Shown here: in pieces, positions 1 through 64,000 of the stretch
Numbering within the stretch: position 1 is the stretch's first letter
Layout of the letters: each line of letters opens with the position of its first letter
Source: Verrucomicrobiota bacterium
Lineage (GTDB): Bacteria; Verrucomicrobiota; Verrucomicrobiia; Limisphaerales; J093
Assembly: GCA_022710935.1 (NCBI GenBank)
Contig: JAKLFY010000023.1
Location: 1-64,000 of the forward strand
DNA: 64,000 nt
Reading direction: 5' to 3'
Notes under the pieces: generated by a model
The model's input: only the letters and a program-made list of their open reading frames with translations
What the model was told of the DNA's origin: nothing
Databases searched by the model: none
Translations under genes and position numbers: made by a program

Positions 1-1635
1 CTCGCCGGCCAGGACCAGCGGGCCGTACATCACCGCCACAAGATCCGGATCGTCGAGCATAGGACACAGCCAGAGACGCATTGGCATCTGCATCTCGACC
101 TCCGTCTGGTCCCGCCAGGTGCGGCGGATCGACAGGAACGATCCGTGCTGCGCCGTCACGGCCTGATCCTGGCCGTCGATCTTCAGGGTCACACCCTCGG
201 TCGCCCATTGGGGCACGCGCAGACGCAACTCGAACTCGGTCGGGGCTGCTGCCCCGATGGTCAGTCTCGTCGCGGAGGTGTCGGGGAACGTTGTGTCCTG
301 GCGCACGGTGACGCCCTGATCGCGCCAGGTCAGCTCGCTGGCGATGAACTGATTCACCCAGAGCGTTCGGTCGTTGTGAAAGTAGATCGTGTCGCCGTAC
401 GTGGCGTGGTTCTCGAGGCCGGTCCCGGTGCAGCACCAGAAGGAGTCGCGGGGCGTGTTGAAGTACTTCCAATGCCCCGACGCCAGAGTGACGAAGTACA
501 TCATCATCCCCGTGCGCGGGTCCTGGGTCGCCAGGATCGAGTTGATGAGGTTGCGCTCGTAGTAGTCCATGTACTCCGCGCGGGGCTCCCAGGCGAACAG
601 GTGGCGCGTCAGCTTGAGCATGTTGTAGGTGCAGCAGGTCTCCTGGGTGTGGGCATCGAGTTGGTCGGCCAGGCGATAGGGATCGCTGCGCCAGTGCTCG
701 TCGACGGACGTTCCGCCGGTGCAGTAGGTCCGCCCGTGAACGATGGTGCGCCAGAAGAACTCGGCGATGTGCCGGTTGGCGGGGCTGCCGGCCAGTTCGT
801 ATTGGCGGGCGGTGCCGATCACATTGGGAATGAACGAATTGACGTGCAGCCCCTTGAACTCGTCGCGGTGGAGCATCAGCGGCTGGTTGTACGCGTCGGC
901 ATCGAACCGCCCGGCCAGATCCAGCCAGACCTTATCGCCTGTGACGCCATACAAGTTGGCCAGCGCCTCGTTCATCCCCCCCTGCTCGGTGTGCTCGAGC
1001 ATCTTCTGCATCGCCGCACGGTCAAGAGCATCGAGGCGTTCCTTGGCCCAACGCGCCATGCCCCGGGCGATTTCCAAGGCCTCGGCATTGCCGCAATAGA
1101 CGTGCATGTCGATCAGGCCGGCCCAGATCTTGTGCAGCGTGTACCACGGGGCCCAGACCTGCTTCAGTGCAATGACGCGGTCGATCTGCTCCTCGGGATA
1201 GGCGCTGAGGTAGCCCGAGCCGAGGGCCTTCTGGCACTTGGCCAGCTCGCCGACGATGGCGTCCGCCCTCTCTTTGAGCTCCTGATCGCCGGTGCTGGCG
1301 AACATCAGCGCACAGGCCGACAGGTAGTGGCCCATCGTGTGCCCGCGCAACTCCGTCTTCTCCCACCCGCCCATGGACTCGCCGGGCGTCGGCAACCCCG
1401 CCGTCCGGCGGAAGTGCCACAGCAGGCGGTCCGATTCGAGATCGTGCAGGTAGCGCCTGTTGCGTGCCATCGCCTCGCGGAATGGCCCGTCCAGCAGCCG
1501 GACGTCGCGCAGGTCGAAGGGCCGGGCCTGCAAAGAGACCACCTCCCGACCGCTGGGCCAGACGGACGCGTCCGCGGGGGCATTCGAGAGCCCAATGAGA
1601 TGGGCAAGTATCGCGAGGCAAACGTTGCGCTGCAT
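1..1635 (-). CDS. GH127-type beta-L-arabinofuranosidase, C-terminus beyond window edge
   Basis: Exported glycoside hydrolase of the DUF1680/GH127 family, which removes beta-L-arabinofuranose from plant glycans. The frame stays open from the ATG to the left edge. It begins with a signal peptide (MQRNVCLAILAHLIGLSNAP), followed by the family start FDLRDVRLLDGPF and the barrel motifs GHYLSA and HVNSFIPNVIG. The zinc/cysteine active-site signature is visible: ETC in TQETCCTYNMLKL (about 631-650) and the Cys pair in SFWCCTGTGLENHA (about 421-447). In characterised GH127 enzymes these Glu and Cys residues bind zinc and supply the nucleophile. Only the C-terminal beta domain lies outside the window. 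A decayed copy of the same gene lies near 9 kb on the same strand. Family assignment is firm; the exact sugar is not. Confidence 0.9.
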   Translation of the reverse strand, partial: MQRNVCLAILAHLIGLSNAPADASVWPSGREVVSLQARPFDLRDVRLLDGPFREAMARNRRYLHDLESDRLLWHFRRTAGLPTPGESMGGWEKTELRGHTMGHYLSACALMFASTGDQELKERADAIVGELAKCQKALGSGYLSAYPEEQIDRVIALKQVWAPWYTLHKIWAGLIDMHVYCGNAEALEIARGMARWAKERLDALDRAAMQKMLEHTEQGGMNEALANLYGVTGDKVWLDLAGRFDADAYNQPLMLHRDEFKGLHVNSFIPNVIGTARQYELAGSPANRHIAEFFWRTIVHGRTYCTGGTSVDEHWRSDPYRLADQLDAHTQETCCTYNMLKLTRHLFAWEPRAEYMDYYERNLINSILATQDPRTGMMMYFVTLASGHWKYFNTPRDSFWCCTGTGLENHATYGDTIYFHNDRTLWVNQFIASELTWRDQGVTVRQDTTFPDTSATRLTIGAAAPTEFELRLRVPQWATEGVTLKIDGQDQAVTAQHGSFLSIRRTWRDQTEVEMQMPMRLWLCPMLDDPDLVAVMYGPLVLAGE

Positions 1636-1768
1636 GCAATGATCCTGGTTCTGACCCGGTGGCGACAGTCCTCTGCCGTCGCTGCACCAGGGCCGTGATT
1701 TGCCTGCCGGTATCAAAACGAGATTCCGGCGTCAAGGCTCTCGGGGGCAAGCCCTCGAGGATGCAGCG

Positions 1769-1812
1769 CGTCTGCAGGTCGCCGCTGGGAATCGAGTTTG
1801 CGCCGCGTGGGG
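1769..1812 (+). repeat. Partial copy of the hairpin-containing TIR element
   Basis: The stretch shares a core (GGGAATCGAGTTTGCGCCGC followed by GTGGGG) with the complete elements at 20100-20234 and 28276-28501, and has a diverged left end CTGCAGGTCGCC. The matching right end is missing, so it looks like a decayed copy. It sits between the GH127 start and the histidine kinase stop. Confidence 0.6.
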
Positions 1813-1850
1813 CCTGCCTGCCGGGCGCATTGGCGCCTGTGGTCCCGCTC

Positions 1851-2924
1851 TCAATCCTCGAGTTGCCCGGCCGCCGCGAGGGGAAGCCGGACCGTGACGG
1901 TGGTGACTTCGCCGGGTTGAGAGGAGAAAGCGATGCTGCCGCCGTGGGCCCGCACAATCCACTGGGCGATGGCGAGGCCGATGCCGCAGCCCTCAACGCC
2001 GCTGCCGTGAGCTGCGTCGCCTCGGAAGAAGCGGTCAAACACGCGCGGCAGATTCTCCGAGGCGACTCCGGGTCCGCCATTGCGGATCAGCAACTCGGCG
2101 CTGTCGCCCAGGCGCTGAAGGGCCATCTGGACGGAGCCGTGGGGCTGGTTGTGCTTAATGGCATTGTCTGTGAGATTGAGGAGAAGTTGTTTCAATCGGT
2201 GCCGGTCGCCCTGGACTGTTGTCTCATCGCAGGTTTTCAATTCGACGGTGATCATGCCGGGCCGGGCCAGCAGTTGGGCATCGGCGAAGCTGTCGCGCAC
2301 CAGTTCATCCAGGCGAACGGGCTCGAGGGCCAGCGTCACTTGGCCGGCGTCGGCTTTGGCCAGGAGCGTGAGCGAATCCACAATCCGGGTGAGGTGGACG
2401 ATTTGGTCGATCTGATTGGCGAAGATCTCACGCTGTGCCGCCGGGGTGGCGCTGTCGCGCAGTGCCGTTTCGGTCTCGGCGCGCAACACGGTCAGCGGCG
2501 TCTTGAGTTCGTGCGAGGCGTTGAGGGTGAATTCGCGAATATGAGTGAACGATTCGTCGAGCCGCGCCATCATCGAGTTAAAGACGTCGGTGAGGCGTTC
2601 GAGTTCATCGCCGGTGCCGGTTGGCGGGAGCCGTTCCTGGAGATTGTTGATGTGAATCCGCTCGGCGGCGCGAGTCAGGACTGTGATTGGGGCGCAGGAT
2701 TTCCGGAGCAACCACCAACTGCCCAGGAAGAGCAGAAGCGTGGTGGGCAGGGCGTAGTAGAGCAGGACTTCGCCGACTTCCTCCCAGGCGGGTTCCGGTT
2801 GTCTTCCTTGAGTCTGGCGCCGCTGCCCCTCGACCCATTCGTAGTGCAGCGCTCCAGCCAGCAGGGCGAGCGACAGGAACAGGACGCCCCCCATCCAGAG
2901 CATGAGTCGTGTTCGAATCGTCAC
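1851..2924 (-). CDS. Sensor histidine kinase, partner of the CusR-like regulator
   Basis: Membrane sensor kinase of 357 residues. It has TM1 at about 7-29, a very short periplasmic loop of about 25 residues, TM2 at about 54-74, and a HAMP domain to about 127. The dimerisation domain carries the phosphoacceptor His138 in ASHELKTPL, and the ATPase domain has NLTDNAIKHN, DRFFRG and GIGLAIAQWIVRAHGG. The GTG start is chosen because it overlaps the stop of the upstream regulator gene as GTGA, which implies translational coupling; longer frames add a basic, non-membrane N-terminus. The tiny sensor loop is unlike CusS, whose large periplasmic domain binds metal, so the signal may be sensed in the membrane. 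It probably phosphorylates the regulator encoded just upstream. Confidence 0.93.
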   Translation of the reverse strand: MTIRTRLMLWMGGVLFLSLALLAGALHYEWVEGQRRQTQGRQPEPAWEEVGEVLLYYALPTTLLLFLGSWWLLRKSCAPITVLTRAAERIHINNLQERLPPTGTGDELERLTDVFNSMMARLDESFTHIREFTLNASHELKTPLTVLRAETETALRDSATPAAQREIFANQIDQIVHLTRIVDSLTLLAKADAGQVTLALEPVRLDELVRDSFADAQLLARPGMITVELKTCDETTVQGDRHRLKQLLLNLTDNAIKHNQPHGSVQMALQRLGDSAELLIRNGGPGVASENLPRVFDRFFRGDAAHGSGVEGCGIGLAIAQWIVRAHGGSIAFSSQPGEVTTVTVRLPLAAAGQLED

Positions 2925-3595
2925 GATGGCTCCTTGAGCACGTAGCCGACGCCCCGCACGGTGTGAAGGAGCTTCGGTTCGAAGCCGGCGTCGATCTTCT
3001 CGCGCAAGCGCATGATGTAGACATCCACCAGGTTGCTGCCGGGATCGAAATCGTAGTCCCAGACCTTCTCGACGATGGCCATCCGTCCGCAAATGCGGCC
3101 GGCCGAGCGCATCAGGAACTCCAGCAACAGGTACTCGCGCGGCGCGAGATCAATCGGTGTTCCGCCCCGCTTCACCTTGCGGGTGACCGAGTCGAGCGTG
3201 AGATCCGCGATGCGCAGGACGGGAGTCTTGGCCTCGCTCTGCCGGCGTCCGAGCGCCCGGACGCGCGCAAGCACTTCCTCGAGGGCAAAGGGTTTGGGCA
3301 GGTAATCGTCGGCGCCGGCGTCCAATCCCTCAATTCTTTCGCCGACCTCTCCGCGCGCGCTCAGCAGCAACACCGGGACCGTGATTCTCCGCTCCCGCAT
3401 CTGGCGGACCACGCTCAGACCGTCGCGGCCCGGCAACATGATGTCGAGCACGATCACGTCGAACGGAGTGTTGGCGGCGGCGAGGAGCGCCTCGGAGCCG
3501 TCGTGCAGCACGTCCACCACGTGGCCCTCGGCCTGCAGCGCCTTGCGGATGAACGAGGCGGTCTTGTGTTCGTCTTCGACTACGAGCACACGCAT
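2921..3595 (-). CDS. OmpR-family response regulator, CusR/CopR-like subgroup
   Basis: DNA-binding response regulator of 224 residues. The receiver domain has the acidic pocket VVEDE, phosphoacceptor Asp51 in VLDIMLPGRDG, and Lys101 in YLPKPF. The winged-helix domain ends FEPKLLHTVRGVGYVL, which closely resembles CusR of E. coli (FEPKLIQTVRGVGYML) and places it in the heavy-metal regulator subgroup. The start is the ATG of MRVLVVEDE; upstream codons are not conserved. Its stop overlaps the GTG of the histidine kinase. A palindrome of the CusR-box type lies in the divergent promoter at 5545-5560, so I infer that it controls the flanking envelope genes. Whether the signal is a metal, a peptide or membrane stress is unknown. 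Confidence 0.93.
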   Translation of the reverse strand: MRVLVVEDEHKTASFIRKALQAEGHVVDVLHDGSEALLAAANTPFDVIVLDIMLPGRDGLSVVRQMRERRITVPVLLLSARGEVGERIEGLDAGADDYLPKPFALEEVLARVRALGRRQSEAKTPVLRIADLTLDSVTRKVKRGGTPIDLAPREYLLLEFLMRSAGRICGRMAIVEKVWDYDFDPGSNLVDVYIMRLREKIDAGFEPKLLHTVRGVGYVLKEPS

Positions 3596-3697
3596 GATCT
3601 CCAGAGTAGCGGAGGTCCCTGCCGGAGACAATGCGGGGTTGCGAGTCGGAGAATCGGGTGGGAGGGTTGGGTTCACAGGTCCTTTCGGGTCCCGCCC

Positions 3698-5497
3698 TTA
3701 TCCTTTACCGGCATCCTCAAGAGGCAGCCTCCATGTTTCCGCGGGAGCCAGCACCCGCTCCAGAACGGCATCGGCGCGCCCCGAAGCGCTCGACACGACC
3801 CGGATGCGCACCGGCTGATCGAATGGCGATTGGTTGAGAACCGAGATCTCACCCGCCCCGTCGCCGCGCCGCACGACAAGATCGTGGCCTTTGGTCTTCA
3901 CGAGCTCCAGACGGTCCAATCGAACCAGCAACGGACCATAGAGCGTCGCGATTCGCGAGGACTTGTCCCCGGGAGGACGATTGCCCACGATGCGGACAAC
4001 GGGCGGGCCTTGGGCTGGCCAGCGGGCGATTTCGCGCAGAGCGGGCGTCTCGGGCCCGAGTTGCGCGAGCAGCTTGTCATAGTCCGACACGCAAACGTAG
4101 GCCGGGTAGTCTTGCTGGAGCAACTGCGCCGCCCGCTCAAACGAGGCCAACGGCCAGGCGGTATTGAGGTAGAATTGCAGGGCAAAAGGTGTGTCGACGT
4201 GAACGAGCGGGAAGCGTTCTCCCCAGCACTCACGGACGGCTGCCGCGACTTCACGCATCCCGAGCGTGGTCCGAACGCGCCTGCTACGCCCCAGCAGGAC
4301 ATGATGGTAGAGCATGAGCGATGCGAGCACGAGGACACCCAGCCCGCTCGTGGCGCAGATCAATCTCTTCGTTGACCACAACTGAACCCAGCGCCCCAGT
4401 TCACGTCCCGCCAACAAGGCGGCCGCCGGAATCAGCGGAAAAATCAGGCGGCCGCGTTGGTGAGCGGCGACGCAGAAAAGCACCAGGCCCGAGAAGAACC
4501 AGCAGAACAGGAATCGCTCGAAGCGCCGGGTGGCAGAGGCACGGGCTGGGTCGTTCCAGACGCGCCACCAGGCCACCACGGCCACCAGACTCCACGGCCC
4601 AAATTCCTTGAGGAAGCTCCACGGCGGTTCGTAGAAACCGAGCAACACGGTTTCATGGCGCCCTGTTCCGGTCGCGTGGGCTGCCAGTTCGCGCCCGAGC
4701 ATCTTCTGAATCACGGGCGATCCCGCTTCCATGTAGGCCAGCGCAAACCAGCCCCCGCAGATCCCCAGGAACAAGAGCACGCCTGGCCAGTGCGAACCTC
4801 GCAGGCGCGTTTCGTGGCCGGTGCGCCGCTCCCAGAAATGCGCCAGCAGGCCCCCCGCGCCCAGCACCAGCGCGATCGGTCCCTTCGCCAGCGTGCCGAT
4901 CGCCCCGGCCAGCCAAAACCACGTCCAACCGCGTCCGAGGGACCATGCGCGAAACGCGGCCAGTGCCGCGAGCGTGACGGGCAACGCCAACAATCCATCA
5001 TAGCGCGCGGTGACCATCTGTCGCGCGCCCGCCGCGGAGAGCAGGTAAATGACGGCGCCCAGAAGGCCCGATCGCCAGTCGAATTGCCGCTTGCCCGCGG
5101 CCAGGAGGAGCAGGGCGACGCCAACGGTGGCCAGTGCGGACGGGAGGTAAAGGGCGAAGCGGTTGATTTCGCCGAAGGCAAGCGTCGCGAGACCGGCAAT
5201 CCACATCAAGAGCGGCGGTTTGGAGGCCACCGCGCCTGTCACGTCGTGTTGGACGATCCAGCGCCCGTTTTGGACTGCGTCGAGCACGTAGCTCCCGACA
5301 CGCCGTTCGTTATCCATCAAATTGGGATAGCCCGAGAGGGCGATCGCGAACATGGCCGTCCCCAGCGCCGCGACGAGGAGGTAGAGCGTCCAAGTCGGCG
5401 GCGCAGTGGGGCAAGGGAACGTCTCCGTTTCGGATCGGGCAGGCTCGTGTCCGTGCGCGTCCCCGGGCGGCTCGTGTTTCGTGATGGCGGCGTTCAC
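3698..5497 (-). CDS. GT39/ArnT-like membrane glycosyltransferase
   Basis: Polytopic inner-membrane glycosyltransferase (about 599 residues from the GTG start) of the PMT/ArnT class. These enzymes move a sugar from a polyprenyl phosphate to lipid A or another acceptor on the periplasmic side. The first loop has the acidic pair in NLMDNERRVGSYVLDAV and then SKPPLLMW, the usual substrate-binding stretch. About ten further hydrophobic segments and a soluble C-terminal domain follow. A longer ATG start at 5560 is open, but that ATG lies inside the predicted operator, so I prefer the GTG at 5497 (VNAAITKHE), which still leaves a short N-terminus before TM1. The gene precedes the regulator and kinase genes on the same strand. 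The true acceptor is not shown by the sequence. Confidence 0.82.
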   Translation of the reverse strand: MNAAITKHEPPGDAHGHEPARSETETFPCPTAPPTWTLYLLVAALGTAMFAIALSGYPNLMDNERRVGSYVLDAVQNGRWIVQHDVTGAVASKPPLLMWIAGLATLAFGEINRFALYLPSALATVGVALLLLAAGKRQFDWRSGLLGAVIYLLSAAGARQMVTARYDGLLALPVTLAALAAFRAWSLGRGWTWFWLAGAIGTLAKGPIALVLGAGGLLAHFWERRTGHETRLRGSHWPGVLLFLGICGGWFALAYMEAGSPVIQKMLGRELAAHATGTGRHETVLLGFYEPPWSFLKEFGPWSLVAVVAWWRVWNDPARASATRRFERFLFCWFFSGLVLFCVAAHQRGRLIFPLIPAAALLAGRELGRWVQLWSTKRLICATSGLGVLVLASLMLYHHVLLGRSRRVRTTLGMREVAAAVRECWGERFPLVHVDTPFALQFYLNTAWPLASFERAAQLLQQDYPAYVCVSDYDKLLAQLGPETPALREIARWPAQGPPVVRIVGNRPPGDKSSRIATLYGPLLVRLDRLELVKTKGHDLVVRRGDGAGEISVLNQSPFDQPVRIRVVSSASGRADAVLERVLAPAETWRLPLEDAGKG

Positions 5498-5544
5498 GCT
5501 GCGCCAACTGTCTCGCCTCCGTGTGAAAGCAGGATGAACCGTGA

Positions 5545-5560
5545 ATGACAAAACTGTCAT
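5545..5560. promoter_or_regulatory. Predicted CusR-box-like operator
   Basis: ATGACAAAACTGTCAT is a perfect palindrome of two 6-bp arms with a 4-base spacer. The E. coli CusR/HprR box has the same arms and spacing (ATGACA, four bases, TGTCAT). It lies between the divergent GT39 and GT2 genes, 2 kb from a CusR-like regulator gene. Confidence 0.55.
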
Positions 5561-5680
5561 CCGGCTTTCATTTCGGCGCCATCTCGATCCTCCATTGTGC
5601 CAGCCAATGATGAGTTTCATAGCGCTTGGAGCGGATGCAGGCGACGCCTCGCCTCACACTCGTTTCCGACAACCCCGCGC

Positions 5681-6388
5681 ATGAGTCCGGGGGATGCCTC
5701 ATTCTCGGTCGTGGTTCCCTTCTACAACGAGGAGGACAACGTGCGTTCTGTGCTCGAAGAACTGCGCGCGACGCTCCCACGGGCCGAAATTGTCGCTATC
5801 GACGACGGAAGCAGCGACCGCACCTGGAGGGCTGTCAGTGAAATGACGGGAATCCGGGGACTGCGGTTCGCCGAGAATCTCGGGCAAAGCGCCGCGATTT
5901 ACCACGGACTACACGCGTGTACGGGTGCGGTCTGCGGTCTGATGGACGGTGACGGCCAGAATGATCCCGCCAGTTTCTGGCCGCTCCTCGATGCATTTCA
6001 TGGCGGCGGCGTGGATGTCGTCTGCGGCTATCGGGAGGATCGGCATGACGCATGGAATCGAAAGGCTGCATCGAGGATCGCGAACGCGATTCGCCGCGCG
6101 TTCCTCCACGACGGCATCCGCGACACCGGCTGTTCTCAAAAGGTGTTCCCGCGACAGGCGGTGGACCTGCTGGTCCCGTTCCGGGGACTGCACCGGTACC
6201 TGCCCGCGATCTTCCGGCAGGCGGGACTCCGCCTGGCCGAGGTGCCAGTCCGGCATCGCCCGCGCTTCGCCGGGACATCGAAGTACAACAACTGGTCGCG
6301 TGCCCGCGCGGGGGCCTTCGACCTGATCGGCGTCGCGTGGCTGCTCCGCCGGCAACTGCCCCGGGCCCGAGTCCAGGCAACCAAGTGA
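5681..6388 (+). CDS. GT2 glycosyltransferase, dolichyl-phosphate-mannose-synthase-like
   Basis: Cytoplasmic family 2 glycosyltransferase of 235 residues. Members of this subgroup load a sugar from a nucleotide donor onto undecaprenyl phosphate, which a GT39 enzyme then uses. Visible motifs are SVVVPFYNEEDN, the nucleotide-binding DDGSSD, the metal-binding MDGDGQNDP and the late GCSQKVFPR and RHRPRFAGTSKYNNW. The start at MSPGDASFSVVV gives the normal N-terminus; longer frames add unrelated residues. It has no C-terminal membrane anchor, unlike ArnC. Its stop abuts the ATG of the LAB_N gene, so the two are probably co-translated. With the GT39 genes on both sides it forms a donor-making and donor-using set. 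Confidence 0.9.
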   Translation: MSPGDASFSVVVPFYNEEDNVRSVLEELRATLPRAEIVAIDDGSSDRTWRAVSEMTGIRGLRFAENLGQSAAIYHGLHACTGAVCGLMDGDGQNDPASFWPLLDAFHGGGVDVVCGYREDRHDAWNRKAASRIANAIRRAFLHDGIRDTGCSQKVFPRQAVDLLVPFRGLHRYLPAIFRQAGLRLAEVPVRHRPRFAGTSKYNNWSRARAGAFDLIGVAWLLRRQLPRARVQATK

Positions 6389-6739
6389 ATGAATGACACG
6401 TTGTTCCGAGTTGATCTGTTTGACGTCGCAGTGGTGATCACACCGTGGAAGCTCATCGGGTACTTGGGTGTCGCTCTCTTCGCGGGGCGCTGGTTCGTCC
6501 AGGTGATCGCGTCGCACTCGGCGCGCCGCTCCCAATTCCCGCGCCTGTTCTGGTATATGTCGCTGCTGGGCAGCCTGCTGCTGCTCTCCTACTTCAGTCT
6601 CAGCAACAAGAGTGATTCGGTTGGCGTGCTTTCCAACCTGTTTCCCGCGGCCATCGCGGCCTACAACCTGTTTCTCGAGGCACGGCACGACCGCCGTCAG
6701 GCCGGTGTGAGCCGCTCAGCGCAAGGGGCCTCGAGCTGA
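6389..6739 (+). CDS. LAB_N (lipid A biosynthesis N-terminal) domain membrane protein
   Basis: Small membrane protein of 116 residues with three hydrophobic segments. It matches the LAB_N domain, found at the N-terminus of some lipid-A-disaccharide synthases and as a free protein beside GT2 and GT39 genes. Characteristic pieces are YLGVALFAGRWFVQVIAS, FPRLFWYMSLLGSLLLL and FSNKSDSVG-like SLSNKSDSVGVLSNLFP. Its function is not established; the repeated company of lipid-glycosylating enzymes suggests a flippase or scaffold role. It begins directly after the GT2 stop and is followed within five bases by the truncated GT39 frame. Confidence 0.87.
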   Translation: MNDTLFRVDLFDVAVVITPWKLIGYLGVALFAGRWFVQVIASHSARRSQFPRLFWYMSLLGSLLLLSYFSLSNKSDSVGVLSNLFPAAIAAYNLFLEARHDRRQAGVSRSAQGASS

Positions 6740-6743
6740 AGCG

Positions 6744-7901
6744 ATGACGCATCCGCGACCCAGCACCGTTGGTCCGGTTGGCGAAGAGCGCGGACGACCG
6801 TGCGGCGCCGCAACCCCCGGGACGCGCACGGCCATGACACCTGTCAGGCAACCGATGCTCGAGTCTGAATCGAGTTGCGGCCGATACTCGGAGCGAGTGG
6901 CACTGGCCGTGTTCGTCGTGATCGCCTGTTTTGCCCTGCTGGGCGGGCGCGGCCCCAACGAACCGGACGAGGGGCGCTACGCGGAGATCAGCCGCGAAAT
7001 GTCGAAGAGCGGAGACTGGCTGAACCGCGAGCTGAAGACCGACCAGTCATTTTGCTGCGTGTGGTGGTTGATGATTGGCTGGGTGGTGCCTCCGTTTCTG
7101 GTGCTTTCGTTGAGCGGCTCGAAGCTGATCACCTACGTGCTTCCCCTCTATCCCGCACTGGCCCTGGCGATCGGGGGATGGTGGGAGCGGGTGGGAAGCA
7201 GGTCCGATCTGACCTGGCATACCGCAAGCATCGCAGGGTTTTTCGGTAGCCTAATTGTGGCCCTCGTGGCAGCTCTGCGGTTCACCACGCACACGATACC
7301 CGCCGTGCCGCTGCCCCTGCTCGGGGTTCTGGTCCTGGTCGCACTGGGCATGGGCGCCCTGACCGTGCCGGTCAAGCCCAAGGCCTCCGTGCTGGGAGGC
7401 GGTTTTGCGGCAGCCTCATTGGCCGTATGGATCCTTCTGCTGAGCCAAGCCGCATCGTGGAATGACCTGATGGGGGTCGGAGCATCCATGCGGAGCCTGG
7501 CGCAACGAATTCGTTCTGAGACTGGCAACGAGCCGATGGTCTTCGTCTACGGAGTCAACGTGCCGGGATTGGACTGGTATTTGTCGCGTCTGATCCACGT
7601 TTCCGGAGACCGCGTGGATCATCTCTTGCCGGCGACGCCCGCCCAGCAGGCAAGACTGCTCTCCTCGCCCGCACAATGCTCGACCCTTGCGCCGCCGGGG
7701 CAGCCGGTCTTTGGGGTGGTCAAGTTGACGAAAGTGGGCTCGGACTGGCCGACCAATACGTGGCGCGTTGTTGCGACCGCGGGGTCATTCGCCTTGATCC
7801 AGCGGATGGAGGGGGTCGCGAGCGATTCTTCGAAACCGCCTGTGCCGCTGGCCCGCACGCTTCACGGAGTCTCGATCGGCTCATCTCGGGTCAATGACTG
7901 A
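6744..7901 (+). CDS. GT39/ArnT-like glycosyltransferase with internal deletion, probably inactive
   Basis: An open frame of 385 residues in which two distant parts of an ArnT-like enzyme are joined. The N-terminal part has the expected TM1 and acidic motif (GPNEPDEGRYAEISREM, then SGDWLN). It then jumps, near base 7040, to the late membrane segment PPFLVLSLSGSKLITYVLP. Family members have some 250 residues between these points, including the lipid-binding loops and several membrane helices, and these are absent here. The C-terminal domain is otherwise intact and the frame is preserved. The gene overlaps the next one by eight bases and still sits in the operon. It may be a recent deletion allele, a pseudogene that happens to stay in frame, or an assembly collapse. 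Confidence 0.75.
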   Translation: MTHPRPSTVGPVGEERGRPCGAATPGTRTAMTPVRQPMLESESSCGRYSERVALAVFVVIACFALLGGRGPNEPDEGRYAEISREMSKSGDWLNRELKTDQSFCCVWWLMIGWVVPPFLVLSLSGSKLITYVLPLYPALALAIGGWWERVGSRSDLTWHTASIAGFFGSLIVALVAALRFTTHTIPAVPLPLLGVLVLVALGMGALTVPVKPKASVLGGGFAAASLAVWILLLSQAASWNDLMGVGASMRSLAQRIRSETGNEPMVFVYGVNVPGLDWYLSRLIHVSGDRVDHLLPATPAQQARLLSSPAQCSTLAPPGQPVFGVVKLTKVGSDWPTNTWRVVATAGSFALIQRMEGVASDSSKPPVPLARTLHGVSIGSSRVND

Positions 7902-8649
7902 CGCATCCGCAAGTGAAGCAGGCCGGCGGGTCTCGGCGCAACGGAAGGGAGAGGCATCAGTCCGCGGCATCGGAGGTCGAGAATCCGATTCCGCTGAACA
8001 AACCAGGAGTCGTTTCAACAGCGAGGTTTCCGCCAGGAAATACGCCCGTTCGCTGCATGGAACGGCGACACATCGGCGTGAAATGCTCTGCGTACGCCGG
8101 ATGTTGGGGGGGCTGCCACCCGGATCGAAGGTGTTGGACCTGCCCTCCGGCACCGGACGGCTGCTGCCTCTTCTGGTTGAAATGGGATTCCCGGTGACCG
8201 AGGCGGATTCATCCGTGCACATGCTGGAAAAGGCTCAAGACTATGCGCGGACCCGAGGGATCGCTCAGGGCGTTGAATTCCGTGTCGAAGACGCCTTCTT
8301 GACCAGTTTCAAAGACGCCGCCTTCGACGCCATTCTCTGCAACCGCCTGTTCCATCACTTCCGGGAACCGGAGGTTCGTCGGCGCTGCCTGCGCGAGTTG
8401 GGCCGGATTTGCCGGGGCCCGATCGTCGTTTCTTTCTTCTGCGACTGCTCCTTGGGAGCTTGGATGTTTCGTCTGCGGAACTGGATTCGGCACAGAACGC
8501 CCACCGACCGAATCCCCATCCCGCGCACCCAGTTCATCGCAGACGCTGAGGCGACCGGGTTGCGGGTCGTTCAAACGCTGGCGACGCGTCGCTGGATTTC
8601 CAAACAGTGGTATGCGGTGCTCGAGAGAACTCGGCCAGAGACGGCCTAA
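7894..8649 (+). CDS. Class I SAM-dependent methyltransferase
   Basis: Soluble methyltransferase of 251 residues. Motif I is KVLDLPSGTGRLLPLL, the acidic residue after the next strand is in VTEADSSVHML, and post-I and motif II regions are VEDAFL and FDAILCNRLFHHF. The C-terminal half (RTPTDRIPIPRTQFIADAEA) is typical of a group found near lipopolysaccharide kinases and glycosyltransferases. Its substrate is unknown; context suggests a lipid- or glycan-linked sugar. It overlaps the preceding truncated GT39 gene by eight bases, consistent with one operon from the GT2 gene onward. The 3' end overlaps the last bases of the opposing GH127 remnant. Confidence 0.88.
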   Translation: MTDASASEAGRRVSAQRKGEASVRGIGGRESDSAEQTRSRFNSEVSARKYARSLHGTATHRREMLCVRRMLGGLPPGSKVLDLPSGTGRLLPLLVEMGFPVTEADSSVHMLEKAQDYARTRGIAQGVEFRVEDAFLTSFKDAAFDAILCNRLFHHFREPEVRRRCLRELGRICRGPIVVSFFCDCSLGAWMFRLRNWIRHRTPTDRIPIPRTQFIADAEATGLRVVQTLATRRWISKQWYAVLERTRPETA

Positions 8650-9484
8650 CACGCGTCGATTTCAGGATGTCCACACGGCGCGTCGAGGCGGCCGAACGGA
8701 TCCCGAACCTCGACGAACTGCTTCGTTGCCTGCCCAAGCCGTTGCTCGTCCACTGCCCGGGCGGCCTGTCGCGCCGCCTCGCGGGCTTTGGCTGCCTCGC
8801 GCGCGCTGCGCTCGAATTGGATCCGCTGCCACCCAGCCTCGTCCGTCAGCCGCCAGTACACCGCATAGTGCTGGTCGAACAGTCGGTGGTACGGCACGAG
8901 GGTCACATCACCCGGCCGGCCCGCGCCGTTGGTGCGGAAGGCCAAGGGCCGGCCCTCGACCGGGCGAATCCAGGCCCGCGGGTCGCGCTGCGTCGCCACC
9001 ATCACGGGCGCCTCGACGATGCGATCCGCGGGAAACTCGAACCAGTTGCCCGTCGTGTAGACCAGGTCCCGCGGCACGTCGACCTTGCCCAACTCGCCGG
9101 CCAGGACCAGCGGGCCGTACATCACCGCCACAAGATCCGGATCGTCGGGCATAGGACACAGCCAGAGACGCATTGGCATCTGCATCTCGACCTCCGTCTG
9201 GTCCCGCCAGGTGCGGCGGATCGACAGGAACGATCCGTGCTGCGCCGTCACGGCCTGATCCTGGCCGTCGATCTTCAGGGTCACACCCTCGGTCGCCCAT
9301 TCGGGCACGCGCAGACGCAACTCGAACTCGGTCGGGGCTGCTGCCCGGATGGTCAGTCTCGTCGCGGAACCGATCACATTGGGAATGAACGAATTGACGT
9401 GCAGCCCCTTCAGCTCGTTGCGGTGGAGCATCAGCGGCCGGTTGTGAGATGGACAAGTATCGCGAGGCCAACGTTGCGCTGCAT
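8646..9484 (-). pseudogene. GH127 second copy with two internal deletions
   Basis: A decayed copy of the gene at the left edge, on the same strand. Bases 9093-9368 match 1-276, 9370-9445 match 815-890, and 9446 to about 9590 match 1597 to about 1740, including the signal peptide and upstream sequence. The two missing blocks are 537 bp, which keeps the frame, and 706 bp, which breaks it. The signal-peptide frame from the ATG at 9484 therefore stops soon after the second junction. The ETC and CC zinc/nucleophile motifs are both lost. The C-terminal beta domain (FELRLRVPEWATEGVTLKI, YGPLVLAGELG) is intact to the stop and shows what the first copy would encode beyond the window. A TTG start could express a fragment without an active site. 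Confidence 0.88.
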
Positions 9485-9727
9485 GCAATGATCCTGGTTC
9501 TGACCCGGTGGCGACAGCCCTCTGCGGTCAGATGCACCAAGGCAGAGAATCGCCTGCCGGAATCGGAACGAGGTTCTTGCCTCAAGCCCCCTGCGTCAAG
9601 CCCTCATGGAACTCGGCCCTCCGAAATTCGTCGTCGGCCGGGCAGATTCCGGGGCATAGTCGGGCGAACGATCGGACCAAACGCCTGCGACGCTCCGTGA
9701 ACCGTCGCTCTTCCTGCCCCACAATTG

Positions 9728-10435
9728 TCAAATATGAAGATGTGACCCCAAAGGCGCAGCGAACGTGCGCACGCCTTTGTGTTCTGGTGACGAACCGGGA
9801 TGGCGCCCCGGCCGCCCCAGGATCCAGAACGGGAGGTCGACATCCGCCAGGCGCGCTTCCGACAGGAGTGCGAATCCGTGGCGCATGTAGAACCCGAGGT
9901 TCGCGACACGGAAGGTCTCGAGGCAGCAGGGGAGTTGTTGTGAAGCGGCATCTTCGAGAACCGCATCGAGCAGCGCGCCACCAATCCCCTCCCCCTGGCA
10001 GGCGGGACTGACGCTCAGGTGCAACAGGTAGAGGTGCCGGCCGGACATCAGACGCAGTCGCTGCCGCTGCACAGTCCGGGTCAAGGTGTGCAGGCGGCAA
10101 CAGGCAGCCCAGCCCAGTTTGTAAGGCGCGCGCCCCCAGCCGCAACGGAGCAGGCGATAGAGAGAGGCGGTCGCCAGTTCGGACGGGAGGCAAATTGCGG
10201 TCCCGACTGGCGTTTCGCCTGCCACCGTCACCTGTCCATAACGTGCGCCGTACGCGACGAACGTACTCATCAGCCACATCAACTGCGCAGGCCGCCGCAT
10301 CCTGTTCGGAAGCAAATACTGGATGGCGGGGTCGTCATGAAAGGCCGCAGCCATGCGGGGGCCGGCGACAGGGCGGTCCGCGGCCAGCAAGGGCTGGCAG
10401 CGGACCGTTCGTTTCGGCGTGAATGTTACCGACAT
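9728..10435 (-). CDS. GNAT-family N-acetyltransferase
   Basis: Acetyl-CoA-dependent acetyltransferase of 235 residues. The acetyl-CoA loop is in LHLSVSPACQGEGIGGALL, preceded by the strand HLYLL, and the closing element is NLGFYMRHGF. The N-terminal AAAFHDDPAIQYLLPN is common in this subgroup, which includes many enzymes of unknown substrate. The ATG at 10435 (MSVTFTPKR) gives a natural N-terminus; longer frames are low-complexity. The C-terminal 30 residues beyond the fold are rich in Gly, His and Pro and have no known role. It stands alone on the minus strand upstream of the GH127 remnant. Confidence 0.85.
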   Translation of the reverse strand: MSVTFTPKRTVRCQPLLAADRPVAGPRMAAAFHDDPAIQYLLPNRMRRPAQLMWLMSTFVAYGARYGQVTVAGETPVGTAICLPSELATASLYRLLRCGWGRAPYKLGWAACCRLHTLTRTVQRQRLRLMSGRHLYLLHLSVSPACQGEGIGGALLDAVLEDAASQQLPCCLETFRVANLGFYMRHGFALLSEARLADVDLPFWILGRPGRHPGSSPEHKGVRTFAAPLGSHLHI

Positions 10436-10460
10436 GGCGCAGGGAACCGGGGGCTGGGCC

Positions 10461-11063
10461 TCAGAGCTCGGTGACGGGCACCCTGGCTTCATAGCGTCCG
10501 AGGATGCGGAGGATGATCTGGCCGGAATCGGAGGCCTCACGCGTGGCTGCCATTTCGATCGGTTGGGACTGCGGTTTGGCCTCGAGGGGCTTGAGCGGAA
10601 CGGAGAGGAGCGCCTCCTTGGTCCGGCCCAGGATGGCGAGTTCCAACTGGCCTGGGGAGGCCCGGCGCACCGCCAGTGTGCATTGCACGACGGAGGCGGT
10701 TCCTTCGTTGTGGTTCACGTCCACGAGGCGAAGTTCGTGTGCGGGGATTCCCCAGCCATCCCGCATGGGGGTGAGGTGGTGGAGCCAGAGTTGGCCCACC
10801 GCGACGGGGCCGTGGTCGGGCTTGGCAAGCGCCTCGGGCGCGAGCTTGGCTTCAGGCAGGACCATGGCCCCGTAGTCTCCGTCACGCATGGCGACGGCCC
10901 TCTTGACGTCGACATCGGTGGCCAGGGGTGTCCCGGTCAGTTGCGGCAGGTCCAGACTGACGAGGAACGCGTATTTGAGCGTTTCCTCGCGACTGAGGTA
11001 CTCCTGGGCCAGAGCGGTTTGCAGGGTGGCTGCGACTGCGAGTGCAATCAGGGTCTTCTTCAT
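10461..11063 (-). CDS. Exported protein of unknown function
   Basis: A 200-residue protein with a clear signal peptide (MKKTLIALAVAATLQTALA, cleavage before QEYLSRE). The mature part is acidic with alternating strands, for example DYGAMVLPEAKLAPEAL and ELRLVDVNHNEGTASVVQC, and no catalytic motif that I recognise. It contains one Cys, so no disulfide. It lies 25 bases upstream of the acetyltransferase gene on the same strand and may share its transcript. I do not recognise the family. Confidence 0.7.
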   Translation of the reverse strand: MKKTLIALAVAATLQTALAQEYLSREETLKYAFLVSLDLPQLTGTPLATDVDVKRAVAMRDGDYGAMVLPEAKLAPEALAKPDHGPVAVGQLWLHHLTPMRDGWGIPAHELRLVDVNHNEGTASVVQCTLAVRRASPGQLELAILGRTKEALLSVPLKPLEAKPQSQPIEMAATREASDSGQIILRILGRYEARVPVTEL

Positions 11064-11095
11064 GGTTGCGATTCAATCAAGGTTTTCCCAACGTC

Positions 11096-11590
11096 TCAGA
11101 TAACGCCACCGGACGCACATCGGTTACAGGTCATGTTGCCGACGTTTCTCTCGAACCTGATGCGCGGATCGATCGCGCGGGCGAAACTGAGGAACTCGGC
11201 GCGGTGCATTTCTTTGCAGGGGTATTCGCCCAAACCCCGTTTCAACCGGGCCTGCTGGGTGGGGCAGGACGGGACCGACAAGGTCACCTGGTCGTCGCTC
11301 TCCTCGATCTGGTAACCGATCAGAATGCTCCAGGGATAGAGTCGCAGAGCCTCGATGAAACCCGCCAACCCCTTCTTCTGGATGTGGAAGCGCGACACGA
11401 GATCCTTGGCCGCCAGACCGCCAACGCGCCCCCAGACCTGCTCGTTGATCGCCTCCGCCGCCGGCTGGCCAAAGCGCTCCGCCACCCGGATGAACCAGAA
11501 GGAGTCCATCACCCGGTAGTGGTGGAGGAGGAACTGCAGATAGGCACGCAGGTCGTTCGCGGACATGGTGGCGAAGGGTTCGGCTGTCAT
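11096..11590 (-). CDS. DUF6125-like protein
   Basis: Protein of about 164 residues with the helical opening [20 protein letters not shown], the central [16 protein letters not shown] and the Cys-containing [19 protein letters not shown] followed by CKEMH. This pattern fits the DUF6125 family of small cytosolic proteins, sometimes encoded near radical or corrinoid enzymes. Four Cys are present in the C-terminal half (two more in TCNRCASG at the end), so metal binding is possible. The start is uncertain: ATG codons at 11635, 11590 and 11566 are all in frame, and I chose the middle one. None has a strong ribosome binding site. Confidence 0.6.
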
Positions 11591-12089
11591 GGGAGTGTGG
11601 AGGTTTGTGAAATGCTGCGGCTTAATGGGCTTCATGGACCGTGACCGCAATCCATCTTCCATCATCCACCAACAACCATCAACCCGATCCATCAAACCGT
11701 TTTGCCGGCTCAATAATACCTGGATAAACCGACACTTTTGACGTTCATTAACACTGTTCGGCGAGGTTGGTCGCCACGACGCGAATGATGAGGACACGAC
11801 CACGGCAGAACGGTGAGGCGAGCACGATGACCGACCTGCGCGTTGCCGTTGATTCGTGTCATTCGTGGTCGAGACTCAGCGGGAAGAGGAGAACCACGAA
11901 TCACACGAACCACACGAATGGCCGAGCCGGATCCTGGCAGACGGGTGACGGGAATTCGGCGAACCAGACGGTCGAGGCCACGGCGACCCGCGGATCTGTC
12001 TGGAGCAGGAAAACCGGTGACGGCACGGGTGCGAGAGGTCTCCGCGCCTCACCTGATCGTTGGGCAAGGGACCATGGGCAACTGAAGCG
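11591..12089. other. Intergenic region with a dispersed ACCACGAAT-type repeat
   Basis: About 500 bases between divergent genes. No coding frame here looks real. The only structure I see is the inverted repeat listed separately; the rest has no recognisable promoter. Confidence 0.6.
11851..11911. repeat. Imperfect inverted repeat, ATTCGTGT/ACACGAAT type
   Basis: The left arm 11851-11869 (GATTCGTGTCATTCGTGGT) pairs with 11893-11911 (ACCACGAATCACACGAACC) at 17 of 19 positions around a 23-base loop. A diverged relative (CGGATCACACGGATGAGACG) lies near 33045. Confidence 0.7.
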
Positions 12090-12467
12090 ATGACACGCGA
12101 CTACAGCAAGCAGATCGCCGAGTTCTGGCCGACCATCATGCGCGCATGGCATGATTACGCAGACGAGTTGCCGGTCATTGAGTGCGATATCGTCGGCCGG
12201 AAGGTGTTGGCATATCCGGCGAGGGAATACATCAGCGACCTCTCAGCCCGCACCCGAGAGGTGACGCGACGCCAGTACCGGCGGGCTTGTGCCGCAGGTG
12301 GCATCATGGTTTTCATCCGGGACAACAGACATCGAGTTCTACAGTCGCAGGTTTACGTGCCTGATGACACATCCAAACCAAAGCCCAAGACGGTCCGACC
12401 AACGGGAGCCAGCCGCTCTGCCTCCAGGACACGCCGGACGCCAGGGGCGGCTGGCTCCCGTCGCTGA
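12090..12467 (+). CDS. Hypothetical protein with repeat-derived C-terminus
   Basis: A 125-residue soluble protein. The first 90 residues look like a real fold: MTRDYSKQIAEFWPTIMRAW, then DELPVIECDIVGRKVLAYPA and IMVFIRDNRHRVLQSQVYV. The last 30 or so residues are a Ser/Arg/Thr-rich tail encoded by a 60-bp palindromic element, so the tail is probably not part of the original protein. I do not recognise the family. The membrane protein gene follows after eight bases on the same strand and may be co-transcribed. Confidence 0.6.
   Translation: MTRDYSKQIAEFWPTIMRAWHDYADELPVIECDIVGRKVLAYPAREYISDLSARTREVTRRQYRRACAAGGIMVFIRDNRHRVLQSQVYVPDDTSKPKPKTVRPTGASRSASRTRRTPGAAGSRR
12402..12461. repeat. 15-bp perfect inverted repeat inside a CDS 3' end
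   Basis: ACGGGAGCCAGCCGC at 12402-12416 pairs perfectly with 12447-12461 around a 30-base loop. It overlaps the last codons of the upstream gene and ends 14 bases before the next start. There is no T-run, so it is not a standard terminator. Confidence 0.8.
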
Positions 12468-12475
12468 CCTGCGTT

Positions 12476-12889
12476 ATGCGCAGGCCCCGCAGCCAGCTCT
12501 TTGTCGCGTGGTGTGTTTTCGGAGCGGCGGCGCTCTGGTCGGCTTACGAATGGATCTTTGTAAACGAGGGACTCCGCTACTTCAGCCAGGATTGGTCCCG
12601 TGTCCTGTTGTTGTGCACGATCGTTGTCATCGGCACTCCGATCCTCCTCGGCTATCTGGCGCTTTCGGCAGAGTGCAGGCGGCGCGTTGAGCTTTGGGGT
12701 GTCGGTTGCCTCGCCGCGGCCACGACCGGTCTCGCACTTCACGTTCTTTACTCAGCGGCGCGGATGGCCGCATTTCTCAGCGAGACCGGCGGATTGTGGC
12801 TGTTGATAGCTTCTGTGTTGTTCCTTTGTATCATGGCGGCGGGCTTTTGGTGGGCGTTTTGGCGCGTCTGGAATCGGAAGCCAGTCTAA
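12476..12889 (+). CDS. Small integral membrane protein of unknown function
   Basis: A 137-residue protein with four predicted membrane segments: LFVAWCVFGAAALWSAYEW, VLLLCTIVVIGTPILLGYLAL, LWGVGCLAAATTGLALHVL and WLLIASVLFLCIMAAGFWW. No conserved charged or catalytic motif stands out. It follows the hypothetical gene by eight bases on the same strand. I do not recognise the family. Confidence 0.65.
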   Translation: MRRPRSQLFVAWCVFGAAALWSAYEWIFVNEGLRYFSQDWSRVLLLCTIVVIGTPILLGYLALSAECRRRVELWGVGCLAAATTGLALHVLYSAARMAAFLSETGGLWLLIASVLFLCIMAAGFWWAFWRVWNRKPV

Positions 12890-13035
12890 TGCAGCAGACC
12901 TCACATGACCATCCGGCTTCAGGCCATGCCGGGATGGCGTCTCGGTTGGCATTGGAAGGCCCTTGACCCGGCGTCGGAGAACCGATACGGGACGTCCGGC
13001 ATGACGAAATGGGGATACACGATGGGAGCCATAGC

Positions 13036-14541
13036 ATGAGTAATACCGTACGGATCGAGTTGCTGCCGTTGGGCCGAAGGTTGACGGTGACCGCGGGCAC
13101 ATCGCTGCAGGATGCGCTCTTCCCCCAAGGGGTCGAGTTCCCGTGCGGCGGCCGCGGCCGGTGCAAGGGCTGCCGTGTCCGAGTGCTCGAAGGGGACCTG
13201 CCGGTGACGCCGGAAGACGAGCGCGTGCTGACGCCCAGGGAACGGTCGGAAGGATGGCGGCTGGCCTGCCGGGCGCGCGCGCTTAGCGATTTGCGCATCG
13301 AGCTGGCTCAGTGGGAACTCTCGATTCTCACAGACAACTCCCCGTTCGCCTTCACGCCGCGCGACGGATTGGGCGCGGCGGTCGATCTCGGGACGACCAC
13401 CATCGTCGCGCAGTTGGTGGACCGGCGCACGGGCAACGTGCTGGGCGTGCGCATGGGGCTGAATCGGCAGGCCAAGCACGGCGCCGACATCATGAGCCGC
13501 ATCGATTTCGCGTTGTCGGCCGGGGGCCAGACCGCCTTGCAGACACTGGTGCGCGAACAGATTGGGGGTTTGCTCGCGGAGTTGATGTCCGAGGCCCCGC
13601 CCGGGGCGCCGCTCGAACGCGTGGTCCTGGTCGGAAACACCGTGATGCATCACCTGTTCTGCGGCTTGAGCGTCGAACCCCTCTCGCATCACCCGTTCGA
13701 TCCGCCGGAAGACGGGCCGAAGACCTTTTCCGCGTCGGACTTGGGTTGGCACGCACCTGGCAATGCGGCGGTTTGTTTCCTGCCGTGTCTGGGCGGTTTC
13801 GTGGGAAGCGACGTCCTGGCGGGCATTGTGGCGACGCAGGTCGATGAAAGCGATCGATTGGTGGGCCTGGTCGACCTGGGCACGAACGGAGAGATTGTCA
13901 TCGGGAACCGCGACCGCCTCCTCTGCGCCTCGACCGCTGCCGGCCCGGCGTTTGAAGGGGCGCGGATTTCGATGGGCATGCGAGCCGCCACCGGGGCGAT
14001 CGCCGAGGTCGCGTTGCGGGACAGCGCGATGCAGTGCCGGGTGCTCGGTGGCGGCGCACCGCGCGGCATCTGCGGGAGCGGCCTGGTGGACGCCGTGGCA
14101 TGCGGCCTGGACCTCGGGTTGGTCCGTCCGACCGGGCGCCTGGCATCGGGTGATCAGTGGACGCTGGCGGCGCCCGTGGTGTTGACGCAGACGGATGTTC
14201 GCGAGCTGCAACTGGCAAAAGGGGCCATCGCCGCCGGCTTCCGATTGCTTCTGGCCCAATGGGGAGCCGGGCTCGATGATCTGGAGTGTCTGCACCTGGC
14301 GGGCGCGTTCGGCAACTACATCAACCGCGCCAGCGCCCGGCGCATCGGCTTGTTTCCCTTGCCGCCCGATCGGGTGCGTCCGGCGGGAAACACGGCGCTG
14401 CTCGGAGCGAAGCTGGCGTTGTTCCGGGAATCCGGCGACGGTTTCGAGTATGGTGCATTGCGCGGGAAGATCCGCCATGTTCCGCTCAACGAAGACCCGG
14501 GCTTTCACGAGATCTACGTCACCGAAATGCAGTTTCCATGA
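13036..14541 (+). CDS. RACo-type ATP-dependent activator of corrinoid proteins (DUF4445/ASKHA)
   Basis: Iron-sulfur ATPase of 501 residues that, in characterised relatives, re-reduces the cobalt of corrinoid proteins after accidental oxidation. The N-terminal ferredoxin-like domain holds the 2Fe-2S ligands Cys37, Cys43, Cys46 (FPCGGRGRCKGC) and Cys78 (WRLACRA). The ASKHA core follows, with LGAAVDLGTTTIVAQLVD, LVGNTVMHHLF, VDLGTNGEIVIGN and HLAGAFGNYIN. The start is the ATG of MSNTVRIELLPLG. The next gene begins inside its stop codon (ATGA), an unusual coupling to a glycosidase. No corrinoid-binding protein is encoded in this window, but a URO-D-type methyltransferase of the class that works with corrinoids is encoded near 47 kb. 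Confidence 0.92.
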   Translation: MSNTVRIELLPLGRRLTVTAGTSLQDALFPQGVEFPCGGRGRCKGCRVRVLEGDLPVTPEDERVLTPRERSEGWRLACRARALSDLRIELAQWELSILTDNSPFAFTPRDGLGAAVDLGTTTIVAQLVDRRTGNVLGVRMGLNRQAKHGADIMSRIDFALSAGGQTALQTLVREQIGGLLAELMSEAPPGAPLERVVLVGNTVMHHLFCGLSVEPLSHHPFDPPEDGPKTFSASDLGWHAPGNAAVCFLPCLGGFVGSDVLAGIVATQVDESDRLVGLVDLGTNGEIVIGNRDRLLCASTAAGPAFEGARISMGMRAATGAIAEVALRDSAMQCRVLGGGAPRGICGSGLVDAVACGLDLGLVRPTGRLASGDQWTLAAPVVLTQTDVRELQLAKGAIAAGFRLLLAQWGAGLDDLECLHLAGAFGNYINRASARRIGLFPLPPDRVRPAGNTALLGAKLALFRESGDGFEYGALRGKIRHVPLNEDPGFHEIYVTEMQFP

Positions 14542-17318
14542 CCCTGCCCTTTCTGCTCTGTTGCAGCCTGGCTTGGGCGCTCAGGACCCCGCACGGCCAG
14601 GCGGCCCAGGATCCGGCCCCGACCGGGCTTTCCGAACGGTTCGTTCAACCGCCCGCCCAGACCCGGATTCTGAAGATCATTCATGGCTGGCCCGATGAGC
14701 CGGGCCGCCAGGATGATCTCATTCTCAGACTCCAGAACCAGGGCTTCGGCGGGGTGGTCTGCAATGTCGGGTTCGAGGATTATCTCGAGAGCGAGGCGAA
14801 GTGGGCTGCTTTCAAGCGGGCTGTCGAGGCGGCCAGGCAAGCCGGTATGGTGCTGTGGCTGTACGACGAAAAGGGCTATCCCTCGGCCAACGCCGGAGGG
14901 CTCGTGTTGCGGGACCATCCCGAGTGGGAAGCGCGCGGGCTCCTGGCGGCGGATGTCGAGACGGGCGCCGGTCCGGTGACGCTCGAGTTACCCCCCGGCC
15001 GCCTGTTTCTGGCGGCGGCCTATCCGGTGCGGAACGGGACTCTCGACTTCGACGGGCGCGTCGATCTGAGCGCCCATGCGCGGGATGGACGGGTGTCATG
15101 GACCGCGCCCGAGGGGCGTTGGAGACTTCTGGGAGTCACGGAAGCTCCGCTCTACGAAGGCACCCATGCCGATGGCAATCTGTGGCGGAAGATGCCCTAT
15201 CCGAACCTGCTCGATCCGGCCCCGACCGCCCGTTTTCTCGAACTGACTCACGAGCGGTATGCGAAGGAAATGGGGCCCGATCTGGGCCGTCACTTCGTCG
15301 CCACCTTTACCGATGAACCGTCGCTGATGAGCCTGTTCCTGCGGCGGATGCCCTATCGGCCGCTGCCCTGGTCGACGGGGCTGAGTGGCGAGTTCCGCAC
15401 GCGCCGCGGATACGCGATCGACGATGCCATCCCGTCGTTGCTGATGGGATCGGGGCCTCGAGTGGAACGGCATCGCCACGATTTCTGGCGGACGGTCGGC
15501 GAGTTGGTGGCGGAGAACTTCTTCGGACAGATCCAGGACTGGTGCCGGCGCCACGGGGTGGAGTCGGGCGGCCATTTGCTGGCCGAGGAAGGGCTCACCG
15601 CGCACGCGGCGCTGTATGGCGATTTCTTTGCCTGCCTGCGCCGCCTGGATGCGCCCGGCATTGACTGTCTCACAAGCCTTCCGCCCGAGGTCCCGTGGCA
15701 CATCGCACGGCTGGCGGGCAGCGCGGCTGAGCTTGACCGCCGCCCGTTTGTCATGTGCGAGACATCCGACCACGGCCAGGTCTACCGTCCGGCGGGCGAC
15801 GCGCGTCCCAAGCGCGTTGTGACCGAGGCTGAGATCCGCGGCACGTGCAATCGGCTCTTCACGGGCGGGGTCAACGTGATCACCAGCTACTACTCGTTCA
15901 CCGGGCTCGAGGACGCCGCCCTGCGCCGCCTCAACGAATGGGTCGGGCGCTGTGCCACACTGCTTGCGGGCGGCCATCAAGTGGCGGATGTGGCTGTGGT
16001 CTATCCGATCGAGAGCGTTTGGACGCGCTTCATACCGGCGGCGCACTGGGCCAATGCATCGCCCGCGGCCAATCAGATCGATCACCTCTATCGCGATGCG
16101 CTCGAGAGCTTGTTCGCGTCGCGCCGCGACCTGACTGTAATCGACAGCCGCACGCTCATCGAGGGGCGCGTCCTGGAGGGCGAGTTGGCGCACAACGCTC
16201 TCCGGTGGCAGGTGGTGGTGTTGCCGGGAATCGACACCCTGCCCGAGGCTGCATGGGATCGGCTCGATGACTTCATGCGCCAGGGCGGAACCGTGATTGC
16301 CCTGGGCGCGCGCCCCGCCAATACCGAGTCCGAGTTCCCCGACCGCCGCATCCGGGCCTGGGGCGAGCGTGTCTTCGGACAGGGTGGCGACGGCCCGATC
16401 GCGCGCACGGCGGTAGGCCGCGGCGCCGGCGTTTTCCTGTCGGCGAGCACCGAGGCTCTGCTTCCCCGCGTGCTCGATCAGGTCCTCGAGCCGGACCTGG
16501 CGGTACCGGACCCGCGCGCGCCGCTGCGCCTTGCGCATCGGCGCATTGACGGCCACGAACTCTACTTTGTCATCAACGACAGCCCCTCGCCCTGGCAGGG
16601 GGCCATCGAGTGCCGGGCAACAGGCGCGGCCGAACGATGGGACCCCGCCACCGGACAGCGTTCGGTGTGGCGGGGCAAGGCCGACAACGAACTCGCCTTG
16701 CCGCCGTATGGGGCGACCTTCCTGCGGTTCGACGGTCCGCCGCGACCCGCCAGAAAACTGGCGCCGGGCGTCCTGCCTTCGATGACAATCAAGGAGCTTC
16801 CCGCCGCCCAACCAGTGGTGGCTCGGGGCGAGTTTGTCCGTGAAACGCTGTCGGCGGACAGCGGGGCGACCCAGCCTGGTCGTCTGGGATGGCGGGTCGA
16901 GGGCACTCTGACCCGGAGCGAGGTCGACACGTATCTGTTCGTGCGTTTGCCGTTTCAGGATCCCTTGGACTTGAGCGCCGCCGATCTTCTCGAGATCGAG
17001 AGCTGGGTGCCCGAGGGACAACACACGCCGGCACAATTGCTCGTCATCCTGCACGAACGCGACGGCGGGGATTTCCTGGCCAGCACACCGCGCTCGCTGT
17101 CCGCGCCGGGCTACGCCCGCTGTTATCTCCCCCTGGATCGCTTTCAGCTCGCAGGCTGGTCAAGCGACAGCGACGCGACGCTGGACAGTCGGCGAATCGA
17201 CGAGATCCGCGTCGGCTGGGGCGGGTATGTGGGCCGCGAGGGCGAGCGCATCGAGTTCAGCCTGCGGATGCCGCGTGCTGGAACGATCGGCGCCGGCGTG
17301 GGCGCGGATGTGCGATAG
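14538..17318 (+). CDS. GH106-like glycoside hydrolase, exported
   Basis: A 926-residue protein with a signal peptide (MTLPFLLCCSLAWALRTPHG). The N-terminal barrel resembles GH106 alpha-L-rhamnosidases and their relatives: GFGGVVCNVGFEDYL, MVLWLYDEKGYPSANAGG, then the acidic FTDEPSLMS, where family members place a catalytic Glu. A flavodoxin-like middle part (VVYPIESVW, VVVLPGIDTLP, GGTVIALG) and two beta domains at the C-terminus complete the family layout. The gene starts with an ATGA overlap on the RACo gene. Substrate is uncertain; rhamnose or another deoxy or uronic sugar is plausible from the family. Confidence 0.8.
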   Translation: MTLPFLLCCSLAWALRTPHGQAAQDPAPTGLSERFVQPPAQTRILKIIHGWPDEPGRQDDLILRLQNQGFGGVVCNVGFEDYLESEAKWAAFKRAVEAARQAGMVLWLYDEKGYPSANAGGLVLRDHPEWEARGLLAADVETGAGPVTLELPPGRLFLAAAYPVRNGTLDFDGRVDLSAHARDGRVSWTAPEGRWRLLGVTEAPLYEGTHADGNLWRKMPYPNLLDPAPTARFLELTHERYAKEMGPDLGRHFVATFTDEPSLMSLFLRRMPYRPLPWSTGLSGEFRTRRGYAIDDAIPSLLMGSGPRVERHRHDFWRTVGELVAENFFGQIQDWCRRHGVESGGHLLAEEGLTAHAALYGDFFACLRRLDAPGIDCLTSLPPEVPWHIARLAGSAAELDRRPFVMCETSDHGQVYRPAGDARPKRVVTEAEIRGTCNRLFTGGVNVITSYYSFTGLEDAALRRLNEWVGRCATLLAGGHQVADVAVVYPIESVWTRFIPAAHWANASPAANQIDHLYRDALESLFASRRDLTVIDSRTLIEGRVLEGELAHNALRWQVVVLPGIDTLPEAAWDRLDDFMRQGGTVIALGARPANTESEFPDRRIRAWGERVFGQGGDGPIARTAVGRGAGVFLSASTEALLPRVLDQVLEPDLAVPDPRAPLRLAHRRIDGHELYFVINDSPSPWQGAIECRATGAAERWDPATGQRSVWRGKADNELALPPYGATFLRFDGPPRPARKLAPGVLPSMTIKELPAAQPVVARGEFVRETLSADSGATQPGRLGWRVEGTLTRSEVDTYLFVRLPFQDPLDLSAADLLEIESWVPEGQHTPAQLLVILHERDGGDFLASTPRSLSAPGYARCYLPLDRFQLAGWSSDSDATLDSRRIDEIRVGWGGYVGREGERIEFSLRMPRAGTIGAGVGADVR

Positions 17319-17332
17319 CCCGGATCTCGTTG

Positions 17333-20041
17333 TCATCTTCCCGGCGGTGAGAAATCCGGCGAGTCGCGCTGCACCTGGCGCACCTGATAGAAACGGCACC
17401 CGTCTGTGAGGGGCACAATGAGATCGAGTTCGGGAAACCGCCCGGTTTGTTCTGACACAACCTGGGGCGGCTCGCCCAGGGCGGACTGCATCGACACCTC
17501 GTAGCGAAATGCCGCGCCGGCAGGCCAACTGAGCCGGCCCCACCGGGAGTCCCAACGCGACAGATCGAGCCGGAACGGCCGGTCTGCGATGGCCGGATCG
17601 CGCCCCAGGATTTGCTCGCGGACGTTGCTCCAACCGTCCTGGTCGGGATCGCCGGCGGGGCCTTGATCCAGGGAGCCGAAGCGGGCCAGTTCCCACTGAT
17701 CGTCCAATCCGTCGCGGTCCACATCCTCGATCCGCACCCCGTAGACCGTGAGGTCGAGCGAGACCACGCGTCCCGTCGAGCCGGCGTTCTGGTCGCTGAC
17801 CTCGATCTGCCAGACGCCGGCGCTGCTCTCGTAGAAGTGCTGGGTCGAGTTAAAGGTCCATTCGCTCAGAGCCGAAGCGGTGTCGTTGTTGAAACGGTGA
17901 AGCACGCTGCGCGTGCCGGCGGGTGAGAGCAACGTCACGCGCACGTCAGCCCGGCGCGGGTGGGAAAAGGAGGCGCGCAGTTTGACATGTTCGCAGAGCA
18001 GCGACTCCGAGATCGTCACAGGACACCGGACCGCGTCGAGCCGAAGCTGCGCGGTCGTCTCCGGATGGGCTGCCAGGTAGGCCTGAAGGGCTTCGCCGCG
18101 CGTTTGGTCGATGAACACCGCCGGGATGGTCTGGAAGTGAATGTCGGCCCCGGCCATGAACACACGTTGATTGGCGTCGGCGTTGTTGTAGACGATGGCG
18201 AATCGGGCGCCCGCCGCCGCGGCCTTGGCGATCTTGTCGGCGAAGTAGTTGACCCCTCGCTTGATCAGGGCCGCTTGGTTCGTCAAGTCAACCGCCAGAG
18301 GGGCGAGCGCCTGGCCGACATCCACAAGCGTCGTCACCTCGGTGGGCGCATCCGGGTGCAGGCCGTCGGAGGGCCAGGCCGGAATCGACTGCAACTCGGT
18401 CGGCACATCGCTGCCCCCGATCACGACGCGCAGTCCGTCATCGGGAATCTCGATGCTCTGTCGAAAGGCCGCGGTTGTCCGGATTCGCGCCGGTCGATTG
18501 GTCCAGGCACGCGCCAACTCGACCGCCAGACCGGCATCCGGGACTCCAAAACCCACGTTGTGGCTCACACTCAATCCCGCGCCGTTGATGCGCAGATCCG
18601 GATCCGAGGGATCGAGTTGGCGCGACGACAGGATCAGGACTTGTTGGACGTCGCGATAGGTGAGGGCGGGGTTGGCGGCCAGAATCAGCGCGCAGAGGCC
18701 GGCGATCTGCGGCGACGACGCCGAGGTCCCCCCGAACCCCGTGGACTGGAATCCATAGTCCGGTGCCGGGCCGGAGGAGTTGTAGCCGAGGCTCCCCTGG
18801 CGATCCGTCGTGGCCACGGCCAGATAATTCGTGACCAACCCATTCGGGGTGTTGACGCCCTCATCGCCGCTGAAGGCGCCGACCAGCACGGGCGCGCCCG
18901 GTGTGCTGTAGCTGGCGGCACGTCCGTTCGCGCGAACGGCGCCGACCGAAATCGCCCGCGGATCCTGGCCGAAGCCGTCGTCGTTGAGGTCGCTCAGGCT
19001 CATTCGGGCATTGCCTGCGGAGCGCACGATCACGACGCCGCGCCCCTGGCGACCGCGTTCGACCGCATTGGCGATACCCTGGTCCTCGAGCGCGCTCAGG
19101 CGCAGCAACCCCACATCAGCGTTGCCCCAACTGTGGTTCTGGACGCTGACGATGTTGGATTGGTAGTGAAACATGTCCATCACCGTTTCCTCGTCCGCCA
19201 AACCGTCGAACCGGTCGAAGATGACCCAACTGGCCAATTGGGCCCGAGGCGCAACTCCCGCAACGCCCCTGGCGTTGTTGCCCCGGGCCGCAATCAGGCC
19301 GCCCACTGCCGTGCCATGCACCTGGGTGGTGGCGACGGGGTTCCCGTCGTCCCTGGCAGTGATGAAGTTGCGGTGGACCCGGTTCGTCATGTTGGCCGCC
19401 AGATCCGGGTGGGATACCTCGACGCCGTTATCCCCTGTGGCCACCAGGACACCCTCGCCCTGGTTGTCCGCCCAAGCCGAACGGGCATTCAGATCAGGAC
19501 CGAGGACGGCAGCGGTGTTGGCATCCCGGTTTTCGAGGTGCCATTGATAACCAAACAACGTGTCGTTGGGTCGCGGGGCGTAGGGCCCGTGGAGTTTGAC
19601 CGCCCGACGCCGCACCGGATGACACACGGTCACCTCGGCATGGCGAGCCAACCGCGATGCCTCCGCCACGGCCATTCGAGCGCTCGAGGCCTCGAGCACA
19701 ACCAGATTCGACGTCACAACACGGGCGACCGGCAGTCCAGTCGCCGCAAGGACCCGCTCCAGAGCGTCCGGCGATTCGACCTGCAGAACCACCCGGCGAC
19801 CAAGCCACGTGGCGTTCGTCGAACTCCCTTCCGGCCATGCTCTGAGCCAGACGGAGTCCTCGACAGACGTCAAACCCGCGGCGCGGGCGGCGGTCTCCAC
19901 CCGATAGACGACATAATCCGGTTCGCGGAACTCGAAGCGCGACACCGCCGTCTCCGGGATCACGCTCTGATCTGCGAGCGCCGCCCCCAGGACTGTCACG
20001 AAGAAAGTAGCAGTGAGAATCTTCACGAAATCGGCGACCAC
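17333..20041 (-). CDS. Exported subtilisin-like protease (S8) with PA and P domains
   Basis: Serine protease of about 902 residues. A GTG start gives the signal peptide VVADFVKILTATFFVTVLG; longer frames run into a repeat element and are rejected. The triad is Asp in VATGDNGVEVSHPDL (about 204), His in QVHGTAVGGLIAARG (about 242) and Ser in GFGGTSASSPQIAGL (about 440). A PA-type domain follows (ARFAIVYNNADANQRVFMAG), then a proprotein-convertase P domain (LLCEHVKLRASFSHPRRADV). A thrombospondin-3-like calcium repeat (DVDRDGLDDQWEL and DPDQDGWSNVREQ) precedes a beta module ending CRFYQVRQVQ, which is shared with other exported proteins here. It is probably secreted or cell-surface, for protein breakdown. 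Confidence 0.9.
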   Translation of the reverse strand: MVADFVKILTATFFVTVLGAALADQSVIPETAVSRFEFREPDYVVYRVETAARAAGLTSVEDSVWLRAWPEGSSTNATWLGRRVVLQVESPDALERVLAATGLPVARVVTSNLVVLEASSARMAVAEASRLARHAEVTVCHPVRRRAVKLHGPYAPRPNDTLFGYQWHLENRDANTAAVLGPDLNARSAWADNQGEGVLVATGDNGVEVSHPDLAANMTNRVHRNFITARDDGNPVATTQVHGTAVGGLIAARGNNARGVAGVAPRAQLASWVIFDRFDGLADEETVMDMFHYQSNIVSVQNHSWGNADVGLLRLSALEDQGIANAVERGRQGRGVVIVRSAGNARMSLSDLNDDGFGQDPRAISVGAVRANGRAASYSTPGAPVLVGAFSGDEGVNTPNGLVTNYLAVATTDRQGSLGYNSSGPAPDYGFQSTGFGGTSASSPQIAGLCALILAANPALTYRDVQQVLILSSRQLDPSDPDLRINGAGLSVSHNVGFGVPDAGLAVELARAWTNRPARIRTTAAFRQSIEIPDDGLRVVIGGSDVPTELQSIPAWPSDGLHPDAPTEVTTLVDVGQALAPLAVDLTNQAALIKRGVNYFADKIAKAAAAGARFAIVYNNADANQRVFMAGADIHFQTIPAVFIDQTRGEALQAYLAAHPETTAQLRLDAVRCPVTISESLLCEHVKLRASFSHPRRADVRVTLLSPAGTRSVLHRFNNDTASALSEWTFNSTQHFYESSAGVWQIEVSDQNAGSTGRVVSLDLTVYGVRIEDVDRDGLDDQWELARFGSLDQGPAGDPDQDGWSNVREQILGRDPAIADRPFRLDLSRWDSRWGRLSWPAGAAFRYEVSMQSALGEPPQVVSEQTGRFPELDLIVPLTDGCRFYQVRQVQRDSPDFSPPGR

Positions 20042-20099
20042 GGTACCACGGGCCGACAGGGAAGCCAGCGGAACGTTGCGCGGAGCAGGTGCCTCGGCT

Positions 20100-20234
20100 G
20101 GTGCATCTGGTTGTTGTCGGTGTTCTGTCGCCCGGTGAGGGCACCGGGCCGACAACGGATGGGAATTGCCGGTGTAGGCCGCGTGCCCCCACGCGGCGCA
20201 AACTCGATTTCCACCGACAACCTCCAGATGCACC
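20100..20234. repeat. TIR-bounded element with two internal hairpins
   Basis: A 135-bp element with 23-bp terminal inverted repeats (20100-20122 and 20212-20234, two mismatches) that begin GGTGCATCTGG. Inside are two 8-bp-arm hairpins, GCCCGGTG/CACCGGGC and GCCGCGTG/CACGCGGC. It lies between the divergent protease and kinase genes. The rest of the 20042-20373 gap shows nothing else I can name. Confidence 0.8.
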
Positions 20235-20373
20235 GTGTCTCGGATGCAGTTCGTCTTGCGCATGGCCCGCCTTTGTCGCACACTCCAATCGCCATGAGAA
20301 CGGTGCCCGTCCGGTTGCGAGCGTCTCTCGTCACGGGGATCGAGCGGGAATCGCAAGTCCGGCAGATCGTCCC

Positions 20374-21777
20374 ATGCCTGCTTCCATGAGCCAGAGCGCG
20401 ATGCCGGATTCGTTGCTTGGGAAAACCCTTGGGACGTATCGCATCGATGGCGTGTTGGGACGAGGGGGGATGGGCATTGCGTATCGGGCGCAGGATCTGA
20501 AGCTGCAGCGTCCGGTCGCGGTCAAGCTGCTCCCGCCGGAACTGACGGCGGATCCTGAGCGCCGGAAGCGCTTTGTGCACGAAGCGCGCGCTGCGGCCCG
20601 GGTGCCCCATCCTGCCATCGCCCAGGTCTATGATGTCGGCGAACAGGAGGGCATCATCTACATCGCCATGGAGTTGGTCGAGGGCAGGACCGTTGCCGAT
20701 CTGGTTCAGAGCAAGGATCTCGACTTGCTGGGGGCGATGGAGCTTGCGATCGAAGTGGCGGAAGGCCTGGCCCAGGCGCACGAGGCGGGCATTGTGCATC
20801 GCGACGTGAAGCCCGCCAATGTTATGGTCACCCGGGATGGCCACGCGAAGATCCTCGACTTCGGCCTGGCCAAGCTCGTCGAGCCAACCGGATCAACCCT
20901 CGCCGCCGGGCCGGCTGGAGTCGATGTGTCCACGATGACTCAGACCGAGATCGGCGCGATCAAGGGAACGCCCGCCTACATGAGTCCAGAGCAGATCAGG
21001 GCCGGCGCGGTGGATGCCCGCAGCGATTTGTTCTCCCTGGGAGTGATGCTGTTTGAAATGGCGACCGGCGAAGCGCCCTTCCGACGGGAGACTCCCATCG
21101 AGACCATGCATGCCGTCGCTTTCGCGGATACGCCCTCGATTCACACGCGCCGCCCGAATCTCCCAGTCGATCTCCAGCGCATTCTAACCCGCTGCCTCGA
21201 GAAGCGTCCCGAGGATCGCTATGCCGACGCCTGGCAGCTTGCGCAGGACTTGCGCCGGCTGCGGTGGCAAATCGAGTCGGGCCGCGCCCGGCCGCCATCG
21301 CTCGAGGAGAGGGTGGCCGACGCCGTGCTGCGTCTCCGGCGCCTCAAACCGTCACAGCATGCGTGGTGGATCGGCGCAGTCATCGCCACCGCCCTGGGGG
21401 TGTATCTTCTTGTTTCGAACGTGAGCGCCGGATCGCTGGTGTTCCCGGCAATCGTCGGCTTGCTGTTGTACCGCCACTTCCGTCATCACCGGCAGCGCGT
21501 GTTGAAGGCCTTCGTGCGCAAGATCGCCTGCGTCCCCGAGGTGCGGACGATTGTCTGCCACGAGCAGCGGATCACCGTCGTGGTCGACCGCGCGGTCAGC
21601 CAACTCTACGGTCGCATCCACACTCAACTCGACGACTGCAATCGCAAGCTCTTCTACGGCCCGCCCTGGTCCGTGGCGATCCGGCATGACCTGGCGGAGG
21701 AGGAGCTGAACCAACTGCTCAGCGGGCCGGGCGTCCACTATGTCCGCAGCGAACCCGAACCCGACCCAACCTCCTGA
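20374..21777 (+). CDS. Membrane Ser/Thr protein kinase, PknB type
   Basis: A 467-residue kinase. The catalytic domain is complete: the glycine loop GVLGRGGMGIAYRA, Lys51 in VAVKLL, the catalytic loop VHRDVKPANV with Asp144, DFG at 162-164, and APE-like AYMSPEQ. About 60 residues later there are two closely spaced hydrophobic segments (WWIGAVIATALGVYLLV and LVFPAIVGLLLYRHF), followed by a C-terminal domain of about 90 residues with no recognised sensor fold (VRTIVCHEQRITVVVDRAV). Both ends are therefore probably cytoplasmic. Starts at 20374, 20386 and 20401 are all possible. It stands alone, divergent from the protease gene, and its substrates are unknown. Confidence 0.9.
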   Translation: MPASMSQSAMPDSLLGKTLGTYRIDGVLGRGGMGIAYRAQDLKLQRPVAVKLLPPELTADPERRKRFVHEARAAARVPHPAIAQVYDVGEQEGIIYIAMELVEGRTVADLVQSKDLDLLGAMELAIEVAEGLAQAHEAGIVHRDVKPANVMVTRDGHAKILDFGLAKLVEPTGSTLAAGPAGVDVSTMTQTEIGAIKGTPAYMSPEQIRAGAVDARSDLFSLGVMLFEMATGEAPFRRETPIETMHAVAFADTPSIHTRRPNLPVDLQRILTRCLEKRPEDRYADAWQLAQDLRRLRWQIESGRARPPSLEERVADAVLRLRRLKPSQHAWWIGAVIATALGVYLLVSNVSAGSLVFPAIVGLLLYRHFRHHRQRVLKAFVRKIACVPEVRTIVCHEQRITVVVDRAVSQLYGRIHTQLDDCNRKLFYGPPWSVAIRHDLAEEELNQLLSGPGVHYVRSEPEPDPTS

Positions 21778-21823
21778 ACACCGCACGTGCCGCAGGCGTT
21801 TCCGCTGACAAGCCCCTCCATCC

Positions 21824-22738
21824 ATGCTCCCCGCCTTCATCGCGGCATGCCTGTTCTCGGCCTCGATCATCGCCGCCGACCGGTCGGCCCGTCTCCTGGG
21901 AAGCCACGCGGCCAACTTCTGGCGCGTCGTGGTGGCGGTTCTCCTGCTCGGACTCTGGGCGCACGGATTCGGTCGAGGGCTCGGCGGCGGGGTCTTTCTG
22001 CTCTTCTTTCTGAGCGGGTGCATTGGATTCGGTTTTGGCGACATGGCCTTGTTTCTCGCCCTGCCGCGCCTCGGGCCGCGTCTGAGCGCCCTGATGATCA
22101 ATTGCCTCGCCGCGCCGTTCGCGGCCGCGATCGAGTGGGCCTGGCTCGGCACGCGTCTTTCCCTCGTTCAGAACCTGTGTGGGGTGCTGATTCTCGGCGG
22201 GGTGGCGCTCGCTCTGTTGCCGGAGCGTCGCCAGACCCCACCGCGGGGCGCGCGCGCAACGGGGATTGGATTCGGGATCATCGCCGCCCTGGGACAGGGC
22301 GGGGGCGCTGTCCTGAGCCGCAAGGCCTACGCCGTTGCCGCAGGTTTGGGCGAACAGATCGATGGAGGCACCGCCGCGTACCAGCGCATCCTCGGGGGCT
22401 TGGTGATTGTGTTGATCCCAATGCTCTGGGCGATGCTGCGTCAGAACCTCAAGCCCCGCCCCGCGGCGCCAGGCGAAGGGTGTCCCGGCACGAGAGCGGC
22501 AGCCGCCAAGTGGGTCATTCTAAACGGTCTGGCCGGTCCCACGATCGGAGTGGCGGCCTACCAGTGGGCGCTCAAGACCACGCCGACCGGGATCGTTCTT
22601 CCCATCACAGCGACCACACCTTTGCTGGTCATCCCCTTCACCTACTGGTTCGAAGGCGACCGCCCCGGGGTCTACTCTCTGGCGGGCGCCGTCGCCGCCG
22701 TGCTCGGCGTGATCGGGTTGACTTTCACTACGGGCTGA
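21824..22738 (+). CDS. EamA/DMT-family transporter
   Basis: Inner-membrane protein of 304 residues with ten predicted helices arranged as two EamA halves. The first half ends with GVLILGGVALALLPERR and the second with SLAGAVAAVLGVIGLTF, the usual glycine-rich last helices. A loop of about 40 residues with Pro/Arg separates the halves. Members export metabolites or take up small molecules; the substrate cannot be read from the sequence. The gene overlaps the opposing Lrp/AsnC gene by eleven bases at the 3' ends. Confidence 0.88.
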   Translation: MLPAFIAACLFSASIIAADRSARLLGSHAANFWRVVVAVLLLGLWAHGFGRGLGGGVFLLFFLSGCIGFGFGDMALFLALPRLGPRLSALMINCLAAPFAAAIEWAWLGTRLSLVQNLCGVLILGGVALALLPERRQTPPRGARATGIGFGIIAALGQGGGAVLSRKAYAVAAGLGEQIDGGTAAYQRILGGLVIVLIPMLWAMLRQNLKPRPAAPGEGCPGTRAAAAKWVILNGLAGPTIGVAAYQWALKTTPTGIVLPITATTPLLVIPFTYWFEGDRPGVYSLAGAVAAVLGVIGLTFTTG

Positions 22739-23207
22739 CCGCCAGTCGCTCTTCGCCCGCCTCCGGACGCATCAGCACCCCCTGCTCCTTGTAAGGCCTG
22801 AGCATGAAATGCGTCGCGGTCGAAAGCACGCCGTGAATGGTGGCCAACCGCTGCGCGACGAACATCGCCACGTCCCGCAACGAATCGCCGTCGACAATCA
22901 CCAGCAAATCATACGCGCCGGACATCAGGTAACAGGACCGGACCTCGGAGTACTTCGCAATCCGCTCCGCAATGCGGTCGAAGCCGCCCTCGCGTTCCGG
23001 CGTGATCTTAACCTCGATGACGGCACGAACGCCGTCCACGCCCAGCTTCTCCTCGTTGAGCACGGCTTGGTAGGCGAGAATCACCCGGTCCCGCTCGTAC
23101 CCGCGGATCCGCTCGGCAACCTCCGCTTCCGTGAGGTTCAGCATCGGCGCCAATTGAGCCGGTTCGAGCGCGGCGTTGTCGCGGAGCAATTTCAGCAAGG
23201 CATCCAT
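22728..23207 (-). CDS. Lrp/AsnC-family transcriptional regulator
   Basis: A 159-residue regulator. The N-terminal winged helix is MDALLKLLRDNAALEPAQLA with recognition helix TEAEVAERIRGYERDRV, and the C-terminal RAM/AsnC ligand domain carries YDLLVIVDGDSLRDVAMFV. The start at the second ATG gives the normal family length. It is convergent with the transporter gene. Lrp proteins often regulate amino-acid exporters of the EamA type, so the transporter is a reasonable target, though this is inference. Confidence 0.9.
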   Translation of the reverse strand: MDALLKLLRDNAALEPAQLAPMLNLTEAEVAERIRGYERDRVILAYQAVLNEEKLGVDGVRAVIEVKITPEREGGFDRIAERIAKYSEVRSCYLMSGAYDLLVIVDGDSLRDVAMFVAQRLATIHGVLSTATHFMLRPYKEQGVLMRPEAGEERLAVSP

Positions 23208-23304
23208 AACCTGAGGTTTACCCTCCTCGAGCCCGGGGCGCAAAGCCAAAACGGACCACGGACTCGCCCCGGCGCCCGGGATGCGGTGTAATGCCCGTGT
23301 GACG

Positions 23305-24156
23305 ATGCATTCGGATTACCAGCTTGTGCGGCTCGCAAACGGGGCGTTCAGCATCCGCGACCGCGCGGCGGGAGAGACATTTCATCCTGTGATCGGACCG
23401 CGCGCCGAGGCCGAGGCCCTGTACGTGCGGCCCTTGCGGTTGAGGGAACGGCTGCAACGAGAGTCCGGCGAATTCGTGATTTGGGATGTCGGCCTGGGGG
23501 GTGCGGCAAACATCGCGACCGTTCTGCGCTCTGTCCAGGATCTGCCCGGCCGGCTCCGCATTGTCAGTTTCGACCGCACGCTCGAAGGTCTGCGTTTCGC
23601 CTTGAATCACGCGCAGGACCTCGGGTACTTCGCCGGCTGGGAAGACGTCTGCTTCGCACTTCTCGAACACCATGCGGTCTCCCTCGCGCGCTCCGCCCTC
23701 ACACTCGATTGGGAGCGGCACCTGGGGGACTTCCCCGCGCTGCTCGGGCGCCCCGAGGCCGCGGCCTGGCCGAAGCCGCATGCGATTCTCTTCGACGCCT
23801 TCTCGCCGGCCAGGAACCCGGACATGTGGACGGCGCCGCTCTTTGCGAGGCTGCACGAGATCCTCGATCCGGGGCGGCCCTGCATGCTGGCAACCTACTC
23901 GCGCAGCACCATGCTGCGCGTGTCGCTGCTGCTGGCCGGCTTTCACGTCGGCATCGGAGGCGCGACGGGCGAGAAGGAGGAGACAACAATCGCGGCCAAC
24001 ACGGGCAGCCTGATCGAGCGTCCGTTGGACCGGCGCTGGCTGGGACGCGCGCGGCGCTCGCGCAGCGCCGAACCGCTCTGGACACCCCATTACCGCCAGG
24101 CGCCCCTGAGCACCGAGTCCTGGGACCGACTGCTGGCGCATCCGCAATTCCGCTAG
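23305..24156 (+). CDS. MnmC-like tRNA wobble-uridine methyltransferase
   Basis: A 283-residue SAM-dependent methyltransferase resembling the MnmC2 domain, which methylates aminomethyl-2-thiouridine at tRNA position 34. Visible features are FVIWDVGLGGAANIATVL (SAM loop), the acidic RIVSFDRTLEGL, and ILFDAFSPARNPDMW, which matches the family DAFSP signature. The last third holds MLATYSRSTMLRVSLLLAGF and the Lys/Arg-rich end typical of the family. There is no fused FAD oxidase domain as in E. coli MnmC, so the intermediate must come from elsewhere. It overlaps the convergent NYN gene by four bases. Confidence 0.85.
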   Translation: MHSDYQLVRLANGAFSIRDRAAGETFHPVIGPRAEAEALYVRPLRLRERLQRESGEFVIWDVGLGGAANIATVLRSVQDLPGRLRIVSFDRTLEGLRFALNHAQDLGYFAGWEDVCFALLEHHAVSLARSALTLDWERHLGDFPALLGRPEAAAWPKPHAILFDAFSPARNPDMWTAPLFARLHEILDPGRPCMLATYSRSTMLRVSLLLAGFHVGIGGATGEKEETTIAANTGSLIERPLDRRWLGRARRSRSAEPLWTPHYRQAPLSTESWDRLLAHPQFR

Positions 24157-24968
24157 AGCTCCTCCACCTCCCGGACAATGTAGCCGCCCGATTTCTCGTC
24201 CGGCTCCAGTTTCAACAGCCCGCGCTTCTCCGCCTCGCGCAGGAGATCGTTGAAACTGCGGAACCCGTGGGCCCGCTCGTTGAAGCCCGGGTTTCTCCGT
24301 TTGATGGCCTGCTTGATCATCGAGCCCCAGACCGGTTCGTCCTCCTCCCGCTCCTCGAGCACGGCGTCGAACGTCGTCATCAGATGCTTGAACGCGTCGT
24401 CGGGCGGAGGGCCTCCGCCGGCGTCGGGAGTCCGCGCGGTCTTGGCGGGCGCCGACGGCACGCGGCTTCGCTGACGGGCTTTGGCCGACTCGGCGCGGAC
24501 GAGATCGTCGTAATAAAGGAACTCGTCGCAGTTGTTGATGAAGAGGTCCGAGCTCGAGCTCTTGACCCCCATCCCGATCACGGTCTTGGCGTTCTCGCGC
24601 AACTTGCTGACCAGCGGCGAGAAGTCCGAATCGCCGCTCAGGATCACGAACGTGTCGACGTGGCCTTTGGTGTAACAGAGGTCGAGCGCGTCCACCACCA
24701 TCCGGATGTCGGCGGAATTCTTGCCGGACTGGCGCACGTGCGGAATCTCGATCAGCTCGAAGGCGGCCTCGTGCAAATCCCTCTTGAATTCCTTGTAACG
24801 GTCGAAGTCGCAGTACGCCTTCTTGACCACAATATGCCCCTTGAGAAGCAGGCGCTCGAGAACCTTGCGGATATCGAAGCGGGGATGGTGGGCGTCCCGC
24901 GCTCCCAACGCGATGTTTTCCAGATCCAAAAAGACCGCCATTGTGGCGTTCACATCTTGTGCGCTCAT
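24153..24968 (-). CDS. NYN-domain RNase-like protein with C-terminal OST-HTH/LOTUS domain
   Basis: A 271-residue protein. The N-terminal NYN (PIN-like) domain has the conserved acids: FLDLENIALG, the Asp in SGKNSADIRMVVDALDL, and ILSGDSDFSPLV. These form the metal-dependent nuclease site in PIN-like folds. A low-complexity linker leads to a winged-helix OST-HTH/LOTUS domain (SMIKQAIKRRNPGFNER, then FRSFNDLLREAEKRGLLKL), which in other proteins binds RNA, including G-quadruplexes. It is likely a soluble RNA-processing or RNA-decay factor; no target is evident from neighbours. It converges with the MnmC-like gene. Confidence 0.9.
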   Translation of the reverse strand: MSAQDVNATMAVFLDLENIALGARDAHHPRFDIRKVLERLLLKGHIVVKKAYCDFDRYKEFKRDLHEAAFELIEIPHVRQSGKNSADIRMVVDALDLCYTKGHVDTFVILSGDSDFSPLVSKLRENAKTVIGMGVKSSSSDLFINNCDEFLYYDDLVRAESAKARQRSRVPSAPAKTARTPDAGGGPPPDDAFKHLMTTFDAVLEEREEDEPVWGSMIKQAIKRRNPGFNERAHGFRSFNDLLREAEKRGLLKLEPDEKSGGYIVREVEEL

Positions 24969-25019
24969 GTCGTATTGCCCAGCACCCTACCGCATTGCCT
25001 GCGATTGTGCACGCACGAT

Positions 25020-28000
25020 TCACCGCAACGGCGGATCGAGCGTCAGAACGAACTGGTTTTGCGGGTCTGTCTTGTGCGCGCCCGAGAAGGGCGAGTAGGC
25101 CTTCACCCGAACGGTCCGTCCGTCAGGCAGGAACTCGATCAGCCGCAGCACCGCTTCGCCTCCCTGGGCCTGCATCTGATAATTGACAAGCATTTGATGG
25201 ACGACCTCGCCGAAATCGTTGGTGGTCGAGAGCCGGCCCAGGCCGTCGTTCAACACGTGGCCGCTCAAGACCAGAACGAAGCCCGGATGGACCTTCACCA
25301 GCTTCCGCCAAAGCTTCTCGCCGTCGTTCGTGCCGTCCGGAGCACTGCCAGTCGGATACGCATGAGGATTCCAGCTCTGCGCGGTCCCCTTGCCCGCCCA
25401 ATCGTAGCGGGTGTCATCGCTGTACATGTACGCGTGCGTGATCAGAATCTTCCTGCGCGCAGGGTGCTTGGCGGCGATCTGGCCGGCCCAGGCCACAACA
25501 CTGTCGCGCGGCCCGAACTCGAGGGCGAGCACCAGCCAGTCGACGCCGCCCGCGCGGAACAGGTGATAGCTGTTGTCAAGCCGGCCCGGCTCCATCACCC
25601 CGCCAAACGTTGGCCAGGCGGCGCAATCGGCCACAGGAAAGAAAGTGTGCAATTGCGTGCTGCGATTCTCGGTTCCGCCGTTGGCGCCGTAATCGTGGTT
25701 GCCCGGAACCAGCGCATAGGGCACGACGCCATCGAGCAGCGAGAGAGCCGACTTGGCGTTCCGCCACTGGTTGCTGGTGTTGTTGTTTGTGATGTCGCCC
25801 AGATGTAAAACATACTCGATGTTGTAGCGATCCCGATTCGCCGCGATCCACCGGGTCTGATCCATGAAGAGATCGGGATAGCTCATCGCGTAGACCTGCG
25901 TGTCCGGCAGGATCGCCAAGGTCCACGAGCCGGGCACAAACGGCGGCACCTCCGGAGAACTGTCCGGCTGCTGCAGACGCCAGAAGGCCCGGGCCCCAAC
26001 CGGCACCGGCGATGTGAAGCGCGCGGCGAACTGCGCCGTCGCAACGGTGGACCAATGGGCGAGGTCGGCGGCCACCTGCACGCCATAGCGCGTGCCGGTG
26101 TTGTTTGAAATCGAGAGGATGGCATGCCCGCCGTCCAACTCGAGCCCGGTGATCCGCAAGATGTCCGCCACCTTCGGGTGCGTCCCATTGACATACTCCT
26201 CGCGGTTGGTCCGGCCGTCGCTGTCTGCATCCTCCTCCGGCATCGCAAGGAGATCGCCGAAGAAGATCCGCTCCCAGTCGTCCGCCAGCCCGTCGCCATC
26301 GGTGTCGGGAGTGAACTCGGCGACAAGTTCCCGCGGCCGATCCATCGTCACATGCAGCGCGGGCGAGCTCGAGAGCGAATCGCCAGTCCACCCGGCAAAA
26401 AGGTAGCCGTCCTCCGGCTCAGCCAAAACGAAGACGCCCGCGCCTTGCGGAAACCACGCGCTGGGCGGATGGGACACGCTGCCTCCCGGGCGGGTGACGA
26501 TCGAGAGCCGGCACTCGGTTCGCCAGATCCAGTGCAATCGCGACGGCCCATCGAGCGTGAATACGACGTTCGACCCGCTGCCCCGGGCGGGGACGGATCC
26601 CGCGCCGATCCAGCCGACGGGCAAGCGGCGCAGGCCCGGCGTCTCGATGGCAATCCCCGCCCGTGCATCGACCAGAGTGCCCGGAGGCGAGCTGTTAAGA
26701 CCTCGGGGCGGGCTTGGCGCCCCGTAAGGGGAGGAGACATACAGCGTGGCCCCATCCTGAACAGTCACCCAATCGAACTCGGTTCGGGACATCGCCCAAC
26801 TGAGCAGGCCGATCCTTCCATTGCTGACTCCGCTCAGAGTCATCGGCCCGTACGAGTAGACGTCAGCCGCACCCTCCGGATCGGCAATAACCGCAACGTC
26901 GAGCGCGTCCCCGTCGATGGTCGCCACAAGGTCGTAGGTCTGGCCCGCCACGGGGTTGTACCGGACCGGATTGTCGCGGTAGACCTCGGCGTAAGCCCGG
27001 TCCACGCACTTCTGCACCGAGAGACCGGGAGGAATGCCGATGGTCGAGACCTGCGAGCGCAACGCGATCCGATAGAAGTTCGTCTCGTCCCGGTAACGCA
27101 CAAGCAGGCCATGTCCGTCGTCGTCCCGCGGCGTGACTCGGACAGCGACGCTGGAGTTCGTCCAGCCCGCATCGCCGGCGACGAGAACCGGGCCGGTGAA
27201 GTCCACCTGGCCGGCGGCATCGTTGCCGCCAAACGCATCGCCGCTTTCCATCAACACTCCATACGATCCGGCCTCTCCCGCCGCCAGCGACCAGACTGCC
27301 TGCCCGCTCCCGCCCGTCAGCGCCGCGCTGCCGTTGGCTCGCGGCGGAACCACCGGAGTCCACTCGGACAAGGCGTTCGGGTCGCCGGCCAGGCTGGCGG
27401 GCGCAAGGTGGAGATCTTCGATGCGGAATCCGTTGGGGGTGCCGCCGCTCATGCCCCAGGTGAACAGGCCCACCTTGCCGTTGGCCGGCGCCGGCAACGG
27501 TTGATCGGCCACCAGGGGATGGACCCGCGGCACACCGGTTGGATTGTCCACAACGGTCAGGGTCAGGCGATTCGCCGTGCTGACTGAGACCGTGACGTCG
27601 AACGGCTGCCCCGCGGTGTTGACGAAAGTCGACGTGTGGCCGGGTGTGCCCGCGCCGAACAGGTTGAGCGTGGCGCCGTTCACCTTTCGATCCACACTCC
27701 AGCCCGTCCAGGGGAAACCCGCGTTCCGCGCCTGTCGGGCGAAGGTGACGCGATAGAAGTTCTGGTCGTCCTGGTAACCGAACACGAGGCCGAACCCATC
27801 ATCATCTCCGGCGGTCAGGCGGGCGGTGTAGGTGAAATTCACGGCGGTGACGGCATCGTTGATGAGCATCGGCGCCGTGGCGGTCGGGGAATGGGACGAA
27901 CTGTCGGTGTAGATGTTGCTCTGCTCGAAAAACGCCCCGCTCACAATGTCGTACTGCCAGCGAAGCGGCCCATCCAGATAAGCCCCGGCGGGCCGCACCG

Positions 28001-28109
28001 CGGTCCAACCCGGGAAGCTGCGATCGAAATCGTCTTCAAACAGGACGCCTGCGGCCAGCGGCCATGCGCTCGCCAGCGCCAGAACGAACCATCTCCCCCA
28101 AGCGGCCAT
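25020..28109 (-). CDS. Large exported calcineurin-like phosphoesterase with beta-sandwich domains
   Basis: A 1029-residue exported protein. The start at MAAWGRWFVLALASAWPLAA gives a clean signal peptide; longer frames enter a repeat element. Two LamG-like beta-sandwich domains follow (FEDDFDRSFPGW, then a second similar unit with DDDGHGLLVRYRDETNFYRI), next a cell-wall type repeat (RLSIVTRPGGSVSHPPSAW), a calcium-binding DTDGDGLADDWE repeat with DADSDGRTNREEY, and the FYR-like beta module. The phosphoesterase comes last, with ILPDTQVY, LHLGDITNNN, VPGNHDYG and LVLSGHVLNDG as metal-binding motifs. It is probably surface-bound or secreted and may release phosphate from organic esters. The domain order, with the enzyme at the C-terminus, is unusual. 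Confidence 0.87.
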   Translation of the reverse strand: MAAWGRWFVLALASAWPLAAGVLFEDDFDRSFPGWTAVRPAGAYLDGPLRWQYDIVSGAFFEQSNIYTDSSSHSPTATAPMLINDAVTAVNFTYTARLTAGDDDGFGLVFGYQDDQNFYRVTFARQARNAGFPWTGWSVDRKVNGATLNLFGAGTPGHTSTFVNTAGQPFDVTVSVSTANRLTLTVVDNPTGVPRVHPLVADQPLPAPANGKVGLFTWGMSGGTPNGFRIEDLHLAPASLAGDPNALSEWTPVVPPRANGSAALTGGSGQAVWSLAAGEAGSYGVLMESGDAFGGNDAAGQVDFTGPVLVAGDAGWTNSSVAVRVTPRDDDGHGLLVRYRDETNFYRIALRSQVSTIGIPPGLSVQKCVDRAYAEVYRDNPVRYNPVAGQTYDLVATIDGDALDVAVIADPEGAADVYSYGPMTLSGVSNGRIGLLSWAMSRTEFDWVTVQDGATLYVSSPYGAPSPPRGLNSSPPGTLVDARAGIAIETPGLRRLPVGWIGAGSVPARGSGSNVVFTLDGPSRLHWIWRTECRLSIVTRPGGSVSHPPSAWFPQGAGVFVLAEPEDGYLFAGWTGDSLSSSPALHVTMDRPRELVAEFTPDTDGDGLADDWERIFFGDLLAMPEEDADSDGRTNREEYVNGTHPKVADILRITGLELDGGHAILSISNNTGTRYGVQVAADLAHWSTVATAQFAARFTSPVPVGARAFWRLQQPDSSPEVPPFVPGSWTLAILPDTQVYAMSYPDLFMDQTRWIAANRDRYNIEYVLHLGDITNNNTSNQWRNAKSALSLLDGVVPYALVPGNHDYGANGGTENRSTQLHTFFPVADCAAWPTFGGVMEPGRLDNSYHLFRAGGVDWLVLALEFGPRDSVVAWAGQIAAKHPARRKILITHAYMYSDDTRYDWAGKGTAQSWNPHAYPTGSAPDGTNDGEKLWRKLVKVHPGFVLVLSGHVLNDGLGRLSTTNDFGEVVHQMLVNYQMQAQGGEAVLRLIEFLPDGRTVRVKAYSPFSGAHKTDPQNQFVLTLDPPLR

Positions 28110-28275
28110 CCCGCGCGCTTCGCGAAGTCGAGTGTCCGAGTGAAGTGGCGAAACCGCGTGTCGATGACGGCTGCTTAAAAAAGCGATCGAGTGCATTATG
28201 ATGTTCGGCTGCAGTGCAATTCCTCCATGACGATTGCGCGTCTGCCGACAAAAGGCAATGCGCGGCGCTTCCCAG

Positions 28276-28501
28276 TGCATCTGGAGGTTGTCGATGGGAA
28301 TCGAGTGTGCGCCGCGTGGAGGCACGCGGCCTACAACATGGGTGTCTGTCCCTTGCAAGCCGGGTCCCCTGACCCGGCGCCTGCACCGATGTCTGTCCCT
28401 GCGCCGCGTGGGGGCACGCGGCCTGCTACAGCAGGAGTCTCCATCCGCTGTAGGCCCGGTGCCCTCACCGGGCGACGGAACACCGACAACGACCAGATGC
28501 A
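28276..28501. repeat. TIR-bounded element with four internal hairpins
   Basis: A 226-bp element with ends TGCATCTGG/CCAGATGCA; the terminal 21 bases pair with three mismatches. It carries four hairpins with 8-bp arms: GCCGCGTG (28311), GCCGGGTC (28359), GCCGCGTG (28403) and GCCCGGTG (28454). The first and last match the two hairpins of the 20100 element in inverted orientation. It lies between the divergent phosphoesterase and DUF1080 genes; the rest of that 451-base gap has nothing else I can name. Confidence 0.8.
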
Positions 28502-28560
28502 ACCGCGCGCTTCGCGGGTTGACCTTTCGGAGGCGAGGCGCTAACAAGCAGCCCGAGTTT

Positions 28561-29895
28561 ATGAAGAACAATCTCTGTCGTCCGAAATCGAGTCGGTTCC
28601 TGTCCTTTGCGGTTGTGCTTGGCGCGCTCGCGGCGGGCGCCTCGGCGCTGGCTGCGCCCCCTCCCGGTTTTACAGCCCTGTTCAACGGCCGCGACCTGTC
28701 GGGGTGGCGGGGCGGGGACACATTCGATCACCGCAAGCTGCTGGCGATGCCTGCCGACCAGCGGACGGCCCAGATCAGCAAGTGGACTGAGACGATGAAA
28801 GCCCACTGGCGGGCCGAGAACGGGGAGTTGATCAATGACGGACACGGAGCGTACGCCACCACCGAGAAGGACTACGGCGATTTTGAACTGCTCGTCGATT
28901 ACAAGACCGTGCCCAAGGCCGATTCGGGCGTCTATCTGCGCGGCGTGCCCCAGGTCCAGATTTGGGACTCGACCGAAGAGGCGAAGTTCAGCATCGGCGC
29001 CAACAAGGGATCGGGCGGGCTCTGGAATAACAGTCCGGGCGCCCCGGGCAAAGACCCGCTGGTTCTGGCGGACAAACCGTTCGGCGAATGGAATTCGCTG
29101 CGGATCATGATGGTGGGTTCGCGGGTCAGCGTCTGGCTGAACGACAAACTCGTGGTCGATCACGCCGTGATGGAGAATTACTACGATCGCAAGGTCTCCG
29201 TGCCGGCCCGAGGTCCCATCCAGCTCCAGACCCACGGAGGGGAAATCCGATGGCGGAACATCTACCTGCGCGAGATCGACGCCGCCGAGGCCAACCAGAT
29301 CCTGGCGCGCAAGGGCAACGACGGTTTCGAGACAGTCTTCAACGGGCGCGACTTCAGCGGCTGGGCCGGTGCTGTCGCGAATTACGAGGTCAAGGACGGC
29401 GCCATGGTCTGCAAACCGGGCAAGGGCGGAACGGTCTACACTGAGCAGCAGTACGGGGACTTCGCGGTGCGCCTCGAGTTCAAGCTCCCCAAGGGCGGCA
29501 ACAACGGCCTCGCCATCCGGTACCCGGCCGACGGGGACGCCGCGTACGCCGGCATGACCGAGATCCAGGTGCTCGACGACAATTACGAGCAGGCGACCGG
29601 CAGCACGATCGACGCGCGCCAGGCGCACGGATCGGTGTATGGGATGATCGCCGCCCAGCGCGGTTACCAGCGGCCGATCGGCGAATGGAATTTCCAGGAA
29701 GTCACGGTCCGGGGCTCGCGCGTGCGGGTCGAGCTCAATGGCTTCGTGATCCTGGACGGCGACGTGGCGACGGTGAAGGAGTTCATGGGCAACACGCCGC
29801 ATCCGGGCAAGGATCGCACCAAGGGGCACTTCGGCTTCGCCGGCCACAACGACCCCGTCTGCTTCCGCAACGTGCAGTTGAAACGGCTCGACTGA
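28561..29895 (+). CDS. Exported protein with two DUF1080 (3-keto-disaccharide hydrolase) domains
   Basis: A 444-residue protein with a signal peptide (start MKNNLCRPKSSRFLSFAVVL, cleavage near AAPPPGF). Two DUF1080 beta-sandwich domains lie in tandem. The first begins FTALFNGRDLSGWRGG and has WRAENGELIND and KADSGVYLRG; the second begins FETVFNGRDFSGWAG and has GNNGLAIRYPADGDAAY. Some DUF1080 proteins hydrolyse 3-keto-glycosides made by Gfo/Idh/MocA oxidoreductases, and two such oxidoreductases are encoded at the right end of this window. The start ATG follows the TIR element by 59 bases. Confidence 0.9.
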   Translation: MKNNLCRPKSSRFLSFAVVLGALAAGASALAAPPPGFTALFNGRDLSGWRGGDTFDHRKLLAMPADQRTAQISKWTETMKAHWRAENGELINDGHGAYATTEKDYGDFELLVDYKTVPKADSGVYLRGVPQVQIWDSTEEAKFSIGANKGSGGLWNNSPGAPGKDPLVLADKPFGEWNSLRIMMVGSRVSVWLNDKLVVDHAVMENYYDRKVSVPARGPIQLQTHGGEIRWRNIYLREIDAAEANQILARKGNDGFETVFNGRDFSGWAGAVANYEVKDGAMVCKPGKGGTVYTEQQYGDFAVRLEFKLPKGGNNGLAIRYPADGDAAYAGMTEIQVLDDNYEQATGSTIDARQAHGSVYGMIAAQRGYQRPIGEWNFQEVTVRGSRVRVELNGFVILDGDVATVKEFMGNTPHPGKDRTKGHFGFAGHNDPVCFRNVQLKRLD

Positions 29896-29918
29896 GGCGC
29901 GATTCGCCTCGACACGAT

Positions 29919-30521
29919 TCATTCCGGCCACTGTGTGCCCGCGGGGTGCGGGCCATCCAAGAGGCGCAGCTCCTCCTGCAAACGCTCGAGGGGCAGCCCC
30001 ACGACGTTCGAATAGGATCCAACAATCCCGGCCACCAGGTCGCTCCCGCGTTCCTGGATGGCATAGCCGCCCGCCTTGTCGAGCGGATTCACCGCGGCCA
30101 GGTAGGCCTCGATCTGAACCGCCGTCAACGGCAGAAACGTGACGTCCGTCGCCTCCGCGAAGAGGCGCTGCCCGCGCCCCCGCCCGTGCAGCAGGCAGAC
30201 GCCCGTGACCACCTGGTGCGTCCGGCCCGCCAACTCCCGCAGCATCCGAGCCGCCTCCCCAAGGTCCTTCGGCTTGCCATACAGACGCGGCCCAAGACTC
30301 ACCAGCGTGTCCGCCCCCAGCACCCGCCGCTCGGGGAATTGTCGGGCGACGGCGCGCGCCTTGCGAAATGCATTCAGCATGCTGAGTTCACGCGCCGTCA
30401 ACTCCTCCCGGTGCACCTCCGCGACGCGGGCGGGGCATACCGCGAAAGCGATCCGCAGCCCGCGCAGCAACTCCTCGCGGCGCGGCGACGCCGAGGCCAG
30501 GATCAGCGGGTCATGGTCCAT
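29919..30521 (-). CDS. maf: Maf-family nucleotide pyrophosphatase
   Basis: Cytosolic house-cleaning enzyme of 200 residues that hydrolyses non-canonical or modified nucleoside triphosphates such as dTTP/UTP-type substrates. The family signatures are complete: ILASASPRREELL, VLGADTLVSLGPRLYGKP, AARMLRELAGRTHQVVTG, and DKAGGYAIQERG near the C-terminus. It is convergent with the DUF1080 gene, with 23 bases between their ends. The exact nucleotide preference (Maf or YceF type) is not certain from sequence alone. Confidence 0.92.
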   Translation of the reverse strand: MDHDPLILASASPRREELLRGLRIAFAVCPARVAEVHREELTARELSMLNAFRKARAVARQFPERRVLGADTLVSLGPRLYGKPKDLGEAARMLRELAGRTHQVVTGVCLLHGRGRGQRLFAEATDVTFLPLTAVQIEAYLAAVNPLDKAGGYAIQERGSDLVAGIVGSYSNVVGLPLERLQEELRLLDGPHPAGTQWPE

Positions 30522-30536
30522 GTGAAGCGTTGACCC

Positions 30537-30705
30537 TCAACGGTGGAATGCGCACGGAGACCATGAACCGGTCTGTAGCCGCCGACGTGAGTCGGCGCTG
30601 ATTCCTGTCTTCGGCGGAGCGAGATGGCGCGGACTCACGTCCGCGGCTACGGTCCATGGGAGAGGTGCCTTCAACGGTGGAATGCGCACGGAGACCATGA
30701 ACCGG
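30537..30705. repeat. Hairpin-pair element flanked by a 35-bp direct repeat
   Basis: An identical 35-bp sequence (TCAACGGTGGAATGCGCACG and on) occurs at 30537-30571 and 30671-30705. Between them lies a 24-bp inverted repeat, 30574-30597 and 30627-30650, with two mismatches. Each arm also folds on itself: GCCGAC gtga GTCGGC on the left and GCGGAC tcac GTCCGC on the right. The rest of the 30522-30875 gap shows nothing coding. Confidence 0.85.
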
Positions 30706-30875
30706 AGTCCCTCGCTCCCATCGTAATCGTAATCCTCTGTCGCCGATTGGATTCTGAATGGTCCCAGCATACGCGACAAAGACCCGTCACCCCGCCCCTC
30801 TGCCAATCCGATGGGATGGGGGCGGCCCGCTTTGCGGGACGGATGAGGGTGACGGTGCATCTAAAGTCCGGAAGA

Positions 30876-31940
30876 CTACGCAACTCTCCCGGCATCGGGT
30901 GTTCGGGATAGGTAATGGCATTCGGACATTTCCTGCAGTCGTTTGGCGGCCTGCTCGGGGGTGATGTCACGCTGGGCTTCGGCCAGCATCTCGTAGCCAA
31001 CCATGAACTTCTTGATGTGGGCCGATCGCAACAGCGGAGGATAGAAATGGGCGTGAAGCTGCCAAGGGGTCGCGTCGTCGTCGCCCCCGGGCGCGCCGTG
31101 CCATCCCATCGAGTAGGGAAACGATGTCTCGAAGAGATTGTCGTAGCGCGTCAGGAGACGCTTGAGAACACCCGCCAGATCCGCCCGCTCGCTCGCATCC
31201 AGTTCAGGCAGGCGCCGCACGTGGCGCCGCGGCACAAGAAGGGTCTCGTAGGGCCACAACGCCCAGAAAGGCACCACAGCCAGCCAATGGTCGGTCGAAA
31301 CAACAACGCGCTCGCCCCGCTGGCGTTCGCGCTCGGCATAATCGATGAGCAGCGGCGCACCCTGCGTCTGGTAATAGGCGCGCTGGGAAACGTCTTCGAG
31401 CCGCGCCTCGTTCGGCAGGCTCGACCCGGCCCAGACCTGGCCGTGGGGGTGCGGATTCGAGCAGCCCATCATGGCCCCCTTGTTCTCGAAGACCTGGACC
31501 CAACGGTAATCCCTCAGGAGCTCCGATGTCTGATCCGCCCACACATCCACCACCCGCTCGATGTCGGCCTGCTCCATCTCGGGCAGCGTCAAATCGTGGC
31601 GCGGAGAGAAGCAGATCACACGGCACGTCCCCCGGACGGATTCGACGCGCATCAGGGGATCATCGCCCGGCGTCTCCCCCGCCGGGGTCTCCGGGAGCAA
31701 CGCCGCAAAGTCGTTGGTGAACACGTATGTGTGGGTGTACTGAGGGTTGTGCGCGCCATTGGCCCGGGCGTTGCCGGGACAAAGGTGGCACTTGGACTCG
31801 AACCGCGGGCGCCGCTCGTCCGCCGTGTGCTCGCGATGCCCGTGCCAGGGACGCAGCGTTCGGTGCGGCGACACGAGCACCCATTGGCCGGTCAGCGGGT
31901 TGAGTCGTCGATGCGGATGGTGTTCCGATTGAAAAGTCAC
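30876..31940 (-). CDS. galT: Galactose-1-phosphate uridylyltransferase
   Basis: Cytosolic enzyme of 354 residues that swaps UMP between UDP-glucose and galactose-1-phosphate in the Leloir pathway. The active-site motif is [11 protein letters not shown] with the nucleophile His166 in HPH, and the zinc site includes Cys51 and Cys54 (CHLCPGN). [17 protein letters not shown] and [11 protein letters not shown] are also typical. The start at [16 protein letters not shown] fits the family length. No galK or galE is present nearby. It lies upstream of a repeat-filled gap and 48 bases downstream of the rsmI stop on the same strand, so the two could share a transcript. Confidence 0.93.
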
Positions 31941-31988
31941 AGCGGCGACTCTCCTAGAAGCTCCGCCGCAACAAGTAAAGTTTGAATT

Positions 31989-32699
31989 CTAGCCTGGCGC
32001 GATCAACACCACGAACTCACCGCGCAAGGAGCGCGCCTTGGCTTGCTCGATCAACTCGCCCGGCGTGCCACGCAGGAATTCCTCGAATTTCTTGGTCAGT
32101 TCCCGCGCCAATACAACCTGGCGCGCGGGGAAGACCTGGGCCAACTCGCCCAGCAACCGCGCGACGCGATAGGGCGATTCGTAGAGCACCAGCGTGCCGG
32201 GCACGCCGCTCAGACGCTCGAGTTCCTTCCGCCGCTGCCCGGACTTGTGCGGCAGAAAGCCGACGAAATGGAACTCGTCCGTCGGCAGTCCGCTGGCCGT
32301 CAGCGCCGCCACAAGGGCGCATGGGCCGGGCACAGGCTCGGCACGAAAACCCGCGTCCAGCACCGCCCGCACCACCCGCTCGCCGGGATCGCTGATGCCC
32401 GGACTCCCCGCGTCGGTGATCAGCGCCACCGTCCCGCCCTCACGCAGACGCCCGAGGATCTGTCCGCTGCGCCGCGCCTCATTGAACTGGAAACAGCTCA
32501 GCAGAGGTTTGCGAATCTGGAAGTGATGCAGCAATTGTCCCGAATGTCGCGTGTCCTCCGCCACCACGACGTCGCACTCGCGCAACACGCGCAAGGCGCG
32601 GCAGGTGATATCTTCGAGGTTGCCGATGGGCGTTGCGACCAAATAGAGCGTGCCAGGACGGAGGGAAGGCAGGGCAGTCGGTTCCATGCGCCCATTCAC
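31989..32699 (-). CDS. rsmI: 16S rRNA (cytidine-1402-2'-O)-methyltransferase
   Basis: A 236-residue SAM-dependent enzyme of the tetrapyrrole-methylase fold that modifies C1402 in the ribosomal P site together with RsmH. Signatures are GTLYLVATPIGNLEDITCRA, VVAEDTRHSGQLL, ALITDAGSPGISDPGERVV and LYESPYRVARLLGEL. The family's C-terminal ELTKKFEEFLRGTPGEL is also present; the length is slightly short because the last helical domain is missing, as is common. Start could be the ATG at 32699 or at 32687. No riboswitch or operon partner is evident upstream. Confidence 0.93.
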   Translation of the reverse strand: MNGRMEPTALPSLRPGTLYLVATPIGNLEDITCRALRVLRECDVVVAEDTRHSGQLLHHFQIRKPLLSCFQFNEARRSGQILGRLREGGTVALITDAGSPGISDPGERVVRAVLDAGFRAEPVPGPCALVAALTASGLPTDEFHFVGFLPHKSGQRRKELERLSGVPGTLVLYESPYRVARLLGELAQVFPARQVVLARELTKKFEEFLRGTPGELIEQAKARSLRGEFVVLIAPG

Positions 32700-33154
32700 T
32701 CACGAAACAGACGCCTTGGGGAGAATATTCCCCGCGCATATGGTATGGGAATACACAGAGGACGGTCCTCGGAAAGCGGCGGTAAACCGCCGCACTCCAC
32801 ACGCTCCGCGACCCCGACGCCGACCAGAGCATGGGCGACTGCCACAACGAACGCCGGCCCAATGAGTTGGACACCCTCGACAGCACTGCTCCGAGAAACC
32901 ACTCAGAAACTTTGAATAGGTTGCAGCGTATGCGCGGCCGCGGGACTTGGCGTCTTCGGCACCCGCGTCCGGCGCGCCGAACCCTATGGTGTCCTCCCGC
33001 CCATCCGTGGAATCCGTGGTCCAGAAACAAGCCGAGAATCAGCCCCGGATCACACGGATGAGACGGATCAAGCCGTATCCGGTGATCGGTCCTGCTGGCT
33101 TCGCCTGCGGTGGGGTGTGAACTTCTTCTGCTCATCAGTGGTGCGGCGGTGAAT
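32700..33154. other. Intergenic region with short palindromes
   Basis: No coding frame here is convincing. A hairpin GCGGCGGT aa ACCGCCGC lies at 32776-32793. A diverged direct-repeat patch of the CCGTGGAATCCGTGG and CACACGGATGAGACGGAT type spans about 32998-33070. I see no clear promoter. Confidence 0.5.
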
Positions 33155-33230
33155 GTGGAATCCTTGAACCATTTGACCCGGCAGACAACTGGACCTGTCC
33201 TCGACCAGTCTCACGATTCAAGGATTCCAC
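33155..33230. repeat. GGAATCCTTGA hairpin 3' of an exported-protein gene
   Basis: GTGGAATCCTTGAA (33155-33168) pairs perfectly with 33217-33230 around a 48-base loop. It begins 20 bases after the stop of the minus-strand gene. There is no T-run on that strand. A related stem lies at 35633-35704 in the same relative position. Confidence 0.75.
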
Positions 33231-33249
33231 GGCCGTGCCTCCCCGGCAT

Positions 33250-34878
33250 TCACGGTGTGGTGCCCGTGACGAAGTAGTTGTCCAGGATGACCTCGTCGTG
33301 GGTTGCAGGATCGTTGTTGGGACCAGCGACCCAGAGGCCGACGAAACCCTCAGTAAAAGCAGAAGCTATGGACGTGTGCTCCGCAATGATCTCTTTGGTG
33401 ATCAGACTCCGCACCCGGAGACGCAGACTCTGACCGACGCAGGAGAACTCGATGCGGTAAGGGGGTGGGTTCGCCTCAATCCTGAAGGCGGGGCCCCGTC
33501 GCTCAGTGCCCCCATCAAATATAGAAGTTCCAACGTTGCCCTGAATGGCCTCGCGGTTGAGAATGAACCCCCCAAAGTATCCAGTATTGGGGTCGAAACG
33601 GCCTCGTGCGAACACGTAGACTGTAATCGTCCTCCTGGTGCTGCTTGTCATGCTGAGCACGTCCACCGAGGTGTAGAAGTCGCCGACGACAACATCCTCC
33701 GGGGGTAGAATGGCGACGCCCCCGATCGTGGCGCCGGTTCGGGATACCTGAATCACGCCGTTGCTGAACGTGACGTTCTCCCCGGGATCCTGAAAGAAGA
33801 TCCTATACTCTTGCCTCGTCGCGAACGGCTGTTTTGCCTCGCTCAAGTCATCGATGAAGTGCGTGCCATACACCAGCTTGAAGATTTGTTGGCTTTGGGT
33901 CGTGGGCACCGTGATGCAGAGCTGTCCAAACTGCTTCGCAATCGGCGCGGGGTAGGGAGTCCACACAGAAGGGTCAACTGAATCGGCGCCGACCACGATC
34001 ATCTCATCGACGGTGTCGTGGGGCCACGAGAGGGTAACCGTTTTTTCGATAGTCAGAGTGGTCGCCACGCCGGTCCGCGACTCAAGATTGTCGAAAAGCA
34101 CCCATGCCGGTCCCTGCTGTCCGTCCGTGTCGTGGGCCATCCCCAAACCGACAACCTCTAAGTCCCCCCGGTAGGGCGGACCGACGTCCGGTCCGAAGAT
34201 GTCCCAGCCGTGCGGCAAGGGGTCCGGAACGCCCCAGTCGCTGGCGGGAGTGTCCCGCACCGTACGCTGGAATAGCGTTTCACCGGTCGAGAGATTGAAG
34301 ATCGTGGTCTCGATCAACAAGTCATCACGGCCGGGCCTAAGCGCGAGCATTAAGACCCCGCCCAGGTAGTCCTGCGACTGTGTCTCCCAGAATGCCACGC
34401 TGAAGCCGTCGGTAGGCGACCACTTGAGCAGGGCGATCTCGTTTGCGTCTCGCATCAGTATATACTCACCCCCCTTGGTGTCCATGGTGATCAGACAGGC
34501 GAACACGTTATCGCGGCTCAGACCCGCCAAATCCGCCCGCAATTTGAGGGTCTGCTCCTGGTGCAGGGGGAGGCTCCGCGAGTAATAGACGTTGCACACG
34601 TGGGGGAACAGGTTGGCCGGGTCGGTCGGCGTCGTGAAGTGCGCCGAGATGCGCAAGCATTTGCTGACCAGCTCGGCCAAGGCCGGCGGTTCGCTGGGAG
34701 CCGTGGGAGGATTCCATCCATCCCATAGAGGCTGATCGCCGTCGAAGTCGTCGATCACCGCGGCGACAGTAACTGGGGGTGACAGAGCCACGGCTGCGAG
34801 GACGAAACCCGCGACCAGCGTGGCCCATCTTCCGCCACCGCGGTGGCGGACGTAACCGAAGGGTTTGTTGGCATTCAT
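33250..34878 (-). CDS. Exported LamG-like beta-sandwich protein, function unknown
   Basis: A 542-residue protein. The start MNANKPFGYVRHRGGGRW is preceded by AGGA at good spacing and gives a signal peptide ending near PPVTVAAVIDD. Two concanavalin/LamG-like sandwich units can be seen: one beginning VIDDFDGDQPLWDGWNPP with LVWFDN-like AWVLFDNLESRTGV at its end, the other spanning TFSNGVIQVSRTGATIGG to EVILDNYFVTGTTP. Between them is a short beta domain (LSWPHDTVDEMIVVGADS). There are no catalytic residues I recognise. A similar sandwich is inserted in the sensor of the nearby kinase, which suggests a shared ligand or cell-surface role. It may belong to the kinase/sigma locus. Confidence 0.72.
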   Translation of the reverse strand: MNANKPFGYVRHRGGGRWATLVAGFVLAAVALSPPVTVAAVIDDFDGDQPLWDGWNPPTAPSEPPALAELVSKCLRISAHFTTPTDPANLFPHVCNVYYSRSLPLHQEQTLKLRADLAGLSRDNVFACLITMDTKGGEYILMRDANEIALLKWSPTDGFSVAFWETQSQDYLGGVLMLALRPGRDDLLIETTIFNLSTGETLFQRTVRDTPASDWGVPDPLPHGWDIFGPDVGPPYRGDLEVVGLGMAHDTDGQQGPAWVLFDNLESRTGVATTLTIEKTVTLSWPHDTVDEMIVVGADSVDPSVWTPYPAPIAKQFGQLCITVPTTQSQQIFKLVYGTHFIDDLSEAKQPFATRQEYRIFFQDPGENVTFSNGVIQVSRTGATIGGVAILPPEDVVVGDFYTSVDVLSMTSSTRRTITVYVFARGRFDPNTGYFGGFILNREAIQGNVGTSIFDGGTERRGPAFRIEANPPPYRIEFSCVGQSLRLRVRSLITKEIIAEHTSIASAFTEGFVGLWVAGPNNDPATHDEVILDNYFVTGTTP

Positions 34879-35090
34879 TGTTGGGTCCTTTCCGTTTGTT
34901 TGTTTTGTTACGACGAGAGCCCAGCCGACAAAACGCGCGACACAAAACAGGCGAGTCTGGCCCGCACACGGACCGGCTCGGCCATCGCCGGTTGTGCCGG
35001 GTTCTCCGGATTCAATCCCGCGTTGCGGTTGGCGGTTGCAGTCGTTGTTCATGTCCTGGCCACCGGCTGACCGACCTCAGGGCTGGTGGC

Positions 35091-35132
35091 CATGAGCGGT
35101 TAAACGGGGGGAATCCGGGAATCTTTCAGAAA
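35091..35132 (+). repeat. 42-base repeat, copy 1 (upstream-region element)
   Basis: Matches 36640-36681 at 35 of 42 positions in the same orientation; the shared end is ATCTTTCAGAAA and the middle is AACGGGGG. It lies in the upstream region of the minus-strand exported-protein gene. Confidence 0.65.
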
Positions 35133-35221
35133 TACTCGAAGTCGCCGAAGCAGCACGCCCAGAGGTGCCGCTTCCCTCTTGGCAAGTCATTGATAACCGA
35201 CAGAAAATCCGAACCGAACTT

Positions 35222-35283
35222 CCAACGCTCAACGTTCAACGCCCAAGTTTCAACGAACCGTTTCGTTGGACGTTGAGCGTCGG
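35222..35283. repeat. Large imperfect palindrome (AACGCTCAACG type)
   Basis: CCAACGCTCAACGTTCAACG at 35222-35241 pairs with 35264-35283 at 18 of 20 positions. A nested hairpin CAACGAA ccgt TTCGTTG (35251-35268) overlaps the right arm. It looks like a dispersed intergenic repeat. Confidence 0.7.
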
Positions 35284-35632
35284 GAGTTGAGCGTTACACG
35301 TTTCCTGGTTCACTCTGGAATACCTGTGCTGTCACTGTTTTCCTCTTCGATGATTGTCTTCGATCACGTCCCGCGCAAAGCGGTGCTGAAGCACACGCAC
35401 TCTCCCGCAATGCGGGACTCCGGGTGCTCGGTCGCGGGCGTCGAGGTTGCGAAGCGTCTGAAGTGCGTGCGGTTCACCGCCGCTTTTCGATGACAGTGAT
35501 CGGTGACATTCGACGGAAAGCGGTCTTGAAGCAGCCGCACTTCATCTCCATCTCCACCGTCCCCCCTTCCGGGCGGTTCGACTGAGCTCGCCGAAGCTGG
35601 CTCGGCTGAGCTCGCCGAAGCCATTGGTCAGG

Positions 35633-35704
35633 GAATCCTTGAGCCAGTCACAGAGCGGAATGAACCTCGGTCTGTCCACCACGGATGTCGCGGCTCAAGG
35701 ATTC
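35633..35704. repeat. GAATCCTTGA hairpin 3' of a second exported-protein gene
   Basis: GAATCCTTGAGCC (35633-35645) pairs perfectly with 35692-35704 around a 46-base loop. It begins 19 bases after the stop of the minus-strand gene. The core is shared with the stem at 33155-33230 while the loop sequence differs. Confidence 0.75.
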
Positions 35705-35722
35705 TCGTGATGTCCGTTTAGC

Positions 35723-36268
35723 CTATTTCGTCGCGTTGACCGTGGTGATCGTGCCCTCGATGTCGGCTCCGCCAGGGAAGGGGCGGATGCTGTCGATGAC
35801 TCCTGTCGCGCCGGCGAAGCGGCCAGTGCCCTGCTCGGGAAGGAACTTGATGTCGGTGACGTAGCTCCCGTCCGATTGCGGGATGGCTGTGCCCGCCCAG
35901 ACCAACCTGTCGCCGTTGGCGGTCGTTTCATACGCCATCAGATAGAGGATCTTGCCGCTCGGATTCTGGTCGTTGGGGTAACGGTGCACGTTTTCGAAGC
36001 CAACCGCATTGCCTTTCCCGCCGACATTGCTGTGCGTGTACAAATGGACCACGCCCGACCAAACTTCGGCGCCGTGGGCGGTCCGTCCGTCAACGAAGAA
36101 CGGCTGCGGGAGGGCTCCGAGGTTCAGAGGTGTCACAAGGAACTCCGTGAACGTCCCCTTGTACGGTTTGGTGTCACCGGCCTGGGCGGTGCCCACGGAC
36201 AGCCCCCACGCCACCGCGGCGGCGGCCACCAGGCCGCCCCAACGAATGATACGATTCCTGCTTTTCAT
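35723..36268 (-). CDS. Small exported beta protein of unknown function
   Basis: A 181-residue protein with a signal peptide (MKSRNRIIRWGGLVAAAAVA, cleavage after GTAQA). The mature part is mostly beta strands and contains GTFTEFLVTPLNL, VVHLYTHSNVGGKGNAVGF and the closing GTGRFAGATGVIDSIRPF. That last motif (GxxGATG) resembles small exported barrels of the allene-oxide-cyclase/calycin kind, but the match is weak. The gene lies between two exported/kinase genes and is followed by the same type of hairpin as the LamG-like gene, so the two may be linked in function. Confidence 0.68.
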   Translation of the reverse strand: MKSRNRIIRWGGLVAAAAVAWGLSVGTAQAGDTKPYKGTFTEFLVTPLNLGALPQPFFVDGRTAHGAEVWSGVVHLYTHSNVGGKGNAVGFENVHRYPNDQNPSGKILYLMAYETTANGDRLVWAGTAIPQSDGSYVTDIKFLPEQGTGRFAGATGVIDSIRPFPGGADIEGTITTVNATK

Positions 36269-36948
36269 GGTTTTGTTTTGACTCCTTGCCGCGCACCGAT
36301 CCGAGTCAGCGGAAGTGACCGTTGGCACGGGTGACCCCGGCTCTCGGTTGTGTGTCCGCCCTGGCCGATGCGTAACTGGGTCAGCCAGGGCGCAATGTGA
36401 ATTGTTAGCGAGGCTCTGCCTCAGACCGAAGGAGCATGTCACCAATTCGTTTACGCAGGGTTTTGGCCATGGTAACCGACAGTCGACGCCTCGCTAAGGG
36501 GTGCCGCTGCGCGGCGCAAAAACGTGACTCATTCATTGGAGATTTTGAAAAGGAAGTCACTCCAGCCCGCATGGATCCGCATTCTGGAGTCTTCAGCTTC
36601 GCGATGACCACAAGCGATTCCGACGAGTCTTGTGATGTTCATGACCGGTTGAACGGGGGAACCCGGGGCATCTTTCAGAAAAAGCCGAGAATTCGCATAG
36701 GGGCGCAGCCAGCGGCATGCCACAGGGCCAACGGCCCGGCCCGAAGCCAGCCCAGGGCAAGCGACGGTTCTGGCCTGCGTGCCTGCTTCTCCCGAAGGCT
36801 CCGAGCCCCTGGCGATCGAGCATGGTCAGAGACGCAGGCCGGAACCGGGCGCGTTTCTCCGGCTTGCGCCCCGTCCGGGATTTCGGTAAGGATATGCCTG
36901 TTCCCTGGAAAACAGGAGGGCGCCCATTCGAGGGCGTCATCGGAGCCT
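36269..36948. other. Divergent intergenic region upstream of the kinase gene
   Basis: About 680 bases between the small exported-protein gene and the kinase gene. The kinase frame stays open through much of it, but that part has no conserved domain and mixed composition. It contains copy 2 of the 42-base repeat. I see no clear promoter hexamers. Confidence 0.5.
36640..36681 (+). repeat. 42-base repeat, copy 2
   Basis: Same-orientation partner of 35091-35132 with 35 of 42 matches, ending ATCTTTCAGAAA. It lies about 270 bases upstream of the kinase start. Confidence 0.65.
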
Positions 36949-39900
36949 ATGGCAACGCCGACCCCAGAGCCGCCCGCGGAGCGTCAGGGAAATGGGACAA
37001 CCGCGCAGGGCGCGTCGCCGTCTCGAGCCACGGCTGAGGCGCCGACGCCGCGGTCTGCTTCAGCTCCCCCTTCGATTCCCGATCACGAGGTCCTCCGGCG
37101 CATCGGGCGCGGCGCTTACGGCGCGGTCTGGCTCGCCCGCAACGTGATGGGGACCTACCGCGCGGTGAAGATCATCGATCGGGGCGACTTCAGCCGGGAC
37201 CGACCCTTTACGCGCGAGTACGAAGGTTTGCTCAAGTATGAGCCCGTTTCCCGTTCGCACCCGAACCTGATGCAGATTCTCCACGTCGGGCGGCGCGGGG
37301 AGTACTTCTACTACGTGACGGAACTTGCCGACGACGCCGGGGCAGCGCCAAGAGCGAAGGGGGAAGGGCAGGAGACAGGCGACAAGGGGCAGGAGGCAGC
37401 GCTCGGGGGCACATCGGCGATGGCGTCTCACGAGGAGCCCCTCACCCCCGCCCTCTCCCCATCCGATGGGGAGAGGGTGGCGAAGCCGGGTGAGGGGAAT
37501 CGGCCCAGGTTCACCGCCCCTGCCCCGTTGCGCGGCGACGAGGTTGCGTCCTACGTGCCCCGCACGTTGCAGGAGGACCTGGAACAGCGCGGGCGGTTGC
37601 CGGTGAGGGAATGCGTGGTGTTGGCGACGGCGCTGGCGGCGGCGCTGAAACACTTGCACGATCACGGCCTCGTTCACCGGGACGTGAAGCCCTCGAACGT
37701 CATCTTCGTCCATGGCGTGCCGAAGCTGGCCGACATCGGGCTCGTGGCGACGGTCGGCGATTCGGGGTCGATTGTCGGCACGGAGGGTTACCTGCCGCCG
37801 GAAGGACCGGGGAGTCCACCGGCGGATCTCTACGCCCTGGGCAAGCTTCTGTACGAAGCGTGCACGGGGATGAATCGCGGGGATTACCCGCGCCTGCCGC
37901 CGAACCTGAGTGAACTGCCGGATGCGGCGGACCTGCTCGAGTTCAACGAGATTCTGTTGCGCGCGTGCGCGAAAGACACCGGCCGCCGGTACCACCGGGC
38001 GGACGATCTGCTGGCCGATCTCGCCCTGCTCGAACGGGGCGCGTCCGTGAAGCGGCTGCGCCGGTTGGAACGACACCATGCGCTGCTGCGTCGAGTCGGG
38101 GTGGCGGTGCTGGCGATCGGGCTCTTGGTTTCAGCGGCGTGGTGGCAGAGCTGGCGGGCCGGGCGAATCGCCCAGCGTCACCTCGCTCGATTGCACCTGA
38201 GCGAAGGCACGCAGCGCATGGTCGGGGGCGACTACACGGACGCGCTGCCCTCGCTGGTGGCGGCGCTCGATTTGGACGCCGGCGATCCAGTCCGCGAGGC
38301 TGCCCATCGGGTCTGCATCGCGAGTGTTCTCGCACGTTGCCCGTTGCCGGTGGGACATTTCTCGGTGCCCGAGTCCAAGGTTTTGGCGGCCGACCTGAAC
38401 CCGGACGGCACTCTGTTGGCGACGGCTCACGAGGACGGCTGGGTGCGGCTGTGGAACACACGCTCGGGCGAACGGATTCGAGATCGAGAGTTCCGGGATA
38501 ATTTCCCGGTCACGCTCTGCCAATTTGTGCCGCCGGGAGACCGGCTGCTAACGATCACTCTGGGACAGAAAGCCCGTTTGTGGAACCTGACACATCCAGA
38601 AGACGCTCCGATTGTCTTTGACCAGATGGTGGGTGCCATGTCGGACGGATACATGTTGGGCCTGATGGATGATATCTCCGAGACCGCCATCGAGGCGTAC
38701 CTCTCGAAAGGGCGTCATCGCTGGGTGCAGACCAACCTTTTCACTGGGCCGTTAGAGAATGTGACGCTGGGCCTGAGGCTGGTCGGTCACGGTGACACCT
38801 TGGCCGTCCATTACACCGTGCGGCGCGGCCCGCCAGACGGCGGAATCGTGTGCGCCGGCGAGTTCTTCGATTCGCCCAAGCCAGACCCCTTCGCCCGTGG
38901 CCGCGATGATCCGCCAGGCCCCATCTGGGGGCGACACTTCCTCGGGCTCGAGCACGGTTCCACCGGCGACCGGCCCGGCGATGCGGGTCAAGTGGTGTGG
39001 GACAATGTGAAGGTGCGTCGGTATCCTTCCGATCAACCGCCCGCCTCGACGCCGTGGCGCGTGTTGGACGATTTCTCGGCGGGCGTGTCGAGCAATTGGT
39101 TTGTCATCACGCCACCCGGCTCGAACAGCACCTGCCAGGGGATTAGCGGGCAAATGCGGTTGTTGTGGGCGGACCTGCCGCGCGGGCGCATCGCGGGACC
39201 AGGCGTTTTCTGGATGGATTTGTTTGAGGTCAACCCCGGGCACACGCTCGAGGTCGAGGTGGACTTGATTTCGGCTTCGGCCCCGCACCGCATGGTGGCG
39301 CTGGCGATCTTCCGCCCTCGGCTGCCAGCGCTGATCGCCCGGTCTCAGCCGTTCATACGCCATGGCCGCTGGATGGTCTCAACCTGGTGGGACAAGTCGG
39401 TTCGGTTTCGGGACCTGGCGACGGTACGGTCTGGTATCGCCCAGGACCCGGTGCGCACGCCTCCGTTGGACCTGCGCTTCGGTAATACGGACTTCGACCA
39501 CGATGTGAGTCCCCATGGGAAGTATTACGCGCGGGTCGAGCGCGGGGACCGGGACTCGATGTACCGGAAGCGAGCTTCGGTATGGGACCTCGGGACTCGT
39601 CGTGACGTCACCTCGCCGCACTGGGCACGAAAGAACGCCAGCGGCACACGGTTCAGTCCGGACGGTCGCTTTCTGGCTCTGACCCACGCCGACGGTATCG
39701 ACCTGATCCGCACGCCCGAGTGGGAGTCGGCGCAATCGCTCGCGACGGGCGTGTCCTATGCCATGCCGCGGTTCAGTTCGAGAGAAACACGGCTGGCGGC
39801 GGTGCGCAACGGGGACGAGGTGGTGGTTTGGGACCTGGGGGACACCGGAGAGCCACCGGTGTCGTTCATGCACCACTTCGAGGTCAAGCGTATCGCCTTC

Positions 39901-41469
39901 AGTCCCGATGGTTGTTTCCTAGTGACGAGTTCGGCTGACGGGCTTCTCTGGGTGTGGGACGCCATCCGGCAGGAGCAGTTGGGCCCGCCGTTGCCGGGCC
40001 ACGAGGCCCAGTTCAGCCCCGACGGGACTCGGTTGCTGGTTGTGGGGGCCGAAGGCGGCGTCTGGTTATGGGACCTGAGCCGCGTGATCGATGACAGTCT
40101 GGCGGTTCCGCCCCTGCGCGCCGAGCAGAGGTCGGCAATGTCTGCCGATGGCGCCATGACAGCGACGATCGTCGGGCAACGAATCGAGATCGACACCGCT
40201 ACCGGTCCCCACTCGGTGGCCCCCCCGGCCCAAGCGCCCTTGCGCCGTGTGGCCTTCAGCCCCGACAACCGGCACCTAATCGCCGAGGATGTGAACCTGT
40301 ACGCGTGGGTCTGGGACACCCGCACCTGGACGCTCACCGGGCCACCGCGGCGGGTACGATACGATGCGACCCTGACCCACCATTGCGTGCCAAACCTCTC
40401 CACGGAGGGCCGGGATTGGCAGACCCTATCGGGCGTGGCGGCCCTCCTGGGCGGACAGCGGCCCGATGGCGAGGGGGGAATGGTGCCGGTGGACGAAACG
40501 GAAAAGTCGCGGCTTCTCAGCGCCGTGAAGCGCGCCTTTCCCGCCGAGTTCGGAACCGACGAACAGCACCACGCCCGCTGGCACGGACACCAGGCCGCAG
40601 CGGCCGAACACGCGATGGACTGGGACGCCGCCGTCTTCCACTGGCAGTTCGTGCTCGACAGCACATCCGAAGGCCCAGTTTCCGACTCGCCAAATCCCAA
40701 TCACCAATCGGAAACGTCCGATCTCCCATTTCCCATCTCCGATCTCCCATCTCCGATCTCCCATCTCCGATCTCCGATTTCCCCAGCCCTCCGTCTTGCC
40801 TACGCCCGCCAGGCGGCCGAGGCCGTGCGTCAGGCCATCGTTGCCGGGAAGTCCCGTTGGTCGGCGAAGCTACCTCGACAACCGTGGGCCACCGCCGAGA
40901 TGCTCGATTTGGGCGGCTACTACACCTCGCCGTTGGGCGAGCGGCTCGGGACCAGCCAGTTGGGCGTCCGCTTCCGCGAGTTGCCGCGTGGGGTGCATGT
41001 CCTGGGCGGAACGGCCTTTGACGTGCGCGGCTTCCTCGAGCTTGACCAGACGAATCCGGTCACCATTCCCGTCGGCCGTGCCTGTCAGCGCCTCCATTTC
41101 CTCCACGCGACCAGAGGCAAGGCTTTTCAGAGCCACCGCGTGCCCGCCGCCCGGTATCAAGTGACCTATGCCAGTGGCGCTCAAGTCTCGGTGGACCTGC
41201 AGGACCCTGAGGATGTGCCGTCGTATCGAGCGGACACTTTTTGGGCGGTGTCCGAGTTGGCGTGGCCAGGTATGTCGCCCGAACTGAATTGCGCCTTGGT
41301 TTGGTCGGGGTGTGCCCCCGGTCCGGGGCGACACAAGCAACCGCTGTTTCTCACGCGGATGACCTGGACACTGCCGGCGAGCCACCACGCGGAGATGGTC
41401 CAGTCGATTGAGTTGCAGGCCAGTTCGCCCGTCTCCGCACCCCTGGTGTTCGCGATCACCGCGGAATAG
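36949..41469 (+). CDS. Transmembrane Ser/Thr kinase with WD40-like sensor and inserted LamG-like domain
   Basis: A 1506-residue kinase. The catalytic part has the glycine loop IGRGAYGAVWLARN, Lys74 in AVKII, catalytic loop HRDVKPSNV (Asp245), and DIG in place of DFG at 262-264, a variant I believe occurs in related kinases. A membrane helix at about 384-400 (GVAVLAIGLLVSAAWW) leads to a large C-terminal region of WD40-type blades (LLATAHEDGWVRLWN, VRFRDLATV, FLVTSSADGLLWVWD). A LamG-like domain (WVQTNLFTGPLENVTLGLRL to VVWDNVKVRRY, then VLDDFSAGVSSNW) interrupts the blades. Two repeats are inserted in frame: one within the kinase domain (about 134-190) and one near residue 1260. The start at MATPTPEPPAERQ is chosen because upstream codons are not domain-like. 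The ECF sigma gene follows. Confidence 0.88.
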   Translation: MATPTPEPPAERQGNGTTAQGASPSRATAEAPTPRSASAPPSIPDHEVLRRIGRGAYGAVWLARNVMGTYRAVKIIDRGDFSRDRPFTREYEGLLKYEPVSRSHPNLMQILHVGRRGEYFYYVTELADDAGAAPRAKGEGQETGDKGQEAALGGTSAMASHEEPLTPALSPSDGERVAKPGEGNRPRFTAPAPLRGDEVASYVPRTLQEDLEQRGRLPVRECVVLATALAAALKHLHDHGLVHRDVKPSNVIFVHGVPKLADIGLVATVGDSGSIVGTEGYLPPEGPGSPPADLYALGKLLYEACTGMNRGDYPRLPPNLSELPDAADLLEFNEILLRACAKDTGRRYHRADDLLADLALLERGASVKRLRRLERHHALLRRVGVAVLAIGLLVSAAWWQSWRAGRIAQRHLARLHLSEGTQRMVGGDYTDALPSLVAALDLDAGDPVREAAHRVCIASVLARCPLPVGHFSVPESKVLAADLNPDGTLLATAHEDGWVRLWNTRSGERIRDREFRDNFPVTLCQFVPPGDRLLTITLGQKARLWNLTHPEDAPIVFDQMVGAMSDGYMLGLMDDISETAIEAYLSKGRHRWVQTNLFTGPLENVTLGLRLVGHGDTLAVHYTVRRGPPDGGIVCAGEFFDSPKPDPFARGRDDPPGPIWGRHFLGLEHGSTGDRPGDAGQVVWDNVKVRRYPSDQPPASTPWRVLDDFSAGVSSNWFVITPPGSNSTCQGISGQMRLLWADLPRGRIAGPGVFWMDLFEVNPGHTLEVEVDLISASAPHRMVALAIFRPRLPALIARSQPFIRHGRWMVSTWWDKSVRFRDLATVRSGIAQDPVRTPPLDLRFGNTDFDHDVSPHGKYYARVERGDRDSMYRKRASVWDLGTRRDVTSPHWARKNASGTRFSPDGRFLALTHADGIDLIRTPEWESAQSLATGVSYAMPRFSSRETRLAAVRNGDEVVVWDLGDTGEPPVSFMHHFEVKRIAFSPDGCFLVTSSADGLLWVWDAIRQEQLGPPLPGHEAQFSPDGTRLLVVGAEGGVWLWDLSRVIDDSLAVPPLRAEQRSAMSADGAMTATIVGQRIEIDTATGPHSVAPPAQAPLRRVAFSPDNRHLIAEDVNLYAWVWDTRTWTLTGPPRRVRYDATLTHHCVPNLSTEGRDWQTLSGVAALLGGQRPDGEGGMVPVDETEKSRLLSAVKRAFPAEFGTDEQHHARWHGHQAAAAEHAMDWDAAVFHWQFVLDSTSEGPVSDSPNPNHQSETSDLPFPISDLPSPISHLRSPISPALRLAYARQAAEAVRQAIVAGKSRWSAKLPRQPWATAEMLDLGGYYTSPLGERLGTSQLGVRFRELPRGVHVLGGTAFDVRGFLELDQTNPVTIPVGRACQRLHFLHATRGKAFQSHRVPAARYQVTYASGAQVSVDLQDPEDVPSYRADTFWAVSELAWPGMSPELNCALVWSGCAPGPGRHKQPLFLTRMTWTLPASHHAEMVQSIELQASSPVSAPLVFAITAE
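37438..37497. repeat. Nested palindromic repeat inserted in the kinase coding sequence
   Basis: The inner arms CCCTCTCCCCATC (37451-37463) and 37465-37477 are perfect, with a one-base loop. The outer arms CCCCTCACCC (37438-37447) and 37488-37497 are also perfect. The element sits in frame in the kinase domain between the beta-sheet lobe and the catalytic loop. Confidence 0.85.
40719..40785 (+). repeat. Tandem repeat of GATCTCCCATCTCC inside the kinase gene
   Basis: Two full 14-base units with partial units on both sides. Because 14 is not a multiple of three, successive units are read in different frames, giving a Ser/Pro/Leu-rich spacer in the protein. Confidence 0.8.
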
Positions 41470-41511
41470 AAAATCTCTGAAAGAAATGCGGAATTCGTCC
41501 GTTGAACTGGC

Positions 41512-41559
41512 CTAGCCCGGTTATTTCGCACGCTTCGCCAGGAACCGTAACCGGGCTAG
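41512..41559. terminator. Hairpin between the kinase and sigma genes
   Basis: CTAGCCCGGTTA (41512-41523) pairs perfectly with 41548-41559 around a 24-base loop, 43 bases after the kinase stop and 28 before the sigma start. There is no T-run after it, so it could be an attenuator, operator or dispersed repeat instead of a terminator. Confidence 0.45.
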
Positions 41560-41586
41560 TTGCCTGAGCCCGGATGGGCATTGACC

Positions 41587-42210
41587 ATGGACTTCCGGCG
41601 GACAGATTCGCTGGCGACCAATGCCAGTTTGTTGGAACGACTGAAGGACCTGGAAGACCAGGCCAGTTGGCAGGAGTTCTGCGCCACGTATCGCAACTTG
41701 ATCTTCTCCTTCGCGCTCCGGCACGGCTTGTCCCCCACCGAGTCCGAGGAAGTGGTCCAGGAAACGGTCATCACCGTAGCGCGAAACCTGCCTCAATTCC
41801 GGTACGATCCGAAGCGGTGTTCGTTTAAGACCTGGCTGTTCAACCTCACCTTGTGGCGCATCCGCGACCAACTGCGCCGGCGTCGCCCCCAAGCCGCCTC
41901 GATGCAGCACAAGCCGGGCGAAACCGACCGAACTAGCACCGTCGAACGGATCCCGGGACCCGAGGGAGCGCAACCGTCTGTCCTGTGGGAGGAAGAGTGG
42001 AGGAAGGACCTTTTCGAACGGGCGTTGGACAAGGTGAAGGCGCACGTGGAAGAGAAGCGATTTCAGATCTACGACCTCTATGCGCTGCAGGGTTGGGGCG
42101 CCCGGGACGTGGCGCGCAGCCTCGGGGTGAGCCTGGCACAGGTCTATTTGACCAAGCATCGCATCTCAGCCCTCCTGAAGAGGGAGATCCAACGGCTGAG
42201 GAACGAGTAA
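41587..42210 (+). CDS. ECF-type RNA polymerase sigma factor
   Basis: A 207-residue sigma factor. Region 2 runs from SWQEFCATYRNLIFSFALRH through SEEVVQETVITVARNLPQF to CSFKTWLFNLTLWRIRDQL, and region 4 from RFQIYDLYALQGWGARDVA to SLGVSLAQVYLTKHRISALL. It resembles the sigma factors that are expanded in some Planctomycetota and Verrucomicrobiota and are encoded beside Ser/Thr kinases instead of anti-sigma factors. The kinase gene directly upstream is therefore the likely controller. No anti-sigma gene is present. The start at MDFRRTDSLATNASL gives the normal length. Confidence 0.92.
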   Translation: MDFRRTDSLATNASLLERLKDLEDQASWQEFCATYRNLIFSFALRHGLSPTESEEVVQETVITVARNLPQFRYDPKRCSFKTWLFNLTLWRIRDQLRRRRPQAASMQHKPGETDRTSTVERIPGPEGAQPSVLWEEEWRKDLFERALDKVKAHVEEKRFQIYDLYALQGWGARDVARSLGVSLAQVYLTKHRISALLKREIQRLRNE

Positions 42211-42340
42211 GCGGTTGCGCGCCAATTGATGGCGAGCGTTGGCGGCTGTCTTTCACCTCAACGGACTTCACTCTTCGAATTCTCCTCGACGTGGACGGCT
42301 TGCTTTGGCGACAGACGGCCTAACGAAGAGGGCGGGTGCC

Positions 42341-43090
42341 TCACGGACGCCGGACCAGCCGGTAGAAGACGGCGATCGCCGGCAACCGGTCATCGTCGAA
42401 CTGGATCTCGTCCGCACCCGCGGTGAAGGTCTTGATATCGACCCAATCACCGCTCAGCAGGCTGGTCGTGGACTGGACCGTGCAGGCTACCCCTGGAAGG
42501 CTGGACCACCTCAACCGCACTCCCGACGCTCCCCGCTCGGCTTGCAGCGACAACTCGAAGAGGTGAAAGGCCTCGCGAAACGTGAGTCCGCTGATCACGT
42601 CGATAGTGTGGCCGATCACGGCAAGGTCGGCTCGGCACTGGGGCGAGGCTTTCCCCTCGATTCGACTCAGGAGTGTCAGAGCCTCGGCGTAACGATACGC
42701 AATCTCCTGCACCATGTACCCAGTCGACAGAAACGCGTCGTCTCGAGTCAGCCACATCGGCGCCGAACCGGCAACGACCGTGGCCGCGTACTTGCGCAAC
42801 ATGGCCTCGGCCATGTTTGGTGTGTAGGCGCCCACATGCGAGATCTCGCCGTTGTAGCAGGAGCCCATGTATCCGAAGAACCGGCGGTTCTTCGCCGGAT
42901 AGGCCGTGTCGCTCACATCATCCCGGTGAATAAAACGTTGAGAACTCACAGAGTTCCTGAATCGCGTCGAAATTCATCAACATCTTCTGCGCCGTGAGGT
43001 CGCGCGACCGGTCCCTCCGCAAGTGCCCGGGCGGCTCGCCGGTCCGAACGATCTCGATCCGTGCTGAGCCGTGTCCGCGTGCGCGCGGCC
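42341..43090 (-). pseudogene. Frameshifted 3' remnant of an exported-protein gene
   Basis: Two adjoining frames read as one protein if a frameshift near 42910 is corrected. The upstream part reads RIEIVRTGEPPGHLRRDRSR and NFDAIQELCEFSTFYSPG; the downstream part continues DDVSDTAYPAKNRRFFGYMG and SCYNGEISHVGAYTP. The middle has AATVVAGSAPMWLTRDDAFL, which recalls gingipain-like (C25) peptidases, though that is a weak impression. The C-terminus (VRLRWSSLPGVACTVQST to FYRLVRRP) is the same beta module as in other exported hydrolases here. The N-terminus is missing, and the remnant begins right after the stop of the RNA methyltransferase gene. Confidence 0.6.
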
Positions 43091-43094
43091 CGGC

Positions 43095-43910
43095 CTACAT
43101 CCGTCCCCGCTGGCGATTGGCCTCGAACAGAAAAGCGGCGGCGGCGCTGGCCACATTGAGGGAGTCGACGCCAGGCGGCATGGGGATGGCGACGCATTCG
43201 TCGCACGCCGCGCGCACCGCGGGGGCGATTCCGTCGCCTTCGTTGCCGAAGATCAGGCAGCAGTCCCGGGCAAGATCGGCCTGGGCGATGGTGCGCCGGT
43301 CGGTGTGCGGATGCGCGGCGACGCAGCGCATGCCCCGGCCACGCAACTGAACGAGCGCGGCGCACAGGTCGTTTGTTTCGACCACGGGGAGGTCGAAGAC
43401 AGTGCCCATCGAGCTGCGAACGGCGCGCCGCAAATAGGGGCTGCTCGAAGTCTCGCCCACAATCAGCGCGTGCGTGCCAAAAGCGACGGCGTTCCGGACC
43501 ACCGCGCCCAGATTCTCGGCATTGGCCAGTCCATCCACGGCCACAAAGAGCCTGGGGCGCCCGCTGCGTTGCCAGGCCGTCTCGACCGCCAGCGGTTCGG
43601 GCATCCGCCCGACCGCAAGCACGCCCTGATACATCGAGTAGCCGGCCAACCGCTCGAGCAGAGGGCGCTCGGCGGTATAGACGCGAATGGCGGGCGCGCG
43701 CGCTTCGAGCAGAGGCCGCATCGCCTCGGCGTGATGCGCGGGCATCAGGGCCGAAAGCACATCAAGTTCGCTCTCGAGAAGCCGCCGCACCACCTTTTCT
43801 CCTTCGGCGACAAAGATGCGCTCGACGAAATGCTCGTGCGGCAGGCGCATGGTGCGATAGGCCGCCAGCTCCGGCAGATCGAACGATTCAATGGGTTGGA
43901 AGCGGAGCAT
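43095..43910 (-). CDS. SpoU/TrmH-family RNA 2'-O-methyltransferase
   Basis: A 271-residue RNA methyltransferase with the trefoil-knot fold. The three family motifs are present: NAENLGAVVRNAVAFG, CLIFGNEGDGIAPAV and SLNVASAAAAFLFE. The N-terminal half is a substrate-binding domain of the RlmB/TsnR kind (RIFVAEGEKVVRRLLESEL). The target RNA is not certain. It follows the hybrid histidine kinase gene by seven bases on the same strand and is probably the last gene of that operon. Confidence 0.9.
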   Translation of the reverse strand: MLRFQPIESFDLPELAAYRTMRLPHEHFVERIFVAEGEKVVRRLLESELDVLSALMPAHHAEAMRPLLEARAPAIRVYTAERPLLERLAGYSMYQGVLAVGRMPEPLAVETAWQRSGRPRLFVAVDGLANAENLGAVVRNAVAFGTHALIVGETSSSPYLRRAVRSSMGTVFDLPVVETNDLCAALVQLRGRGMRCVAAHPHTDRRTIAQADLARDCCLIFGNEGDGIAPAVRAACDECVAIPMPPGVDSLNVASAAAAFLFEANRQRGRM

Positions 43911-43917
43911 GATGGCC

Positions 43918-46725
43918 TCAAGATTCCTCGAGGCACTCGCGCACGTAGCGGGCCAGGGCGTCGGGAGAGAACGGCTTCGGTAACAGGCGCGCGGCGGCCA
44001 GCGCCTGCCATCTCCCGTCGTCGAAATCCATCCCGTAACCGGTGCTCAGGATCACCCGCAGGTCGGGGCGCTCCGCCTGGAGACGCTGGGCCAGCTCGCC
44101 GCCGTCCAAACCGCCTGGCAGAACCAGATCGGCAATGAGCAAACGAATGGCGGCGCCGTGTCTGCGCCAGAGCCGGGTGGCTGACGTCCCGTTCTCGGCC
44201 GCCAGCACCCGGTAACCGGCTCGTTCCAGGACCTGCCGGGCCAGATCGCGAACGGCAGATTCGTCCTCGACAAGCAGGATCGTCTGGCGGGCGCCCTCGG
44301 GCGCCGGGGCAAGTTTCGATTTGGACACCGCGGGCTCCGATTTGACCACGGCAGGCAGGAACACGCGAAACGTCGTTCCGCGCCCCTCGGCGGAATCGAC
44401 CTCGATCCAGCCCTGATGTTGCTCGACGATGTGACGCACGGTGGCCAGACCCAGCCCCGTCCCTTTGGCGACACTCTTGGTGGTGAAGAACGGCTCGAAC
44501 ACCCGCCCGAGATTCTCCCGAGGAATCCCCCGTCCGGTGTCGCGGACGGTCAGACACAGGTAATCGCCGCCCGCGGCCGCGGGCTGCAGGCTTGCCGGCG
44601 GCTTGCGCACATAGCGCAGTTCGGTCGTCAACGTCAACCGCCCGCCCTGGGGCATCGCGTCGCGCGCGTTCGCGCCGAGGTTGAGGATCACCTGTTCAAT
44701 CATGCCGGGGTCGGCCCAGACCAACCCCAGCCCCGGCGCGCATTCAAGTTCGAGCTGGATCTGTTTGCCAAGCATGGGGCGCAGAAGCCGGGCGACGCCC
44801 CCGATCAACTCGTTGAGATCCACACGCCGGGCCTCGAATTGGCGCTTGCGACTGAAGGTGAGCAACTGGCGCGTCAGTTCCGAGGCCTGCGCCACGGCCT
44901 CGCTGATCCCGGCCAGGGAGGTTTGAGCCTGCGGCGACAGCCGGCTGCCCAGCGGGATGAGGCTCTGGTGGCCTTGGATGACGGTGAGGATATTGTTGAG
45001 GTCGTGCGCAACACCGCGGGCCAGAAGGCCCATCGCTTCAAGCTTCTGCGACTCGCGCAGATCGGACTCGAGACGCTTCCGCTCGGTGACGTCCATCATG
45101 ATCAGCAGGCGGCTCGGCTGATCGCCAAAGTCAAAGTCGTCCACCGAGATCAGCATGTGCCGGAGATCGCCGGCGCGCGTCCGGAGCGGGACCTCGAAGC
45201 TGGGCATTCTGCGCGCCGGTCGACGCGCGGCGGGCGGCATGAGGGCCGGCTGATCTTCATCCCAGATTTCGAGCTCGGCCAGAGTCCGTCCCAGCAGTTC
45301 CTTGCGCTCATACCCGATGAGCCGCCAGAAGGCGGGGTTGGCCTCGATCAGACGGTGATCGGGGAGCGAACAGATGAGGATCGCAGCCGGGCTGGATTCG
45401 AAGATGCGGGCGAGCTTTTCGCGCGCCGCTTCGAGTTCCGCCTGGATCCGGTTGGTGAGTGTGCGGTCGCGGATCAGCCACTGTTCGGCCGGCTGGTTCT
45501 CCCAATGAAGCGCGAGGCAGGCGACCTCGGCGTCCACCACACCGCCATCGAGGCGCACCAATTCGAGTTCCACGGGGCGGCGCGAACCGTCGCGAGACAG
45601 ATCCTCGAGTCGCTCCTGGGCGTCCGGATGCACCAGGCTCGCCAGGGGGCGCCAGCACAATTCGTCGGGTTGGTTTGCCCCGAGCAATTCGAGCGCCGCC
45701 GCGTTGGCAAACCGGACCATGCCATCCTGATGCACCAGGACAGCCAGCGGTGCTGCGTCCACCAGATTGCGGTAGAGCGTCTCGCTGTCCCGCAGCGCCT
45801 TCTCGGCCCGGCGGCGCCCGGTGACATCCACCTCCATGCAGAACATGTCCACCACCCGGTCCTCCTCGCGAATCGGAATCAGACTCGCGCACATGCACCG
45901 GCGGCTGCCGTCCGCGCACGCCACTCTCCAATCCGCCGGCGCCGCGCCGTGCCCGGTGTCCCAGGCCGACTGCAAGAGCCGTTCGAAGGCCGCTGCTTCC
46001 TCCCCTTCCAGCAGCAGGTCGGACAACCTGTGGTTGAGGGCGCGCTCCGGAGCGAACCCGTACAGGCCGGTCGAGGCCGCATTCCAATAGCGCACCAGGC
46101 CGGCACGATCCACACGCTGAATCGCGACCAGCGGCGTCGCCTGCAACGAGGCGTGAAACCGACGCAGGGTGTCGATGATTGCGTTCTTGGCCTGGCGATG
46201 CTGCCAGCCTGCGCGCAGCCGGGCGATGCGGAGCGCCACGTTCCCCGCCAGGCCTTCGAGCGCATGCAGTTCCTCGGGGCCGGCCGTCGCTTTGCTCCGC
46301 AACTTGATGTGCAGCATCCCCAACACCTCCCGCCCCTCCCGCAAATGCAGACTCACCAAACCGGAGGCGTCGCGCGCCCCCGATCCTCCTGCGGCCCCAA
46401 TCGGACAGCGCGTCCGCGGCTCCGCGCCGCACGCAACGCATGCGGACGCGGCGGATACATTGCCCGCGCCGCACGAGGCGGACAGACGGAATTCGCCTGG
46501 CGAACCTTCGGGCTTGAGGCAGATCCAGACGGCGCGATAACCGCCGCGTCGCGCCAGCAGCCGGCACACATCACGAGCCAGCGTGGATTCGTCGCGGCCG
46601 TTGATGAGGGTGCGCGCGCATTCCATCAGGAGCGGCGCCAGTCGCGCCCACGGGCCGGTGTCGGCCTCCGGGGCAGACCGGGAGACTGCCGTGGCGCTTG
46701 GATTGGCGCGCGCCTTTCCCCTCAT
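43918..46725 (-). CDS. Hybrid histidine kinase with GAF and PAS domains and receiver
   Basis: A 935-residue soluble sensor kinase. The N-terminal GAF-like domain contains four Cys in about 25 residues ([17 protein letters not shown], then RTRCPIG). Three PAS units follow, for example [20 protein letters not shown] and [20 protein letters not shown]. The kinase core has the phosphoacceptor His in [20 protein letters not shown], and ATPase motifs [14 protein letters not shown] and [20 protein letters not shown]-terminal receiver has [13 protein letters not shown], the phosphoacceptor Asp in [10 protein letters not shown] and [10 protein letters not shown]. There are no membrane helices. The ATG overlaps the stop of the methyltransferase gene (ATGA). 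The Cys cluster hints at a redox or metal signal, which is inference. Confidence 0.9.
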
Positions 46726-47744
46726 GGCCGATGTGCCCGCGCGTATTCGCTGAGTGCCCTCAGGTTGGCCTCCGGCGTGCCTCGGGGGATCTCGCATCCG
46801 GCGCCCACGATGAAGCGGGGGCCCGCCTGCCGATGACAGAGGCCAATGGCCGTCGTGACGGCCTGCGCCGTGCCGTCGCGCATCAATGCAACGGGGTTGA
46901 GATTGCCCAGGAGCACCTGATGCGGACCCATGTGCGCGCGGCCTTCGTCGATGGGCGCGGGATAGTCGAGGTCGACGATCTCGCATCCGAGGCGTCCCAT
47001 GCCGTCGAGAATGCGGCGTGTGTTGCCGCAGATGTGCAGGCGGACGCGTGTCCCCATGGCGTGCAAGCCATCGACGAGCCGCTTCTCGCTCGGCCAGACG
47101 AATTCCTCGTAGATCTGCGGGCCGACAAGCGACGCCGCGGCATCGCCCACACCCATCAGGTCGATGCCCGCGTCGACCTGGGCGCGGGCGAACCGCAGTT
47201 CCATGTCGATCACGAAATCGAACAGGTCCCGGACGAACGGGGGATCGTCGAAGAAATCCGTCATGAGCGTGTTGATCCCCCGCAGGTCCGCCGCCTCCGC
47301 GCAGGGCCCCTCGATCCAGCCTTCGATCAGCTTGTCGTTTCCGACCTTGCGTTTGAACAGAGCCGCCGCCCGCACGCGGTCGGTCATGCGTCCGCCGCCC
47401 AGCGGATCAGGCGGCTTGAGGCGCCTCAAGACCGATTTGTCGGCCAGGAGCGCCTCGGTCTCGACCAGTGCCGGCGGCTGATCGTCGAAATACTGGACCG
47501 TGGCGCCGCAGTCGGCGGCTTCGCGCGCCGGATCCGAAATGCAGGAGACGTAGTCGAAGCCGAAACGCTCGGCGATGTGCAATTGGCTCTCGACCAACAC
47601 ACGATGGTCCCTGGCATACTCGCCGTAGCGCACTCCGGCTTCGGTGGCGGCGAAAAGCATCGTGATCGGCATCAGCGGCAAGTGGTCCACCGCCTTGCCC
47701 TCCAAATGATTCAACACGCGTGCTCGTCCGGTCATCATCTCCAT
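46722..47744 (-). CDS. URO-D-family (MtaA/CmuA-type) methyltransferase
   Basis: A 340-residue barrel enzyme. The family includes uroporphyrinogen decarboxylase and methyltransferases such as MtaA that move methyl groups to or from corrinoid cofactors. The motif LHICGNTRRILDGM carries the His and Cys that bind zinc in the methyltransferase branch, which argues against a role in haem synthesis; the decarboxylase N-terminal RQAGR motif is absent. Other marks are MTGRARVLNHLEGKAVDHLP, WIEGPCAEAADLRG and VGAGCEIPRGTPEANLRAL. A good ribosome binding site (AAGGAA) precedes the ATG of MEMMTGRARV. It heads the operon with the hybrid kinase. Confidence 0.9.
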   Translation of the reverse strand: MEMMTGRARVLNHLEGKAVDHLPLMPITMLFAATEAGVRYGEYARDHRVLVESQLHIAERFGFDYVSCISDPAREAADCGATVQYFDDQPPALVETEALLADKSVLRRLKPPDPLGGGRMTDRVRAAALFKRKVGNDKLIEGWIEGPCAEAADLRGINTLMTDFFDDPPFVRDLFDFVIDMELRFARAQVDAGIDLMGVGDAAASLVGPQIYEEFVWPSEKRLVDGLHAMGTRVRLHICGNTRRILDGMGRLGCEIVDLDYPAPIDEGRAHMGPHQVLLGNLNPVALMRDGTAQAVTTAIGLCHRQAGPRFIVGAGCEIPRGTPEANLRALSEYARAHRP

Positions 47745-47937
47745 GCCTGTTCCTTTCCCCGCATCTGCCCACCGCGATCCGGCCTGAGCCCTCGCTCCCA
47801 AGAGCCCCCGCCCCCGTCAACGCAGCTCACAAACCTGACTCGTCGACAACACATTTCACCGCTCAAGGACTCCAGGCACACTCGACGCTTGGGTTCGGGT
47901 TGTTCGTGTCGACGATTAGCATGACCGGACCGTCGAT

Positions 47938-50166
47938 TCACGCAAAATCCGCGGCACACCGGAACCCGACGGTCGCGCATCGGTCGAGCCCCGGCCAGGC
48001 GAGGAGAAGCTTCGCGGCAAAGGCATTGGGCTGCGGTCCGCCGTCGAAATACCAGGCCGACCCCTCGGCTCGATAGTGCGAGCCGCCTTTCAGGAGACAA
48101 AACCGGGTGCGCCCGTCCGAGTGTTCACTCTCAGTCAATTCCCACACGTTTCCGCACAGATCGTAACACCCGAATGGCGATCGTCCGTTGGGGTAGGCCC
48201 TGACGCTCGTCGTGCACCTGGCCGGGCCGGCGTTGCAGCGGTTCGCATCGAACGCGTTGCCCCACGGATAACGCAAGGCCTCCGGTCCTTGAGCTGCATG
48301 CTGCCATTCCGCCTCCGTGGGCAGCCGCTTCCGCGCCCACCGGGCATAGGCCCGCGCATCCGACAAGTCCACATAAACGACGGGATGATCTTCCTGGCCC
48401 GCGGGCGGCGCTCCGCCGCGCCAGTGATCGAGGAAGCGCTCGGGATGCGCCGGTCGATATCCTGACTGCCTCAGGAACTCCCCGAATTGCCCGTTGGTCA
48501 CCGGCGTCAGGTCGATGCCGTAGGACGCCAACGTCACCTCGCGCTCGAAGGTGATCGGCTCGTGCAGTCCCGGACCGCCTCCGCCCGAGAAGTGCGAGTG
48601 CACCGACCCGTGACATCCGCACTCGCGCAACCGAAAGACCGAACGCAAGATGAACCGCCCGCCAGGAATTCCCGCCATCTGCGGCGGCAGCGCCGCATGG
48701 AGCATGGCCCGCTTTGGCGTCGCGAGCAGGGTCGATCGCACCGGGAACGTCGTGTCGGCAGTCGCACGGGTGTTGATTCGGCCCTGGCGGCGCAGGAAAC
48801 GCCCGAAGTCGGCTCCCACATGGCGATCGTCGGCCGCGAGAAACGCGCCAATCCCGCGGGCGGGAATCAGGCCGGTGACCGCGACCGAAGCGGCGCTGGC
48901 CGGGGCATCCGGCCCACCGCTGATTCGCGTCCTGCGTGTGCTCCCCTGCTCCATCGTCACGCACGCCAGAGATCCCCGAGTCAAATCATACACGCGCTCG
49001 TCCTCGCGCCGAGCCAGGCGGAGTAGCGGGCCCTCGACCGGTTGAGTCGTCCGATTCACAAGAGTCCACAAACGCCGCCCGGGCGATTCCCAGAGGCTCG
49101 CATAAACGCCAGGGCGTCCGGTGGGGACCAGCGGCGTCCATTGTTCGCCGCAAAACAGATCGGCGTAGCGGCGTTGGATGGGCAACATGGCGCGCAGGAT
49201 TGCCTTGTCCCGTTCGCACCAGCCCACCCACGAGCCGAAAACGTTCTCCCAAACCATCATGCCGCTGCCGTTCATCCACGCGCACTGGAGCTCGTCCGTG
49301 TGATCCCGGTCCCACCGTTTGATCTGGTGCTGCATGTGGCGCCGCTCGAACCATTTGTTCCGCAGCACACCCGGCGCTTCGCTGTCTCTGAACCACTGCG
49401 CCCACGAAAGATGATGGTCATGGATGTGTTCGAGCGGCAGAGCCAACTCGCCTTCGAGTGCGACGCCCGGCCGCACGGAATCGAGTCTGGATCGGAACTC
49501 AGCCGCGCCCTGGCTCATGGTATCGAGAAAGATGCCGTCGGCTTCGATGGCGCCGACGATCTCCGCAAGCGCCTCGAGATCGCTTCTCCCTTCCCGACGC
49601 GTGCCCGTGTCCCAGGGGTTGTAGTCGACGAACACCGCAACGCCGTGCCGCCGCAAGCGCCGGCTCAGCCCCCGCAATCCCGCCAGCCCGCCGGGCTGAT
49701 CGCGATAGCAATCGAACTGGTTGCGATCGTCCACGCCGATTCGCGGGTAGGCGTGCCACAACACCACAGCGTCAAATCCGCCGAACTCACGCTCCGATTC
49801 CTCGAGAAAGGCCTCGACGCGGTACTGTCCGCGGCGCGGATTGTAAAACCGCTCGTCGCAAAGCATCAGGAAACAACAGGAAAAGCAACAGGACACCCAC
49901 GCGAAATCCGGACGCCGATACAATGCGTCCGAATAGCCGATCTCGATGCGCTGGGCCGTGCGCCAGGCTTCGAGTTGCTCGCGAAACCTCGCCCATTGCG
50001 CCGGATCGCGCGGAGCCGGAACCAGGTTCTGCGTCGGATCGAATGCGAACGAGCGGTCGGGATGCGAGTCGCCCGCTCTGGATTCCGCTGCCGCGGGCAG
50101 CACGATCCCGGCAATGGCGGCCGTCTGAAAAAACTCGCGTCGGTTCATCTGTTTTAGCCTGGACAT
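47938..50166 (-). CDS. Exported glycosidase-like protein fused to a SUMF1-type domain
   Basis: A 742-residue protein with a twin-arginine signal (NRREFFQTAAIAGIVLPAAA). The first 430 residues form a barrel-like domain (FGGFDAVVLWHAYPRIGVDD, VAVFVDYNPWDTGTRREGRS, ADGIFLDTMSQGA) with a following beta region, like glycosidase domains of unknown family. The C-terminal 200 residues are a SUMF1/FGE-type domain (LPTEAEWQHAAQGPEALRYP, CYDLCGNVWELTESEH, CATVGFRCAADF). The Cys pair that makes formylglycine in true FGE is missing: the stretch after LLKGGSHYRAEG has no Cys. So it is not the maturase for the sulfatase nearby and may bind ligand instead. Start could also be the ATG at 50148. Confidence 0.8.
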   Translation of the reverse strand: MSRLKQMNRREFFQTAAIAGIVLPAAAESRAGDSHPDRSFAFDPTQNLVPAPRDPAQWARFREQLEAWRTAQRIEIGYSDALYRRPDFAWVSCCFSCCFLMLCDERFYNPRRGQYRVEAFLEESEREFGGFDAVVLWHAYPRIGVDDRNQFDCYRDQPGGLAGLRGLSRRLRRHGVAVFVDYNPWDTGTRREGRSDLEALAEIVGAIEADGIFLDTMSQGAAEFRSRLDSVRPGVALEGELALPLEHIHDHHLSWAQWFRDSEAPGVLRNKWFERRHMQHQIKRWDRDHTDELQCAWMNGSGMMVWENVFGSWVGWCERDKAILRAMLPIQRRYADLFCGEQWTPLVPTGRPGVYASLWESPGRRLWTLVNRTTQPVEGPLLRLARREDERVYDLTRGSLACVTMEQGSTRRTRISGGPDAPASAASVAVTGLIPARGIGAFLAADDRHVGADFGRFLRRQGRINTRATADTTFPVRSTLLATPKRAMLHAALPPQMAGIPGGRFILRSVFRLRECGCHGSVHSHFSGGGGPGLHEPITFEREVTLASYGIDLTPVTNGQFGEFLRQSGYRPAHPERFLDHWRGGAPPAGQEDHPVVYVDLSDARAYARWARKRLPTEAEWQHAAQGPEALRYPWGNAFDANRCNAGPARCTTSVRAYPNGRSPFGCYDLCGNVWELTESEHSDGRTRFCLLKGGSHYRAEGSAWYFDGGPQPNAFAAKLLLAWPGLDRCATVGFRCAADFA

Positions 50167-50299
50167 CTCATGCTGGGACCAGAACGACGACTTGCGCGCT
50201 TGTGCTCCGTGAAACTTGCCGCAAGCAAGTCAAGTGTGTGTGCTGCGTTGAAGGGGGTCAAGGTTTGACAGACGGCGCAATCCCGTCACAGTCTGGCGC

Positions 50300-52921
50300 A
50301 TGAAGCTGCCCTTGAACCCCGCCAGGTATTGCATCCTTCCGCTGGCGCTCGGTCTCCTCTTGTCGGCTTTCCCAGGCCTGCGTGCGGACGGCGCCATTCG
50401 CGATCCCGCCGCGGCCGTGCACGGGCTGATCCAACGCCTGCTGCCCGCGGAATCGGGTTCGTTCGCTCTCGAGGTGATTCCCGCCGACGCTGGCCGCGAC
50501 GTGTTCGAAATCGAGACGCGGGATGGCAAGGTGATCCTCCGCGGCAACGACGGCGTGTCGCTCGCCTCGGCTCTGAACTGGTATCTCAAGTACCATTGTC
50601 AGTGCCATCACTCGTTCACCGGCGGAAGCCAACTGCAACTGCCCAAGCCGTTGCCGGACCTCAAAGCCAAACAGAGGCAGGTGAGCACCGCGCGTCATCG
50701 CTACTTCCTCAACTACTGCTGCTTCGGCTATTCCCTGCCGTGGCTGGACTGGGCTCAGTGGGAGCGACTGATCGATTGGATGGCGCTCAATGGCATCAAC
50801 CTGCCCTTGTCTGTCACCGGCCAGGAAGCAGTCTGGCAAGCCGTGGGCCGCCGCCTCGGCCTCGAGCCAAAGGACCTCGAAGAGTTCCTGGCCGGCCCGC
50901 CTTATCTGCCCTTCGGCTGGATGGGATGCCTGGACGGACACGGCGGCCCGCTGCCGCAGTCGTGGATTGATGCCCACATCGAGCTCGCGCGGCGAATCCT
51001 CGAACGTCAGCGCGCGCTGGGCATGCGCCCGGTGCTGCAAGGGTTCACGGGACATGCCCCCGCCGCCCTCGCCCGCAAACACCCTGGTGCCCGTTTCCAG
51101 AAAATCAAGTGGTGCGAGTGGGAGACGCTCGTCCTGGACCCGTCCGACCCGCTCTTCCCAAAGGTCGCCGCCGCATTTCTCGAGGAACAGACCCGGCTGC
51201 TGGGCACCGACCATTACTATGCCGCCGACACGTTCATCGAGATGATCCCGCCCAGCGGCGACGTCGAGTATCTGAAAGCCATCGGCCAATCGATCTACAA
51301 GGGGCTCGCCCAGACCGATCCGCGGGCGGTTTGGGTCCTGCAAGGATGGCCCTTCTTCTTCGCCCGCCAGTTCTGGACCCAGCCGCGCATCGAAGCCGTG
51401 CTCGATCCGGTGCCCAACGATCGCATTCTCCTGCTCGATCTCTATTGCGAAAAGACACCCGTCTGGAGCCTGACCGAGGCGTTCTGCGGCAAACCCTGGC
51501 TCTGGTGCAATATCCAGAACTTCGGCAATCGCGTCTGGCTCGGCGGCGCCCTCGACCGCATTCATCACGACCTCTTTGCCGCGCGAAACGATCCGAAAGC
51601 CGGCCGGCTCTGCGGGCTGGGCTTCGTCAATGAAGGCCTCGATTTCAACCCCGTCGTCTACGATTTCCTGTTCGAACTCGCCTGGCGCGATCAACCGGTC
51701 GATCTCCCCGCCTGGCTGCGCGATTTCGCGCGCCGCTCTTACGGGCGCGCGAACGCCGACGCCGACAAGGCTTGGGAGATTCTCCACCAGACGGTCTACC
51801 AGGCCGCCTTCGACAACCCGGTGGCCTATACCGCCGTGCCGTCCCTGGGCGGTCCGCCGGGCACGCCCTACAGCAACGATCGCCTGGCCGCCGCAGGCCG
51901 GCTCCTGCTCAACGCCGCCGACGCATTGGGCGGCTCGGATGCGTTCCGATTCGACCTTGTGAACGTCACCCGCCAAGCCCTCGGCAACAACTCAGCCGAG
52001 TTCCATCACCAGATCATCGACGCCTATGAACGCAAGGACCGGGATGGACTCCGCTCCGCGATGGACAACTTTCGCGAGTTCCTGCAAGGCATGGACGCAC
52101 TGCTCGGGACCCGTCCGGAATTCCTGCTCGGCGGCTGGCTCGAAGACGCCAGGCGCTGGGGCCGGACCGAGCCCGAACGCCGGCGGCTCGAATGGAATGC
52201 GCGCCGCGTGATCACCCTCTGGGGCGACACCACCGCCTTGCGCGATTACGCATCCCGCCAATGGTCCGGCATGCTCACCGGGTTCTACCTCGAACGCTGG
52301 GAGTTGTTCGCCAAACACCTCGATCAGGCGCTCGCGTCGAATCAGCCGTTCAATCCCGAGGCCTTTCACAAGGAAATGTTCGCGTTTGAACAACAGTGGG
52401 CCGAGGCCCCAGACCGCTATCCGCCCAACGCCCGCGGCGACAGCATCAGTCTGGCGCGGCGACTCTGGGCCAAGTATGGCGCACTCTCGACACCCGAATC
52501 GCCCAGCCTCACGACCGGCAAGCCGGCCGCCTGCTCGTCCGCGCTCGATCCGCATCCGGCGTTCCTGGCCAACGACGGACGCGCCCGTTCGACGGAGGCG
52601 TTCTGGGCGACGGATGTCGAGCGGCACCCCGGCGATGCCTGGTGGCAAGTGGACTTCGAGCAGCCGACCACGGTCGGACGCGTGATCGTCGTCGGCTACT
52701 ATGGCGACGACCGGTTCTACGGGTTCAAGATCGAGACCTCGATGGATGGCGCCGAGTGGACCCTGGCCGCCGACTGCCGGGATAACCACGCCCGCTCGAC
52801 CCGAAGCGGCTACACCTGCCGGTTCGAGCCGCGCCAGGCCCGCTATCTCCGCATCACCCAAACGCACAATTCCGCCAACACCGGACGCCACCTCGTCGAG
52901 GTCATGGCATTCGCCGAGTGA
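50300..52921 (+). CDS. GH89 alpha-N-acetylglucosaminidase with C-terminal F5/8C (CBM32-like) domain
   Basis: An exported 873-residue enzyme (signal peptide to about residue 29) related to human NAGLU. It removes terminal alpha-linked N-acetylglucosamine, as in heparan sulfate or mucin glycans. The two catalytic Glu are visible: AADTFIEMIPPSG and FVNEGLDFNPVVYD, which correspond to human Glu316 and Glu446. Further conserved parts are WIDWMALNGINLPLSVTGQE and WLWCNIQNFGNRVWLGG. The last 140 residues are an F5/8-type C carbohydrate-binding domain (STEAFWATDVERHPGDAWWQ, ARYLRITQTHN). It is convergent with a sulfatase gene, which supports a role in sulfated glycan breakdown. Confidence 0.95.
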   Translation: MKLPLNPARYCILPLALGLLLSAFPGLRADGAIRDPAAAVHGLIQRLLPAESGSFALEVIPADAGRDVFEIETRDGKVILRGNDGVSLASALNWYLKYHCQCHHSFTGGSQLQLPKPLPDLKAKQRQVSTARHRYFLNYCCFGYSLPWLDWAQWERLIDWMALNGINLPLSVTGQEAVWQAVGRRLGLEPKDLEEFLAGPPYLPFGWMGCLDGHGGPLPQSWIDAHIELARRILERQRALGMRPVLQGFTGHAPAALARKHPGARFQKIKWCEWETLVLDPSDPLFPKVAAAFLEEQTRLLGTDHYYAADTFIEMIPPSGDVEYLKAIGQSIYKGLAQTDPRAVWVLQGWPFFFARQFWTQPRIEAVLDPVPNDRILLLDLYCEKTPVWSLTEAFCGKPWLWCNIQNFGNRVWLGGALDRIHHDLFAARNDPKAGRLCGLGFVNEGLDFNPVVYDFLFELAWRDQPVDLPAWLRDFARRSYGRANADADKAWEILHQTVYQAAFDNPVAYTAVPSLGGPPGTPYSNDRLAAAGRLLLNAADALGGSDAFRFDLVNVTRQALGNNSAEFHHQIIDAYERKDRDGLRSAMDNFREFLQGMDALLGTRPEFLLGGWLEDARRWGRTEPERRRLEWNARRVITLWGDTTALRDYASRQWSGMLTGFYLERWELFAKHLDQALASNQPFNPEAFHKEMFAFEQQWAEAPDRYPPNARGDSISLARRLWAKYGALSTPESPSLTTGKPAACSSALDPHPAFLANDGRARSTEAFWATDVERHPGDAWWQVDFEQPTTVGRVIVVGYYGDDRFYGFKIETSMDGAEWTLAADCRDNHARSTRSGYTCRFEPRQARYLRITQTHNSANTGRHLVEVMAFAE

Positions 52922-52943
52922 AAGCCGCAACAACAACCGAGCG

Positions 52944-53021
52944 GGGCCAGCCCTTAGGAGTTAAATTTCCCCATGCCATCTTGGACAACCACGGCGAAAG
53001 TTGTTTCTTAAGGGCTGACCC
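52944..53021. repeat. Hairpin element between convergent GH89 and sulfatase genes
   Basis: GGGCCAGCCCTTA (52944-52956) pairs with TAAGGGCTGACCC (53009-53021) with one mismatch around a 52-base loop. The right arm contains the sulfatase stop codon. It may act as a shared terminator or be a REP-like mobile hairpin; neither can be decided here. Confidence 0.65.
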
Positions 53022-54513
53022 TGCTGGGCGCACCCGTGTTGGGCGAAGGGAGCTGAGCTCCAACGGCGCGACGCCACGTCTCGAGTCGGGCATGGAGAGT
53101 GCGCGCCCGATCGGGCAAACGCGCCGCCAGATTCGTCGTCTCGCCGGGATCGTCATCGAGATTGTAGAGCTCGAGTCGGCCATCCTCGAAGAACTCGATG
53201 AGTTTCCATTCGCCGGATCGCATGGCGCTCACCGGCGTCGTCGTTGCGTAGTAATGCGGGTAATGGAAATGGACCGCCTCGCGATCGAGCGTGCCCTGCG
53301 GGTCGCGCAGCAACGGCACCAGACTGACACCGTCCAAACCGGTGTCGAAACTCACACCCGCAACCTCGGCGAATGTCCGCGGCAGATCCGTGCAGGTCAC
53401 CGGCTCAACGCACACGGCGCCCGGCACTGTCACGCCCGGGAGCCGCGCGATCAGCGGCACCCGGATTCCCCCCTCGTAGAGCGAGCCTTTGCCCGAGCGA
53501 AGCGGGGCATTGTCGGTCACACGCCGGCCTTTGTACTCGCCCAGGAAACCGCCGTTGTCCGAGGCGAACACAACCAGCGTGCGTTCGGTCAATCCCCGCG
53601 CCTCGATGCGGTCCAGCAGGCGCCCGACATTCGCGTCGAGTGTCTCGAGCATGGCGGCGTAATCGGGGTTCTGATGGTGCATCCCGGGCTCTATTTTTGC
53701 CTGGAAACGAGCGCTGACCTCCGGTTTCGCGTCGATCGGCGTATGCGGATTGTGAAACCACAGATTCAGAAAGAAGGGACGATCGCCTGCCGAGTCGATC
53801 AGCCGCAGCGCCTCGTCCGTGAGACGATCCGTCAGGTAATCGCCCGGCTTTCCGACCCCGAGACCGGGCACGTAGCGATACTCCCGAAAACGGTTCGTGC
53901 CCCGGAACGGCCAGAAAAAGGACTCCGGCGCACCCCATTGCGTGCCGCCAATGTTGACATCGAAGCCGTGCGCCTCGGGGTAATGGCTTGCGTCGCCCAG
54001 GTGCCACTTGCCGACATGGAACGTCAGGTACCCGGCCGCCTTGAGTTGCTCGGCGATCGTGATCTCGCCATGCGGCAGATCCGTAATCGTCGCCGGCGGC
54101 AAAAGCGGCCACCGCGACTCCGCCGCGCGCTCGGTCCGCTCCACCGACCCTTCACGCCAAATTGTGAAATGGAGCCGGGCCGCGTGCTTGCCAGTTAACA
54201 AGGCGGCGCGCGTCGGGGAACACACCGACATGGCATAGGCCTGCGTGAAACGCACGCCCTCCTGCGCCAACCGGTCAAGCCGCGGCGTCTCGTGAAGATC
54301 GCTCCCGTAACACCCAAGACCCGACCAGCCGAGATCGTCGGCGAGAATGAACACGATATTGGGCGGCGCGGACGTCCGGCCATCGAGCCGGGTGCGAGTG
54401 CGTTCGGGTCCGGTCGGCAGCGTGTGTCCGTCTTCGGACGACCAGGCCAGCGCACAGGCGATCCCGAGCGTCAGGAGCGGCACAACGATCGTCAGATCAG
54501 CGGTCGTCTTCAT
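53008..54513 (-). CDS. Type I sulfatase (CxPxR, formylglycine-dependent), exported
   Basis: A 501-residue sulfatase of the arylsulfatase A-like family. The N-terminal signal is MKTTADLTIVVPLLTLGIAC, then the metal-binding NIVFILADDLGWSGLGCYG. The active-site signature is VCSPTRAALLTGKHA with Cys98, the residue converted to formylglycine. Later metal and substrate residues are in FHVGKWHLGD and VFASDNGGFLGEYKG. The Cys type needs FGE or anSME for activation; no functional one is seen in this window. Start is the ATG of MKTTADL, since upstream codons are not conserved. Substrate specificity cannot be set, but the GH89 neighbour suggests sulfated N-acetylglucosamine glycans. Confidence 0.93.
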   Translation of the reverse strand: MKTTADLTIVVPLLTLGIACALAWSSEDGHTLPTGPERTRTRLDGRTSAPPNIVFILADDLGWSGLGCYGSDLHETPRLDRLAQEGVRFTQAYAMSVCSPTRAALLTGKHAARLHFTIWREGSVERTERAAESRWPLLPPATITDLPHGEITIAEQLKAAGYLTFHVGKWHLGDASHYPEAHGFDVNIGGTQWGAPESFFWPFRGTNRFREYRYVPGLGVGKPGDYLTDRLTDEALRLIDSAGDRPFFLNLWFHNPHTPIDAKPEVSARFQAKIEPGMHHQNPDYAAMLETLDANVGRLLDRIEARGLTERTLVVFASDNGGFLGEYKGRRVTDNAPLRSGKGSLYEGGIRVPLIARLPGVTVPGAVCVEPVTCTDLPRTFAEVAGVSFDTGLDGVSLVPLLRDPQGTLDREAVHFHYPHYYATTTPVSAMRSGEWKLIEFFEDGRLELYNLDDDPGETTNLAARLPDRARTLHARLETWRRAVGAQLPSPNTGAPSRVSP

Positions 54514-54716
54514 AGTCTTCGCCCGGGTATAACTTCTCTGTGGGGCGATGGCGAGCACTCCCCAACCCAGTTTCTCGCTGGGGCACAGGCTCGCCCCCAT
54601 CTCCAAACGAAGCCGCTCGTGTGTCACAGCCCCTCTGAGATGATGCGTCACGAGAATGCCCGGAGAAGCAAGAAATGGCTTCACGAATTGACTTCATCGC
54701 ACGCAGTCGAACTATC

Positions 54717-55124
54717 ATGTCACAGATGACATTGAAGACCATCACATTGCGTCTGACACCCGAAACCTTTGCGCGGGCTGCAGCGTTGGCCCAGCTTCGC
54801 GGGCGCAGCCTGAACCGGTTGTTCCAGGATGGTTTCAAGTTGCTTGATGAGCGGGAACGTGACAAGCAACTGCTCGATGATTTTACCGCCATCGCCGCCA
54901 GCGGCGCGGGTGAGACCGACGTCGAGTTCGCGCTCGGGGCACAGTGCCAAGCGACTGCTGGATCGTGTCGCGGTGGAGTCCGGCACGTGCGAACGAAAGC
55001 CGCGCAGCGCGAGCAAGGCCGGGAGATCCGCTCTGCCCCGATCATGCCTCGCGCTGGCACTGGTGCTGGCATTCGACATCCGGCCGGCAGCCGCGGATCC
55101 CGAACCGGCGTGGCCTCTGCCTGA
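54717..55124 (+). CDS. Ribbon-helix-helix antitoxin-like protein, C-terminus possibly frameshifted
   Basis: The first 75 or so residues look like a ribbon-helix-helix protein: MSQMTLKTITLRLTPETFAR is the DNA-contacting strand and first helix, followed by RGRSLNRLFQDGFKLLDERE and GETDVEFALGAQ. Such proteins are often antitoxins. After GAQ this frame runs into unrelated Gly/Ala/Arg-rich sequence, while the next frame reads AKRLLDRVAVESG, a plausible natural ending. A single-base change may have lengthened the protein artificially. It overlaps the start of the serine hydrolase gene. No toxin gene is adjacent. Confidence 0.45.
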   Translation: MSQMTLKTITLRLTPETFARAAALAQLRGRSLNRLFQDGFKLLDERERDKQLLDDFTAIAASGAGETDVEFALGAQCQATAGSCRGGVRHVRTKAAQREQGREIRSAPIMPRAGTGAGIRHPAGSRGSRTGVASA

Positions 55125-56217
55125 ATGGCCGCGCGCCACGCCACAGGACGTTGGGCTCGATGAGACACAACTCGATGCGGCGCGCGACTACGCCCTGCGG
55201 GGCGGCGGCGCCGGTTGCGTGATCCGTCACGGCAGGCTCGTTCTTGCGTGGGGCGACACCAAGCAGAGGTATGATCTGAAATCGACCACCAAATCGTTCG
55301 GCGCGGCTGCTCTCGGTCTGGCCGTGTTGGATGGCAAAGTTCAGCTCTCGGACCGGGCCCGAATGCATCACCCGACCCTGGGCACGCCGCCAGACGCTCA
55401 AACGAACAGCGCATGGCTGGACGAAATCACCATGCTGCACCTGGCGTCCCAGACGGCAGGCTTCGACAAACCGGGCGGTTACGCTCCGCTGCTGTTTCGG
55501 CCGGGGACAATCTGGGCCTACAGCGACAGCGGCCCCAACTGGTTGGCGGAATGCCTGACACTCGCTTACCGCCGCGACTTGGACAGTCTGATGTTCGAGC
55601 GCCTCTTCACACCGCTCGGCATCCAGCGCACCGACCTGGTTTGGCGCAAGAACCAGTATCGCCCCGACCTGCTCGACGGACTCAAACGGCGGGAGTTTGG
55701 CGCGGGCATCAGCGCGAACGTGGATGCGATGGCCCGATTCGGCCTGCTCTGGCTGCGGGGCGGACATTGGCACAACGCCCAACTCCTCCCGCGTCGTTTC
55801 GTTCAACAGGCGGGCGGCACTGTTCCCCGTGTGCCGGGTCTGGCAGTGCACAAACCGGAAGAGTACGGACGCGCCGCTGATCACTATGGCCTGCTTTGGT
55901 GGAACAACGCCGACGGAACACTTGATCGAGTGCCGCGGAGCACCTTTTGGGCGTGGGGCCTCTACGACAGCCTCATCGTCGTGATGCCCGAGCTGGACAT
56001 CGTTGTCGCCCGCGCCGGACAATCGTGGAAACGCGCCGCGGGCGGCGGCCACTTCGACGTCTTGAAGCCGTTCTTCGAGCCGATCGTGGCCGCCGCCAGC
56101 CCAACGTCAGCCTCAAACGGCGATTCTGGCGGCTCCCGCCCTCCCTGTCCCCCGAGTCCCGTTATCTCGGGCGACGATTGTCTATCAGTGCGCAAGGCCA
56201 CAGTGATCGCGCAATAA
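54973..56217 (+). CDS. Exported serine hydrolase, class C beta-lactamase family
   Basis: A protein of about 414 residues, from a GTG start that gives a signal peptide ending near RPAAADPEP. The catalytic SxxK is STTKSFGAAALGLAV, and the second motif is YSDSGPNWLAECL, where a Tyr sits in the usual position. The fold of the rest (GLLWLRGGHWHNAQLLPRRF, YGLLWWNN) is typical of the penicillin-binding/beta-lactamase superfamily, which includes esterases and peptidases. The final 50 residues are low-complexity. True beta-lactamase activity is not implied. The preceding ribbon-helix-helix frame overlaps its 5' end by about 150 bases, so one of the two starts may be wrong. Confidence 0.82.
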   Translation: MESGTCERKPRSASKAGRSALPRSCLALALVLAFDIRPAAADPEPAWPLPEWPRATPQDVGLDETQLDAARDYALRGGGAGCVIRHGRLVLAWGDTKQRYDLKSTTKSFGAAALGLAVLDGKVQLSDRARMHHPTLGTPPDAQTNSAWLDEITMLHLASQTAGFDKPGGYAPLLFRPGTIWAYSDSGPNWLAECLTLAYRRDLDSLMFERLFTPLGIQRTDLVWRKNQYRPDLLDGLKRREFGAGISANVDAMARFGLLWLRGGHWHNAQLLPRRFVQQAGGTVPRVPGLAVHKPEEYGRAADHYGLLWWNNADGTLDRVPRSTFWAWGLYDSLIVVMPELDIVVARAGQSWKRAAGGGHFDVLKPFFEPIVAAASPTSASNGDSGGSRPPCPPSPVISGDDCLSVRKATVIAQ

Positions 56218-56325
56218 CGTCAGCCTCCGCTGCCTGGCGTCGACAGGGCTCGATTCCTTGCGCTGAATTCCGTCCTTCGCCCTTGACGTGAGGGCCGGTC
56301 TCCTTCGGAATCGCCGGCGGTTCCT

Positions 56326-58902
56326 ATGAAGACTTGTCGCTCCGTGTCAAACCCACGTCACCAGGATGGTGTCGCGATCCCGCGGACGCGACGCGTCGGA
56401 GCCGGCATTGGCACGCCCCTTCGGTGTTTTCTGCTGCCGCTGCTGCTTGCGCTCGGCCTCGATCGAGGCCCGGTGTGCCGGCCAAGTCCGCCCGTGGACG
56501 GCTCCGGATCGGCCTCACGCGAGGCGGCGCTCAGATTCGGATCGGAGATCGACATGCCCAACCCGCTGGAACGGGCGCGCATCGAGCAGCGGCTCGAAGC
56601 GCAGAGGGCCCGGCGCGCCGCCCGCATGATGAGCGATTCGGCGCCATCACTCGGCGAGGGAATTGAGTTGTTCGGCAAAAGCGGCGAAGACCGTGTCCTG
56701 GTGATTCTGGTCGAGTTTGCGGGCACCAACACCTACACGTGGACGCCCGGCGTTTCGACCTGGGATCCGCTCGGCCTTTGCGACAACAGCGAGTTCGACG
56801 GAGTCAACGTGGCCAACAGCGCCGCGTCCCGGTTTTTCGCGGATAAGCATGGCCTCGTCGGCCCGACGGACTTCACCTATCAGGGCCCGTTGCACAATCA
56901 GATTCCCAGGCCGGCAGGCACGAACGATCCGTCCGCGACGATGATTTGGATGCCGGACTTTTCGACCAGCTACTACAGCAACGTCATTTTCGGCGATGGC
57001 GTCGTGCTCGATTTCGTCCGGCAGGACGGAACGGTCGTGGATGAGGATTTCACCGGGATGTCGGTTCGCGATTATTACGAGGACCTCTCGGGCGGCGCCT
57101 ACACAATCTCCGGCACCGCCCTGGGGTGGGTGCAAGTGCCACACTCGATTTGGCATTACGGGGCCGATGGGCTGCCCGGGGCGAGGTCGTGCACCCAACG
57201 CCCGGAGCACCATGGAGCGATTCCGGGCGCGGGCGATGCGCGCTCCCTTGTGGTGGACGCACTCGAGAGCGCGAAAACCGCTTATCCCGGCTTTGATTGG
57301 GCGTCGTTCGACCAGAACGGCGACGGCATCCTCGACCGTCTCTGGATCATCCACGCCGGCATGGGCGAGGAGGATCATCCTCGTCTGCTCAACCGGACCG
57401 GTTATGGCGAAGGCGGCATCTGGTCGCATTCCTGGACGCTGGCCTTGGCGCATCCGATCGTGCCGGGCGTGTCGGCGCTTTCCTACATCATGATGCCGGA
57501 AAACGCCGGCATCGCCGTCCTTGCGCACGAGTTCGGCCACAATCTGGGCGCGATCGATCTCTACACCTACGGCGAAGGCCAGACCTCGGCTGGCTTCTGG
57601 ACGCTGATGGCCGACAGTTGGACGGGCTTCCCGCTGGGGTTCAGGCCCGGCGCGCTGGATCCGATGCACCTCGATCAATGGGGCTGGCTGCGTCCGCTCC
57701 TGGTAACCGACCCGAGGCAGGTGTACACAGCCAGGATCGGCCAGGCCAGCCGCTTCCCATCCGCGCCCGACCTCGTGCGTGGCGTGAAGATCGAACTGCC
57801 GGATATCCCCCTGTCGCCGCCGGTCCAGCCGCACAGCCCACAGCGATACGGCTTCACGCACAACTATTACCTCCAGTGGCGCAATACCGGCGCCTCCGGC
57901 GGCTACGACGCCGCGCTTGGCGACACGCGTTTCCGCTTTGGCCCGGCGAACACAGGCCTGCTCGTCTGGTACCAGAACAACCGGTACTGGGACAACAGCA
58001 TTGCAGATTACCTCCACGATCCGCCTTCCTTCGGCCCGAAGGGCAAGTTGCTCGTTGTCGATGCCCATCCGGAACCCGATTTCGATCCCTATTGGCTCGA
58101 ACGCGGCGTCTCCACCGAACGCGGCATTGTGTTCAGCCGGGGTTCGATGCGCGACGCGCCGTTCAGCCGCTGGCCGACGACAGCCTACACACTCGAGCCG
58201 CCGTTCAGCTTCGAGTCCGCCGCATTCGCGGGTCGGCCCGCGGTGCCGCAGTTCTCCGATGGGCCCGGATACTATCCGGGCATCGAACAGCTTGACGCCA
58301 ATCTCTGGGGCACACGGCACTGGGATGCGAGCGCGGTTCTGCCGTCGACCGAACCTTACGGCGTGCTCGGGCCAGGCTGCCCAGCGGGCACACCCCTCCA
58401 AACCGTCATCGCAACGCGCTCGTTCGTCGGCACCAACGAACTGATCGCCTATCGCACGAACCTGTTTGCATCCGGGCTGAGCCTGGCAGGCGGGGACGGC
58501 ACGCCGGGCAGCGTCGGTGGCGACTACGGCTGGAACGTCCGCATCGTCCATCAAACTGACTCATGGGCCGAGGTTGTGATCTGGAACGTCCGGCACGGGC
58601 CGAGCGATGACGACGGCGACGGCATGCCAAATTGGGCGGAAGCTGTCGCCGGCACGGATCCGGGAAATGCGGATTCCCTTCTCCGTATGAGCCGTGTGAG
58701 CTGCGCCGCGTCGGATCGCAGTCTCGAACTCGAATGGCCCAGCGCAACCAACCGCACGTATCGCGTCCTTCGCAGCGTTTCCCTGCAAGCCGCCTTCACC
58801 ACAGTGGCCGCCAGCCTCCCCGCCACGCCGCCGCTCAACACCTTTCACGACCTCACCCCGGGCTCGTGGCCGGAGGTGTTCTACCGAATCGAAGTCGAGT
58901 AG
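56326..58902 (+). CDS. Exported M6-family (immune-inhibitor-A-like) metalloprotease
   Basis: An 858-residue zinc protease. The catalytic site is HEFGH in IAVLAHEFGHNLGAIDLY. The prodomain and early catalytic core include FGKSGEDRVLVILVEFAG, SVRDYYEDLSGGAYTISG and GFDWASFDQNGDGILDRLWI, which also holds a calcium loop. After the catalytic region come beta domains, a thrombospondin-3-like repeat (DDDGDGMPNWAEAVAGTDPG) and the beta module ending PEVFYRIEVE, shared with other exported enzymes in the window. The N-terminal signal is weak and begins late (about LRCFLLPLLLALGL), so the true start may be downstream of the ATG at 56326. Confidence 0.9.
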   Translation: MKTCRSVSNPRHQDGVAIPRTRRVGAGIGTPLRCFLLPLLLALGLDRGPVCRPSPPVDGSGSASREAALRFGSEIDMPNPLERARIEQRLEAQRARRAARMMSDSAPSLGEGIELFGKSGEDRVLVILVEFAGTNTYTWTPGVSTWDPLGLCDNSEFDGVNVANSAASRFFADKHGLVGPTDFTYQGPLHNQIPRPAGTNDPSATMIWMPDFSTSYYSNVIFGDGVVLDFVRQDGTVVDEDFTGMSVRDYYEDLSGGAYTISGTALGWVQVPHSIWHYGADGLPGARSCTQRPEHHGAIPGAGDARSLVVDALESAKTAYPGFDWASFDQNGDGILDRLWIIHAGMGEEDHPRLLNRTGYGEGGIWSHSWTLALAHPIVPGVSALSYIMMPENAGIAVLAHEFGHNLGAIDLYTYGEGQTSAGFWTLMADSWTGFPLGFRPGALDPMHLDQWGWLRPLLVTDPRQVYTARIGQASRFPSAPDLVRGVKIELPDIPLSPPVQPHSPQRYGFTHNYYLQWRNTGASGGYDAALGDTRFRFGPANTGLLVWYQNNRYWDNSIADYLHDPPSFGPKGKLLVVDAHPEPDFDPYWLERGVSTERGIVFSRGSMRDAPFSRWPTTAYTLEPPFSFESAAFAGRPAVPQFSDGPGYYPGIEQLDANLWGTRHWDASAVLPSTEPYGVLGPGCPAGTPLQTVIATRSFVGTNELIAYRTNLFASGLSLAGGDGTPGSVGGDYGWNVRIVHQTDSWAEVVIWNVRHGPSDDDGDGMPNWAEAVAGTDPGNADSLLRMSRVSCAASDRSLELEWPSATNRTYRVLRSVSLQAAFTTVAASLPATPPLNTFHDLTPGSWPEVFYRIEVE

Positions 58903-58990
58903 CAGCGCTCAGCGAGAGAAACGACCATGCAAGGCGGCGCTGGAAGTCCCGCTGCGTGCGGGCAGGTGCCCTGCAAGCCCGCAGACGAAG

Positions 58991-60286
58991 TCATCCCGCC
59001 GCCAGTGTCGCGAAAATGCCGGTCAGAGTCAGAATGTCCTCGATCTCGACCCATTCGTCCGGCGCATGAAGATTGTCCCCGCGCGGGCCAAGCAGGATTG
59101 CCGGCATCCGCCCCACCGCGCCGTAAATCCCGAGGTCGCACGAAAAGGCTGCGCCGCCGATGGCCGGCTTGCGGTTCGAGTAGCGCTCGAACGCCTCGAC
59201 GACAGCCTGGACGGCGTCACTTGATACGGGCGTCTCCCAGGGCGCCACGAAATGATAGGTCCGTTCCAGCTCGACCTTGAACGGGTGCAGAGCAGGATCC
59301 CGAGCGGCCTCCTCTTTCCAGAAGGCACGGAACTGCCGCCAGAACTCCTTCTCGGTCATGCCGGGGTGGCACCAGACAATCCAGGCGATCCTGGCCAGCA
59401 GCGGCGTGCCCATCTGGGTGAACTCGCCCGGTTTCTCGGTCGTGATGTGCCACGGCAGGACGTTGAGTTGCTTGCCGGGAGCCCTGAAGAGAGGATGCCG
59501 GTTCCCGGCCCGCCACCGGGTCTGCCACTTCTGAAACAGCGCGATCGCCCGGGCAGCGCCGTTGAGAGGATTGGCGATCGCCTTGCCCATGTAGGCCATG
59601 CCGCCGCGGCCCGCAAGCGTCAGGTCACCCAGAAACGCCCCCAGACACGCCGGGCAAATCTCCATCCGCGTCGGCTCGCTCACCAGCGCAAGATCGGCAT
59701 TGTATCCGCGCAGGCGCGCCGCCAGCGTCCCGTTGCCGCCGGCGAATTCCTCGTCGACCACGCTCTCGAACAGGATATCGCCTTTGGGCCGGCACTCGAG
59801 CTCGTGCAGAATGCGCATGGCCCAGAACATGGCCGCCAAACCGCCCTTCATGTCCGCCGCCCCGCGCCCGTAAAGCCGCCCGTTCCTCACCTCGGGCTTG
59901 TACGGACGACAGGCCTTCCATTGGGCGGGTTCGGACGGCGCCACGTCGGCGTGGCCGCTGAGAAGAATGGATCGGCCCCGGCCTGAGCCGCGCCAGCGGG
60001 CGACGACGTTGTCGCGGCCCCGTGGGTAACGGCGCCCATCGAGCCACGACGGGTGCTTGCGGATCCCGCGCACCGCCAGAGGCGAGAACACATCCACATC
60101 CCATCCCCGCGCGCGGCATTCGGCGGCGATCCACTTCTGCGCCGCGGTTTCGAGGCCCTGAGGCGGCCGGTTCTCGCTCGGGAAACTGAGGAATCTCTTC
60201 GTCCATGCGAGGATGTCGTCCGCACGCCGGCTGACGGCCGCACGGATGGCCGACACAGACGGGGGGTGCCCAGGACGCGCGTTCAC
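58991..60286 (-). CDS. M20-family peptidase/deacetylase (ArgE/DapE-like)
   Basis: A 431-residue metallohydrolase of the M20 family, which splits N-acyl amino acids or dipeptides. The two-metal site is visible: LLSGHADVAPSEP, YGRGAADMKGGLAAMFW, and the catalytic Glu pair in FESVVDEEFAGGNG. A lid domain lies between, and the last motif LGPRGDNLHAPDEWVEIED carries the final His. The GTG start overlaps the stop of the upstream M24 gene (GTGA), so the two are translationally coupled. The substrate is unknown; the pairing with a second amide-type hydrolase suggests a small two-step catabolic route. Confidence 0.9.
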   Translation of the reverse strand: MNARPGHPPSVSAIRAAVSRRADDILAWTKRFLSFPSENRPPQGLETAAQKWIAAECRARGWDVDVFSPLAVRGIRKHPSWLDGRRYPRGRDNVVARWRGSGRGRSILLSGHADVAPSEPAQWKACRPYKPEVRNGRLYGRGAADMKGGLAAMFWAMRILHELECRPKGDILFESVVDEEFAGGNGTLAARLRGYNADLALVSEPTRMEICPACLGAFLGDLTLAGRGGMAYMGKAIANPLNGAARAIALFQKWQTRWRAGNRHPLFRAPGKQLNVLPWHITTEKPGEFTQMGTPLLARIAWIVWCHPGMTEKEFWRQFRAFWKEEAARDPALHPFKVELERTYHFVAPWETPVSSDAVQAVVEAFERYSNRKPAIGGAAFSCDLGIYGAVGRMPAILLGPRGDNLHAPDEWVEIEDILTLTGIFATLAAG

Positions 60287-61458
60287 GGCAGGATAATGAC
60301 TTCGCGCCGGTGGCTGTTGAGCTGGCGCAGGCCGGTCCTGGTGACTAGCACGCCATCCTCGTAGCGCAGGCCGTATCTGCCATCGGAGAGCCAAATATCC
60401 ACATTGAACAGCATATTCGGCTCGATAACGAAATCGGCGCTCTTCGACAGCCAGAGCCCCTCGACCTCCGAGCTGCCGGTTCCGTGGGCGGGGCCGTACA
60501 AGGTGAACTCCTCGCAGCCGTGCCGGGCAAGAATTCTGTGGTACCCGTCAAACATGTCGCATCCGCGCACGCCCGGACGGATGTTGTCCAGGGCGTAGTT
60601 CATGGCTTCGAGCGCCACCTCGGCCAGCCGCCGCGCCCCCTTGGGCATGGTCCCGATGGCGAACGGGCGGCACATGTTGCCGCAATAACCCATGTATTTC
60701 GCTCCGAATGTCAATTGCACCAGCTCACCCGCCCGGATCGCGCGGTCGGTCGAGCGGCACAGGCTCAGCGGCGTGTTCGGTCCGGAACAGACCCAGGCGG
60801 GATAGGACATCCCCTCGGCGCCGCTCAGCACCATCTTCGAACGCGCGATGGCTTCGAGTTCCCACTCGCGCACGCCCGGTTTCGCGGCACGCAGCGCGGC
60901 TTTCATCGCCGCTTCCGTGATGCGATACGCCTCGAGGATGTAGGGAATCTCCGCGTCGCTCTTGATCATTTGCGCCCGCAGCAGAAGATCGTCCGCCGGC
61001 ACAAACTCCGCCTTCGGCGCCGCCGACTTGAGATCCTCGAAAACGACCCGCGGGAAGATGTTCCAGTTGGCCAGGCCGACCCGCTTGGGCACGCCTCCGC
61101 ACGCGGCCGGCAGAAGCGTCTTGAAGCTCTCGCCGTGCACCTTCGGCACCCACTCCGGGGCGGAGGTCTCGACCAACAGCGGATTGATCCCGATCCTGGC
61201 CGACTTCGAGAATCGCCGGGCAAACTCGAACGACTCCGGGCCGCCCGTGACGAGCAATGCCTGTCCCTGCGCCGGCACAACGATCGCCGCGAAATCGAAG
61301 AAGGGCCAGAAGCCCGCCAGATACCGCGTCGCCCCCGGTTCGCTCTCGCTGCTGTAGCCGACCAGACAATCGAGGCCGGCTCGTTTCAATTCGATCTGCA
61401 GCTTGCCGACGCGTTTGGCGTATTCTGCGGACGGGAGTGGTTTCAGTCTCATGGTCAT
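60283..61458 (-). CDS. M24-family (creatinase/aminopeptidase P-like) hydrolase with altered metal site
   Basis: A 391-residue pita-bread-fold protein. The N-terminal domain (DCLVGYSSESEPGATRYLAG) and C-terminal domain are clearly M24. Three of the five metal ligands of aminopeptidase P differ: the two Asp are Thr and Asn (VQLTFGAKYMGYCGNMCRP) and the first Glu is Asp (NMLFNVDIW). The His (GPAHGTGSSEVEG) and last Glu (RYEDGVLVTRTG) remain. Creatinases also lack the metals and act by other residues, so this is probably a metal-independent amidinohydrolase or a related hydrolase. Start could be the ATG at 61458 or two codons later. It precedes the M20 gene. Confidence 0.88.
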   Translation of the reverse strand: MTMRLKPLPSAEYAKRVGKLQIELKRAGLDCLVGYSSESEPGATRYLAGFWPFFDFAAIVVPAQGQALLVTGGPESFEFARRFSKSARIGINPLLVETSAPEWVPKVHGESFKTLLPAACGGVPKRVGLANWNIFPRVVFEDLKSAAPKAEFVPADDLLLRAQMIKSDAEIPYILEAYRITEAAMKAALRAAKPGVREWELEAIARSKMVLSGAEGMSYPAWVCSGPNTPLSLCRSTDRAIRAGELVQLTFGAKYMGYCGNMCRPFAIGTMPKGARRLAEVALEAMNYALDNIRPGVRGCDMFDGYHRILARHGCEEFTLYGPAHGTGSSEVEGLWLSKSADFVIEPNMLFNVDIWLSDGRYGLRYEDGVLVTRTGLRQLNSHRREVIILP

Positions 61459-61572
61459 AAATGTGCTCGATTCTCTGCAATGCATCGGCCCGGAATCAGC
61501 CCAGCCAGCAGCCAATCCCGGAGGGCCGCGCAGGGCCGCGCGTCCGTGCGGCGTCACGCGGCGCGGCTTCTT

Positions 61573-61917
61573 TCACTTGCCCCACTCCGCGGCGCCGGGT
61601 CCGGCGGCGAATTCCATGAACTCGAACACGGCGCCGTCCTTTTCCACAAAAACGACTCTCAATCCGGGCATGGCTTCAAACGGGCCGAGCGCCACCTTCT
61701 CGCCCGCGATGGCCGCTTCGAGGCTGTCGACGCGAAAGGCGATGTGCGGCAAATCCCGCACAACGCCTGTGACGGGCGAGTCCGGCTCGTAGCGCAGGAA
61801 CTCGACCCTGTACTTGTGCTTGAGCGGGTCGGTGACCCAGACCTTGCTTGCCGGCACGTAGGTTTCGCCTGCCTGGGGTTCGTCCGTAGGCAGTCCGATG
61901 TGATGGAATTGGCGCAT
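61573..61917 (-). CDS. VOC-superfamily (glyoxalase-fold) protein
   Basis: A 114-residue single-domain VOC protein. It begins MRQFHHIGLPTDEPQAGETY and contains LPHIAFRVDSLEAAIAGEKV and the closing AVFEFMEFAAGPG. The His in the first strand and the Glu in the last are typical metal ligands of the fold; the reaction cannot be told from the sequence. It lies downstream of the dehydrogenase genes on the same strand, so it may assist in sugar or keto-acid metabolism. Confidence 0.78.
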   Translation of the reverse strand: MRQFHHIGLPTDEPQAGETYVPASKVWVTDPLKHKYRVEFLRYEPDSPVTGVVRDLPHIAFRVDSLEAAIAGEKVALGPFEAMPGLRVVFVEKDGAVFEFMEFAAGPGAAEWGK

Positions 61918-62085
61918 GGGAGTGATGAGTGATGAGTGGTGAGTAAAACGTGGGAAGCGGCAAGCGGAAGGTGGAAGGTGTGGACCAGTCTGTTCCCTCT
62001 TGAAGTGCGAGGTGAAGATGAATCCATGTCGGAGGAGTTATCCCGCGGGCGCGCATACGCATCAACCTTTGGCCAAGCCTCCCAA

Positions 62086-63087
62086 TCACTTCAACTTGAC
62101 AATCCTGCCCGTGGCCGCGGAGGCCTCCGCCGCCAGACAGGCGCGCACCGCGGCCGCCGATTCCTCCGGGGTGATCACGGTCGGCTTGCGGTCCTCGAGC
62201 ACGCATTGGAGGAAATAACTCAACTCATCGCGCAGCGCGCCGGCCCGCACTCCGTGGAGAGACGGCCAGTAGGTTGTGTCGGGCGAATGCCACCCTGTCG
62301 CGTCACAGATTGACAAGTTCGGATGCGTCTCGTGGATGTGGATCGAGCCTTCCGTGCCGATGATTTCCATTCGTTCGTCGATCTGGAAGGCTGTCGTGTC
62401 TGGCAGGAACCAGGTGTCTTCGAGTACGCCGATCGCTCCCGTGTCGAAACGATACATCGTCCAGCCGAGATCGGGGTTCTTGAGCTTGCGGACATTGACG
62501 GTCTGCGCATACGCCGACACGACTTTCGCCCCCGAGTACCACAGCATCAGGTCGGTGTCATGCACGCCGTCGCCGATGATCGGCCCGATCTTCGGCAGCA
62601 CGGATTGCCCCACGCAGGCCGGGATGTTCCGCCGCGCGTACATCGACACGATTCTGCCAATCTTGCCTGCGGCGATGGCCTCCTTCGCGGCCGCATACCG
62701 CGGGTTGAACCGGCAGATGTGGCCGACCATGAAATGCTTCGAGGCGGCTTTGGCGGCCCTTACGATCCGCTCGCAGTCGGCGTTGGTCGAGGCCATCGGC
62801 TTCTCGAGGAAGACGTGCTTGCCCGCATCGAGGGCCGCCAGGGTCGGCGCCGCGTGCTGATCCCACATCGTCACCACACTCACCGCGTCCACGTCGGGAT
62901 CCGCGAGCAACGCCCGGTAGTCGGTGTAGGTCTTGCGCACGCCGAACGTCCTCGCCAGCGCCTTGAGCCGCGACTCGGTCCGCGTGCAGAGCGCATGCAG
63001 CTCGACGTGCGGAATGCCCGACAGCGCCTCGCAATGCTTCTCGCCGAACCAGCCCAATCCGATCACTGCCATTCGAACTCTGTTCAT
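62086..63087 (-). CDS. Gfo/Idh/MocA-family oxidoreductase
   Basis: A 333-residue NAD(P)-dependent dehydrogenase. The Rossmann loop is RMAVIGLGWFGEKHCEAL, and the catalytic-region Lys is in HVFLEKPMASTNADC. The C-terminal beta domain has IGDGVHDTDLMLWYSG with the expected Asp and His, and YRFDTGAIGVLEDTWFLP. Family members oxidise sugar hydroxyls, including at C3 of disaccharides, and may feed DUF1080 enzymes such as the one encoded at 28.6 kb. There is no signal peptide. The second dehydrogenase gene lies 35 bases upstream on the same strand. Confidence 0.92.
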   Translation of the reverse strand: MNRVRMAVIGLGWFGEKHCEALSGIPHVELHALCTRTESRLKALARTFGVRKTYTDYRALLADPDVDAVSVVTMWDQHAAPTLAALDAGKHVFLEKPMASTNADCERIVRAAKAASKHFMVGHICRFNPRYAAAKEAIAAGKIGRIVSMYARRNIPACVGQSVLPKIGPIIGDGVHDTDLMLWYSGAKVVSAYAQTVNVRKLKNPDLGWTMYRFDTGAIGVLEDTWFLPDTTAFQIDERMEIIGTEGSIHIHETHPNLSICDATGWHSPDTTYWPSLHGVRAGALRDELSYFLQCVLEDRKPTVITPEESAAAVRACLAAEASAATGRIVKLK

Positions 63088-63122
63088 GGTGTGCCTATGG
63101 AATCGAGATGGACCGCGCCTGT

Positions 63123-64000
63123 TCAGATGCCCCACGGGGCGCGCGGCTCGCGCCAGAGCATCCGATTGGCTTCCTCGTTGTCGAACCGTTCCCGGACAGG
63201 ATCCCAGTGCAGGGTCCGTCCTAGGCGCAGGCCGATGTTGATGGCCTGGCAGATGGTCTGGGCGCGATGAGCCGCCTCGGGATGACAGATCGTTGGACGC
63301 CGGCTGCGAATGCACGCGAGCAGGTTGCGGACGTGATCGCCCGCATCGACCCAGTCGCTGCCGCCCGCGGCGCGCAGGTTGAGGATAGACTCGGGTTTGG
63401 CTGTGACGGCGTCGGTTTCATCGTCCACCTGGATCCAGCCCTCGTCGCCAATGTACCGGATGTAACGCTCAGTAAACGATCTCCGCGAATACATCACGCC
63501 AACAACGCCGTCGGCGTAGCGGCAGCGGACCTCCGCGGTCACCGGCGTTTCGCTCATGAACTGCGCCGGGTCGGGCCAGGTGCACTGCCCCTCGAATGCC
63601 ACCGGACCGGTGTGATCGCGATCGAGCGCCCATTGCATCTGGTCGGTGTAATGACAGCCCATCCCGATCACCGGTCCCTCACCCGTGTCCCAGAAGTAGT
63701 TCCAGTTCGCCCCTTCGACGCGTCCCGGCACGTACGGACGCCACTGCACCGGGCCGAGCCAACGGTCGTAGTCCCAGCCTTGCGGCACCGGCGCCGGCTT
63801 GTCGTGCGGCACGGTCGGACCTGTCCAAACCTGCATTTCGACGGTGTGGACGCGCCCGATCCGCCCCTGGCGGACCATCTCTACCGCGAACCGGTACGAA
63901 CCGGTCGAGCGCCGTTGCGTCCCGGCCTGATAAATCGTGCCGTAGCGACGGCAGGCGTCGACCAGTGCGCGTCCCTCGCGCACCGTCATCGAGATCGGCT
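63123..64000 (-). CDS. Gfo/Idh/MocA-family oxidoreductase, N-terminus beyond window edge
   Basis: The C-terminal 290 or so residues of a second dehydrogenase; the frame remains open to the right edge (PISMTVREGRALVDACRR). Visible motifs include GTIYQAGTQRRSTGSYRFAV, the substrate-region GEGPVIGMGCHYTDQMQWAL, and the closing RTLHWDPVRERFDNEEANRM, which is typical of the larger Gfo/Idh/MocA subgroup common in this phylum. The missing part should hold the Rossmann loop and possibly a Tat signal. It is probably co-transcribed with the dehydrogenase downstream. Confidence 0.9.
   Translation of the reverse strand, partial: PISMTVREGRALVDACRRYGTIYQAGTQRRSTGSYRFAVEMVRQGRIGRVHTVEMQVWTGPTVPHDKPAPVPQGWDYDRWLGPVQWRPYVPGRVEGANWNYFWDTGEGPVIGMGCHYTDQMQWALDRDHTGPVAFEGQCTWPDPAQFMSETPVTAEVRCRYADGVVGVMYSRRSFTERYIRYIGDEGWIQVDDETDAVTAKPESILNLRAAGGSDWVDAGDHVRNLLACIRSRRPTICHPEAAHRAQTICQAINIGLRLGRTLHWDPVRERFDNEEANRMLWREPRAPWGI

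Follow-up and report, generated by a model that had tools for sequence, protein, structure and literature searches.

The CusR palindrome of E. coli is AAAATGACAAnnTTGTCATTTT, and in Pseudomonas the regulators CopR, CzcR and CusR, which belong to the same family, also have palindromic operators, with a ATTCATnnATGTAAT-type site (PMC11195947). These Pseudomonas palindromes lie in divergent promoters, although their targets there are metal resistance genes. The E. coli box, which is read by HprR too, is likewise found in a divergent promoter, one side of which belongs to the operon of the regulator itself. Several systems are also known in which a two-component pair controls lipid modification. 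PmrAB (BasRS), with arnT and eptA among its genes, combines such control with a short-loop sensor, and the PmrA box is a direct repeat of the CTTAAG type. In V. vulnificus, the regulator of CarRS activates its own operon as well as the lipid-modifying gene eptA and a TolC tripartite efflux operon (PMC10433830). The Pseudomonas ColRS system responds to envelope and metal stress and carries ExxE in the periplasmic part of its sensor; sensing through ExxE has been reported for both ColS and PmrB (PMC4074579).

Here we describe a locus of a Verrucomicrobiota bacterium in which a CusR-type operator stands beside genes for lipid modification. The window, that is, the whole 64-kb stretch of DNA analysed, contains a single exact match to ATGACAAAACTGTCAT, of the form ATGACA-N4-TGTCAT, at 5545-5560, and the 7,519,762-base source genome holds no other. 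The palindrome sits in the gap between a GT39 gene on the minus strand and GT2/LAB_N genes on the plus strand, so the window has what characterizes a CusR-type operator, this inverted repeat in a divergent promoter. The original prediction had pointed to a CusR/HprR-like palindrome exactly there, and both its position and its likeness to the E. coli box, read upstream of cusC, were right, since arms and spacing are equal. It held for the core only, however, as the real element is longer: ATGAAC-N5-ATGACA-N4-TGTCAT-N5-TTTCAT spans 5534-5571, its half-sites recurring with an 11-bp period both left and right of the inverted centre. The features of the locus are as follows.

1851-2924, minus strand: sensor histidine kinase (HK) with two TM helices, HAMP, HisKA and HATPase
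2921-3595, minus strand: OmpR/PhoB-family response regulator (RR), CusR/CopR-like by profile models and identity to E. coli CusR
3698-5497, minus strand: GT39-type (PMT_2) glycosyltransferase (PF13231)
5507-5515, minus strand: candidate -10 region for GT39, GACAGT at 5512-5507 (-1.8 bits, rank 3 of 52; weak)
5523-5528, minus strand: third half-site of the array toward GT39, TTTCAC, from sequence; in phase but weaker than the four of the operator, this phase being conserved in related sites though unselected
5534-5571, no strand: operator with half-sites ATGAAC / ATGACA / TGTCAT / TTTCAT, from exact match, congener conservation and matrix
5577-5582, plus strand: third half-site of the array toward GT2, CGCCAT, from sequence; weak, in phase but a poor match
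5590-5598, plus strand: candidate -10 region for GT2, CATTGT at 5593-5598, spaced as at other sites (weak; 0.86 bits, fourth among 52 offsets)
5681-6388, plus strand: GT2 glycosyltransferase, start ATG 5681, from profile search and congener alignment
6389-6739, plus strand: membrane protein with LAB_N (lipid A biosynthesis N-terminal domain; PF07578, passed with 65 bits against a gathering score of 26.7)
6744-7901, plus strand: ArnT-like GT-C transferase, its middle deleted in frame, from profile and congener comparison
7894-8649, plus strand: SAM methyltransferase, the final gene of the run (orthologue 86% identical in the same place in L018)

An ATG within the palindrome shares the GT39 reading frame, but the geometry of operator and promoter favours the GTG at 5497, downstream of the operator, as the probable start of this gene. 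For GT2 we chose ATG 5681 because in the congener (G001) a 23-bp deletion just upstream breaks the longer frame. The proteins of the locus score far under the cut-offs of the ArnT and ArnC models; with the ArnT model PRK13279 (cut-off 567) the GT39 protein reaches 29.5, the ArnT-like protein of the window 50.6 and the full copy of the congener 191.9. All six genomes with lipid loci (G000 and five relatives) contain lpxC and lpxK, so these bacteria, judged by gene content, make lipid A. The lipid and two-component block is flanked by direct repeats (1-276 and 9093-9368, 98.9% identical; further pairs 809-890 / 9364-9445 and 1596-1756 / 9445-9605), which represent a second, internally deleted copy of a glycosidase-like gene (1-1635).

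The gene order is conserved in the congener: methyltransferase, ArnT-like, LAB_N, GT2, operator, GT39, RR, HK, with the operator intact at L018:6514-6551. A second copy of the operator lies there 3' of the HK gene and precedes a TolC-MFP-RND operon, so that a single RR-HK pair has the lipid genes on one side and an RND operon on the other, both of them carrying an operator of their own. The source genome has no orthologue of this pump (best 31%), and the lipid locus is therefore the only strong operator target that we found in it. The two genomes also carry reciprocal in-frame deletions, each retaining the other gene whole: the window's ArnT-like gene lacks approximately residues 113-321 of the congener's protein (about 210 codons), and the congener's GT39 gene (L018:6525-6941) lacks residues 61-538, with the junction at a short repeat, ACGCTCTA. 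As each of these genes has lost its middle, some of the locus may be undergoing decay.

Is the operator confined to this pair of genomes? A search for TGACN5TGTCATN5TTTCAT with at most one mismatch gave 50 matches, spread over 41 of the 293 genomes of the order, against 3 for the reversed pattern, and a close relative of the RR was usually found around the matches. Among the 34 sites retained, unselected columns are conserved too, namely the leading A and a third TTCAT half-site 11 bp on, and the third half-site is also conserved in a set of 90 sites. On a matrix built without the genus of the window, the window operator scores 44.2 bits on the plus strand and 39.6 bits on the minus strand, while no other position in the 64-kb window reaches 10. 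In the source genome, places matching the palindrome with one mismatch score at most 3.5 bits and those from the long pattern with three mismatches at most 14.8 bits, hence none of these near-matches is a second strong operator. The E. coli cusR-cusC box scores 27.3 bits on the Verrucomicrobial matrix and has an extra half-site, TGTCAC, 11 bp on; compared with it, the second and third direct half-sites of the Verrucomicrobial operator are stronger and conserved.

An independent set was assembled from 60 further loci chosen by RR identity (66-78%) and 20 paralogue loci (55-59%), and a locus was counted as positive when a matrix site of at least 14 bits lay within about 5 kb. The operator was found near the RR in 46 of the 60 loci, in 1 of the 20 paralogue loci and in none of the reversed sequences (46/60 vs 1/20, Fisher p = 1e-8, a value to be read with related genomes not being fully independent). 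Fourteen RR loci had no site at this threshold, some of them on short contigs. Within 600 bp upstream of the RR itself, 16 of the 60 loci, and none of the 20 paralogues, exceed the largest of 1200 shuffles, most other sites lying before genes upstream of the RR. In the named genomes of the survey, labelled Verrucomicrobia subdivision 3, Limisphaerales or Pedosphaera, sites become rare once RR identity drops under about 63%. As far as can be judged from sequence, the operator is not a product of chance and tracks one response-regulator clade across Limisphaerales-type Verrucomicrobiota. A 42.6-bit site at L331:4187-4225 comes from a contig labelled Bacteroidetes and a 31.3-bit site at L307:8075-8113 from Methylomirabilota. 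Either the operator occurs outside Verrucomicrobiota too, or these bins are mixed. At another locus, L115, operators at 6161 and 8020 lie around adjoining broken and intact RR copies (6877-7294).

Most of the loci with operator and RR are PepSY / TolC-MFP-RND efflux loci, and six are lipid loci of the GT39/GT2/LAB_N type. At efflux loci a PepSY lipoprotein gene or the TolC gene often comes directly behind the site. Many of them (L105:8068-8463, L157:4019-4423, L087:8051-8527 and others) have a small PepSY lipoprotein gene between the operator and RR-HK, which makes it a recurrent partner of the two-component system, and in three of efflux type (L077:7974-9008, L151:256-1341, L153:4311-5342) a secreted beta-propeller-like protein replaces PepSY after the operator. 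Ten genomes were found to have a GT2 orthologue, and G004 adds a LAB_N/ArnT-like version. The original prediction would have failed if the palindrome were not conserved at orthologous loci, a check that it passed. The operator lies beside the lipid genes in all six lipid loci that have the RR (G000, G001, G004, G147, G157, G093) and in none of the five that lack it (G114, G160, G064, G184, G132; Fisher p = 0.002). G147 has two sites, one before PAP2-GT2-LAB_N and one before a GT-C gene, and in G093 the site is followed by a PEMT-like gene, GT39, GT2 and LAB_N. Loci collected by GT39 similarity alone (L019-L027, 35-44% identity) were set aside as not orthologous; they have no RR of the clade, LAB_N of this type or operator nearby. 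A tree of the RR-HK pairs made by a quick method did not trace the lipid-linked pairs to a single origin: those of the window, G001 and G004 fall into one clade, beside which G147 groups with an efflux-linked pair, and G157 and G093 are placed elsewhere with weak support. Because in related bacteria the operator precedes either efflux pumps or genes that decorate outer-membrane lipids, one kind of envelope-stress circuit appears to be attached to both defences.

The original prediction was correct that a CusR-like regulator, 47% identical to E. coli CusR, is encoded 2 kb away and that its sensor has almost no periplasmic domain, and it went on to call the system metal-type. Could this be a true CusRS, with Cu(I)/Ag(I) as the signal and lipid glycosylation as a metal-tolerance response? 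Arms and spacing identical to those of the E. coli operator speak for it, as do the best NCBIfam models of the RR, cztR_silR_copR and CusR PRK09836, and the TolC-MFP-RND operon, with its own operator, that abuts the RR-HK pair of the congener. However, the RR scores 252.7 bits on cztR_silR_copR (TIGR01387), under the curated cut-off of 279.2, and the HK 218.2 bits on the heavy-metal sensor model TIGR01386, below its cut-off of 292.55; as only model positions 164-457 match, the HK lacks the periplasmic part of that model. By these models the RR is nearest to CopR/CusR/HprR, yet it is no member of the heavy-metal family by cut-off. The congener's pump favours the multidrug RND model (590 bits) over CusA/CzcA (510), both values being below cut-off. 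In the window's HK some 25 periplasmic residues separate the two predicted TM helices, and this loop is acidic rather than Met/His-rich; in the window, G001 and G004 alike the loop is short and acidic and contains EWVE. A short-loop sensor is common to the whole regulator clade and not special to the window; of 80 relatives, 67 have E29 and 72 an acidic residue at position 49, and these paired acidic residues recall, by analogy, the ExxE sensing of ColS and PmrB. Some members of the clade do have His-rich loops, which could suit a metal signal: the efflux-linked kinases of L157, L170 and L178 (e.g. AHHHHHHERDEE). The difference between these loops and the acidic, lipid-linked ones hints at different signals. 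Likeness of operators reflects a common DNA-binding lineage and not a common signal, and we consider a copper or silver system unlikely, a metal as the signal being the part of the original prediction that found no support. Nor is this PmrAB itself: the HK aligns along the full length of the PmrB model, but the RR (183.7 vs 330) and the HK (102.8 vs 314) fall far below the PmrA and PmrB equivalog cut-offs, and the operator is no PmrA box.

Phosphate starvation is another conceivable driver of lipid remodelling, and CTGTCAT-N4-CTTTCAT, two 7-bp direct repeats 11 bp apart within the operator, resembles the PhoB direct repeat of E. coli. The centre of the operator is inverted, though, which is no feature of a Pho box. 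Moreover, the genome's own pst-PhoU-PhoB-PhoR locus (L368) is without the operator (best matrix score -2.0), CTGTCAN5CTGTCA is not enriched genome-wide (6 matches against 8 for the reversed pattern), and the sites track the CusR-like clade and not pho genes. To the extent that sequence allows, a Pho box can be ruled out, and we regard it as very improbable. It is still harder to believe that the palindrome arose by chance, or is plain 5' coding sequence of GT39 without a regulatory role. Its in-frame ATG would suit a coding origin, but the core had no match in 100 dinucleotide-preserving shuffles of the window, and the long pattern ATGAAN6ATGACAN4TGTCATN6TTCAT, which fits 5534-5571 without mismatch, had none in 100 shuffles with up to three mismatches tolerated. 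Conservation in the congener, the order-wide association and the phasing of the third half-site likewise rule out a chance palindrome.

We return to the reading that we prefer. Very probably the adjoining two-component regulator binds the element at 5545-5560, and we think it likely that this operator of the neighbouring RR serves the divergent lipid-modification and GT39-RR-HK units through an envelope-stress sensor. In the set of 90 sites a -10-like element, T45 G46 N T48 A/T N A51 A52 T53 (the A of ATGACA being 0), lies at a fixed distance downstream of the operator; in a leave-one-out analysis it gained +5.1 bits at zero shift and -2.7 to -9.3 bits at 51 other shifts. The half-sites would thereby lie at about -60 to -23, where an activator that overlaps the -35 region is expected. 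The window's own copies of this -10-like element are weak in both directions, which makes the promoters there less certain than the operator, and GACAGT of the GT39 candidate is kept in the congener. Where the operator lies between divergent genes (window, G001, G004), it scores at least 36 bits in both directions, which fits one operator serving two promoters.

We propose that the short-loop sensor phosphorylates the RR when it detects envelope stress, perhaps from acid, a metal or a cationic peptide. Head-to-tail RR dimers would bind the 11-bp-spaced half-sites either side of the inverted centre, and each array would contact RNA polymerase, the RR acting as an activator. Since the centre is symmetric, one operator could drive both divergent units, GT39-RR-HK, by positive autoregulation, and GT2-LAB_N-ArnT-like-methyltransferase. 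GT2 would make a polyprenyl-phosphate sugar, the LAB_N protein would move or present it, and the GT-C enzymes would transfer the sugar to an envelope lipid such as lipid A.

The targets in the window, lipid-modification genes, and the sensor loop of about 25 aa set this system apart from E. coli CusR. As in PmrAB, lipid modification would be under two-component control, with which the operator and the genes beside it agree, and the prediction of a PmrAB-like logic built from other parts was fair for the logic, which is nevertheless not new. ColRS has lipid A targets in some species; its regulator and operator differ from those of the window, and its sensor has a periplasmic loop of 96 aa. CarRS resembles the proposed system in joining lipid modification, a tripartite pump and autoregulation, but it uses the motif GACAN6TACA and EptA rather than GT-C enzymes, and it belongs to another phylum (PMC10433830). 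Operator type and regulatory logic are thus each already known separately. Our literature search gave no account of the operator in Verrucomicrobia, and neither the union of the two in this phylum, nor the phased operator, nor its recurrence at lipid loci was found there.

The operator, regulator and target parts of the original interpretation are supported by the sequence comparisons. Somewhat less firmly, we favour the view that this is an envelope-defence regulon, spread across the Verrucomicrobial order, in which a CusR-related RR and a short-loop sensor have been attached repeatedly to lipid operons and RND efflux, with a symmetric, 11-bp-phased operator and divergent promoters at fixed distance. 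For outer-membrane lipid modification it would provide a candidate operator together with its regulator and targets, in a phylum where the literature searched holds no such regulator. The phased sites also suggest that a CusR-type operator may hold more half-sites than the published palindrome, and the motif lets the whole regulon be read in uncultured genomes.

Follow-up and report, generated by a model that had tools for sequence, protein, structure and literature searches.

The hairpin pair between maf and galT

The window, by which we mean the whole 64,000-nucleotide stretch analysed from the Verrucomicrobiota bacterium assembly GCA_022710935.1 (contig JAKLFY010000023.1), contains a Maf-like protein gene (maf) and a gene for galactose-1-phosphate uridylyltransferase (galT), both on the minus strand, and between them lie two inverted hairpins accompanied by two copies of a leader sequence (Table 1). 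The junction of leader copy 1 overlaps the maf start codon (30519-30521). The pair is a REPIN, consisting of two GTAG-tagged REP hairpins placed head to head, and its family is represented in many genomes of the order.

Table 1. Features of the maf-galT region in window coordinates
Feature	Position	Strand	Remarks
Maf-like protein gene (PF02545)	29919..30521	-	element at the start of the gene
Left leader of the composite unit, copy 1	30515..30571	+	junction GGTCCATGTGAAG, TTGACCC, 35-bp block 30537-30571
REP arm 1	30575..30598	+	GTAG tag and stem variant CCGAC/GTCGG
Inter-arm spacer	30599..30626	+	28 nt with 24-nt arms; 30 nt with 23-nt arms
REP arm 2	30627..30650	-	GTAG tag and stem variant CGGAC/GTCCG
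Leader copy 2, shortened	30651..30705	+	starts GGTCCATGGGAGAG...; identical 35-bp block 30671-30705
Distinct module after leader copy 2	30706..30755	+	CGTAATCGTAATCC units; end placed by eye
Galactose-1-phosphate uridylyltransferase gene (PF01087, PF02744)	30876..31940	-	neighbour

Arm 1 reads GTAGC-CGCCGAC-GTGA-GTCGGCG-C and arm 2, on the minus strand, GTAGC-CGCGGAC-GTGA-GTCCGCG-C; each forms a stem of 7 bp, when the closing C-G pair is included, around a GTGA loop. The claim of the earlier note that the two arms pair with each other save at two positions compensated within each arm was confirmed base for base. Both mismatches are the two halves of a single stem pair, which reads C-G in the first arm and G-C in the second, and the extended arms of 29 nt are 86% complementary. 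Folded as single-stranded DNA, each arm gave -9.3 kcal/mol (z -4.64 and -3.93) and the complete arm pair -28.8 kcal/mol (z -4.73); the leader strand was without structure (z +1.26). An Rfam search of 29500-32000 returned no family at the cut-off; the sole matches were miRNA models (E 0.02-0.95, 23-27 bits versus 79-80), which can be of the sort that a long hairpin yields.

The identical 35-bp direct repeat previously noticed around the element was likewise borne out: 30537-30571 and 30671-30705 agree at 35/35 positions, and 37/38 over 30534-30571 and 30668-30705, with an offset of 134 bp. Both leaders open with GGTCCATG, so the 35-bp repeat is the conserved core of a tandem duplication that took in part of the unit.

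Covariation within the arms

Allowing up to three mismatches, the arm pattern matched only two places in the window (mean 0.00 in 100 shuffles) and 106 places in the 7.5-Mb genome, against 1 for the reversed-pattern control, so the arm is not a chance sequence. The same pattern matched 62 of the 293 genomes of the order. The arms show the features of GTAG-type REPs, namely an unpaired GTAG beside a stem-loop of 20-40 bp in many dispersed copies per genome.

For the analysis of covariation in the window's genome, we used a sample of 80 stretches, covering 100 of the 106 arm places together with 39 leader or related places. Arms were chosen by GTAGCCG and the loop GTNA, with the remaining stem bases left free on both sides; the patterns by which the loci were first located also covered the 3' side, and the sample is therefore not wholly unbiased. 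Across 84 arms from these stretches, 576 of 588 stem cells were paired, and the best of 2000 shuffles reached 525, so that the covariation to be expected from the earlier note was indeed present among the genomic copies. The relatives, among the matches listed, gave 1495 of 1589 paired cells (227 arms, 107 stretches; best shuffle 1363), with two-sided changes at further stem pairs. Counting each distinct sequence once, we obtained 128/140 cells for 20 sequences in the window's genome (best shuffle 122) and 329/392 cells for 56 sequences in the relatives (best shuffle 306; among the matches listed). Three stem variants dominate in the window's genome: CCGAC (34), CGGAC (23) and CCGTC (23). The covariation points to selection on the hairpin, as the earlier note had read it, but the variants may instead represent a few inherited subfamilies or founder events, which the counts fit as well as they fit many independent changes.

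Several arms in the window's genome (L212, L220, L260 and others) are variants with a longer inner hairpin in place of one stem side (GTAGCCGTCCCGCATCGCGGGATGAGTC). The arm is also present on contigs titled Euryarchaeota archaeon (L136, JAJRBK010000244.1) and Akkermansia muciniphila (L188, CAMCWI010000308.1), and it is possible that these contigs are misbinned or mislabelled. The text of the papers searched contained none of the arm sequences, and no title on the arm family appeared in literature listings for REP, RAYT and Verrucomicrobia.

Head-to-head pairs with unlike stems

In the window's genome we found 29 head-to-head pairs, 23 of which have an arm-start spacing of 53 bp, and the spacer sequence is similar across most of them. 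In G071, the only other genome in our two-genome sample of the genus, the spacing was 53 in 11/11 pairs. The pairs are thus two inverted REPs at conserved spacing, as in a REPIN. All 24 intact pairs of the window's genome combine unlike stems (16.4 expected; 0/5000 shuffles as high), some of these pairs being tandem neighbours and hence non-independent. Unlike stems were likewise found in 11/11 pairs at the G071 loci (5.8 expected; 16/5000 shuffles as high). Among the matches listed for the relatives, the excess of heterodimers was not significant (53/74 versus 48.6 expected, 681/5000), and pairs of CCGAC with CCGAC are common there. For several GTAG families, PMC3733652 describes heterodimers that have no obvious explanation.

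RAYT transposases in relatives of the order

In three relatives, a protein of ~205-210 residues that resembles REP-associated tyrosine transposases (RAYTs) is encoded next to such hairpins, which flank the gene on both sides in L117 and L130 and follow it in L168, where the contig starts within the gene. The sole PDB match of the protein was E. coli TnpA-REP (4er8, E 6.2e-7). The alignment contains an HUH motif (PDHIH versus PEHMH) and the tyrosine of YVLLNP (versus YIYINP), which we take to be the catalytic residues. The best NCBIfam model was REP_Tyr_transpos (NF047646) at 50.5-54.8 bits, below its cut-off of 80, and PF01797 (Y1_Tnp) gave 14.6-18.1 bits, below 23; the protein thus scores under the curated models for a RAYT.

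A profile built from the three proteins (A1), with the best 10 or fewer candidates scored per genome, matched at least 68 of the 293 genomes of the order. With the same scoring, a match was found in 15 of the 26 genomes with at least 10 arm matches, a group tallied by hand, and in 53 of the 267 others (Fisher p 7e-5, kinship ignored). The remaining 11 of the 26 REP-rich genomes, the window's genome and G071 among them, had no match to the profile among the best 10 or fewer candidates per genome.

We compared the best-scoring 30 RAYT loci. Seven of them (L291-L297) carry at least four GTAGCCGC 8-mers within 600 bp, with hairpins on both sides of the gene in five and on the single visible side in two, where contigs end; L295 also has one GTAGCAGC. 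Two of the seven (G177, G139) are the query's own contigs, which leaves five independent loci. GTAGCAGC occurs at 14 loci, of which L302 also has one GTAGCCGC, and a perfect hairpin follows this tag at 6 of the 14. Neither tag is present at the other nine, including L298 with its GTAGTCGC hairpin. A tree of the 30 proteins separated the two tag groups at 100/100. One RAYT clade therefore adjoins the same hairpins as those of the window in relatives of the order, and its sister clade adjoins a different tag. As a separate observation, the RAYT locus L319 (G188) stands next to a long array in which hairpins of two kinds alternate, GTAGCATCAAGC.. and GTAGCAGCGGGC...

The window's genome itself gave 12 Y1_Tnp matches. 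No convincing arm lay within 1.5 kb on either side of these 12 genes, the closest having 2 mismatches at fixed positions (L047) and the rest 3. No A1-type RAYT was detected in this assembly (95.7% complete) with one query protein and all 15 candidates scored; the best RAYT match is distant (26% identity, E 4.4e-6). G071 likewise yielded no A1-profile RAYT among the best 10 of 27 candidates. The proposal of a REP-like element with a Y1 transposase is thus upheld by the GTAG tag, the head-to-head pairs and the RAYT of the relatives, but not by a transposase in either genome of the genus. At L048:1270-2530 (G000:C180, in the window's genome), a gene for a 353-aa Y1-type transposase lies within inverted repeats, read by eye as GGTCGCATCTA..AGTTGACAA; immediately upstream of the gene, a AATTCATGAAG..CTTCATGAATT palindrome encloses a pair of GGAG-tagged hairpins, and a similar hairpin pair lies behind some of the composite leaders described below.

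The leader and the composite unit

The 35-bp flank in its consensus form has 36 matches at three or fewer mismatches in the window's genome and 19 in G071, and the window's own form has 9, including the two window copies. Among 19 other genomes of the family and order tried, G071 was the sole match, the leader being absent from the other 18. Where it precedes a pair, the leader stops 5 bp ahead of arm 1, and it is mostly found on one side only; leaders on either side of an arm occur also at C185, C32 and C181, and at C194 with a diverged second leader. The hairpin pair sits in a composite unit of a leader of ~40 bp, the REPIN and a short right end, which occurs scattered as a single block in the window's genome and in G071. 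The earlier suggestion that the flank may have been copied along with the element is therefore supported, the flank being the leader part of this composite.

We sorted leaders found at seven or fewer mismatches by simple patterns in the next 150 bases. The 51 leaders of the window's genome are followed by a REP pair or remnant (33), TCAACG heptads (5), CGTAATC units (4), GGAG-tagged hairpins (2) or none of these (7), and the corresponding numbers for the 21 leaders of G071 are 11, 3, 1, 2 and 4. The window's second leader is followed by a CGTAATC module, and modules like that at 30706..30755 lie behind three other leaders in the same genome. The earlier note had named a flank repeated at high copy by itself as evidence against its reading, and this is in part what we observed: the flank travels with the pair, but it is also a repeat in its own right with its 36 matches and at times stands before other modules (18/51 copies).

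Start codons as targets of insertion were not supported, as an open frame of at least 100 codons was present at 28/70 flanks without a control and at 20/51 against 39% with a crude control. At one site (L239, minus strand, leader at 699; G000:C112:27139), the leader's CCATGAACC seems to supply a lipoprotein-like gene (MNQTSTVSLVLAAALAVLCAGCSG) with its start codon, as translated by eye.

Signs of mobility of the composite in G071

Among the G071 loci analysed, a 133-bp unit of leader plus pair occurs ten times, each time on a different contig, with a mean identity of 97.9% and a minimum of 95.5%. The two 9-mers beside each unit follow the form CATGGNNAG, and left and right agree at 85/90 positions (shuffled mean 75.3; 1/20000 as high). 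Three units abut tandem neighbours; without them, the agreement was 58/63 (mean 52.4; 24/5040 pairings as high). Over 54 units of both species, G071 included, it was weak (128, mean 117.2; 137/5000). For the unit at L337, an empty site with both flanks and a single CATAGGAAG was found on contig C250 of the window's genome. In G071 this unit lies between CATGGAAAG (left) and CATGAAAAG (right), 9-mers that differ mutually at one base and also from the empty site. A partial case is L338, for which the right flank and a single TCATGGCAAG were found in the window's genome, with the further left flank ~5.6 kb off.

In G071, the gap between maf and galT has no pair but a single stretch resembling the leader, with 8 mismatches to the consensus, and because this stretch is kept, a gain of the pair in the window's genome and a loss in G071 both fit. 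At C112:22267 (L020, L238; L328), the two species have the leader and the flanks in common, but one holds a REP pair where the other has CGTAATC-type sequence; the modules differ between the species at C227 and C257 as well, less cleanly. The comparison of L326 with C194 was dropped because they are not the same site. A sample of 20 G071 contig stretches yielded a single orthologous case, one-sided and located where the contig ends; the other matches were to repeats and were short or of low identity.

IS200/IS605-type RAYT chemistry is expected to move elements without target duplication. That expectation, which applies to a REPIN, does not hold for the G071 composite with its similar 9-bp flanks and its one empty site matched by both flanks. 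Plain REP/IS200-type movement thus does not fit the recent copies, and the 9-bp flanking repeats together with the empty site suggest that the composite moves by other than REP/IS200 chemistry. REP pairs seem to have spread recently in one species without a detected cognate RAYT.

Discussion

We consider the following joint interpretation the most probable one, at roughly 0.85: the locus carries a GTAG REPIN with unlike stems, inside a dispersed composite whose leader was part-duplicated at maf and whose putative mover would be non-RAYT-like, producing a target duplication of ~9 bp. Extrapolating from published work on TnpA-REP, a RAYT would recognise each hairpin as single-stranded DNA through its GTAG tag and stem-loop. 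Under such recognition of single hairpins, each arm would keep its own stem and the pairing between the arms would be free to decay. The composite would be a non-autonomous element mobilised by a putative transposase with ~9 bp of target duplication, and the original RAYT may have been lost or may be absent from the assembly. With a unit in place at the maf start, a partial tandem duplication of its leader would have given rise to the 35-bp direct repeat.

A further and more tentative proposal is that the genus possesses a modular miniature element with a fixed leader and right end, which would duplicate ~9 bp of target at sites resembling CATGGNAAG and could exchange its middle cassette, the REPIN being captured cargo. 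The CGTAATC units, TCAACG heptads and GGAG-tagged hairpins are the other middle cassettes observed besides the REPIN.

Somewhat less probable still is that the whole unit is a conventional MITE belonging to a DDE transposon, with the REP hairpins as passengers and the covariation as founder history. The similar flanks of ~9 bp, the empty site and the lack of a detected A1-type RAYT in both genomes of the genus (for G071, among the best 10 of 27 candidates) would suit a MITE. However, no clear terminal inverted repeats were seen by eye at the ends of the unit, these hairpins are spread over the order and lie next to RAYTs in genomes that gave no match to the leader (18 genomes), and the covariation extends to further stem pairs in the relatives. 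We regard it as unlikely that the long inverted repeat is kept for an RNA role in a galT-maf transcript, as a terminator or a stabiliser of the mRNA. The position between two genes on the same strand and the strong hairpin, -28.8 kcal/mol as single-stranded DNA, would be compatible with such a role, but G071 lacks the pair at the maf-galT site, 29500-32000 matched no Rfam family at the cut-off, and the inter-arm mismatches in all 24 intact pairs weaken the long hairpin. That the 35-bp repeat is a target-site duplication from insertion of the hairpin pair, as an identical repeat enclosing the element might suggest, is highly improbable and is contradicted by the many other sites at which the repeat forms the unit's left part, mostly on one side only.

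The preferred interpretation, a REPIN carried in a dispersed composite, has known relatives. O. terrae, a verrucomicrobium, also has GTAG repeats. The GTAG REP families of Di Nocera et al. (2013, PMC3733652) resemble the window family in the GTAG end tag, the short stem-loop, head-to-head pairs at distances mostly of 20-100 bp, conserved spacers, heterodimers, clusters with flanking DNA and repeat-specific REPtrons. The GTAG-17 pairs of O. terrae have spacers of 1-2 bp, unlike the window family, and the travelling of a leader with the pair sets the window family apart. REPINs, as described by Bertels and Rainey (2011, PMC3116915), likewise have two inverted REPs as the replicating unit and form tandem clusters of a 5' flank, the REPIN and a shorter flank. 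They differ from the present case, in which the dispersed unit includes a leader of ~40 bp and similar 9-bp repeats flank the recent copies. TnpA-REP (PMC8266576; structure 4er8) is comparable to the RAYT of the relatives in the aligned HxH and tyrosine motifs and in a gene adjoining GTAG-tagged hairpins. The relatives' clade is, in contrast, divergent and below curated cut-offs, and it was not found in the window's own assembled genome. REPINs and GTAG REPs are thus of a kind already known, and the composite carrier is the new part.

These results bring a verrucomicrobial order, where transposase clade and hairpin tag match cleanly, into the range of REP/RAYT co-evolution, and they provide a natural case in which REP pairs persist in genomes without a detected cognate RAYT. 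In the two species of this genus, it thereby becomes directly testable whether other elements can mobilise REP pairs as their cargo.
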